Shown piece by piece: positions 1-37,999 of a stretch of 37,999 bases of DNA. Position 1 is the stretch's first letter, and every line of letters begins with the position of its first letter. The notes under the pieces are model-generated. The model was not told the DNA's origin, searched no databases, and was given only the letters and a program-made list of their open reading frames with translations. Origin of the DNA: Sediminibacterium sp. Gen4 (GTDB taxonomy: Bacteria > Bacteroidota > Bacteroidia > Chitinophagales > Chitinophagaceae); NCBI GenBank assembly GCA_013391385.1, contig JACBFI010000033.1, positions 1 to 37,999 on the forward strand, given 5' to 3'. Made by a program: the position numbers and the translations under genes.

Positions 1-134
1 GTCAGATTATTTTAAAACCCGATTTAATAACTGACACACTTAATTGAACACTCCCGAGTAAATCCTTTTTTTATGCAAGATGTATCTAAACTACAAATAC
101 CCTACACCCAGCACCCGATAACCTGATCACCCGA

Positions 135-590
135 TCACCTTTTCTTCAGCATCCCCACCACCACCTTATCAATAGGCAACGTAACACTATCTGTGGTTAA
201 TTCATTCAGTGGGATCCAGCGGAAGACTTCACTTTCACCATTGGGATTGCTGGTTTGTTCCGGACTGAGATCAAAAGGTTTTGTTTTGGTTTCAAGAAGG
301 ATGGGTTCTGCTATATGAACCTTGTAATAAATGGAAATAATTTGGTCTTTTTGATTGAATGCAGAAATCTGAAAGAAGTCAGTGGTGTAAAAATGTTCTC
401 CAATCTCAACATCTAATCCGGTTTCTTCTTTGAATTCTCTTTTCAAACAATCGCGGGTTCCTTCGCCAAATTCCAATCCGCCGCCCGGTAATTTTGTGAT
501 ATAAGCACCACGAATAAATTCATCACTCACTAAAAGACGTTGTTGACTGTCTAACAAAATTCCATAAACACGAATATTGAACAAAGGCAT
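135..590 (-). CDS. NUDIX hydrolase
   Basis: A 151-residue protein with a complete NUDIX box at residues 37-59: G37, five residues, E43, seven residues, then REFKEETGL at 51-59. This is the metal-binding signature of enzymes that hydrolyse nucleoside diphosphates linked to another group. The length is that of a single-domain NUDIX protein and the substrate cannot be told from sequence. It is the last gene of a four-gene minus-strand run, and its start lies one base beyond the stop of corA, so it is probably cotranscribed. The stop codon lies inside a stretch of word-like repeats (CACCCGAT/CTGATCACC) at about 108-137. The family call is firm; the role (housecleaning or nucleotide-sugar hydrolysis) is unknown. 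Confidence 0.9.
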   Translation of the reverse strand: MPLFNIRVYGILLDSQQRLLVSDEFIRGAYITKLPGGGLEFGEGTRDCLKREFKEETGLDVEIGEHFYTTDFFQISAFNQKDQIISIYYKVHIAEPILLETKTKPFDLSPEQTSNPNGESEVFRWIPLNELTTDSVTLPIDKVVVGMLKKR

Positions 591-591
591 A

Positions 592-1533
592 TCAGAACCA
601 TTTCTTTTTCATGAAGTACCAACTGATCACCACTGCAATTGCGATCGATAAACCAATGGGTACGTAGAATGCATATGGTGAATGTGCCCAAGGAATATTA
701 TCAACGTTCATGCCGTACAAACTGGCCACCATTACCGGAAGAGAAAGAATAATAGTAATAGAAGTGAGGCGTTTCATCACATTATTCAGATTATTACTGA
801 TGATGCTGGCAAATGCGTCTAAAGTACTCGTAAGTATATTGGTATAAATATTTGCCATCTCTAAGGCCTGACTGGTATCAACGATTAAGTCATTCAGGAA
901 TTCTCTTTCTTCTTCATTCAGACCTAAAAAGTTGGTTCGTTCCAGCTTCATCATCAACATTTCATTGCTGCGGAGTGCTGTTACGAAATACACCAAGCTT
1001 TTTTGTATACGCATGAGGTTAAGTAAGTCTACATTGCTATTGCTTTCATACAAACTTGTTTCATACTGATTTCTTCTATGATTGATCTCTTTCAAAAACT
1101 CCATGAAATTCTGCACCACTTTTTCAAAAACTTTCAGGATCATCATATTCTTCTTATCCGGATGTCTTTTTTGAAAAGAGTTTAAGAATTTTTTGATCGC
1201 ACCATTATCAAAAGAGTTGACAGTTACGATTTGTGTATGTGTTAAGATGATACAGATGGGTATTGTAATATAAAAAGCGTCACTGTCGTTAAAGGAGTTG
1301 TTCTCTGTAGGCGTTTTGATAACAACAAATCGAACATTGTCTTCAATTTCATAACGCGGACGTTCATCAATATCCAATGAATCGCGCAAGAATTCAATGG
1401 GAATATCCAAGCCCTCAGATAATTCAATAAACTCTTCTTCTTTGAAAGGAGGTACCAAGTTTACCCAAACATCTCGATCGCCTTTATCGATCTCAACTGT
1501 TTGTCCGTTTATATTTTTGAAGTACTGAATCAT
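592..1533 (-). CDS. corA: CorA-family magnesium/divalent cation transporter
   Basis: A 313-residue protein with a long charged cytoplasmic N-terminal part and two C-terminal membrane helices separated by YGMN, the signature loop (GMN) of CorA channels, which take up Mg2+ or Co2+ as pentamers. It ends in the usual basic tail (MKKKWF). The open frame continues upstream to 1713, but that extension runs through an AT-rich inverted repeat and into dapF. The start MIQYFKN at 1533 is preferred because it leaves dapF intact and gives normal CorA length. It lies between dapF and the NUDIX gene in the same operon. The ion specificity is inferred from the family. Confidence 0.92.
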   Translation of the reverse strand: MIQYFKNINGQTVEIDKGDRDVWVNLVPPFKEEEFIELSEGLDIPIEFLRDSLDIDERPRYEIEDNVRFVVIKTPTENNSFNDSDAFYITIPICIILTHTQIVTVNSFDNGAIKKFLNSFQKRHPDKKNMMILKVFEKVVQNFMEFLKEINHRRNQYETSLYESNSNVDLLNLMRIQKSLVYFVTALRSNEMLMMKLERTNFLGLNEEEREFLNDLIVDTSQALEMANIYTNILTSTLDAFASIISNNLNNVMKRLTSITIILSLPVMVASLYGMNVDNIPWAHSPYAFYVPIGLSIAIAVVISWYFMKKKWF

Positions 1534-1621
1534 AATTTGATCTTTGATTTTTTGATTTCTTGATCTTTGATTTTTCTTGATTTGATTATATTCTTCAATC
1601 AAGAAATCACAGATCAAAAAA
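1534..1621. repeat. AT-rich imperfect inverted repeat between dapF and corA
   Basis: The 88 bases between the two genes are built from the word TTTGATT/AATCAAA. The left half (GATCTTTGATTTTTTGATTT) is mirrored by ATCAAAAAATCAAAGATT at the right edge, which reaches the dapF stop. The transcript could fold into a long hairpin that acts as an attenuator or RNA-stability element between dapF and corA. It resembles other word-like inverted repeats in this window. The function is inferred. Confidence 0.6.
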
Positions 1622-2398
1622 TCAAAGATTAATCTCTCCTTTAAACACAAAATCAGCCGGACCACAAAGCCAGATATTTCTGAATTGTTGGTCATTGATT
1701 TTATCAAATTCAACGGCTAGTTTTCCGCCTTTTGTATGAATGTCAACACGGTTAAATCCTTTTTCATTGTGTGCAAATACCAATGCAGCAGCAGTTACGC
1801 CTGTTCCGCAACTAAATGTTTCATCTTCTACACCTCTTTCATAAGTTCTAACAATGATGTGTTTGGGTTCTTGTTCTACAAAATTCACGTTGATTCCTTT
1901 TGCAGCAAAATCTTTACTATTTCGAATGACTTTCCCTTCGTTGTATACATCCAGACTCATGATATCCTGAACCGTTTTGACATAATGTGGTGAGCCGGTA
2001 TCGAGTAGGGTATCACCATTATAATGTGTGATATGATCCACATCTTTCATTTTTAATCGAATCCATTTTTTGTCATCTATCTCAGCTTCATGTTCACCAT
2101 CGGAAGCAAGAAAACGATAGGTGTTTTTATGGATACCCATATCATAAGCAAATCGTGTTAAACACCTGCCGCCATTACCACACATGCTACTTTCATTGCC
2201 GTCTGCATTGTAGTATTTCATTTCAAAATCATATCCTGATAATGTATTCAGTAACATTAATCCATCAGCGCCAATGCCAAATCTTCTGTCGCATAAATGA
2301 TTGATTTGTACTGTCGATAAATGGATCTCTGCATTGCGATTGTCCATGATCACAAAATCATTACCGGTTCCTTGGTATTTATAAAATTGGAGTGTCAT
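1622..2398 (-). CDS. dapF: Diaminopimelate epimerase
   Basis: A 258-residue enzyme converting LL- to meso-diaminopimelate, used for lysine and peptidoglycan synthesis. Both catalytic cysteines are present in their usual contexts: C73 in MCGNGGRC and C197 in SCGTG. The N-terminal FYKYQGTGNDFVIMD is the usual substrate-binding start. The length is slightly below the E. coli enzyme (about 274) but no motif is missing. The start lies 5 bases after the stop of the upstream nucleoside phosphorylase gene, so the two are probably cotranscribed. Confidence 0.96.
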   Translation of the reverse strand: MTLQFYKYQGTGNDFVIMDNRNAEIHLSTVQINHLCDRRFGIGADGLMLLNTLSGYDFEMKYYNADGNESSMCGNGGRCLTRFAYDMGIHKNTYRFLASDGEHEAEIDDKKWIRLKMKDVDHITHYNGDTLLDTGSPHYVKTVQDIMSLDVYNEGKVIRNSKDFAAKGINVNFVEQEPKHIIVRTYERGVEDETFSCGTGVTAAALVFAHNEKGFNRVDIHTKGGKLAVEFDKINDQQFRNIWLCGPADFVFKGEINL

Positions 2399-2403
2399 GG
2401 TTG

Positions 2404-3279
2404 TTATTGTGTAGCTAAAATTTCCAGTGTTTTCATAATGAGTTTTTCAACTGCAGCAGCGCCATCTTTACTAAACTGTTTATTCACTCGATTGGCAACG
2501 ATGGCACTTAAACTCAAGCAATGATGTCCCAATAATTTACCCAAACCATAGATACCACTGGTTTCCATTTCAAAGTTGGTAATGCGATGATTGCCATATT
2601 GAAAGCTCGTGAGTTGATCAACCCAATCTGTATTGAATAGACCCAATCTTAATACCCTTCCTTGTGGACCATAAAAACCCGGACAAGTAACAGTGATACC
2701 ATGATGAAAGCCTTCTACAAAATGTTTCAATACTGAAGGGCTTGCAGAAGCGATATAAGGAGATGCAATATTGTTGCCCAAACTAGTGTGTTTGATGAAT
2801 GCACCCAATATTTCATTTTCTTCCGGATTGTTTTTCTGCTGATAAAAATTCAGGAGATTATCAATGCCAAGTCCATGCGTACTAGCTACAAAACTATCAG
2901 CGGGGATATTGGCTTGCAGTGATCCTGAAGTACCTATCCTGATGATGTTAAGTGCTGTATGTGTAGGTTGAATGGTTCTGGTGTTGAAATCAATATTGAC
3001 CAGTGCATCGAGTTCGTTGAGCACAATATCAATATTGTCTGTTCCAATTCCGGTAGACACCACGCTGATTCTTTTTTGACCGATACGACCGGTATGTGTA
3101 ACAAACTCGCGGTGCTGGAATTTGCCTTCTACATGATCAAAATGTTTACTCACTTCGCTAACACGGTCGGGGTCACCAACAGTGATAATGGTAGGAGCGA
3201 GTTCTTCGGGTCTTAAGTTCAAGTGATATACGGCACCACGTTGGTTGATGATCAATTCACTTTCGGCAATACGGTTCAT
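2404..3279 (-). CDS. Nucleoside phosphorylase (PNP/UDP family 1)
   Basis: A 291-residue protein of the uridine/purine nucleoside phosphorylase superfamily, which splits nucleosides with phosphate to give a base and ribose-1-phosphate. Visible motifs are VGDPDR at 34-39 (phosphate-binding loop), STGIGTDN at 75-82, and NFEMETSGIYGL near residue 235, where Met-Glu normally contacts the ribose. It looks closer to uridine phosphorylase, but the N-terminal part (about 25 residues before the core) and the middle differ from E. coli Udp, so the base preference is left open. It is the first gene of the minus-strand operon; tRNA-Cys is divergent upstream. Confidence 0.88.
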   Translation of the reverse strand: MNRIAESELIINQRGAVYHLNLRPEELAPTIITVGDPDRVSEVSKHFDHVEGKFQHREFVTHTGRIGQKRISVVSTGIGTDNIDIVLNELDALVNIDFNTRTIQPTHTALNIIRIGTSGSLQANIPADSFVASTHGLGIDNLLNFYQQKNNPEENEILGAFIKHTSLGNNIASPYIASASPSVLKHFVEGFHHGITVTCPGFYGPQGRVLRLGLFNTDWVDQLTSFQYGNHRITNFEMETSGIYGLGKLLGHHCLSLSAIVANRVNKQFSKDGAAAVEKLIMKTLEILATQ

Positions 3280-3326
3280 ACTGAATGGGTTAACGCGGAC
3301 AAATTTCGGGTTTTCAGATTTAGAAT

Positions 3327-3356
3327 TTTGAAATTCCTTTGATTGCTTTATTTTCG
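3327..3356 (+). promoter_or_regulatory. Bacteroidota-type promoter of tRNA-Cys
   Basis: TTTG at 3327-3330, an 18-base spacer, then TATTTTCG at 3349-3356, 17 bases before the tRNA. This fits the Bacteroidota -33/-7 pattern (TTTG and TAnnTTTG). The same arrangement with the same 18-base spacer lies ahead of tRNA-Gly. Confidence 0.7.
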
Positions 3357-3373
3357 CACCCTGCTACGGAATA

Positions 3374-3444
3374 GGTCCTGTGGCCGAGTGGCTAGGCAGA
3401 GCTCTGCAAAAGCTTCTACAGCGGTTCGAATCCGCTCGGGACCT
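3374..3444 (+). tRNA. tRNA-Cys (GCA)
   Basis: A 71-nt cloverleaf. The acceptor arms GGTCCTG and CGGGACC pair over seven positions, the anticodon loop CTGCAAA gives GCA, and the T arm has GGTTCGAATCC. The discriminator is T, as expected for cysteine tRNAs. CCA is not encoded. Confidence 0.96.
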
Positions 3445-3446
3445 CT

Positions 3447-3479
3447 AAAGGGATCAGTTAAAACTGATCCCTTTTTTTA
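3447..3479 (+). terminator. Intrinsic terminator of tRNA-Cys
   Basis: GGGATCAGTT and AACTGATCCC form a strong stem with a very short loop, directly followed by a run of seven T. Confidence 0.9.
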
Positions 3480-4013
3480 TAAGTGATTGATTTTCAATTG
3501 TAGTGATTTTCTATAGGGGTTCTGTTTTTTTCACGTAATCGGCCTTGTGTAAAACACGTAGTGTGTAGTCTCTTTTGCCGTTTACCGACAAGTAATTTAT
3601 CCCCAATTTCAAATTTTAATCATTTTATAATCGCCATTTAATACCCTTTTTTGTTGGAAGATAAATTCATGTAAAATTCATATAAATAATTTTAAATCAA
3701 TATTTTATATGTTATTTGTTTTTGTATATTAAAATAATTACTTCTACAAAGACATATTGCCCCGAGTACTTATTGGAGAAAATTCACATTTGTTGATAAA
3801 AAAAGAGAGCGTGTGCTTTGAATTTCAACTACTAACAGTTAGTTTTGGATTTCATTAACAGGTTGACAGTTCCCCATTATTCCTGTTCGATGTAAAATCT
3901 CCAACATCCTATCGGACTTTTTTAAAGTTGATATCCAGGTTAAAATTTTTGAATCCTTTCCTATGTGCCCCAAACAGATGTTTGGATTCGCATCATTACT
4001 AACAACTAGAATC
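3480..4013. other. Long AT-rich intergenic leader of the LamG/HYR gene
   Basis: About 530 bases with no credible gene. The second half is very AT-rich. A short palindrome ACAC-GTA-GTGT lies at 3554-3564 and could be an operator for the large secreted protein downstream (inference). No clear TAnnTTTG element was found close to the start. Confidence 0.5.
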
Positions 4014-7000
4014 ATGGCTTTTTCTACTCGAAAATTGTTTTTGTCTTCTTTGTTCAGTGTGTTTTTGCTGTTTGTGGTTTCAGCAACTAAGGCACAAACC
4101 AATGCCTTGAATTTTGACGGTGTGAATGACCAAATGATCGTTGGTTCAGACACAGCTTTGAATCTGAACACACAGCTGACCATTGAATCATGGATCAAGC
4201 CTAATCTTACCAATACACGTAACGTACAATCTGTTATTTCAAAATCTTCTAACAATCAGAATACCGGTTATATTTTCCCAAGAACAGATGACAACTGGAA
4301 TAAACTGGTTTTTTATATCAATTTCAATAATATCGGTTGGAAAAAATTGGAAGTTCCTTACGCTGCACACAGAAACTCTTGGACACATGTAGCAGCTACT
4401 TATGATGGTGCTTTCATGAAAATTTTCATCAATGGTAGTCCGGCAGGCGAATTAGCTATTACAGGAACCATATCGGTAAATACCAATCCTTTAACAGTTG
4501 GATATCATAATGGATTTGAAAATCAGCAATCAGAATACTACGCAGGAAGTGTAGATGAGATCAGAATATGGAGACGAGCGCTGACGCAGTGCGAGATTCA
4601 AAATAACAGGTCTTGTGAATTAGCAGCCGGTGGACAAACCGGGCTGGTTTCTTATTTTAAATTGAATCAAGGTTTAGCAGGTTCGTTGAATACGCTTTTT
4701 ACTACCGTAACAAATTCTGTAGCTGGTAGAGCCAATGCTACGCTCAATAATTTTTTATTAGATGGCTTAACATCTAATTGGGTTGAAGGTATTGCGACTG
4801 GAACCTGCACTGTTTTTGAACAGCCTGTGACATCTGCCAGCAGTGATAAAACCTCTTATCTTACTACAGAAACTATTCAATTCAACGCTACCGGTGGCGT
4901 TTCATATAGTTGGACAGGTCCCAATGGGTTCAATTCTACATTAGCATCTCCAACTCAACCTGCGGCTGGTAATGCCGGTGTTTATACCGTTTCCATTACT
5001 ACATCAAATGGTTGTGTCGTAAAACAAAATGTCACCGTTCAAGTAGCTACAAGAATTGGACGTGGAATCAATTTAGATGGTGTGAATGATGCGATTACTG
5101 TTCCTGATAATCCTTCATTGAATACCGGTACAGGTCTTACCATTGAAGCATGGATTCGTCCTATCGATTTAAATACCCCAATACAAACGGTAGTAAATAA
5201 ATCATCTTTTGCTACACAGGGTTATGTGTTTCCACGTACAGATGATGGTTGGAAATCCATTTCATTTTATGTTCACTTAGAAGGACAAGGATGGAAGATC
5301 GCCCGTGCTCCTTATCCATCAGTAAATGGCAAACCGCAAGTCAATGTTTGGAATCATGTGGCAGCCACTTATGATGGTTTCAAATTGCGTATTTATGTGA
5401 ATGGTGTTCTTTCTGCTACCGAAGAGTTTGTAGGTCAACTGTCTCGCAATACCAATCCTGTTTCAATTGGTAACCAAACCGGTTATACAGAATTTTATAA
5501 AGGCTTTTTAGATGAAGTGCGTATTTGGAATAGGGCCTTGGATCTTTGTGAGATCACCAATAATATGAACTGTGAATTGCCAATGCCTCAAACAGGGCTA
5601 CAGTTGTATTATCAGTTTGATCAAGGTATTGAATCCGTGAACAATGAAGGTATTACTCATGTGATTGATGAGAGTGGAAATGGTAACAATGGAGCACTGA
5701 ATAATTTTTCTTTGTTATCTACTACATCGAACTTCACTACTGGAAGATTTGTTAATGATAACACCTGTGCGCCTTTTACAGCCCCTACCATTACTGCAAC
5801 AGTGAATGGTCCTATTTTAGAAGTGGGTAACACCATACAATTAACTGCGAATGTAGAAGGTGCTTCTTCTTACTCATGGACCGGACCTAATAATTTTACT
5901 TCTAACCAGCAAAATCCTTCATTGACCAATGCTCAGATTGTCAATAGTGGAACCTATATTGTTACTTCTGAAGTGAATGGATGTAATCCTCTCGCCAGTG
6001 TGAAAATTACAGTAGCCAATAAAGGTGGTAGTATTACATTGGATGGAGTGGATGATATACTCACTTATCCAAGTAATGAAGCTTTTAGAATCAGCAATCA
6101 GATCACGCTCGAAAGTTGGGTATATCCTACAGATGGTCAAAGAAATATCCAAAGTGTAATGGGTAATTCTTCTCGTGATCATAACTATGGATATATCTTC
6201 CCAAGAACTGATGATGGTTGGAAATCAGTGGTCTTCTATTTACATATTAATGGCGAGTGGAAGAAATTGACAGCTCCTGAATTCAATGGACTGAACCAAT
6301 GGCACCATGTTGCGGCCACTTATGATGGGTTTAATATGCGTATTTATATTGATGGTGTATTAAAAGCTACACAGGAAGCTACTGGTGATATTACTACCAT
6401 TCCTCCAGCTAACTTAAATACTACTATCAATCCTAACTTATTTGTCATAGGAAATCAACCTGGCTTTACTGAATTCTATCGTGGTAAACTTGAAGAATCC
6501 AAGGTTTGGAATCGTGCGCTGAATCAGTGTGAGATCATCAATAATATGAATTGTGAGTTACAGCCTGCACAAACAGGATTGGTAGCTTACTTCAAATACA
6601 ATCAAGGTTGGGCTAATGTTGCCAATGCTGAAACTTCTGTTCTGGATGCCAGTGGTAATAATCGCCATTTGTCATTGGTGAACGTTGCGCAAAATGGTAC
6701 TGCTTCTAACTGGAGCGACTTTAAAGTGAGTGGAACTTGTAGTACATATGCAGAACCGCCGGTAACAGCTCAAGCAAATGGTAGTGTTTTCGGAATTGGA
6801 AGTACCATTCGTTTATTTGCTAATGGCGGTACGGCTTATGAGTGGGTGGGTCCAAATTCATTCGTATCAAATTCAGCAAGCCCAATTGTTTACAATGCAC
6901 AAACTGTGAATACCGGTATTTATACGGTAGGTGTTCCATTTGTAAACTGTAAAATTTATAAGAGTGTAAGGCTTACTGTAACACCATTGCCTGCTATTCA

Positions 7001-10000
7001 AGCGACTGGTAATACCACTATTTGTCCATCTTCAAAAGTAACTCTATCGATTGCAACAGTTGGTACAGCTTATCAGTGGTATTTGAACGATGAGCCTATT
7101 CAAGGTGCTAACGCTGCTACTTATCAAGCGGGTGCAACAGGAGCTTACTCTGTTGGGGTAACAGTTGATGGTAACATTCAAATATCTGCACCAATTTCTG
7201 TTACGGTTGTTGATAATGTACCACCATCGCCAAATGTGGCTACTTTACCAACATTGAACTTATCAGCTCCGGTAACGATTACCAATTATCCAACAGCATC
7301 TGATAATTGTGTAGGAACTGTTACGGCTACCACTAATAGTCAACTGACCTTTACACAAAGTGGTACTTACAATATTGTTTGGACTTACAATGATGGTAAT
7401 GGTAACACTTCAACTCAAACACAACAGGTAGTGGTGGTGAGAAATGATGTAACTCCGCCGGTACTCAATAATTTACCATCTAATGTTACTGTGAATTGTT
7501 CTGCTGTTCCTTCAGCACCTGTTGTTACCGCAACTGATGATTTTGATGGAAATGTTGCTGTAACATTCACTGAAACCACTACACGTAGTGCAGATATTTA
7601 CAGTGCAGCGCATTATAATTATACCATTACCAGAACATGGTCTGCAACTGATGGTTCTAATAATACAACCACTGTTTCCAGAACCATTACTGTTGTAGAT
7701 GACCAAGCTCCTGTATTTGGAACGATTAATAATATCAATGTGCCAACTGCAGCGAATGCAGCAGGTGCCAATGTTAGCTACAGCATTAATGCCAGCGATG
7801 CTTGTGGTAGTCCGGTTGCTTATACCTATAATATAGTATCAGGTTCCTTCTTCCAAATTGGAACAACCACTGTACAGGTTACAGCTACTGATGTAAGTGG
7901 AAATACTGCAAGCGCCAGCTTCACCGTAAAAGTGTTTGATAACCAGGCACCTACCATTACCGCACCAGCAAACATCACTGTGAATACCGATGCGGGTGTT
8001 GCTGTTGCAACAGGTGTAGATATTGGAGAAGCCATTGCAAATGATAACTCAGGGTCTGGAGTAGTGATTACTAATAATGCACCTACTCAATTCCCACTTG
8101 GAAATACAATAGTTACTTGGACTGCAAAAGATGCAGCAGGTAATTCAGCCAGTGCTACACAAGTGGTGACTGTTAGAGATATGGAGCCACCGGTACTTGT
8201 TGTCCCTGCAGCTGTTACCACTACTACCAATAGTAGTCAGGCTTTTGCTACCAATGTTTCATTGGGTAGCGCAAGTGCAACAGATAACAGTGGCTTCGCC
8301 GCCGTTACCAATGATGCACCTAATCAGTTCCCGATTGGACAAACCACTGTTACCTGGACTGCGACTGATGCTGCCGGAAATAAAACTACAGCTACACAAT
8401 TCGTAATTGTTGAAGATAAAGAAGCGCCTGTACTGGTTGCTCCATCTAACTTAACTGTTCCTACAAATCCGGGTGTCAATTTTGCAACAGGTGTTAATTT
8501 AGGTACTGCCAGTGGTTATGATAATAGTGGACAGGCAGTACAAATAAGTAATGTTGCGCCATCAGTGTATCAATTGGGCCAGAATCAAGTGATTTGGAAC
8601 ATTACGGATGCTTATGGTAATACAGCTACGGGCATACAGATCATTACAGTTGTTGATACAGAAAAACCTTTGATTGCAGGTGTTACTGATATAGTTGTAG
8701 ATGCGCCTATTGGTTCGAATACTGCTACTGTATTGTCATTGGGTACACCTACTGCTACTGATAATGTTAATGTAGTTTCTTTCGGTAACAATGCTACCGG
8801 TACTACTTATCCAATTGGTACCACTTCGATTATTTGGACTGCTAGAGATGCAGCAGGGAATGAAACTACGGCTGTTCAATTGGTCATCGTTCGTGATAAA
8901 ACAGCGCCTGTGCTCAATGGGGTTCCTGCCAATACAACAGTAAGTTGTGGTAACATTCCATCAGTAGCCGCCGTAACCGCTTCAGATAACTTTGATCAAA
9001 ACGTAGTTGTATCATTTACTCAATCATCTACCAAAGGCAGCAATCCTGCACAGGCTTCGTTCTATAATTATGTCATCACCAGAACTTGGTCTGCTTCGGA
9101 TGTTGCAGGTAATCAAGTATCGGCTAGTCAAACAATTACTGTAGTTGATACAGAAGCTCCGGTAATGCTACAACCGATCAATATTGCCACCAACAGCGCT
9201 GCAGGAATGTGTGGAGCTACCGTTAACTATACGGTTACAGCAACAGACAATTGTGGAAGCCCGATTACATATACCTATAGCCAGGCTTCCGGAACTGTAT
9301 TCCCTGTCGGAATCACTACAGTAAATGTTACAGCAACAGATGCCAGTGGTAATAGTGTATCGAGAAGCTTTACCGTAACGGTAACAGATAATCAACTGCC
9401 TTCGATCACTGCCCCTGCGAATGTGAATGTAACATTTGGAACAGCCGTTAACTTAGGTACTCCAGTTGCTTCTGATAATTGTGGAGTTCCGGTGGTAACC
9501 AATAATGCACCTGCTACATTCCCATTAGGTGTAACCGTAGTAACTTGGACTGCAACGGACGCTGCAGGAAACAAAAACACTGCTACTCAAACAGTAACAG
9601 TAGTGCCACTGGCTAATTGCTCCAGCAGTATCACGGCTATTCCTGAAAACAATACTTATACAGGTGGTATTCCAACCAATATCTACTTAGGTTATGGTCC
9701 TCAACGTGTAACATTAAGGGCAAATGCTTCCGGTGGAGTTTCTTACACGTATAATTGGACAGTTGTTTCAGGTAATGCAACCTTGAGTAGTACTACAAGT
9801 AGCCAACCAGTATTTGCGCCAACTCAGGCAGGTACCTATACATTTGAGGTTTCTGTGAGAACGCAAGCGGGTTGTGTGTCTAAGAGCCGAATTACAATTT
9901 GTGTAAGAGATATCAGGGTATATGATTCAAAAGGACGTGATACCAAGAAAGTTTATGTTTGTCATAGACCTCCGGGTAATCCATCAAATGTTCAGATTTT

Positions 10001-10433
10001 GCATGTAAGCATTAATGCAGTTCCGGCGCATATTGGAAACCACGAAGGAGATCAATTGGGTTCTTGTGCTGATTTTGGTTGTGCCGAAACAGCACCTGCC
10101 AGCACAATCGTATCGAACACCACAGCAACAGCTGTTGCAACGGAATCAGTGCCCACAACTAAGAAGGTAGCTGTATCAACAGAATCAGATCTGGAAATCA
10201 AAGTAATGGGTAACCCAAGTCGTAGCTTCTTCACCATTCAGATGGAAAGCAAGCACGATTTACCAATCCAGGTTCGCGTATTTGATATCAATGGTCGCCC
10301 ATTAGAGTCTAAAGCGAATCAGTTGCCAAATAGTACTATTCAGATTGGACATAATTTAGGATCAGGTACTTATTATGCTGAATTCCTACAGGGAACCAGA
10401 AGAAAAATAATTCAACTGATCAAAGTCAGATAA
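4014..10433 (+). CDS. Giant T9SS-secreted LamG/HYR-repeat adhesin-like protein
   Basis: A 2139-residue secreted protein. The start at 4014 is chosen because it puts a signal peptide first (MAFSTRKLFLSSLFS..., cleavage after ATKAQ). It has three LamG (concanavalin A-like) modules at about 4106-4620, 5055-5580 and 6030-6560, each carrying FPRTDD and a WxHVAATYDG-like core. Each LamG is followed by an Ig-like module (YSWTGPN). Another Ig-like unit follows (to about 7210), then about ten HYR-type modules of roughly 80 residues (7210-9605), with the recurring pattern PP-V...D-GN...TVVD. A PKD-like segment, a Cys-bearing CHRPPGNPSN segment (about 9958-10080) and a C-terminal T9SS sorting domain (KVMGNPS... 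to the end) close the protein. It is likely exported by type IX secretion and displayed or released as an adhesin or glycan-binding protein (inference). The ligand is unknown. Confidence 0.93.
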   Translation: MAFSTRKLFLSSLFSVFLLFVVSATKAQTNALNFDGVNDQMIVGSDTALNLNTQLTIESWIKPNLTNTRNVQSVISKSSNNQNTGYIFPRTDDNWNKLVFYINFNNIGWKKLEVPYAAHRNSWTHVAATYDGAFMKIFINGSPAGELAITGTISVNTNPLTVGYHNGFENQQSEYYAGSVDEIRIWRRALTQCEIQNNRSCELAAGGQTGLVSYFKLNQGLAGSLNTLFTTVTNSVAGRANATLNNFLLDGLTSNWVEGIATGTCTVFEQPVTSASSDKTSYLTTETIQFNATGGVSYSWTGPNGFNSTLASPTQPAAGNAGVYTVSITTSNGCVVKQNVTVQVATRIGRGINLDGVNDAITVPDNPSLNTGTGLTIEAWIRPIDLNTPIQTVVNKSSFATQGYVFPRTDDGWKSISFYVHLEGQGWKIARAPYPSVNGKPQVNVWNHVAATYDGFKLRIYVNGVLSATEEFVGQLSRNTNPVSIGNQTGYTEFYKGFLDEVRIWNRALDLCEITNNMNCELPMPQTGLQLYYQFDQGIESVNNEGITHVIDESGNGNNGALNNFSLLSTTSNFTTGRFVNDNTCAPFTAPTITATVNGPILEVGNTIQLTANVEGASSYSWTGPNNFTSNQQNPSLTNAQIVNSGTYIVTSEVNGCNPLASVKITVANKGGSITLDGVDDILTYPSNEAFRISNQITLESWVYPTDGQRNIQSVMGNSSRDHNYGYIFPRTDDGWKSVVFYLHINGEWKKLTAPEFNGLNQWHHVAATYDGFNMRIYIDGVLKATQEATGDITTIPPANLNTTINPNLFVIGNQPGFTEFYRGKLEESKVWNRALNQCEIINNMNCELQPAQTGLVAYFKYNQGWANVANAETSVLDASGNNRHLSLVNVAQNGTASNWSDFKVSGTCSTYAEPPVTAQANGSVFGIGSTIRLFANGGTAYEWVGPNSFVSNSASPIVYNAQTVNTGIYTVGVPFVNCKIYKSVRLTVTPLPAIQATGNTTICPSSKVTLSIATVGTAYQWYLNDEPIQGANAATYQAGATGAYSVGVTVDGNIQISAPISVTVVDNVPPSPNVATLPTLNLSAPVTITNYPTASDNCVGTVTATTNSQLTFTQSGTYNIVWTYNDGNGNTSTQTQQVVVVRNDVTPPVLNNLPSNVTVNCSAVPSAPVVTATDDFDGNVAVTFTETTTRSADIYSAAHYNYTITRTWSATDGSNNTTTVSRTITVVDDQAPVFGTINNINVPTAANAAGANVSYSINASDACGSPVAYTYNIVSGSFFQIGTTTVQVTATDVSGNTASASFTVKVFDNQAPTITAPANITVNTDAGVAVATGVDIGEAIANDNSGSGVVITNNAPTQFPLGNTIVTWTAKDAAGNSASATQVVTVRDMEPPVLVVPAAVTTTTNSSQAFATNVSLGSASATDNSGFAAVTNDAPNQFPIGQTTVTWTATDAAGNKTTATQFVIVEDKEAPVLVAPSNLTVPTNPGVNFATGVNLGTASGYDNSGQAVQISNVAPSVYQLGQNQVIWNITDAYGNTATGIQIITVVDTEKPLIAGVTDIVVDAPIGSNTATVLSLGTPTATDNVNVVSFGNNATGTTYPIGTTSIIWTARDAAGNETTAVQLVIVRDKTAPVLNGVPANTTVSCGNIPSVAAVTASDNFDQNVVVSFTQSSTKGSNPAQASFYNYVITRTWSASDVAGNQVSASQTITVVDTEAPVMLQPINIATNSAAGMCGATVNYTVTATDNCGSPITYTYSQASGTVFPVGITTVNVTATDASGNSVSRSFTVTVTDNQLPSITAPANVNVTFGTAVNLGTPVASDNCGVPVVTNNAPATFPLGVTVVTWTATDAAGNKNTATQTVTVVPLANCSSSITAIPENNTYTGGIPTNIYLGYGPQRVTLRANASGGVSYTYNWTVVSGNATLSSTTSSQPVFAPTQAGTYTFEVSVRTQAGCVSKSRITICVRDIRVYDSKGRDTKKVYVCHRPPGNPSNVQILHVSINAVPAHIGNHEGDQLGSCADFGCAETAPASTIVSNTTATAVATESVPTTKKVAVSTESDLEIKVMGNPSRSFFTIQMESKHDLPIQVRVFDINGRPLESKANQLPNSTIQIGHNLGSGTYYAEFLQGTRRKIIQLIKVR

Positions 10434-10490
10434 ACTGTTTTCGTAACCCCAACCTATAGAAAACCCCTTATCCGGGAAAACCCAAAAGAG

Positions 10491-10526
10491 AAGAGCAGTT
10501 CCAATCGAACGGCTCTTTTTCTTTTG
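10491..10526 (+). terminator. Terminator after the LamG/HYR gene
   Basis: AGAGC-A-GTTC / GAAC-G-GCTCT around a CAATC loop, followed by TTTTTCTTTT. It sits about 60 bases past the stop. Confidence 0.8.
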
Positions 10527-10528
10527 TA

Positions 10529-10720
10529 TACTATCATGCTACTACAATTTCATTGATAGTATTGATGGCGCTTTGTAGTAGAATCTGTACAAGCCTTTCT
10601 TAGACCTTGCTCAAACCCTTCATTTTGCTAGGTCGATTTCTACAAATTTCTGGTTCAACGTATTTGTTGATGGAAAAGAATCCTGTACTACAACAGATTG
10701 TGATTTGGTGGTTGTAGTAC
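10529..10720. promoter_or_regulatory. Interleaved inverted repeats upstream of the NHL gene
   Basis: The 305-base gap before the next gene holds no ORF of note but has several perfect inverted repeats. TACTATCA (10529-10536) pairs with TGATAGTA (10554-10561), and CTACTACAA (10539-10547) pairs with TTGTAGTAG (10573-10581); the two pairs interleave. A further 10-base pair, GTACTACAAC (10685-10694) with GTTGTAGTAC (10711-10720), reuses the same CTACAA core about 110 bases ahead of the start codon. It could be an operator for a dimeric regulator or a folded leader RNA (inference). Confidence 0.5.
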
Positions 10721-10831
10721 CGTTTCTACCATTCTAACCATCGCTACTACCTTATTTTCAATATTACCGTTATTTGCCACCGGCTGCCATTGTGGTCACT
10801 TTGTACCATCAAATCAAAGTGATTTTAGTCC

Positions 10832-13405
10832 ATGCAACTGCAGCGCAAATTCATTCTTCAAATCGCAACTCAGGTTCGCAACAACCTGTTCTTTTTGCTG
10901 CTGTTGCTGATGTCGAATGGCGTGAAAGCAGATTCAACATTTACCGTCATCCCAACCAAACAAAATCTTAGTTTCAAAGCTTCATCTCTTTGTGAAAATG
11001 CATCGTTGCAGATCAGTGGCGTTTCACCCAGAGTAGCGCAATTATTATGGAAGCATAACGGACAGACAGTAAAAAGCAATTATACACCTGCGTTAATTCA
11101 GACGGTTGCCGGAACTGCAGTAGAGGGTACTCAAGAAGATGAGTTTCGTTATCCAAGCGGTATTGCAGTAGATGCAGCCGGTAATATCTATATCGCTGAT
11201 CAATTCAATCATCGTGTTCAAAAATGGATACCCGGTGCTAAAGTAGGTATTACCGTTGCCGGTGGTCGTGGTCAGGGTGATGCCGCCGATCAGTTGGATT
11301 ATCCCATGGGTGTAGCTGTGGATGAAGAAGGTAATTTGTATGTTTCTGATGCTGCCAATCAGCGTATCCAAAAATTTTCACCCTCTAACCCTTACGGCAT
11401 TACTGTTGCGGGTGGTAATGGAAGAGGTCATAAAGCTGGTCAATTTAATATGCCTTTCGGTATTTGCTTAGATAAAGAAGGTAATATTTATGTAGCAGAT
11501 AATTATAACCACCGCATCCAAAAATGGATACCCGGTGCAGTAGAAGGTATTACAGTAGCAGGAGGGAAGCAGGCGGGTAATAAAGCAGATCAACTCAGAT
11601 ATCCCAGCAGTGTAAAAGTAGATGCATTTGGAAATCTATACATCGCAGATGCGGCAAACGATCGTGTTCAATTATGGACTAAGGATGCAAAAGAAGGAAT
11701 AACAGTAGCAGGTGGCAAAAGAGGTTCAGCTGCAGATCAGTTGTATTTTCCAACTGATATTGCGCTCAATGATAACGGTGATCTTTTTATTGCGGATGAA
11801 ACCAATCAACGTATCCAACGTTGGAGTAAAGGTGCTAAGCAAGGTGTAACTGTTGCCGGTGGAAATGGACTGGGTAAGGGCATGAATCAATTTTCTTATC
11901 CTTATGGTTTATTCATTGATGCGCAGGAGAATATCTATGTAGCGGATCAATACAATCATCGTGTTCAATTGTTTCGTAATCCCGAAGCTGCCATTAGTTA
12001 TCAATTCAGTTTCAAAGCGACTCGTCCGGGTATCTACGAAGCGGAATTATTATACATAGATGGACATAAAGAGAAAGTGAATTCTATTGAAATTCATGAG
12101 AGCCCTGTTCTGTCTTCAATTCAAACCTCAACTAACTTTTGCAGTGGTAATGTATATCAGTTGAAGCATACGAATCAGGGCGGTTATTGGTCAGTTGGCG
12201 AGTCTACCTTCGCTACTATTGATCAACAGGGTATACTTAAAGCAATCGCTCCCGGAAAAATTACCATTACTTATCGGGTACAATCAATAGCAGGTTGTGA
12301 GAGCAGTGTTAGCCAATCATTAGAAATAGCTGCAACACCTCAATTACCAATCATTGAAATGCAACCCTTATTGGTACAACAATCATCCAATGCATTTACA
12401 CCCTCCTCTCAACTTTGTGAAGGAAGCAGCATTCAATTGAAGTCTATGGGTGGAAAGGGATATTGGTCTGTAAGTGACAGTACTATTGCTTCTTTACACC
12501 AACATACATTGATGGGAAAAACTGCCGGTACAGTTACCGTTCAGTATACATTGGAAGAAAATGGATGTCAGGCAACTGCACAAACAGTATTCACTGTTAT
12601 GGCAGCTCCTCCTTCTATCGAGATACATGGGTATAGAAAAGTGGTAGCCGGACAAACCATTCGTTTGATGCCCGAGACCAATGGGGGAGAGTGGATATCA
12701 GAAAAGAATACGTACTTGGATATCGATGCCGCTGGTTTTATCAGAGGTTTAGAACCCGGAGTAGCGAAAGTTCATTATCAAAAAATACATAGTTCCGGTT
12801 GCTACGCAACAGCTACTGCCGATATTACTGTTCAGCCGCAAGCGCCCATCGTGACAGATGCAACATACGATGCTAGGAAATTTGGAAACAATATCAATAT
12901 TGAAAAACAGGTAACTGCATTACCCAATGCCACACTCCAGTTTTATACTTCTGCAGCAGTGAATCAATCTCCGATACAACCATCGGTGATTAATCAAGTA
13001 GGCATCCAAACGCTTTGGGTGGCACAAGTTGTGAATGGGGTGTCTAGTCAACGTGTACCTTTCAAAGTGACTGTTTCTAATACTACGGCAGCTACTATCC
13101 ATGATCAGCAGTTTCATATCAAAGTAATGGGAAATCCTGCTACACAATTCTTTACCGTTCAACTGAACAGTAAGCAGACACAATTACCGATCACAATGAA
13201 AGTAGTGGATGTGCAAGGCAGATTGATTGAGCAAAAAAATCAAATACAAGCCAATAGTACTGTTCAATTCGGACAAAACTACAGCGCCGGTCAATATTAT
13301 GTTGAATATACCCAGGGAACACAAAGAACTGTAGTGTCTCTGCTTAAGCTGGGTGCCAATCAACAACCTGCTGGCAGTTATGCTTACAAATCTTCCCTGT
13401 ATTAA
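10832..13405 (+). CDS. T9SS-secreted NHL-repeat (six-bladed propeller) protein
   Basis: An 857-residue secreted protein. The N-terminus has a long basic stretch, then the hydrophobic core LFFLLLLLMSNGVKA, a plausible signal peptide. Six NHL repeats run from about residue 104 to 383, each with a GNIYIADQFNHRVQKW-like core and a GITVAGG linker, predicting a six-bladed beta propeller. Three Ig-like/BIG2 modules follow (about 12110-12830), each with a GYWSV or GGEW element. The T9SS C-terminal domain starts at KVMGNPATQFF and closely resembles that of the upstream adhesin. The chain runs about 17 residues past the usual end of such a domain (after LLKLG), which is odd. It is probably surface-exposed or released; the binding partner is unknown. 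Confidence 0.9.
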   Translation: MQLQRKFILQIATQVRNNLFFLLLLLMSNGVKADSTFTVIPTKQNLSFKASSLCENASLQISGVSPRVAQLLWKHNGQTVKSNYTPALIQTVAGTAVEGTQEDEFRYPSGIAVDAAGNIYIADQFNHRVQKWIPGAKVGITVAGGRGQGDAADQLDYPMGVAVDEEGNLYVSDAANQRIQKFSPSNPYGITVAGGNGRGHKAGQFNMPFGICLDKEGNIYVADNYNHRIQKWIPGAVEGITVAGGKQAGNKADQLRYPSSVKVDAFGNLYIADAANDRVQLWTKDAKEGITVAGGKRGSAADQLYFPTDIALNDNGDLFIADETNQRIQRWSKGAKQGVTVAGGNGLGKGMNQFSYPYGLFIDAQENIYVADQYNHRVQLFRNPEAAISYQFSFKATRPGIYEAELLYIDGHKEKVNSIEIHESPVLSSIQTSTNFCSGNVYQLKHTNQGGYWSVGESTFATIDQQGILKAIAPGKITITYRVQSIAGCESSVSQSLEIAATPQLPIIEMQPLLVQQSSNAFTPSSQLCEGSSIQLKSMGGKGYWSVSDSTIASLHQHTLMGKTAGTVTVQYTLEENGCQATAQTVFTVMAAPPSIEIHGYRKVVAGQTIRLMPETNGGEWISEKNTYLDIDAAGFIRGLEPGVAKVHYQKIHSSGCYATATADITVQPQAPIVTDATYDARKFGNNINIEKQVTALPNATLQFYTSAAVNQSPIQPSVINQVGIQTLWVAQVVNGVSSQRVPFKVTVSNTTAATIHDQQFHIKVMGNPATQFFTVQLNSKQTQLPITMKVVDVQGRLIEQKNQIQANSTVQFGQNYSAGQYYVEYTQGTQRTVVSLLKLGANQQPAGSYAYKSSLY

Positions 13406-13472
13406 TACTGTTATGTTGAAGTTGTGTCTTCTTTCCTGATAGGTGCTTAACTTCGCAGCACAATTATCAATC

Positions 13473-13871
13473 ATGAAATATTCACAGCAGATAGGAATTA
13501 TAGCTGCATTTATATTACTCGCACTATGTTTTCTTCCATGGACTGTTATTGAAAGTAAGGGACTCACTATTTCCGGATTTGCTGCAGAAGGAACAAGTTT
13601 TGGACGACCCGGATTGTTTCATGTGTTCTTTTGCACCGCAGCGATTTTATTTTTCGCGATACCTCGTATCTCGACCAAACGTACCAATGTTTTTATCGGC
13701 GCTATTAATCTGGCTTGGGCTATTCGCAATTATGTATTGGTTTCCAGTTGTATGTTTGGTGAATGTCCGGTAAAACAACCTGCACTTTATGGCATTCTAG
13801 CCTGCGCCATTGTCATTCAAATCATGGTACTGTTTCCGAAAATACCTGTTGTAAAAACAGAAGAATCATAA
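13473..13871 (+). CDS. Small multi-pass membrane protein, unknown function
   Basis: A 132-residue protein with about four hydrophobic segments, near residues 6-24, 49-66, 72-90 and 106-124, and a short charged C-terminus. The start at 13473 (MKYSQQIG) is chosen over an upstream in-frame start because a TAACTTCG promoter-like element at 13448-13455 would lie inside the longer form. I do not recognise a named family. It stands alone, between the NHL gene and the convergent aminotransferase. Confidence 0.7.
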   Translation: MKYSQQIGIIAAFILLALCFLPWTVIESKGLTISGFAAEGTSFGRPGLFHVFFCTAAILFFAIPRISTKRTNVFIGAINLAWAIRNYVLVSSCMFGECPVKQPALYGILACAIVIQIMVLFPKIPVVKTEES

Positions 13872-14125
13872 AAAGGTACAAGAAAGAAGAGACAAGGCAT
13901 AAGAAAGCTACAAGCCGCAAGCTGCAAGGCACAAGAAAGCTTCAAGCCGCAAGCTGCAAGCCACAAGGATAGTTCTATACATCTATGTTTTAAGTGGCCA
14001 ATACACAATTTCAAACAGCGCCGGACTTCAGTCCGGCGGAAAAGAGGTGAGGCTTGTAGCTTGCAGCCTGCAGCTTTCTTGTATCTTGATTCTTGAATCT
14101 TCCTTATGTCTTGTATCCTGTCTCT
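13872..14125. repeat. Large word-like inverted repeat between convergent genes
   Basis: The 265-base convergent gap is filled with CAAGCTGCAAG-type words. A 28-base unit is directly repeated at 13901-13928 and 13933-13960 (one mismatch). Its complement returns at about 14051-14085 (GGCTTGTAGCTTGCAGCCTG), followed by TCTTGTATC/CTTGTCTC words. In the centre, CGCCGGAC-TTCA-GTCCGGCG (14020-14039) is a perfect 8-bp hairpin. It probably works as a two-way transcription end or RNA stabiliser (inference). Confidence 0.75.
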
Positions 14126-14136
14126 TGTCTCTTTCC

Positions 14137-15369
14137 TCAAATTAGTTTTTTCAAAGAGTCACCGATAATCCCCACACATTCCATTATCTGCTCTTTGGTG
14201 ATGAGCAGCGGTGGGGCGAAGCGGATTTTGTCGCCGTGTGTGGGTTTGGCAAGGAGTCCTTTTTCTTTTAACTCTATACAAAGATCCCAGGCTGCTTCCG
14301 GATTGTGGTGTTTGATCACAATCGCATTCAACAATCCTTTACCACGAATGGTTGCTATAAAAGGTGATTGAAGTGCTGCGAGCTCCGATCTTAATAAGGA
14401 CCCCATAGCTTCTGCATTTTCAGCCATTCTTTCTTCTTTCAATACTGTCAATGCAGTTGTGGCAACTGCACAAGCCAATGGATTACCACCATAGGTCGAT
14501 CCATGTTCTCCGGGTTTGATATTCATCATTACTTCATCATTGGCCAATACCGCTGATACCGGCAACACGCCACCGCTCAATGCCTTTCCTAGAATCAAAA
14601 TATCCGGCTTCACATTTTCATGATCACAAGCCAGCATTTTTCCCGTACGAGCCAGTCCGGTTTGAATTTCATCGGCGATGAAGAGTACATTATAGGTGCT
14701 ACACAATTCTCTTACTTTTGATAAATAACCTTCATCAGGTACTACTACACCGGCTTCTCCCTGGATAGGTTCTACCATGAAAGCGGCTACGTTTTTATCC
14801 TGTAATGCTTTTTCTAATGCAATGGTATCATTGTATGGAATGAGTTCAAATCCAGGCATGTACGGACCAAAGCCTTTGTAGCTACTTGGATCATTTGAAG
14901 AAGAAATAGCTGCCAATGTTCTTCCCCAGAAATTGCCTTCCGCAAAAATGATTTTGGCCTTATTTTCTGCAACTCCCTTTTTTGTGTAAGCCCATCTGCG
15001 AGCCAATTTGATAGCAGTTTCACCACCTTCCACACCGGTATTCATAGGCAATACTTTATCATACCCGAAATAATGGGTGATGAATTTTGCATACTCGCCT
15101 AAAAGGTTGTTGTGAAATGCACGAGAGGTAAGGGTAAGTTTCTGTGCTTGTTCTACTAAACTGGCAATGATCTTTGGGTGACAATGTCCCTGATTCACGG
15201 CGGAATAACCGCTGAGGAAATCATAATATCTTTTTCCGTCTACATCCCATAAAAATACACCGGCACCTTTTTCCAATACTACCGGTAATGGATGATAATT
15301 ATGTGCACCATATTGTTCTTCCAACTGCAAATACGCAGCTGTATTCGCTGATACTGATTGAGTAAGCAT
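14137..15369 (-). CDS. rocD: Ornithine--oxo-acid aminotransferase
   Basis: A 410-residue class III PLP-dependent aminotransferase, moving the delta-amino group of ornithine to 2-oxoglutarate to give glutamate semialdehyde. Motifs: GVEGGE at 112-117, [11 protein letters not shown] from 233 (Asp233 should contact the PLP ring nitrogen) and LGKALSGG with PLP lysine K262. The strong N-terminal match ([16 protein letters not shown], then [15 protein letters not shown]) is characteristic of ornithine aminotransferases rather than acetylornithine enzymes. An in-frame extension to 15432 is set aside; [10 protein letters not shown] at 15369 gives the usual length. Confidence 0.94.
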
Positions 15370-15577
15370 ACTAAAATGATTGAAATAAAATAAAGAATGG
15401 CTTTCACAGGAAAGTATGAAAACAAAACCCATACATCCTTAGCAACAAGGATGATCGAGGAAGTCTAAATTGAGGTGCAGGAAGTGCATAATTTGTTTTC
15501 TAATTGCAAGATACAGCTATTTCTGTGATTCTTTCAAATGCTGTTCTCTCATGACTGATGCAAAAAAATCAAAATAT

Positions 15578-15612
15578 TTCAGTGCTCTTCAGTGTCCTCT
15601 GTGGCAAAAAAC
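15578..15612 (+). repeat. CAGTG/CTCTGTGGCAA intergenic repeat
   Basis: TTCAGTGCTCTTCAGTGTCC followed by TCTGTGGCAAA. The same word set recurs just before tpiA (21912-21942). It lies about 35 bases upstream of the serine hydrolase start. Confidence 0.5.
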
Positions 15613-15643
15613 CTAATTTCAAACATCAAACCTACAACTTATC

Positions 15644-16777
15644 ATGAAAAAATTCTTCCGCGGTTTACTCTGGACGATACTCTTGATCATCCTTAGTTTT
15701 AGCGCTTATGCATTGATCTCAGGTAAAACCTACCTGTTCACCGCTGTTCGGTACAATTTTGCCAATATCGATGATTATGAAAAATTTACGAACAATACAG
15801 TAGCGGTCTCCACACCACAACCCTGGACCAACGCTGCGAATTATAATCAGATTCCATATCCTGATTCGCTCAATACTTTATTAGAGGAATTGGGAACCGT
15901 TGGATTACTCATGATCCGAAACAATGAAGTGGTTTTTGAGAAATATTGGAAAGGGTATAGCGACAGCTCAAAATCAGGATCCTTCTCCATGGCAAAAAGC
16001 ATTACCAGTATATTGATTGGTGTGGCTTTGAAAGAAGGGAAAATAAAATCACTGGAAGAGCCGGTAGGAAATTATTTACCTGAATTCAAAGAAGGAGATA
16101 AAGCCGCAGTTCGCATCATCGATGTATTAACCATGAGTAGCGGAACCGATTGGAATGAATCTTACTGGAATCTATTCTCTGTTACTTCTGAAATCTACTA
16201 TGGAACAGATGCATATGCTACTGCTACCAGCGTTAAGATGAAAGACAAACCGGGTACTGTTCATTCTTATAAAAGTGGTGATACACAATTGTTGGGATTG
16301 ATCCTGGAAAAAGCTACCGGACAAAGTCTCAGCGATTATGCTGCTGAAAAACTTTGGAAACCATTGGGTGCCGAGCATCCTGCTTTATGGAGTACGGATA
16401 AAGAAAACGGACATATCAAAGCCTATTGTTGTTTTAACTCCAATACCCGCGATTTTGCGCGAATTGGTAAGTTGATGCTGGATAGTGGTAAATGGAATGG
16501 AGCACCCATTATTGATAGTACTTATTGGGCCAATTCCATCAAAGCTTGTGGTATCACTGATTTGAAAGGAGCAGCTTGTGATTATTATGGATACCAATGG
16601 TGGCTCGATCCGCTGAACCCTGAAATTTTTTATGCAAGAGGTATCCTCGGACAATACATCATTGTGATCCCTTCCAAACAAACCATCATCGTTCGCCTCG
16701 GCGAAAAAACCTCCAAAATCAGAGAGCGAACCGTACCGAAGGAAGTGAGGGGGTTGATTGAGTGGGGGAAGATGTGA
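15644..16777 (+). CDS. Serine hydrolase, beta-lactamase (class C)/esterase family
   Basis: A 377-residue protein with an N-terminal hydrophobic anchor or signal (residues 7-26) and a penicillin-binding-protein-like hydrolase fold. S115-M-A-K118 is the SxxK nucleophile motif, and Y209-K-S211 sits where the catalytic YxN/YxS is expected, as in 6-aminohexanoate-dimer hydrolases and EstB-like esterases. RGILGQYIIVIP near the end matches the third-motif strand. It probably acts in the periplasm on an ester, amide or peptide; no real resistance function is implied. It stands alone, ended by an inverted repeat (16781-16850). Confidence 0.87.
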   Translation: MKKFFRGLLWTILLIILSFSAYALISGKTYLFTAVRYNFANIDDYEKFTNNTVAVSTPQPWTNAANYNQIPYPDSLNTLLEELGTVGLLMIRNNEVVFEKYWKGYSDSSKSGSFSMAKSITSILIGVALKEGKIKSLEEPVGNYLPEFKEGDKAAVRIIDVLTMSSGTDWNESYWNLFSVTSEIYYGTDAYATATSVKMKDKPGTVHSYKSGDTQLLGLILEKATGQSLSDYAAEKLWKPLGAEHPALWSTDKENGHIKAYCCFNSNTRDFARIGKLMLDSGKWNGAPIIDSTYWANSIKACGITDLKGAACDYYGYQWWLDPLNPEIFYARGILGQYIIVIPSKQTIIVRLGEKTSKIRERTVPKEVRGLIEWGKM

Positions 16778-16780
16778 GAA

Positions 16781-16850
16781 GTCAAAAATCAAAAGTCAAA
16801 AGTCAAAAATAAGCACTACCCTTTTGACTTTTGACTTTTGATTTTTGATT
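16781..16850. repeat. Inverted repeat of AAAAGTC/GACTTTT words
   Basis: TCAAAAATCAAAAGTCAAAA... (from 16781) is mirrored almost perfectly over about 27 bases by TTTTGACTTTTGACTTTTG... (to about 16848), with a 13-base loop. It probably ends transcription of the serine hydrolase gene. The right arm lies just upstream of the promoter of the next gene. Confidence 0.8.
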
Positions 16851-16898
16851 TTTCACCTTTCACCATTTCCCTCTATTTTCGCACATAAACCTTATTCC

Positions 16899-17930
16899 TT
16901 GGAATTCCCCCATGTAGCGATTGTCATCTTAAATTATAATGGGAGAAAGCATTTAGAGGCTTTTCTTCCGTCGGTGATTGCGTCTACCTATTCCAACAAA
17001 TCTGTGATCGTTGCGGACAATGCTTCTACGGATGGGTCGATGGATTTAGTTAAAGACTCATTTCCTTCAGTCGATTGCTTATACAATCTTACCAATGAGG
17101 GCTTTGCGGGTGGATATAACTGGGCTTTGAAGCATGTTCAGGCAGATTATTATGTTTTACTCAATTCTGATGTGGAAGTAACGCCGGGATGGATCGAACC
17201 GATCATTGCATGTATGGAAAAGGACTTCAGGATTGCTGCCTGTCAGCCTAAACTCTTGTCGTATCATCAACCCCATCTGTTTGAATATGCTGGCGCGGCC
17301 GGTGGCTGGATCGATCAGCTCGGATATCCTTTTTCTCGCGGAAGGGTGTTTGATGTTTGTGAGACTGACCAAGGACAATACGACCAACCCGAGCCTGTTT
17401 TTTGGGCTTCCGGGGCGGCCATGTTTGTGCGGGCATCTGTATATCACGAAATGGGTGGATTGGATGCCGGATTTTTTGCCCATCAGGAAGAAATTGACCT
17501 TTGTTGGCGGATGCAATTGGCGGGATATACGATCATGAGTTGTCCGGCTTCAGTTGTTTACCATGTTGGGGGTGGAACATTACCCAGAGGTGGACGAAAA
17601 GTGTTTTTGAATTTCAGGAACAATTTGTTGATGTTGAATAAGAATCTTCCCTTGAGTGAAAAACTGTGGAAATTACCGGTGCGATTTGGTTTGGATGCCA
17701 TTTCTGCATGGAAAGGATTGTTAACAGGGGATCTGGCTTTTTTTACAGCGATCATGAAAGCGCACTGGGCGGTGGTAAAGATCTGGTTAATGGGAAAATC
17801 GGAAAAAAATCATAGAGTGAAAAAGCCCATGAAATCCCTGCAGGGCGTGTATTCCGGAACCATTGTTTGGGACTATTTTATCAACAAACGCACCCGTTTT
17901 CAGGAAATTATTCGCAGAAAGATTTTATAA
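16899..17930 (+). CDS. Family 2 glycosyltransferase (rhamnosyl/WcaA-like)
   Basis: A GT2 protein of about 343 residues that moves a sugar from a nucleotide sugar to a glycan acceptor. It has VAIVILNYNG at the start, DNASTDGS (nucleotide binding), NSDVEV (the DxD-like metal site) and the EEIDLCWRMQLAGY acceptor motif. No ATG starts the frame. TTG at 16899 (giving MEFPHVAIVILNYNG) is preferred, since TATTTTCG at 16874-16881 is a promoter element inside the longer form (TTG at 16845). It lacks membrane helices at the end except for a moderately hydrophobic stretch. Its acceptor is unknown; a role in surface polysaccharide is inferred. Confidence 0.88.
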   Translation: MEFPHVAIVILNYNGRKHLEAFLPSVIASTYSNKSVIVADNASTDGSMDLVKDSFPSVDCLYNLTNEGFAGGYNWALKHVQADYYVLLNSDVEVTPGWIEPIIACMEKDFRIAACQPKLLSYHQPHLFEYAGAAGGWIDQLGYPFSRGRVFDVCETDQGQYDQPEPVFWASGAAMFVRASVYHEMGGLDAGFFAHQEEIDLCWRMQLAGYTIMSCPASVVYHVGGGTLPRGGRKVFLNFRNNLLMLNKNLPLSEKLWKLPVRFGLDAISAWKGLLTGDLAFFTAIMKAHWAVVKIWLMGKSEKNHRVKKPMKSLQGVYSGTIVWDYFINKRTRFQEIIRRKIL

Positions 17931-17970
17931 TAAGTTGTACTGCCTTATTTTTGCACAGCAATTCAAAATT

Positions 17971-18174
17971 ATGTCGAACGAACAACAAGCCGCACAGGAA
18001 AAAGACTTTACCAGAAACTGGGTAAATTCATCACGTTTTCTTTTCTATCTGCAAGTGTTTTGTATCCTTGCTTTTGTATTGGGTGGATGTTATCGTCTGT
18101 ACAACCAGCGCTACAAAGGGAAGCCTGATGTAGAAGTACAGAGCAGCAGTAAGTATACGCCTGAGTACAAATAA
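17971..18174 (+). CDS. Small single-span membrane protein, unknown function
   Basis: A 67-residue protein with one hydrophobic helix (about residues 22-40, FLFYLQVFCILAFVLGG), a charged N-terminus and a polar C-terminal tail. A TATTTTTG promoter element at 17946-17953 supports the start at 17971 over a frame extending into the glycosyltransferase. No family is recognised. Confidence 0.7.
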   Translation: MSNEQQAAQEKDFTRNWVNSSRFLFYLQVFCILAFVLGGCYRLYNQRYKGKPDVEVQSSSKYTPEYK

Positions 18175-18190
18175 AAAATCAACAAAAAAT

Positions 18191-18220
18191 TTTGTCAGGA
18201 GCTGTAGAATCCTATTTTTG
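18191..18220 (+). promoter_or_regulatory. Bacteroidota-type promoter of tRNA-Gly/tRNA-Leu
   Basis: TTTG at 18191-18194, 18 bases, TATTTTTG at 18213-18220, then 28 bases to the tRNA. The spacing is identical to the tRNA-Cys promoter. Confidence 0.72.
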
Positions 18221-18248
18221 CACTCCCGATTTAGTTCTTATATCGATT

Positions 18249-18321
<73 letters not shown>

Positions 18322-18325
18322 CAGC

Positions 18326-18359
18326 AATCCCGTCCGTCATGCGTGACGGGATTTTTTTT
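18326..18359 (+). terminator. Terminator between tRNA-Gly and tRNA-Leu
   Basis: AATCCCGTC (18326-18334) pairs with GACGGGATT (18345-18353), followed by a T run. It lies between the two tRNA genes, so tRNA-Leu may depend on read-through or its own promoter. Confidence 0.8.
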
Positions 18360-18365
18360 ACCACT

Positions 18366-18452
18366 GCCCTGGTGGTGGAACTGGTAGACACGCAGGACTT
18401 AAAATCCTGTTCGCCGAAAAAGCGAGTGCGGGTTCGATTCCCGCCTGGGGCA
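18366..18452 (+). tRNA. tRNA-Leu (UAA)
   Basis: An 87-nt tRNA with a long variable arm (GTTCGCCGAAAAAGCGAG). The acceptor arms GCCCTGG/CTGGGGC pair with two G-U pairs, and the anticodon loop CTTAAAA gives TAA. The discriminator is A, as expected for leucine. Confidence 0.97.
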
Positions 18453-18454
18453 CT

Positions 18455-18490
18455 AAAAGTCGTTCATGAATTGAGCGACTTTTTTATTTT
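18455..18490 (+). terminator. Terminator after tRNA-Leu
   Basis: AAAGTCG and CGACTTT form a stem around a loop, followed by TTTTATTTT. Confidence 0.8.
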
Positions 18491-18545
18491 ACTAATTCGT
18501 CTTACAAATGAGTAGATCATTCAACTTAGTATCTGCTTTACATAT

Positions 18546-19346
18546 TTACCCCGTCACCAATATCCTCGCAGTACAAGCATATTTAACCGGTTGAATGGTT
18601 CCCGTAAGATCTGGTTCTCCCATTTGAATGCCAATCGTACCAATCCATGTAATACTTGCATCTTCAATTAGGTCCATATTTTCCAGTTGGAGATTCATGC
18701 AGTGCGCTGGTACTGTTTTTTTGGCCATCATCCAGTCGCTGAAAACAGTGGTTGAGGGTAAATTCTTTGTATTAAGGGTAGATGGGTTTTTGATCTGGTC
18801 AGCATACACATCTTGAATGGCAGCCAGTGAAGCGATGATTCTGAAATAAGGCTTTTGCCAGGGAAGCTGAAAATTAAAACCGGGTAATAACTCACCGATC
18901 TGTATGTGTAGCGCTGTTTTTTCCCTAAGCAATGTGGCAACAGGTCTTTGTTTCCATACCGAATCAAACAAATGTCTTTTGGTAAATGGCAGCGAAGTGA
19001 GTGCCTCTTTGTGCATCGAAAAAAGAACGGGTCTTTCCCCATGTGGATGTAAAGTATCTCTTTTTTGGAGAATTTTACAAAAGCCTTGTAGCACAGGGGT
19101 CATATTCTGATCGGTTAATCGCATCATGATCGGAAGCGCTGTTCTTACCATTTTACCTGCCCGTGCACAAATGGAAAATTCTGCACTGTTCCGTCTCATG
19201 GCTGCATACTGGGGCTCTTTTTGATAAGCACCTTTTGTGATAAAGGCCTTTCTACGCACAATGGTTTTATCACTGCCTTTCATTTGATAGGCAACCAGTT
19301 CATCAATGGTACCCGTGTACCGTAGCGGTCCATGTAGTGTTGGCAT
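18546..19346 (-). CDS. Conserved-looking hypothetical protein
   Basis: A 266-residue soluble protein without a signal peptide or membrane segments. The N-terminal pattern GPLRYTGTIDELVAYQMKG, then KTIVRRKAF and QYAAMRRNSAEF, resembles a set of Bacteroidota hypothetical proteins that start with a small-sheet GxxxxTGxxxxxxAYxMxG motif; this is from memory and was not checked. It stands alone, between the tRNA-Leu terminator and a divergent DUF1287 gene. No function is proposed. Confidence 0.75.
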   Translation of the reverse strand: MPTLHGPLRYTGTIDELVAYQMKGSDKTIVRRKAFITKGAYQKEPQYAAMRRNSAEFSICARAGKMVRTALPIMMRLTDQNMTPVLQGFCKILQKRDTLHPHGERPVLFSMHKEALTSLPFTKRHLFDSVWKQRPVATLLREKTALHIQIGELLPGFNFQLPWQKPYFRIIASLAAIQDVYADQIKNPSTLNTKNLPSTTVFSDWMMAKKTVPAHCMNLQLENMDLIEDASITWIGTIGIQMGEPDLTGTIQPVKYACTARILVTG

Positions 19347-19458
19347 GTTCTAGCGTTTATCTCAGTAAGATATAAAAATATTATCATATTTGCAAGTACT
19401 TTATTAAATTATTTTATCATATTCTTATCGCATATCTATTTAGATTGGGGACAAGTAT

Positions 19459-19502
19459 GCGATAACAACGCGATAACAACGCGACAACTACGCGACAACC
19501 TA
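19459..19502. repeat. Four tandem 11-bp repeats in a divergent promoter region
   Basis: GCGATAACAAC, GCGATAACAAC, GCGACAACTAC and GCGACAACCTA follow each other without gaps. The 11-bp period places each copy on about the same face of the helix. They lie between the divergent hypothetical gene and the DUF1287 gene; the rest of the 255-base gap is very AT-rich. It could be an operator array (inference). Confidence 0.7.
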
Positions 19503-19601
19503 TGTATTCAAGTCCGATAATAACTGATCATATAAAGAATACTTTAACGATCAACACTATGCAAATTCGGGAAGTATGCATTCTATGGGAAAGATGAAAC
19601 C

Positions 19602-20195
19602 ATGGCAAATTTTTCGAAGTACGGGTGTTGTATGTTGCTTTTGCTGATTTTTTTGAATGTTGCTATCGCACAGTCTGATTTTTATGGGCGGCTGGCAGAT
19701 TCGGCATACACATTAACCCGTCAAAAAGTGCTGTATGATCTTTCTTATTTCCGTATCCATTATCCAATGGGCGATGTGCCTGCTGATAAAGGGGTATGCA
19801 CCGATGTTGTGATTCGTGCCTATCGCAAAATGGGTATCGACTTGCAAAGAGAAGTACATGAAGACATGCGTCGAAATTTTCAGTTCTATCCTAACTATTG
19901 GGGATTGAAAACAACAGATCGGAATATCGATCACCGAAGAGTGCCCAACCTGATGTATTTCTTTTCGCGTAAAGGAATTGTATTGCCGATTTCGAGGAGT
20001 GCAGCTGATTATCGTGCAGGAGATATTGTTTGCTGGCAATTACCAAGAGGGATGAAACATATTGGCATTATTGTGCATCAAAAATCAAAAGACCAACAAC
20101 GACCATTGGTGATTCATAATATCGGCGATGGACAAGTAATGGAAGATATGCTATTCGCTTATCCTATCATCGGACATTATCGGTATGGACGATAG
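19602..20195 (+). CDS. DUF1287 secreted protein (YijF-like)
   Basis: A 197-residue protein with a signal peptide (LLLLIFLNVAIAQS). It has the DUF1287 signature: YPMGDVPADKGVCTDVVIRA, then VHEDM, NIDHRRVPNL and AGDIVCWQL, with HIGIIV and a late VIHNIGDG. Cys, His and Asp in these blocks resemble an NlpC/P60-like papain fold, so a periplasmic peptidase or amidase is possible but unproven. Its stop lies one base from the stop of the convergent acetyltransferase gene. Confidence 0.88.
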   Translation: MANFSKYGCCMLLLLIFLNVAIAQSDFYGRLADSAYTLTRQKVLYDLSYFRIHYPMGDVPADKGVCTDVVIRAYRKMGIDLQREVHEDMRRNFQFYPNYWGLKTTDRNIDHRRVPNLMYFFSRKGIVLPISRSAADYRAGDIVCWQLPRGMKHIGIIVHQKSKDQQRPLVIHNIGDGQVMEDMLFAYPIIGHYRYGR

Positions 20196-20196
20196 C

Positions 20197-20628
20197 TTAT
20201 AAAGAAAGATGCAGAATGGGATAATCATTGCCCTGTGCATCTTTTTCACTTCTGCCTACTTGTTTGAATCCCATTTTCAGATAAAATCCAACAGCCTGCT
20301 CATTTTGTTCATTCACATCAACGGCATTGGCTTGTAAAGTTTGAATGGCAAATTCAGTCAGTTGTTTTCCGATGCCTTTGCCACGTGAATCAGGATCTAA
20401 GAATAACATCTCAATCTTCTGTTCCGCTACTCCCACAAAGCCAACAATATTTCCTGCTTCATCTTTAGCACAATACAATTGCACCATCGGTAAGAAAACA
20501 GTCTCCACCTGATCTCTCCATTGCGCTGTAAAATCAGCAGGTAAAAAATGATGGGTCGCTTTCACAGATGCCTGCCATACATCTGTGATCTCTTTGTAGT
20601 CCGCAGGTATCGCAGGAACGATCATCAT
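20197..20628 (-). CDS. GNAT acetyltransferase, YjaB-like
   Basis: A 143- to 144-residue GNAT-fold acetyl-CoA-dependent acetyltransferase. SRGKGIGKQL is the acetyl-CoA pyrophosphate loop, and VNEQNEQAVGFYLKMGFK matches the YjaB-type block (NEQNEQAVGFY). The N-terminal WQASVKATHHFL also fits YjaB. The start at 20628 is preferred over an in-frame start at 20664. The substrate is unknown. It is convergent with the DUF1287 gene at a distance of one base. Confidence 0.85.
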   Translation of the reverse strand: MMIVPAIPADYKEITDVWQASVKATHHFLPADFTAQWRDQVETVFLPMVQLYCAKDEAGNIVGFVGVAEQKIEMLFLDPDSRGKGIGKQLTEFAIQTLQANAVDVNEQNEQAVGFYLKMGFKQVGRSEKDAQGNDYPILHLSL

Positions 20629-20741
20629 AAAATTAAAATTAGGGGAGTATCCATTTCCAAACAAATACCCAATATAAAAGCGTTACGCTTTCTGTCAACT
20701 ATCCACTGTCATCTGTCAACCCGCTTTCCCTCCAAAAGCTT

Positions 20742-20749
20742 TAAGTTTG
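20742..20749 (+). promoter_or_regulatory. -7 element of a nearly leaderless promoter
   Basis: TAAGTTTG lies only four bases before the ATG at 20754. If it works as the TAnnTTTG element, transcription begins at or next to the start codon. No clear -33 TTTG is seen. Upstream (20692-20720) are CTGTCAAC/ATCTGTCAAC word repeats. Confidence 0.5.
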
Positions 20750-20753
20750 TACT

Positions 20754-21911
20754 ATGTCGATCATTCTATTCGATAATTCGCAAAGAAAACGTTTGTGGCC
20801 ATTGACCCAAACCAAGGCTGTAGCTGCTTTACGTATGGGTATGCTTACCATGGCAGAGAGATGGGAGCAGTTGACCGGCATGCAGGTCTTCATTCATACA
20901 GAAAAGTATTTGCAAAATCTGTATGGTTATGCCGGTGCCGATGAACACATCTGGATAGATGCATCCGTGATTCCCGATAAGGCATTGGTAGATCTAGTAC
21001 AAAGTTTAGATAAAAACGATTGCTGGGCAGATGAATACGGATTGATTGTTGGTAAAACACATCTTTCTTTTGAAGATTTTGATGCAGCTCAATCATTGCA
21101 GTATTTTGAAAATATACATGATCATGCAATGGTTGATCGGATACAGTTTCCATGGGATCTGATACAGTGGAACGACCGGATCTTGCGTTTTGATTTTGAT
21201 GTATTAACTCGTGGCAAAACATCAGCAGCAATCTCATCTACCAATCGATGCATACATGCCGAACATATTTTCATAGAGTCAGGAGCAATTGTAGAGCATG
21301 CGCTATTGAATGCATCAACAGGACCTATTTATATTGGTAAAAATGCAGTTGTGATGGAAGGTTCTGCCATACGAGGACCCTTTGCTTTAGGGGATCATTC
21401 AGTGCTGAAAATGAACAGCCGCATTTATGGTGCCACAACACTCGGACCCTATTGCATGGGTGGAGGTGAGATCAAGAACAGTATTATGATGGGCTATTCC
21501 AATAAAGCACATGATGGTTATATGGGTGATGCAGTAATAGGTGAGTGGTGTAATTGGGGTGCAGGCACCAGTAATAGTAATTTGAAAAATACAGCGGGTA
21601 TTGTTCAGGTATGGAGTGAAGCGGAAAAGCAGTATTTACCCGCAGGCTATAAATGTGGGGTCATCATGGGTGATTATTCAAGAACGGCGATCAACTCCTC
21701 TATCAATACAGGTTCTGTAATTGGGGTATCTTGTAATGTATTTGGGGAAGGATTATTACCCAATATTATTCCTGATTTCAGCTGGGGTTGTAAGGGTGTG
21801 AAATATAAAACTGACAAGGCTTTGGTAGATATTGATAACTGGAAAAAACTCAAAAACCAATCTTTGAGTGAAATTGAAAAGCAAATACTCATTACACTCT
21901 CCGCAAAATAA
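20754..21911 (+). CDS. GlmU-like sugar nucleotidyltransferase/acetyltransferase (Bacteroidetes type)
   Basis: A 385-residue two-domain protein. The N-terminal half starts with ILFDNSQRKRLWPLTQTKAV, typical of the alternative bacterial GlmU family (TIGR03991 type: UDP-GlcNAc diphosphorylase plus GlcN-1-P N-acetyltransferase). The C-terminal half (from about residue 160) has hexapeptide-type left-handed beta-helix repeats, including IYIGKNAVVMEGSAIRGPFA and later GVIMGDYSRTAINSSINTGS. Such proteins are thought to supply UDP-GlcNAc in Bacteroidetes that lack standard GlmU. tpiA follows about 100 bases downstream, with a palindromic repeat in between. Confidence 0.87.
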   Translation: MSIILFDNSQRKRLWPLTQTKAVAALRMGMLTMAERWEQLTGMQVFIHTEKYLQNLYGYAGADEHIWIDASVIPDKALVDLVQSLDKNDCWADEYGLIVGKTHLSFEDFDAAQSLQYFENIHDHAMVDRIQFPWDLIQWNDRILRFDFDVLTRGKTSAAISSTNRCIHAEHIFIESGAIVEHALLNASTGPIYIGKNAVVMEGSAIRGPFALGDHSVLKMNSRIYGATTLGPYCMGGGEIKNSIMMGYSNKAHDGYMGDAVIGEWCNWGAGTSNSNLKNTAGIVQVWSEAEKQYLPAGYKCGVIMGDYSRTAINSSINTGSVIGVSCNVFGEGLLPNIIPDFSWGCKGVKYKTDKALVDIDNWKKLKNQSLSEIEKQILITLSAK

Positions 21912-21975
21912 TTTCAGTGTATTTCAGTGCCTTCAGTGGCAAATTAATTGCCACTGAATACACAGAGAGCACAGA
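21912..21975. repeat. CAGTG/CCACTGAA palindromic repeat
   Basis: TTCAGTGGCAA (21932-21942) and TTGCCACTGAA (21948-21958) form a perfect 11-bp inverted repeat with a 5-base loop, flanked by more CAGTG words and by ACACAGAGAGCACAGAA. It shares its words with 15578-15612. It is likely the 3' end of the upstream transcript. Confidence 0.75.
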
Positions 21976-22015
21976 AGAAAACTGTATTTTCGCTGACTTT
22001 AAAAAATACCCACTA

Positions 22016-22777
22016 ATGAGAAAGCAAATCGCCGCGGCCAACTGGAAAATGAATCTCACCATCACAGAAGGAGAACAACTACTTGATCAGTTATTGTCTC
22101 ATAACTATGACCTGAATGAGAACAGACAAGTGGTATTTGCAGTGCCGGCTCCTTATTTGTCGATGGCGCAAGGCAAAGTTGCAGGTAAAACACAAGTGTA
22201 TATTGCAGCTCAAAACTGTTACAATAAAAAAAGCGGTGCTTATACCGGAGAAACATCAGTTGTTATGTTGAACTCATTAGGGATAACGCACGTAGTATTG
22301 GGTCACTCTGAGCGTCGTGAATATTTTCAGGAAAGCAATCAGTTCTTGGCTGAAAAAGTAAATATTGCCTTGGAGCATCAGATCACACCCATCTTTTGCT
22401 GTGGAGAACCCTTGGAGATTCGTGAGACAGGTACACAAAATGAATTTGTAGCCCAACAATTGGAAGAATCATTGTATCATCTTTCCGCAGATGCATTGAA
22501 AAAAGTAGTGATTGCATACGAGCCCATTTGGGCAATTGGTACCGGCAAAACAGCTACCAGCGAACAAGCGCAAGAAATGCATGCCTATATCCGTCAACAG
22601 CTCGCTGCAAAATATGGTGATGCTGTTGCGCAGGAGATTTCCATTTTATACGGTGGCAGTGTAAAAGCATCCAATGCCAAAGAATTATTCAGTCAACCTG
22701 ATGTAGATGGTGGACTCGTAGGAGGCGCTTCTTTGATTGCAGATGAGTTCAAAGTGATTATTGATTCGCTTGAATAA
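22016..22777 (+). CDS. tpiA: Triosephosphate isomerase
   Basis: A 253-residue glycolytic enzyme that interconverts glyceraldehyde-3-phosphate and dihydroxyacetone phosphate. All active-site blocks are present: N9-W-K11 (K11), H97 in GHSERR, E169 in YEPIWAIGTGKTA (with the flexible loop), and YGGSVKASNA near the end for phosphate binding. The start at 22016 is standard; an apparent GTG extension runs through the upstream repeat. TATTTTCG at 21985-21992 is a likely promoter element. Confidence 0.97.
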   Translation: MRKQIAAANWKMNLTITEGEQLLDQLLSHNYDLNENRQVVFAVPAPYLSMAQGKVAGKTQVYIAAQNCYNKKSGAYTGETSVVMLNSLGITHVVLGHSERREYFQESNQFLAEKVNIALEHQITPIFCCGEPLEIRETGTQNEFVAQQLEESLYHLSADALKKVVIAYEPIWAIGTGKTATSEQAQEMHAYIRQQLAAKYGDAVAQEISILYGGSVKASNAKELFSQPDVDGGLVGGASLIADEFKVIIDSLE

Positions 22778-22793
22778 TATTCAGGTGTATTTT

Positions 22794-22857
22794 GATGGGG
22801 CGCAGATTTTTATGATTGATTATGATCATAACCAATCATAAAAATCTGCGTCCCATC
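22794..22857. repeat. Long inverted repeat between convergent tpiA and Kir genes
   Basis: GATGGG-GCGCAGATTTTTATGATTG is mirrored by CAATCATAAAAATCTGCG-TCCCATC over about 25 base pairs, with a second small palindrome TTATGATCATAA in the loop. There is no T run, so it may act as an RNA-stabilising 3' end for both convergent genes (inference). Confidence 0.85.
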
Positions 22858-22869
22858 CTTCAAATGAAA

Positions 22870-23835
22870 TCATTTCACAGGCAAAGTCACTGCTTCATAA
22901 GCATCCAACTGATCAAGATGCAACACTGTTTTAGTGCCGTCTTCATTCGGATGATACATCGGTAAGAATTTCGCGCCGAAAATGAATTCTTCATATGTAT
23001 AAGAAGTGCGCGATACCACTGTATTAGATACACTCTCATCAAACCCCTGTACAAACACCAATATTTCAGCCCGTGCATTGGTGAGGTCTTCTTTTGTAAA
23101 ACCATAAATCGGACTCTCCTCATTGATCATATGCACCAATGTCCAATTAGCAGTCATCGTATTCGCTTTGGAAATATCCAATGGCATATTGTAGAACCTG
23201 TTCTTATGCTGTCCATTTTCTTCCACATGGATCGCCAATGTCACTCTCACTTCTACATTCACCAGGTAATTTCTGGTATACGGTACCATTCGGAACATCA
23301 ATGCGATTCCATCTTTAAAAGGGGCAATGATGGCATTTTTGCTGTAACGGATATACGCTTTGGGTTTTGAAAATCGTCCCCACATGATGCCGGTTGCAAT
23401 AGCGAAGGTCATCAATCCGGTCAATGCTTCCATCGAAGCTGTAAAACTGGCGGCAAATCCTATCGGATTGATACGCCCATAGCCTACAGTGGTAAATGTT
23501 TGGGCGCTAAAGAAGAACACTTCACCAAACAATTCCATACCGGTTACTTCCATCAGCCCGCCTAAATGATCAATACCAATCAAAAAATAGATGGCAGTAA
23601 ACAATAAGTTCGTTCCAATGAAATAGACGATAACAAAAACTAAAAACTTCAACCATGACATCGTTAGAAGGGAATGATAAATATTCAAACGTTCCCAAAG
23701 ATTCATCCCCCTTACATCCATATTGGGATTGCCATCTCGATTGAAAAAACGACCACCCCCACTCAGGGATGTATTGGTACCTAGCCCCGTTTCATTGTTG
23801 ATCTGGGCTTTTTTGTTGATCTTATTCAAGAACAT
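22870..23835 (-). CDS. Inward-rectifier (Kir-type) potassium channel
   Basis: A 321-residue KirBac-like channel. It has a slide-helix region at about 45-60, the first membrane helix at 62-86, a pore loop with the selectivity filter TTVGYG (115-120), the second helix at about 129-152, then a soluble C-terminal domain with an immunoglobulin-like beta fold (from RFSKPKAYIRYS on). KirBac channels form tetramers that conduct K+ and are gated by ligands or lipids. It is convergent with tpiA and divergent from lepA. Confidence 0.93.
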   Translation of the reverse strand: MFLNKINKKAQINNETGLGTNTSLSGGGRFFNRDGNPNMDVRGMNLWERLNIYHSLLTMSWLKFLVFVIVYFIGTNLLFTAIYFLIGIDHLGGLMEVTGMELFGEVFFFSAQTFTTVGYGRINPIGFAASFTASMEALTGLMTFAIATGIMWGRFSKPKAYIRYSKNAIIAPFKDGIALMFRMVPYTRNYLVNVEVRVTLAIHVEENGQHKNRFYNMPLDISKANTMTANWTLVHMINEESPIYGFTKEDLTNARAEILVFVQGFDESVSNTVVSRTSYTYEEFIFGAKFLPMYHPNEDGTKTVLHLDQLDAYEAVTLPVK

Positions 23836-23935
23836 AATTATCAGGGACTTAGTACCCTAATATAGCAAAATATGGTCTTGATCTGATTTTGTTGAATAAC
23901 AGTGTGTAAACAGGGCGAAGCTTGTTCCCCGATTC

Positions 23936-23966
23936 TTCGGTCTTGTCCCTTTTCATCTTATCTTTG
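23936..23966 (+). promoter_or_regulatory. Promoter of lepA with very short leader
   Basis: TTCG at 23936-23939 and TATCTTTG at 23959-23966, separated by 19 bases, with the -7 element only seven bases before the ATG at 23974. The predicted transcript would have almost no 5' leader. Confidence 0.5.
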
Positions 23967-23973
23967 CGCCCTT

Positions 23974-25758
23974 ATGAAGCAAATCAGGAATTTTTGCATT
24001 ATCGCACATATCGACCATGGGAAAAGTACGCTGGCAGACAGATTGTTAGAGCATACCAAGACCATTACTGAGCGGGAGATGATGGACCAGGTACTGGATG
24101 ATATGGACCTGGAACGTGAAAAGGGAATTACCATTAAGAGTCACGCTATTCAAATCAATTATACCTATAAAGGCGAGCAGTATGTACTCAACCTGATCGA
24201 CACACCCGGTCACGTGGATTTCAGCTATGAAGTGAGCCGTGCATTGGCTGCTTGCGAGGGAGCTTTGTTGTTGGTAGATGCTTCTCAGGGTATTCAAGCG
24301 CAAACCATCAGTAATTTATACTTGGCCATTGAAAATGACCTGGAGATCATTCCTGTGATCAACAAGATCGATATGGATGGCGCTAAAATTCCGGAAGTAA
24401 CCGATCAGATCGTGGATTTAATTGGTTGTAAGCAGGAAGATATTCTGCTGGCGAGTGGTAAATCAGGTATAGGTATCGAAGAAATTCTGGAAGCCATTGT
24501 AGAACGTATCCCCGCACCGGCAGGAGACCCTGAAGCACCATTACAAGCATTGATCTTTGATAGTGTTTTCAATAGTTTTCGCGGTATCATCGTGTACTAC
24601 CGTATTCTGAATGGGGTACTGAAAAAGGGAGATAAGATTCGTTTTGTAGCCAGCGGTAATGATTATTTCGCAGATGAAGTAGGGGTATTGAAACTCAGCA
24701 TGACTCCAAAGCAGGAAGTGCGTGCGGGTGATGTAGGATATATCATCACCGGTATCAAAAATGCCAAAGAAGTGAAAGTGGGTGATACCATTACACTCGC
24801 CAACAATCCCGGTGAAATGATCCATGGCTTTGAAGAAGTAAAACCCATGGTTTTCGCAGGTATCTTCCCGGTAAATACAGACGAGTTTGAAGAGTTGCGC
24901 GATTGTATGGACAAACTCCAACTGAATGATGCTTCTCTGACTTTTGAACTGGAAACTTCGCAAGCACTTGGTTTCGGTTTCCGATGCGGATTCTTGGGAT
25001 TACTCCACATGGAGATCATTCAAGAGCGTTTGGAACGCGAGTTCAATCAAACCGTTATCACTACCGTACCGAACGTAAGTTTCAATGCATATACCACCCG
25101 TGGTGAAAAGATCATCGTGAACAATCCGGCTGAAATGCCTGATGTGGTGAAGATCGATCGAATTGAAGAGCCATTTATCAAAGCGCAGATTATCACATTA
25201 CCTGATTATATTGGTAATATCATGACCCTCTGTTTGGGTAAGCGTGGTATCCTGATCAATCAAAGCTATCTCACACCATCACGTGTGGAATTGATTTTTG
25301 AAATGCCATTGACTGAGATCGTATTTGATTTCTATGATAAACTGAAAAGCTCTACCCGTGGATATGCTTCATTTGATTATAGCCCGATCGGCTATCGTGA
25401 AGCAGACATCGTCAAGATGGATATCCTATTGAACGGAGATAAAGTAGATGCATTGAGTGCTTTGATTCACCGTAGTCGCGCACAAGACTTTGGTCGCAGA
25501 CTCTGTGAAAAGCTAAAAGAATTATTGCCTAAACAACAATTCCAGATCGCGATACAAGCTGCCATTGGAGCCAAAGTAATTGCACGTGAAAATATCAGTG
25601 CGATGCGTAAAGATGTAACTGCCAAATGTTATGGTGGTGATATCAGCCGTAAGCGTAAACTATTGGAAAAACAGAAAGAAGGTAAAAAACGCATGCGCCA
25701 GATTGGGAACGTAGAAGTACCTCAGGAAGCGTTTTTGGCGGTGCTAAAACTTGATTAG
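23974..25758 (+). CDS. lepA: Elongation factor 4 (LepA)
   Basis: A 594-residue ribosome-associated GTPase that back-translocates or remodels stalled ribosomes. The G1 motif AHIDHGKST is near residue 10, DTPGHVDF is the G3 switch II motif and NKIDMDGA is the G4 motif. The domains follow the EF-G-like order: GTPase, domain II, III, V and the LepA-specific C-terminal domain ([27 protein letters not shown]). The length matches the family (about 600). The start at 23974 is chosen over an upstream in-frame start at 23902; the promoter's short leader supports it. Confidence 0.98.
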
Positions 25759-25813
25759 ATGTCTGATGTCTGATGTCGGATCTAAAATAAATCAGACATC
25801 CGACATCAGACAT
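25758..25813. repeat. GATGTCTGATGTC inverted repeat between convergent genes
   Basis: GATGTCTGATGTCGGATCT (about 25765-25783) is mirrored by CAGACATCCGACATCAGACAT (25793-25813), around an AT-rich loop. It starts at the lepA stop and ends about a dozen bases from the stop of the convergent gene, so it may end both transcripts. Confidence 0.8.
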
Positions 25814-25824
25814 ATCCAAATGTT

Positions 25825-26697
25825 TTACTGTTTTCTCCTCGTTTGATCCGGATTCACCCTTCCATCGGGGTTTACTTGTGTGATATCAGCTTGGTGTACC
25901 CATTTTCCGCCAAGCCATTTAAAGCCTTCAAAAGTGCCGTAGGGTACAAGGGTGTGTTTCTTTTTGTTATCACCTTCTTCACTCACCAGATGTGCCATAA
26001 CGATCATGTTTAATTCAGGATCATAATTGAGTTTGGCATTGGCGTCTTTTTTGTATTCCAGACAAAAGCGGAATGCGGGTTGTTTGGGTTTGATATCGTC
26101 TTCCCGATAATTAAAATAACGGCCACCGAATTGTGGATTGCCATTGGCATCAAAAGTCATCACTTCCATCCATTTTCTGCTGCTTCTTGCGTCGTTTTCA
26201 TCGTAACCAAAGAGGGTATAATATTTTCTGTTGTTGTAGGTGGTTTGTATGATGTTGTAATACACGGCACCGATCCAGTTTTGGTTTGTTCGAACTGAAT
26301 CAAAAGGCGCTTCTGTGAATTTGGATGCGTCGAATAAAGGAATCAATTTCAATGAGCCATCATTGGTACGCATTTGTATCGCACCCTTTTGACGAAAATG
26401 GTTCATGTCTTCCATTTGTATCTGCCAGGTGAAGATTCTAAAGCTGCTATCAGGAGCATACTGTTGTGAAATGGTGATCAAGGAGTCGAAACGATAACGA
26501 AAGGAATGAGGTGTTCTTAAAGCCTTTACCAAACCTCTTGTAAAAGCACTGTCGGCCTTGAATCGATCCAGGAACTGATCTTCATTCAGTATGGCATAAG
26601 CCAGTGGCTTGAGTTCATCTTCCATCTGCTGTAATTCTTGTGCACGCACAGAAAGGGTGGTGATAACCAGTAAAAAAAGAAACAGACCTTGCTTCAT
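25825..26697 (-). CDS. Secreted hypothetical protein
   Basis: A 290-residue protein with a signal peptide (LFLFLLVITTLSVRAQ). The mature part is rich in aromatic and charged residues, with YYTLFGYDENDARSSRKWME and RFCLEYKKDANAKLNYDPE blocks. I recall similar secreted proteins of unknown function in Bacteroidota, but this was not checked. It is the last gene of the minus-strand cluster, 47 bases after the GmhB-like gene, so it may be cotranscribed. Function unknown; periplasm or outer surface. Confidence 0.75.
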   Translation of the reverse strand: MKQGLFLFLLVITTLSVRAQELQQMEDELKPLAYAILNEDQFLDRFKADSAFTRGLVKALRTPHSFRYRFDSLITISQQYAPDSSFRIFTWQIQMEDMNHFRQKGAIQMRTNDGSLKLIPLFDASKFTEAPFDSVRTNQNWIGAVYYNIIQTTYNNRKYYTLFGYDENDARSSRKWMEVMTFDANGNPQFGGRYFNYREDDIKPKQPAFRFCLEYKKDANAKLNYDPELNMIVMAHLVSEEGDNKKKHTLVPYGTFEGFKWLGGKWVHQADITQVNPDGRVNPDQTRRKQ

Positions 26698-26744
26698 ACT
26701 GTAAAAATAACTGAAAGAGAACGGTTCATTACAGTTTTAAGATT

Positions 26745-27332
26745 TTATTGCAGCTTACGTATCTGTAATAGCGCTTCCACAAAAGCAGGCAGATCTTTGA
26801 AACGCAGGTCAATATCCGGATGTGGGAATGGAACTTCCGGATGAGTAGTGGCAACAAAAACCGTATACATACCAGCATTTCTCCCAAATTTCATGTCGCT
26901 GGGTCTATTACCGATCATGATGCTTTTAGACAGATCAATATCCGGAAAATCTGCTTTTGCCTGAAAAGCCATACCCGGATTGGGTTTGCGATTAGGAGAA
27001 TCATCCGAAAGATCTGCGCAGAAATAAATTTGATCAATACTACCACCTGCTTGTTCAATTTCAGTGGTCATGTATTGGTGAATATCCTGCAAATCTTCCA
27101 GACGCATCACGCCTTTACCTACACCTTTTTGATTGGTCGTGATCAAAATATAACTAAAGAAAGGTCGGAGAGTGGCTAATGCCTCAGTAACCCCATCATA
27201 AAAACGAAACTCACCCTTGTGTAAGATATAATCATTGTTTTTCTCATGATTGATCACACCATCTCGATCAAGAAATAAAGTCCATTCAGGGGTAATGTTT
27301 TCCAGTTGCAACATGTGGCTTTCCTTAGTCAT
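26745..27332 (-). CDS. HAD-IIIA phosphatase, GmhB/HisB-like
   Basis: A 195-residue HAD-superfamily phosphatase. FLDRDGVINHE holds the nucleophile and acid Asp (D22, D24), ILITTNQKGVGKG is motif II, and RKPNPGM with a later MIGNRPSDMKFG are motifs III and IV. Next to gmhA it is probably the D-glycero-D-manno-heptose-1,7-bisphosphate 7-phosphatase. Two departures: the zinc-binding Cys loop of GmhB is not seen (YFCADLSDDSPNRKP instead), and G-N replaces the usual G-D in motif IV. Its start overlaps the gmhA stop by 8 bases; a second start lies at 27314. It fits a heptose pathway with gmhA. Confidence 0.83.
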   Translation of the reverse strand: MTKESHMLQLENITPEWTLFLDRDGVINHEKNNDYILHKGEFRFYDGVTEALATLRPFFSYILITTNQKGVGKGVMRLEDLQDIHQYMTTEIEQAGGSIDQIYFCADLSDDSPNRKPNPGMAFQAKADFPDIDLSKSIMIGNRPSDMKFGRNAGMYTVFVATTHPEVPFPHPDIDLRFKDLPAFVEALLQIRKLQ

Positions 27333-27903
27333 TAAAAATGGCAGCTTCTGTTAATTCACAAATGATATGTCCGAGTAGTATATGACTTTCCTGAATGCGA
27401 GGTGTAACAGTAGAAGGAACATTTAAAAGATAATCAGACAAATCTTTCATCTTACCTCCACTGGCGCCGGTAAAACCTACGGTAACAATACCTTTGGCGC
27501 GAGCAGTTTCAAATGCTTTTACAATGTTAGGGGAGTTACCGGAAGTGCTGATGCCAATCAACACATCTCCTTTTTCCATGGTACCATCTACAAGGCGACT
27601 ATAAATATCATCATAACTATAATCATTGGCAACAGCTGTTAAATACGATGTATTGCAATGCAAAGCATCAGATGGTAATGCTCTTCTGTTTTTATAAAAC
27701 CTGCCCGAAAATTCTGCTGCTAAATGTTGTGCATCAGCCGCGCTTCCGCCATTGCCACAAAACATGACTTTTTTACCGGATTGAAATGCATGGATCACCG
27801 CATCGGTAATATCTTGTACTTTTTGTTGAAAAGCATTGTCAGCCAATATTTCCTGTTTAACAGCAATAGAAGCGGCGATGATTGCATGAATATTTGTTGC
27901 CAT
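27325..27903 (-). CDS. gmhA: Sedoheptulose-7-phosphate isomerase
   Basis: A 192-residue SIS-domain isomerase that makes D-glycero-D-manno-heptose-7-phosphate, the first step to ADP- or GDP-heptose for LPS core or surface glycans. GNGGSAADAQHLAAEFSGRF contains H60 and E64, and GISTSGNSPN is the phosphate loop. Q171 and H179 in RIQESHILLGHIICE complete the residues known for zinc/active-site binding in E. coli GmhA. It overlaps the phosphatase gene downstream by 8 bases and follows a GT4 gene by 14. Confidence 0.93.
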   Translation of the reverse strand: MATNIHAIIAASIAVKQEILADNAFQQKVQDITDAVIHAFQSGKKVMFCGNGGSAADAQHLAAEFSGRFYKNRRALPSDALHCNTSYLTAVANDYSYDDIYSRLVDGTMEKGDVLIGISTSGNSPNIVKAFETARAKGIVTVGFTGASGGKMKDLSDYLLNVPSTVTPRIQESHILLGHIICELTEAAIFND

Positions 27904-27917
27904 AATAAAATGGTTGG

Positions 27918-29054
27918 TTAGGATTCTTTAGCCAGTCTGCGGATAGCACCCGTAAGTACTTCCCAACTGTATTTCTTTTTCTCTTCGCGAAGATGGAATA
28001 AAAAATGTTCTTCACCTAAACTGTACAGTTGCTGAATGCCTTTGGCAATTGCATCTGCATCCGGTTCTGTAACAATACCGGCTTTCTCATGCGGCACCAT
28101 AGCCGGTAATGCACCTACATTGGTCACCAACATGGGTTTTTCAAAATGATAGGATAGTGGCGTAATACCCGATTGAGTGGCATGTTTGTAAGGCTGTATC
28201 ACAAAATCTGCGGCACAGAGATAATTTCTAACTTCACTATCCGGAATAAAATCAGTTTTTAAAATCAGCAGATCCCTGATATTGAGTTCATCGATGAGTG
28301 ATTCATATTTTGCTTGATCCTCATAAAACTCACCTGCAATCAATAATCGGGGTGGGGTAGTTCCGGATTGTTTGAGTATTGCAATGGCTCGTAATAATAT
28401 GTCTAACCCCTTATAGGCTCTGATAAAACCGAAAAATAAAATGATAGGTTCTTCCTTGGGAAGTCCTAATGCTTCTCTGGCAGTTGTTTTAGGTATCGTA
28501 TCTCCGAAATTGTCGTACAATGGATGAATGACCACTTCAGCAGGTTTCCGGGTAAACATTCTCAGATCGTGGAATACTTTTTCACTCAGGGTAATGAAAG
28601 CATGTATGGGTGGAATAAAATATTGAGTAAATGCACGATCTCCTGGTCTCTTCTCATGTGGTATCACATTGTCAGCAATACAAATGATCTTGGTATGTCG
28701 GTTCTTTCTGACGCTTCTTAGTATTGTGCCCAAACAGGGACCCATAAAAGGCAACCAATAGCGAACCACAATCAGATCTGCTCTCTCTTGCCGTAACTTT
28801 TTTCCCACCCTGATCCAATTGAAAGGATTCACAGAGTTGATGACACTCCTGATGGTAAGATCGGTTGGCGCCGGCTCAGTGCCGTACTGCGATTTTCCGG
28901 GAAATAAAAAAGATGGATACTGTAGTGAGAAGCTATAGATCGTAACATCATCACCTTCTACCAGAAACTGTCTGGCCAGTCTTTCATTGAAAGTAGCAAT
29001 ACCACCACCCCTCAGTGGCCAGGCAGATCCTATGATGATGACTTTTTGCTTCAT
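27918..29054 (-). CDS. Family 4 glycosyltransferase
   Basis: A 378-residue GT-B fold retaining glycosyltransferase. The N-terminal part starts with GSAWPLRGGGIATFNERLA, a typical acceptor-site glycine loop. The C-terminal Rossmann domain has ILFFGFIRAYKGLDILLRAI, ITPLSYHFEKPMLVTNVGAL and PEADA-like residues of the GT4 donor site (E-x7-E region). It lies between a membrane GT2 and gmhA, fitting a surface-glycan or heptose-containing lipid pathway. The donor is not known. Confidence 0.88.
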   Translation of the reverse strand: MKQKVIIIGSAWPLRGGGIATFNERLARQFLVEGDDVTIYSFSLQYPSFLFPGKSQYGTEPAPTDLTIRSVINSVNPFNWIRVGKKLRQERADLIVVRYWLPFMGPCLGTILRSVRKNRHTKIICIADNVIPHEKRPGDRAFTQYFIPPIHAFITLSEKVFHDLRMFTRKPAEVVIHPLYDNFGDTIPKTTAREALGLPKEEPIILFFGFIRAYKGLDILLRAIAILKQSGTTPPRLLIAGEFYEDQAKYESLIDELNIRDLLILKTDFIPDSEVRNYLCAADFVIQPYKHATQSGITPLSYHFEKPMLVTNVGALPAMVPHEKAGIVTEPDADAIAKGIQQLYSLGEEHFLFHLREEKKKYSWEVLTGAIRRLAKES

Positions 29055-29073
29055 CTAAAGAGAGGATACTTTA

Positions 29074-30015
29074 TTACAATCCTGAGGTTTCTTCAATCAG
29101 GTACACATTTCTTTCCGAGGCATTCCTTGCAATCAATTCAGCAACAAATCCGGTAAGAAATAATTGCATACCAATGATCATGGTAGTGAGTGCGATGAAA
29201 AATGATGGACGATTGGTCAGAGAAAAATCTGATGATAAAAATTTAGCAATGATCAATGAAATACTGGCGCCTAAACCAATTAAAAAAGATAAAGTGCCCA
29301 ATAGTCCAAAAAATTGCATGGGTCTTTTTCCGAATTTTCCGAGGAACATGATGGTGGCGAGATCTAAAAATCCATTCACAAATCTTTGCCATCCAAACTT
29401 CGTAGTACCGTATTTGCGTGGACGATGTTCCACTACTTTCTCACCAATTCTTTTGAAGCCGCTCCATTTAGCCAGAATAGGAATATAGCGATGCATTTCT
29501 CCATACACTTCAATACTCTTCACCACTTTTTTACGGTACGCTTTGAGTCCGCAATTGAAATCATGTAAGCGTATACCGGAACTGCTTCTGGCAACAGCAT
29601 TGAATAATTTGGAAGGAATATTTTTCGTTAAGGTATTATCATATCGCTTTTTCTTCCAACCACTCACCATATCGTATCCTTCTTCAAGAATCAAGCGTCT
29701 CAGTTCCGGGATTTCATCAGGAGAGTCCTGCATATCAGCGTCCATGGTAATGATCACATCACCTTGTGCTGCTTTGAAGCCTTCATTCAATGCAGCCGAC
29801 TTACCATAATTGCGTTGGAACTTGATGCCCTTAAAACATGGGTTCTTTGTACCGATTTCCTGGATAACAGACCAACTACAATCTGTACTACCATCATCAA
29901 TCAAGATAACTTCATAGCTATAGCCGTGTTTGTTCATGACAGATTCAATCCACCCGCATAATTCGGGCAGCGATTCATCTTCATTGAGCAGGGGTACGAC
30001 TATTGACAGGTCCAT
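29074..30015 (-). CDS. Membrane GT2 glycosyltransferase (DPM1/GtrB-like)
   Basis: A 313-residue GT2 protein. DDGSTD (about 41-46) and DADMQDSPDE (about 92-101) are the nucleotide and metal sites, GLKAYRK and HRPRKYGTTKFGWQRF are family blocks, and two membrane helices follow at about 233-256 and 272-297. This is the layout of dolichol/undecaprenyl-phosphate sugar synthases, which charge a lipid carrier with a sugar. It precedes a GT4 in the same operon by 19 bases. Confidence 0.9.
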   Translation of the reverse strand: MDLSIVVPLLNEDESLPELCGWIESVMNKHGYSYEVILIDDGSTDCSWSVIQEIGTKNPCFKGIKFQRNYGKSAALNEGFKAAQGDVIITMDADMQDSPDEIPELRRLILEEGYDMVSGWKKKRYDNTLTKNIPSKLFNAVARSSSGIRLHDFNCGLKAYRKKVVKSIEVYGEMHRYIPILAKWSGFKRIGEKVVEHRPRKYGTTKFGWQRFVNGFLDLATIMFLGKFGKRPMQFFGLLGTLSFLIGLGASISLIIAKFLSSDFSLTNRPSFFIALTTMIIGMQLFLTGFVAELIARNASERNVYLIEETSGL

Positions 30016-30023
30016 AAATACGA

Positions 30024-30566
30024 TTATAATTGATCTTCGAATTTAGCTTCTTTTCTAATCACTAAGCTGATGAGTAATGATTTACAAAAGTTCCATATTA
30101 AAGTGATACCCAGACCTAAGAATATTTGTTTAAATGAAGTGTGTTTGGGTTCTTCTTTTACTTTAGACATGGCTTCTTCCAATTGTTGCTCACTGGCGCC
30201 AAACCTTTCCATCATTTTCATGGTTTTCTGCATGGTAATCTCCATTACTTTAGCAGTGAGGTCAGGATCAACCAATGCATACAACACATAATTACCAATG
30301 GCTTCTATCAATGCATAGATCACATAAGCCAGGAAAGTAAATTTAAGTGCTTCCTGAAAACTCAACAGGTTATCATTGCTTTTGCGCAATTTGATACCTA
30401 CTATGATTAATGTTACAATTACATAAGGAATGAAAGTGGTTATACCGGTGATGGATACAAAACTATCAGTACTTCCTATAGCCCAAGCGCCAAATGTTAA
30501 TGCGAGATAGATTAATCCGGTAATAACTCCGTAAGTAATAGCAGTTTGATTCAAGTTTGGTTTCAT
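30024..30566 (-). CDS. DUF4199 membrane protein
   Basis: A 180-residue protein with four hydrophobic helices (about 12-32, 42-60, 74-98 and 152-172) and a charged, Met-rich segment between the third and fourth (TAKVMEITMQKTMKMMERFG). The layout matches DUF4199, a Bacteroidota family of unknown function. It lies between the dihydroorotase-like gene and the GT2 gene, with spacings of 12 and 8 bases. Confidence 0.85.
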   Translation of the reverse strand: MKPNLNQTAITYGVITGLIYLALTFGAWAIGSTDSFVSITGITTFIPYVIVTLIIVGIKLRKSNDNLLSFQEALKFTFLAYVIYALIEAIGNYVLYALVDPDLTAKVMEITMQKTMKMMERFGASEQQLEEAMSKVKEEPKHTSFKQIFLGLGITLIWNFCKSLLISLVIRKEAKFEDQL

Positions 30567-30578
30567 GGTTGAGTGGGT

Positions 30579-31841
30579 TTATGGTTGATGAAGCTGTCCT
30601 TTATGGATGGTGGCAATCACTACACCTTTCATCTCTCGATCCAAAAAAGCACTGTTATTCGATTTGCTTTTCAGTGTCTCTTTAGTGAGTTTTCCGGATT
30701 TTCCCGTAGAGAAAATGGTGAGCTCAGCCTGTGTGCCTTCCTGTATATAAGTCTGCGGTAATCCAAAAATATTACGCGCATTGGTGGATAATAATGCAAT
30801 GATCTGGTCATTACTCAATCCATTTACAGATTCCAGTAAGGCAGGAAATACAGTCTGCAGACCCAGCATCCCATACGCCGCATATTCAAACTCACAGGTC
30901 TTATGATCCCAATCCTGTGGAATATGATGTGAAGCAATACAATCGATCTGTCCATTCTTCACTGCGGCACGTAATGCCATCATATCGTCACGGGTTCTTA
31001 GCGGAGGATTTACTTTCAGATTCGTATCATAGGTTTGTAAGTCTTCATCGCAAAAGAACAGGTGATAAGGAGTTACACTGCAAGTGATCTGTAAACCTTC
31101 TTTTTTAGCATCACTGATCAACGCAACACTTTTGGCTGTGGAGATACCGGTGATATGTAATTTGGATCCTGTGTATCTTAACAGATCGATATCTCTTTTA
31201 ATGATCAATTCTTCAGCCAATGCAGGTAAACCAGGTAATCCTAGTCTGGTAGACACAATCCCTTCATTGATCAGTCCGCCTGCCCCAATACTTTTATCGA
31301 TCGGCATCTGAATTAACACGCCATCAAATGCTTTTACATATTGCAGCGCTTTCAGGAATAGTCCGGGTGATTGAACGGGGTGAAGTCCGTCAGAGAAAGC
31401 CACCGCACCGCTATTCCGCATATCATACATTTCAGCGAGTGTTTGTCCCTCTTTACCTTTTGTGATGGTGCCAATCGGAAGAATACTGGCCGGTAAACAT
31501 TGTGATCCTAAGCGGATGTATTCTACCTGAGCCTTATTATCTGTTACGGGTTTATTATCAGCCAAAGCAAATACCTGCGTGAATCCACCGGCAGCGGCGG
31601 CCAAGGACATGGTCGCCAATGTTTCTTTGTATTCAAAACCCGGATCACAGGCATGAGCAAAAATGTCTACCCAACCTGGAGAGATGATGATTTGATCGGA
31701 TATGATTTCATGATCTGCTTTTCCGGTGATCTTATCAGCTATTTGAGTAATGATTCCGTCCTCAATAAGAATATCTTTAACCTTTCCGTTGTGTGCTGAA
31801 TGTGGATCGGCAACCATTGCCTGCCTGATGAGGATCTTCAT
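30579..31841 (-). CDS. Dihydroorotase-like protein with degraded active site
   Basis: A 420-residue protein of the amidohydrolase superfamily, clearly dihydroorotase-like over its length (GWVDIFAHACDPGFEYKET, GLINEGIVSTRLGLPGLP). Standard dihydroorotases make dihydroorotate in pyrimidine synthesis using a bimetal site. Here most ligands are changed: the HxH pair reads F61-A-H63, the substrate Arg is C65, the mid-chain HCED reads Q178-M-P-I, the HISHVST His is G232, and the ATDHAPH Asp is H305 in ASHHIPQ. It is therefore probably non-catalytic, perhaps a partner of aspartate carbamoyltransferase as for PyrC' (inference). It heads a seven-gene minus-strand cluster. Confidence 0.87.
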   Translation of the reverse strand: MKILIRQAMVADPHSAHNGKVKDILIEDGIITQIADKITGKADHEIISDQIIISPGWVDIFAHACDPGFEYKETLATMSLAAAAGGFTQVFALADNKPVTDNKAQVEYIRLGSQCLPASILPIGTITKGKEGQTLAEMYDMRNSGAVAFSDGLHPVQSPGLFLKALQYVKAFDGVLIQMPIDKSIGAGGLINEGIVSTRLGLPGLPALAEELIIKRDIDLLRYTGSKLHITGISTAKSVALISDAKKEGLQITCSVTPYHLFFCDEDLQTYDTNLKVNPPLRTRDDMMALRAAVKNGQIDCIASHHIPQDWDHKTCEFEYAAYGMLGLQTVFPALLESVNGLSNDQIIALLSTNARNIFGLPQTYIQEGTQAELTIFSTGKSGKLTKETLKSKSNNSAFLDREMKGVVIATIHKGQLHQP

Positions 31842-31892
31842 GTAGCGGGTATAAAATTTTGTGCAATATAACCTGAAATTTTCTTTTACCCC

Positions 31893-31900
31893 TATATTTG
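31893..31900 (+). promoter_or_regulatory. -7 element ahead of tRNA-Pro
   Basis: TATATTTG followed by CAGCC, fitting TAnnTTTG, about 53 bases before the tRNA. No clear -33 TTTG at the right distance. Confidence 0.45.
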
Positions 31901-31953
31901 CAGCCCCAATCGAATCTGTGATTTTTTGATCTCAGATCTCTGATTTAGTTTGA

Positions 31954-32027
31954 CGGGACGTAGCGCAGCCCGGTAGCGCGTTTGCATGGGGTGCAAGAGG
32001 TCGCTGGTTCGAATCCAGTCGTCCCGA
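31954..32027 (+). tRNA. tRNA-Pro (GGG)
   Basis: A 74-nt cloverleaf with acceptor arms CGGGACG/CGTCCCG, anticodon loop ATGGGGT giving GGG, and GGTTCGAATCC in the T arm. CCA is not encoded. Its 3' half is the probable integration site of the element that follows. Confidence 0.96.
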
Positions 32028-32032
32028 CAGAG

Positions 32033-32062
32033 AGAGTTCTAAGTAATTAGGACTCTTTTTTT
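32033..32062 (+). terminator. Terminator after tRNA-Pro
   Basis: AGAGTTCTAA and TTAGGACTCT form a stem (one mismatch) around GTAA, followed by seven T. Confidence 0.8.
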
Positions 32063-32172
32063 GTTCCTCTTATCTGGTAAGGGTTTCAGTGATTCAATTA
32101 CAATTTCCACTCACTTTCACTAAAGAATTCCATTTCTCAAATGCTACCCTATAAACTCAAAACGGGTATCAA

Positions 32173-33303
32173 ATGGGTATCAAAAATCAAAAAGGAACAG
32201 TTTCCATAGAAAACTATAGGGAACGTATAAGGATTAGATGGAGGTATCAGGGTATTAGATATGCTTTAAACCTCTTAGCATATACAAAGGCTAATCTTAT
32301 ACACGCAAGAAAAAAAGCCTCTGAAATTGAACTGGATATGGCACTAGGTTGCTTTGATAGTTCTCTAGCTAAATACAAGGGAATTTCATCAACGGTTACC
32401 CCTAAAATGGGTTTTACTGAGCAATATGAGGCATGGGTAAGGGATTATATGAACATGGATTGCGAAGTAAATACTAATTATAATGCATTCAGAAATATGA
32501 TTCGTAAATGGGGTGAAGTAAATGAGCAGAATGTAATAGTAAAATTCAATAGTGAACAGTTTTGCGTTGGTACTTACAATAGGAGGTTAACAATGCTCAA
32601 AACCTATGTAAAATGGCTTGTTAAATCTGGTATTTGGAAGAATAACCCTGTAGAGGATGTTCAGCCTAGAAGGGGTAAAAAGCTGCCTAAGCCTAAAAGA
32701 AAGCCATTTACTGAGGAAGAAATAAAGAAAATACTAGAAGCATTTAAAAATGATACTTATTGCCCTAAATCGTCAAGATATAAGCATTCTCACTATTACC
32801 CATTTATATACTTCATATTCAAAACAGGTGTAAGAAATGCAGAGGCAATTGGATTGAGGGTTGGGAAAATTAATTTGGATAAAAAAATAATACTAATAAA
32901 TGAAGTTCTAGCTCGTTCTCTAAAAGGGAGTAGTTCTAATCAACGGAGAAGAAAAGAAACAAAGAATGGGAAGGAAAGAACTTTACCCCTTACAAATGAT
33001 TTATTAGAACTTCTAAATCCATTGATACAAGGTAAAAATTTAGATGATTTAGTGTTTAAATCTATTAATGGATTACCTATAGATGATAATAATTTGCAGA
33101 AAAGAGTATTCAAGCCTATTTTAAAAGAGTTGGGTATAGAGGAAAGGGTTTTATATGCTTGTAGACACACATTTGCTAGCAGGTGTATTCAAAGTGGAAT
33201 ATCTCCAGTTAATACAGCTTTTTTAATGGGTAATAATCCCGAAACGACTTTAAGGAACTATACACATCAAATAGATACACCTAATAATCTCCCAATCATT
33301 TAA
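32173..33303 (+). CDS. Tyrosine recombinase/integrase
   Basis: A 376-residue phage-type integrase. Residues 1-70 form a basic arm-binding region, about 80-165 a SAM-like core-binding domain, and 180-376 the catalytic domain. The catalytic Arg is R221 in TGVRNAEAIGL, lysines K264/K267 lie on the expected hairpin, R331 is in YACRHTFASR and the nucleophile is Y363 in LRNYTH. The usual first His of HxxR is Y328, and the His/Trp of the LGH block is N354 (LMGNN). It faces away from tRNA-Pro, the usual orientation for a tRNA-integrated island. The start ATG lies inside a GGGTATCAAA direct repeat. The next gene overlaps its stop by one base. Confidence 0.94.
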   Translation: MGIKNQKGTVSIENYRERIRIRWRYQGIRYALNLLAYTKANLIHARKKASEIELDMALGCFDSSLAKYKGISSTVTPKMGFTEQYEAWVRDYMNMDCEVNTNYNAFRNMIRKWGEVNEQNVIVKFNSEQFCVGTYNRRLTMLKTYVKWLVKSGIWKNNPVEDVQPRRGKKLPKPKRKPFTEEEIKKILEAFKNDTYCPKSSRYKHSHYYPFIYFIFKTGVRNAEAIGLRVGKINLDKKIILINEVLARSLKGSSSNQRRRKETKNGKERTLPLTNDLLELLNPLIQGKNLDDLVFKSINGLPIDDNNLQKRVFKPILKELGIEERVLYACRHTFASRCIQSGISPVNTAFLMGNNPETTLRNYTHQIDTPNNLPII

Positions 33304-34001
33304 TGATTCTAATCAGTAATTTTAGTAAAAAAAATATGGCATTAATACCAGTTGATTTTAGTTTTTGGAATGATATTTTAGATATAAAAAAAGTGAACAA
33401 TGAAGATTCGTTAAAGGAATTTCTAGATATTGATTCCCCTTATTTATATATCCAAGAAGAACTCTACAATGAATCAAAACTTCATTCAGAAGCAATAATT
33501 ATTTATACAGAAAATGCTTTTTTAAATGAGTTAAGGCAAGAGTATCGAAAAAACTTTCTAGATATAACATTTCGAAATATCGATTACTATATCAAATTGA
33601 TTGGTGAGAACATATTATTGAAAGAGTTATGCCCTGATATGAATACGCATTTGCAAAGCGTTAAAGATATTTTGAGAACAAGGTACCCTGAATTATTTAA
33701 GTCCGATACGGAACAAGTTAATGCAAATACGAATTTCAAAATCCAGTGGAATGCAGGTCCTACTTCTTTAGCTACTTTGATATACGATTTGATGTATGAA
33801 TACAAGTTAAAAACTGGTAAGCCATTTATTTCTGCAACATCAGATGAAATTATTCCTTTTATTCATTCTCATTTCTGTGATCAAGATGGAGAACCTTTTG
33901 AGTTGGGTACTTTAAAAAAGTATATTGAAAAAAATGGTGAAGGTAACAGGGCTCGAGAAGCAAAAAATAACAGGGTAATTGTAAAGAAGATAGAAGAATA
34001 G
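33303..34001 (+). CDS. Hypothetical protein coupled to the integrase
   Basis: A 232-residue protein starting at the A of the integrase stop (TAATG), so translation is probably coupled. An internal start at 33336 is possible. It is charged, soluble and without a signal peptide. The C-terminal third (IQWNAGPTSLATLIYDLMYE, then a long basic tail) distantly resembles the C-terminal block of RteC-like regulators of Bacteroides conjugative elements (LQWxG...ELIYAL); this is a weak impression only. A role in element control would fit its position. Confidence 0.75.
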   Translation: MILISNFSKKNMALIPVDFSFWNDILDIKKVNNEDSLKEFLDIDSPYLYIQEELYNESKLHSEAIIIYTENAFLNELRQEYRKNFLDITFRNIDYYIKLIGENILLKELCPDMNTHLQSVKDILRTRYPELFKSDTEQVNANTNFKIQWNAGPTSLATLIYDLMYEYKLKTGKPFISATSDEIIPFIHSHFCDQDGEPFELGTLKKYIEKNGEGNRAREAKNNRVIVKKIEE

Positions 34002-34035
34002 ATTAGTATAACTAATTGATATTCAATAGTAATTT

Positions 34036-34072
34036 GTCCCTCAGACTAAATAGACTGATGGGACTTTTTTTA
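34036..34072 (+). terminator. Terminator after the integrase pair
   Basis: GTCCC-TCAG and CTGA-GGGAC form an imperfect stem around a loop that itself has CTA/TAG pairing, followed by seven T. Confidence 0.8.
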
Positions 34073-34108
34073 TGCTAATAAGTTGCACTTGTCATAAAAA
34101 ACAAGGCA

Positions 34109-34192
34109 ATGAAAAATAAATCACCTCCAAGAATATATGTAATAAAAGTTAGAAAAATCAATAATAACTATTTAAAAAAAATAAAAAAATGA
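34109..34192 (+). CDS. Possible 27-residue basic small ORF ahead of the helicase
   Basis: ATG at 34109 opens a 27-codon frame ending in TGA at 34190-34192, which overlaps the helicase ATG (ATGA). The predicted peptide begins MKNKSPPRIYVIKV and is very rich in lysine. AAGG lies a few bases before the ATG. Such an overlap is typical of coupled genes, so it could be a leader peptide or a remnant of an excisionase-like gene; the AT-rich setting also makes chance possible. Confidence 0.35.
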   Translation: MKNKSPPRIYVIKVRKINNNYLKKIKK

Positions 34193-35694
34193 GTATAGAT
34201 AATATAGTAAAAGAACATAAAATCTCTGAACCGATATCAGCTGAATTAATAATTAATGAAATTAATAATGATTCTTCAAGTAATGATGTTACAGTCAATC
34301 AAGTAGAAGACTGCTCAGTTAGTTTAAGGAGTATTAATACAATCCTGACAGATTTATTAACACACATAAAAGCAAAAACCCCACAGGAAGCTGCAGGTAT
34401 TGAAGCTGGAACACCATTAGATGATAAAGCGAAGACCGTGATAACATGTGAATACGTACTTAGAGTGGCACAAGAACAAAAATGGAATTTAGCTAGATAC
34501 ATGGAAGATTATTATGTATTTAACGGGGAGTTCTGGGTGAAACTGAAAGAAGAAGAAATTAAAGACTTCCTGGGATTTGTGGCTCAGAAGATATCAATAA
34601 ACAGATTTAAGGCTCAGTATTTCGCATTTCAGGATGTTTTGCTTAAACAGTTTTATCGTACAGGATTTCTTAAGGTTCCTGAATCAAATAAACATCAAGT
34701 AAAAATAAATCTATGTAATGGTACTTATGTAGTTGATGGTAATAACCATTATTTAAAGCAGTTTGATAGTAATGATTTCATGCGTTATAAACTTCCCTTT
34801 AGGTATGATAAATATGCAGAAGCTCCTTTATTCCAAAGATACCTTGATAGAGTATTACCTGTGAAGGAAAAGCAGATGGTTTTGGCAGAACATATAGGAT
34901 CAGCATTCATTAAGAATTCAGTTTTAAAACTAGAGAAAGCTGCTTTTCTTGTAGGCTCAGGAGCAAATGGGAAGAGTGTATTTTTTAATATTATCACAAG
35001 CCTCCTTGGATCGGAAAATGTAAGCAACATTACTCTTGAGGAATTAACTGATGATAAGAATTATGCAAAAACATTCTTGGATGGTAAGATTTTAAATTAT
35101 GCTAGTGAGATATCTACGAAAATGAATACTACACAGTTTAAGACTTTGGTATCAAATGAGCCCATAATGGTGAGAATGATATATGAGAAACCCTATATCC
35201 TAGAAGATTATGCGAAACTCATATTCAATGCTAATGAGCTTCCAGCTAACATAGAGCATAATATAGCATTTCTTAGAAGATGTAATATAATAGAGTTTAA
35301 TGTCACTATACCTGAAGCCCAAAGAGACCCAGCTTTAGCAAATAAGATAATCTCCCAAGAATTACCTGGTGTTTTCAATTGGGTATTAGCAGGAATGGAA
35401 AGGCTTCTAAAAAATCAGTCGTTTACAAAATGTAAAGAGATTGAAGATGCCTTATATACTTACCAAAAGGAAAGTGATCATGTGGCATTATTTTTAGAAG
35501 ATTATAATTATATCAAATCCTCCACAGAGAAAATACCATTGAAAATTTTATATGATCATTTCAAAATTTATGCTAAGGATTGTGGTTATCCATTAGTGCA
35601 GGATAAATCATTTTCAAAGCGACTTAAGGCAAATGGTTATTATACTGAAAGAAAAGGTTCAGGAAGGTATGTGTATGCCACTAAGCGAAAATAA
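34189..35694 (+). CDS. Phage/plasmid D5/P4-family SF3 helicase
   Basis: A 501-residue replication protein. About residues 90-230 fit the D5_N region, and the SF3 helicase core has Walker A GSGANGKS (256-263), the Walker B region around KILNYASEIS (about 300-308) and the sensor block LIFNANELP (about 344-352). The C-terminal part (after about 430) is the winged-helix-like D5 end. There is no archaeo-eukaryotic primase domain at the N-terminus, so it is helicase-only. It probably opens the element's DNA for replication or excised-state maintenance. It starts with an ATGA overlap with a small ORF. Confidence 0.9.
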   Translation: MSIDNIVKEHKISEPISAELIINEINNDSSSNDVTVNQVEDCSVSLRSINTILTDLLTHIKAKTPQEAAGIEAGTPLDDKAKTVITCEYVLRVAQEQKWNLARYMEDYYVFNGEFWVKLKEEEIKDFLGFVAQKISINRFKAQYFAFQDVLLKQFYRTGFLKVPESNKHQVKINLCNGTYVVDGNNHYLKQFDSNDFMRYKLPFRYDKYAEAPLFQRYLDRVLPVKEKQMVLAEHIGSAFIKNSVLKLEKAAFLVGSGANGKSVFFNIITSLLGSENVSNITLEELTDDKNYAKTFLDGKILNYASEISTKMNTTQFKTLVSNEPIMVRMIYEKPYILEDYAKLIFNANELPANIEHNIAFLRRCNIIEFNVTIPEAQRDPALANKIISQELPGVFNWVLAGMERLLKNQSFTKCKEIEDALYTYQKESDHVALFLEDYNYIKSSTEKIPLKILYDHFKIYAKDCGYPLVQDKSFSKRLKANGYYTERKGSGRYVYATKRK

Positions 35695-35740
35695 AATTAT
35701 GCGACACTTTCGGCATTTTGATATGTTTAGTTGTGTATTT

Positions 35741-35764
35741 ATGTCGATAATGTCGATTGTGTCG
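35741..35764 (+). repeat. Left copy of a 24-bp inverted repeat flanking DUF5131
   Basis: ATGTCGATAATG followed by TCGATTGTGTCG. The reverse complement of 36725-36748 matches it at 21 of 24 positions. Just before it, GCGACAC (35701-35707) pairs with GTGTCGC (35759-35765), so the piece could also be a hairpin followed by T's, ending the helicase transcript. Confidence 0.7.
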
Positions 35765-35790
35765 CTTTTTAACAAAAAAAAGTTTAAAAA

Positions 35791-36573
35791 ATGAAACAAA
35801 CGAATATTCAGTGGACTGATTCCACAGTTAATTTTTGGACAGGGTGCAAAAAAGTATCTGAGGGTTGTAAATATTGTTACATGTATAGGATAAAGGATAG
35901 GCAGGGAAAAATTGGATCATTTGTGAAACGCGTTAGTGATTATTCATTTTATGAACCACTCTCTTGGGAAGAGCCTATGTTGATATTTACTTGTAGTATG
36001 AGTGATTTTTTCATTGAAGAAGCTGATCCTTGGAGAAAAGATGCATGGGACGTTATAAGGAAAACACCTCAACATAAGTGGCAAATACTTACTAAGCGGC
36101 CAGAAAGAATTAAAGATTGTCTTCCTGATGATTGGGGTAACGGGTGGGATAATGTTTGGCTAGGAGTATCTGTTGAAAATCAGAAACATCTTTCACGGGC
36201 AGTGATATTAGCAGATATACCAGCCAAAGTAAAATTTATATCTGCTGAACCGTTACTAGAAGAAATTGATTTTTTAGCAGAACTTAATGGTAGTAGGATT
36301 ATAGATTCATATCACTGGGTAATACTAGGAGGAGAGTCTGGAAATGAATATGGAGAGTTTAGATATAGACCATCGGAAATTTCTTGGTATGAAAAAGCTA
36401 TCAACGATTTGCATATGCATACCTCTGTAGCCGTGTTTGTAAAACAATTGGGAAGTCATCTAAAAAAGACGATGAAGCTAAGACATTATCATGGTGGGGA
36501 TCTCAAAGAGTGGCCAACTAATCTTCAATTTCAGGAATTTCCTATATCAGATAAGGAACTTGAAATTAAGTAA
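35791..36573 (+). CDS. DUF5131 (phage Gp37/Gp68 family) protein
   Basis: A 260-residue protein of the Gp37/Gp68 family (PF07505, DUF5131). C19, C26 and C29 form a C-x6-C-x2-C cluster (WTGCKKVSEGCKYCYM), and a fourth Cys lies in FTCSMSDFF. WQILTKRPER, VWLGVSVENQ and WVILGGESG are the family's later blocks. The fold is seen as radical-SAM-like, with the cysteines probably binding an iron-sulfur cluster. In many genomes a three-Cys-motif partner (TcmP) lies next door; none is found here. The activity is unknown. Inverted repeats lie on both sides of the gene. Confidence 0.9.
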   Translation: MKQTNIQWTDSTVNFWTGCKKVSEGCKYCYMYRIKDRQGKIGSFVKRVSDYSFYEPLSWEEPMLIFTCSMSDFFIEEADPWRKDAWDVIRKTPQHKWQILTKRPERIKDCLPDDWGNGWDNVWLGVSVENQKHLSRAVILADIPAKVKFISAEPLLEEIDFLAELNGSRIIDSYHWVILGGESGNEYGEFRYRPSEISWYEKAINDLHMHTSVAVFVKQLGSHLKKTMKLRHYHGGDLKEWPTNLQFQEFPISDKELEIK

Positions 36574-36585
36574 CCTATATTAACA

Positions 36586-36625
36586 AATACCTCTATCATT
36601 TGATTTTCATTTTGATAGAGGTATT
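36586..36625 (+). terminator. Hairpin after the DUF5131 gene
   Basis: AATACCTCTATCA (36586-36598) and TGATAGAGGTATT (36613-36625) pair perfectly over 13 bases, with a 14-base loop. There is no T run right after it, so it may be a stabiliser or a factor-assisted end. Confidence 0.75.
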
Positions 36626-36724
36626 GTGTCTATAATGTCTCTGAATCTGAATTCATCTAGTTATTCAGATTTGATATTATAAATAGGGATCAGCTAAATT
36701 TTTCAAAGAAAAACTGCATTTCAT

Positions 36725-36748
36725 CGACATAATCAGCATTATCGACAT
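36725..36748 (-). repeat. Right copy of the 24-bp inverted repeat
   Basis: CGACATAATCAG followed by CATTATCGACAT, the inverted counterpart of 35741-35764. In addition CGACATTTTTGATATGTC at 36743-36760 repeats, in the same direction, the piece CGGCATTTTGATATGTTTAG at 35711-35730. Confidence 0.7.
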
Positions 36749-36888
36749 TTTTGATATGTCTTAGGTTTTGAAAGTCTGTTTTCTATGAGAATATTTTACA
36801 CAATCTAATATTCCTCTTTATTTGATGTTCTTATACAATATATAGTTAATTTTTCACGGTGTATGTGTAAATAGATACCACTTGTTGA

Positions 36889-36957
36889 AATACCCCCTGT
36901 AAGTTTATTGTCAGTCAGAGTTACCCCCTATAGGTTTATTCTGACTGACTATTTTTT
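36889..36957 (+). terminator. Direct repeat with embedded terminator hairpin
   Basis: TACCCCCTGTAAGTTTATT (36891-36909) and TACCCCCTATAGGTTTATT (36922-36940) match at 17 of 19 positions. GTCAGTCAGA (36910-36919) pairs with TCTGACTGAC (36940-36949), followed by ATTTTTTC. The second direct copy sits in the hairpin loop. It could end a short transcript just ahead of the structured segment. Confidence 0.7.
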
Positions 36958-36990
36958 CAGGCTATTAATAGTGCTTTCCCTTTATTTTAA

Positions 36991-37378
36991 ATTTATTGTG
37001 CTTCCAACTAAAGCCGAGCACCTGTAATAGTCATTTGGGCTGTAGAATAAAGCCAAGCAGGGAGATAGGTGTTCATTCTACACAGCTACCCTATAAAAAA
37101 ACACGCCAATTATCCATAGGAGTAATTGTCATGGTTTTTCCTTTGCTACAGTGTATCTGAACTCCACTAACTGATGTGTATTTGACAATCCACGTTAGTT
37201 CCTCCATTGGCAGCCACCTGCCAGGTCAATTACTGCGTTCAGGCTTCCTTTCACAAAGCTGCCCTTATAACTACGTTATGCTATACAGGAAACCTTCACT
37301 GTGCAAATACCGCATTTTCAATGCTTTACTATTTGCCCCAGAATTTCCCATGGCTGCTTTGGTGGCGTTTTTTTGTCA
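36991..37378 (+). ncRNA. Candidate structured noncoding RNA, about 390 nt
   Basis: The 915-base gap between 36574 and 37488 has no credible gene, yet this part is less AT-rich than its surroundings and dense in nested complements. A 5' unit has CACCT/AGGTG (37019-37023/37067-37071) interleaved with TGTAGAAT/ATTCTACA (37041-37048/37075-37082), a possible pseudoknot. A long-range stem, AAAAAAA-CA-CGCCA (37094-37108) with TGGCGTTTTTTT (37363-37374), closes the rest. Inside are TGGCAG-CCAC-CTGCCA (37208-37223), ATAAC/GTTAT (37267-37279), ACTAAC/GTTAGT, and a nested arm of GGAAA/TTTCC, GCAAATA/TATTTGC and GCATT/AATGC (37288-37348). It ends in a T run. No known RNA class (RNase P, tmRNA, 6S, group I/II intron) was recognised. 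The strand and ends are inferred. Confidence 0.55.
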
Positions 37379-37413
37379 TTTTAAAATAAATATATATATT
37401 GTGACTCCCTATA

Positions 37414-37436
37414 TTCTTGATACTTCATATCAAGAA
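37414..37436. promoter_or_regulatory. Perfect hairpin upstream of the 127-residue gene
   Basis: TTCTTGATA and TATCAAGAA form a perfect 9-bp inverted repeat with a CTTCA loop, 52 bases ahead of the ATG. It could be an operator or a leader hairpin. Confidence 0.55.
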
Positions 37437-37488
37437 ATAAATTAGTATTTCAATTAGTTCGATAAATTCCTTAACTAACATTTATCAA

Positions 37489-37872
37489 ATGTGGCATAGA
37501 ATCATTGATTGGTTTGGAGAGGTTCGTGAAAGATATAACCTTGTAAGAGATTTCAATAAGTCAGCAAAAAACTCATTTATTTCTGGTCACGCCCCAACAT
37601 TGTTAGAGGCAAGGATAACAATGGGTTCATCAGAATTTAGGCATGCATTTTCCAAATTTATGGGAGGTGGATTTAGAATAAAAGCATTGTCTGGACACCC
37701 ACTTGAGAAAAGTGAGTTAATCGAAATAGGCAAGGTTGTTTTAGATAATGAAGAGTTAGTAAGGAAATTAGTTGCTCTTGGCTGGGACACTCTAGAAGTT
37801 CATGATTTAAAAGGGTTTCATGGATGCAAATGGGGGTTAAAGAATTATGCAAAAATTGGAGGTTATCTGTAA
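37489..37872 (+). CDS. Small cargo protein of unknown function
   Basis: A 127-residue soluble protein without signal or membrane segments. The N-terminal helix MWHRIIDWFGEVRERYN is amphipathic. A middle block (HAPTLLEARITMGSSEFRHA, then FSKFMGGGFRIKALSG) and a C-terminal one (LVRKLVALGWDTLEVHD, then GFHGCKWGLKNYA) look well structured and conserved in kind. I have a loose memory of similar proteins in Bacteroidota accessory regions, without a known function. It lies 110 bases behind the structured noncoding segment, in the same direction. Confidence 0.8.
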   Translation: MWHRIIDWFGEVRERYNLVRDFNKSAKNSFISGHAPTLLEARITMGSSEFRHAFSKFMGGGFRIKALSGHPLEKSELIEIGKVVLDNEELVRKLVALGWDTLEVHDLKGFHGCKWGLKNYAKIGGYL

Positions 37873-37944
37873 TGACAAACATTTTATTACAAAATATACC
37901 AGTAAATAATAAGACAAATTTATTAATAGGGTATGATGTCCTAT

Positions 37945-37999
37945 TGTAGGCTCCCCCAAAAAGTTGTCCATTCTTGGTTAGAGTTAACGGGAAAAAGCT
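37945..37999 (+). mobile_element. Possible IS3-family insertion sequence end (partial)
   Basis: TGTAGGCTCCCCCAAAAAGT followed by TGTCCATT resembles the terminal inverted repeat of IS3-family elements (IS150-like ends read TGTACTG-CCCCCAAAA-GTTGGACA). No transposase is in the window, so this is a tip only and is uncertain. Confidence 0.35.

What the first reader, a model, noticed from the sequence alone, without database searches (positions are those of the whole stretch)
36991..37378. Dense nested inverted repeats suggest an unknown large structured RNA on the element
This ORF-poor stretch stands out from its AT-rich surroundings. It has a 12-pair closing stem with a 2-nt bulge (37094-37108 with 37363-37374), a tetraloop hairpin (37208-37223), a three-step nested arm (37288-37348, 17 pairs), and a 5' unit with two interleaved helices (37019-37082). 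These nest consistently, unlike chance repeats. None of the motifs of RNase P, tmRNA or introns was seen. The ends and the function are unknown.
Basis: partly seen in the sequence, partly recalled or inferred. Interest (0 to 1): 0.75.

Follow-up and report, generated by a model that had tools for sequence, protein, structure and literature searches.

The report
Mobile folded non-coding DNA unit
The stretch is one copy of an apparently undescribed family of non-coding units that turn up at unrelated places in related bacterial genomes and keep their base pairing while their letters change; whether they work as folded DNA or as RNA is still open.

Summary
Homologues occur in 22 of 394 sampled genomes of the family (13 of 101 genera). 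In the 3' domain 25 of 30 pairs show two-sided changes among 25 distinct copies (covariation 0.535; slid controls at most 0.121). Sixteen copies not used for the model repeat this (25 of 30; 0.472 against at most 0.131). Rfam holds no match at its cut-offs.

Relatives show a discrete unit of about 600-700 nt (about 400 in the window). Copies 80-99.5% alike within one genome lie between different flanks, so the unit moves. Neighbours include ssb, ArdC, relaxase, restriction and Cas9 genes.

G-T wobbles are rarer on either strand (0.5-3.3%) than in tRNAs (9.4%), which leans towards DNA; conserved loops lean towards RNA. A strand signal in the first set did not repeat in the second. I favour a mobile folded-DNA unit, possibly working during conjugative entry; a large structured RNA is nearly as likely.

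The parts
36965..37367 (.). The folded unit as defined by homology with G131 (72% over 424 aligned columns)
37217..37348 (.). 3' domain, the part shared by all 42 copies studied; 30 modelled pairs, 25 with two-sided changes in each of two sets
37228..37345 (.). Closing helix of the 3' domain: 37228-37231 and 37233-37235 with 37339-37345
37242..37294 (.). Arm 37242-37249 with 37287-37294 (7 of 8 pairs standard in the window; C37244 opposite A37292)
   Evidence: sequence
37267..37279 (.). Hairpin 37267-37271 with 37275-37279
37303..37336 (.). Hairpin arm 37303-37309 with 37330-37336, with inner hairpin 37312-37316/37320-37324
37108..37127 (.). Hairpin 37108-37112 with 37123-37127
   Evidence: 5 copies; 2 of 5 pairs with two-sided change; A-C in 2 copies at one pair
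37103..37368 (.).
31954..32028 (+). tRNA-Pro, likely integration target of the element that carries the unit (inferred from the adjacent integrase)
32173..33303 (+). Tyrosine integrase, homologous to the integrase of the G131 locus (8e-158)
34189..35694 (+). P4-type primase/helicase
35791..36573 (+). DUF5131 protein
37489..37872 (+). Conserved 127-aa protein; neighbour only: 0 of 34 loci of its relatives hold a copy of the unit

Best explanation
A family of non-coding, non-autonomous mobile units whose body is kept as a base-paired fold. Full-length members run from about GGTAAA..GG to CC..TTTACC (620-700 nt); the window holds a shorter form. Shown: conservation, covariation, discrete units with different flanks within one genome, location beside mobile and defence genes. 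Inferred: the fold acts as DNA, most likely as one single strand, and it is made when the host element passes through a single-stranded stage. The working model is an Frpo/ssi-like site: hairpins in the strand that enters a new cell give the host polymerase or a primer a start, upstream of entry genes such as ssb; copies spread to further genes. The enzyme that moves the unit is unknown.
For: Covariation in two sets of copies. Units 80-99.5% alike in one genome with different left flanks (G628 three copies, G655, G470, G1103, G1098 two each); contigs break at or in the unit (G628 C5 and C29, G470 C193, G547 C7 and C10). Pairs change between Watson-Crick types with few wobbles on either strand: second set G-T 6, A-C 9, Watson-Crick 380; tRNA control 20 G-U in 213 pairs; Fisher p 0.0002 for the second set. 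The complement of the unit's + strand folds better in 9 of 9 units with RNA and with DNA parameters. ssb genes near 4 of the 42 copies (L080a, L083, L086, L142), 4 of 4 on the unit's + strand; relaxase beside L084. Next gene co-oriented in 26 of 38 copies where it could be judged (4 of 42 could not; by eye; binomial p 0.034).
Against: The wobble test is weak: the helices were first drawn on one copy with perfect pairs, and the control is 10 tRNAs. On an RNA-rule fold of 17 whole units the G-U share is 9.8%, like RNA, though those rules favour G-U. The strand asymmetry of the first set (A-C 21 against G-T 3) did not repeat in the second (9 against 6, p 0.61). The next gene is convergent in 12 of 38 copies. 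ArdC is on the opposite strand in 3 of 3 loci (L085, L086, L100). No empty site was found, no target duplication was seen, and no promoter consensus was shown in the stems. In most loci no conjugation gene was identified.
Confidence: 0.4

Rival explanations
1. A new large structured RNA family (400-700 nt), carried by mobile islands, in the manner of other large bacterial RNAs found there (OLE, ROOL, GOLLD; recalled). The transcribed strand would most likely be the complement of the unit's + strand.
For: Covariation; loop and junction letters are better kept than stems (alignments); the complement folds better in 9 of 9 units and in the window has z -2.79; unpaired positions of that strand are 63% purine; pooled A-C 30 against G-T 9 over both sets (p 0.001); G-U share 9.8% in the RNA-rule fold.
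Against: The strand asymmetry did not repeat in the second set and is only 17 against 7 (p 0.064) in a strand-neutral choice of stems on 13 units. Wobbles are 0.5-3.3% against 9.4% in tRNAs. No conserved promoter was noticed outside the unit's ends (by eye). No Rfam family matches.
Confidence: 0.38
2. An integron-like or rAID-like recombination site between small cassette genes.
For: In G357 (L059) the copy follows two tandem tyrosine recombinases; in G339 (L060) four full or partial copies, all on +, lie between small co-oriented genes. rAID systems are defined by a tyrosine recombinase, co-oriented short genes and conserved intergenic motifs (PMC12247911, passages).
Against: No tyrosine recombinase related to those of L059 or the window was found by phmmer in the ORFs of the other 12 context loci searched then (L079-L090), apart from a 13.6-bit match in L058. 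Most copies are single, not in arrays.
Confidence: 0.06
3. A mobile self-splicing or ribozyme-like element, or the remnant of one.
For: Discrete ends that can pair with each other, mobility, large fold; one copy (L084) lies directly in front of the end of an open frame that I take for a coupling-protein gene (by eye; Pfam has no match for it).
Against: No group I or group II match in Rfam. Joined flanks of 15 copies gave no recognisable interrupted gene; 3 of 15 have short frames of 62 to 77 residues across the join, which were not searched further. Copies are mostly intergenic.
Confidence: 0.08
4. Chance fold or a decayed gene.
For: The + strand fold of the window is not unusual (z -0.94).
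Against: homologues in 13 of 101 genera; lengths of the 3' domain vary freely from 125 to 140 nt in the first set, unlike a frame.
Confidence: 0.01

Closest known systems
Frpo / ssi single-stranded-DNA promoters of conjugative plasmids (F, ColIb-P9)
   Same: Folded non-coding unit of a few hundred nt, more than one copy, next to ssb in some loci; folded single strand proposed as the active form (passages of PMC11541004; sizes and copy numbers of F and ColIb-P9 are recalled).
   Different: No sequence comparison with Frpo was made; no -35/-10 pattern shown; next gene convergent in 12 of 38 copies; ArdC on the other strand in 3 of 3; different bacterial group.
Miniature inverted-repeat elements (MITEs)
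   Same: Non-coding, discrete ends that are roughly inverted repeats, several places per genome, no transposase inside.
   Different: The interior is kept as a fold by selection; no related transposase, target duplication or empty site found.
Large structured bacterial RNAs of mobile elements (OLE, ROOL, GOLLD; recalled)
   Same: Size, strong covariation, conserved loops and junctions.
   Different: No Rfam match; no transcript known; wobble share low; copies with different flanks.
rAID intergenic motifs / integron attC sites
   Same: Structured or conserved intergenic sequence beside small variable genes and, in G357, tyrosine recombinases.
   Different: Recombinases were not found at most loci searched; mostly single copies; no comparison with rAID sequences was possible.

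Membership tests
Any Rfam 15 family | Score at or above the gathering cut-off | tested here: not met
   Window whole: only 4 tRNAs; 14 loci with copies: only 3 tRNAs; permissive scans: none for the window (E up to 5) or L083 (E up to 2), one chance miRNA match of 18.8 bits against a cut-off of 70 for L089
Structured RNA | Compensatory pair changes | tested here: met
   equally expected of folded DNA
Structured RNA | Strand-specific G-U wobbles | tested here: inconclusive
   A-C 21 against G-T 3 in the first set, 9 against 6 in the second, 17 against 7 strand-neutral
Structured RNA | Transcript | not testable with these tools
   no expression data
Frpo/ssi single-strand promoter | Upstream of and co-oriented with entry genes | tested here: inconclusive
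   ssb co-oriented 4 of 4; next gene co-oriented 26 of 38; ArdC opposite 3 of 3
Frpo/ssi single-strand promoter | Promoter hexamers inside a paired stem | not tested
   only looked at by eye; no count made
Frpo/ssi single-strand promoter | Transcription from single-stranded DNA | not testable with these tools
   bench test needed
MITE | Discrete non-coding unit at unrelated sites | tested here: met
   right flanks missing for L082, L084, L090 and the right end of L080b is cut short
MITE | Terminal inverted repeats, target duplication, related transposase | tested here: inconclusive
   ends roughly inverted; no duplication seen by eye; no transposase family tied to it; no empty site
Integron attC / rAID site | Tyrosine recombinase at the locus and cassette array | tested here: not met
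   met at G357 and partly at G339, G131 and the window; not met at the other context loci searched; L100-L154 were not searched for it
Group I or II intron | Rfam match and interrupted gene | tested here: not met

The most novel reading that the evidence does not exclude
A new class of mobile genetic unit: a transposing piece of folded single-stranded DNA, without any gene, that gives newly entering conjugative DNA a start site for transcription or priming, and that has been copied in front of entry and defence genes across one bacterial family.
Probability: 0.2. Interest if true: 0.85.

Novelty: new variant of a known kind. Interest (0 to 1): 0.6.

Why it matters
A fold kept by selection over a mobile non-coding unit is unusual. 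If it is DNA, it would be a candidate single-strand promoter or priming site in a bacterial group for which I found none described (the one paper on such promoters that I searched holds no word beginning with Bacteroid). If it is RNA, it is a new large RNA family. Either way, 42 aligned copies make the question directly testable.

Tried and rejected
Link to the 127-aa gene downstream: rejected; 0 of 34 fetched loci of its relatives hold a copy (blastn, best E 0.013 and not upstream; cmsearch, none at E up to 1). Phages and plasmids: no blastn match with the window stretch or with the G357 copy. IMG/VR pattern scan: two hits, both inside coding sequence, taken as chance. Other copies in the window's own genome: none. 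Of 6 of 396 genomes matched, two (G060, G210) were dropped because the two-sequence profile did not confirm them. Class sample: 2 of 395 genomes, both of the window's genus, at low sensitivity because only 8 candidates per genome were scored. Own genus: 2 of 41. Genus of G628: 6 of 35. Genus of G655: 1 of 10. Empty site: 8 of 35 genomes matched, but no match spans a junction; 6 of the 8 match their own flanks and G1090 and G1102 match 63-66 nt of one flank. Early idea that the - strand is proven by wobbles: withdrawn after the second set. Literature: searches listed no paper that describes such units; most subscription journals are not held. The 2019 rAID paper is not held, so what I say of it beyond one search is recalled.

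Full report
What was given. The window is the whole contig C28 of a 3.5 Mb genome; it ends in what looks like an insertion-sequence end that occurs at or near other contig ends. The stretch lies in an element next to tRNA-Pro, behind an integrase, a P4-type primase and a DUF5131 gene, and before a 127-aa gene. No call names the organism; relatives of the 127-aa protein are mostly titled Bacteroidetes, and I take the family to be Chitinophagaceae (inference).

Fold of the single sequence. The + strand is no better than shuffles (16 of 100 as good); the complement is (0 of 100). G+C is 0.414 against 0.292 and 0.200 on the two sides.

Homologues. The stretch is single in its genome. A DNA search of 396 genomes of the order matched 6 at E 0.001 or better. 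A two-sequence profile confirmed G131 (full length), two copies in G357 and four full or partial copies in G339, all on + in their loci, and did not confirm G060 and G210. A covariance model of the 3' domain (R1, 5 sequences) found 12 of 394 family genomes. A second model (R2, 18 sequences) found 22 of 394, in 13 of 101 genera, 6 of 35 in the genus of G628, 1 of 10 in the genus of G655 and 2 of 395 in a class sample (low sensitivity: 8 candidates scored per genome). R1 found 2 of 41 in the window's genus.

Covariation. First set: 26 copies, 25 distinct; 25 of 30 pairs with two-sided changes, 164 such cells, 88.5% of cells paired, score 0.535; six slid versions reach at most 0.121 and 45% paired; 0 of 500 shuffles reach the score. 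The alignment was fitted to the model and 18 of the 26 copies built it. Second set: 16 copies not used to build R2; 25 of 30 pairs, 95 cells, 86.5% paired, score 0.472; slid versions at most 0.131. One of the 16 (L140) comes from a genome, G470, that gave two copies to the first set. The fold is therefore real.

Which helices. In the window the supported ones are 37228-37235/37339-37345, 37242-37249/37287-37294, 37267-37271/37275-37279, 37303-37309/37330-37336 and 37108-37112/37123-37127.

A discrete moving unit. Within single genomes, pairs of copies are alike over about 600-690 nt and then stop: 99.5% and 94.9% (G628, three copies), 91.8% (G655), 93.2% (G470), 80.6% (G1103), 91.0% (G1098); 80.7% over 332 nt in G1085. 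Left flanks differ in each pair shown. Right flanks differ for G1103 and G1098; they are cut off by contig ends in L082, L084 and L090, L080b is shortened, and in G357 the two copies share the gene behind them. The ends read roughly GGTAAA..GG and CC..TTTACC and can pair with each other. No empty site was found. Joined flanks of 15 copies gave no recognisable interrupted gene; the L084 copy lies directly before the end of a frame that I take for a coupling-protein gene, which Pfam does not recognise.

Neighbours. ssb at L080, L083, L086 and L142, on the unit's + strand in 4 of 4. ArdC at L085, L086 and L100, on the opposite strand in 3 of 3. Relaxase at L084, type I restriction at L087, MotA and OmpA proteins like Zorya (recalled) at L139, IS110 at L086, a group II intron RT at L090, Cas9 at L149, DUF4365 with a dynamin-like GTPase at L152, a GMT-wHTH protein at L145 followed by DUF5131, a methyltransferase at L151. 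DnaJ-like genes at L147 and L154 score below Pfam's cut-off, and the similar gene at L148 has no match. These were chosen because they looked familiar, so they are not a census. The next gene is co-oriented in 26 of 38 copies, convergent in 12; 4 of 42 could not be judged (by eye on simple ORF calls; p 0.034).

DNA or RNA. In the first set the + strand shows 3 G-T and 21 A-C cells beside 625 Watson-Crick. A-C on + is G-T on the other strand, so I first took the complement as the active strand. The second set does not repeat this: 6 and 9 beside 380. Stems chosen without regard to strand on 13 of 17 whole units (4 near-identical ones dropped) give 17 against 7, p 0.064. Wobble shares on either strand, 0.5-3.3%, are below 9.4% in 10 tRNAs, which speaks for DNA; but the helices were first drawn on a copy with perfect pairs, and a fold of 17 units by RNA rules gives 9.8%. 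The complement folds better in 9 of 9 units tested, and its unpaired positions are 63% purine. I call this unresolved, with DNA slightly ahead.

Comparison. Passages of PMC11541004 describe Frpo as a promoter formed by folded single-stranded DNA, found next to ssb and anti-defence genes on the transferred strand; the resemblance is in kind, and no membership test could be passed. Passages of PMC12247911 define rAID by recombinase, co-oriented genes and conserved intergenic motifs; G357 and G339 resemble that, most loci do not. No Rfam family fits.

Verdict. A new family of mobile folded non-coding units. The structure is shown; mobility is well supported; DNA against RNA, the moving enzyme and the function are inferred.

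Noticed in passing
L057:8947-9217 and L059:8137-8419: A second conserved stretch of about 270-280 nt with hairpin-like repeats lies between the recombinase gene(s) and the unit in G131 and G357; a profile of the two finds it in no other locus held then, nor in the window.
   Followed up: partly
L086:10392-11396 and L090:1422-2891: An IS110 transposase gene and a group II intron reverse transcriptase lie about 0.3 and 0.6 kb beyond the left end of a unit; both kinds of element are said to favour hairpins (recalled), so the unit may attract them.
   Followed up: no
L060:6573-7178 and 9216-9821: Two near-identical 201-aa genes bounded by CGCCTTGGTTCGTGGCACACGAAACAA-like ends, which look like Y1 (HUH) transposases (by eye; no Pfam match); one interrupts a partial copy of the unit.
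   Followed up: partly
window 37489-37872: A 127-aa protein without Pfam match above its cut-off, NCBIfam, PHROG or PADLOC match, with 32 relatives at 45-86% identity in a genome collection and 2 in viral contigs; the next frame in the window is cut short by an insertion-sequence end.
   Followed up: partly
window 36891-36940: Two near-copies of TACCCCCTnTAnGTTTATT within an inverted repeat with a GTCAGTCAGA/TCTGACTGAC core, like an insertion-sequence end; G131 has a similar GTTACCCCCT stretch before its unit.
   Followed up: no
L139:8888-9026: The copy in G035 sits between a gene cluster with radical-SAM-like and ABC-transporter-like genes and a Zorya-like pair (MotA_ExbB, OmpA).
   Followed up: no
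L149: A copy lies about 0.35 kb before a cas9 gene on the same strand; whether tracrRNA or an array is near was not checked.
   Followed up: no
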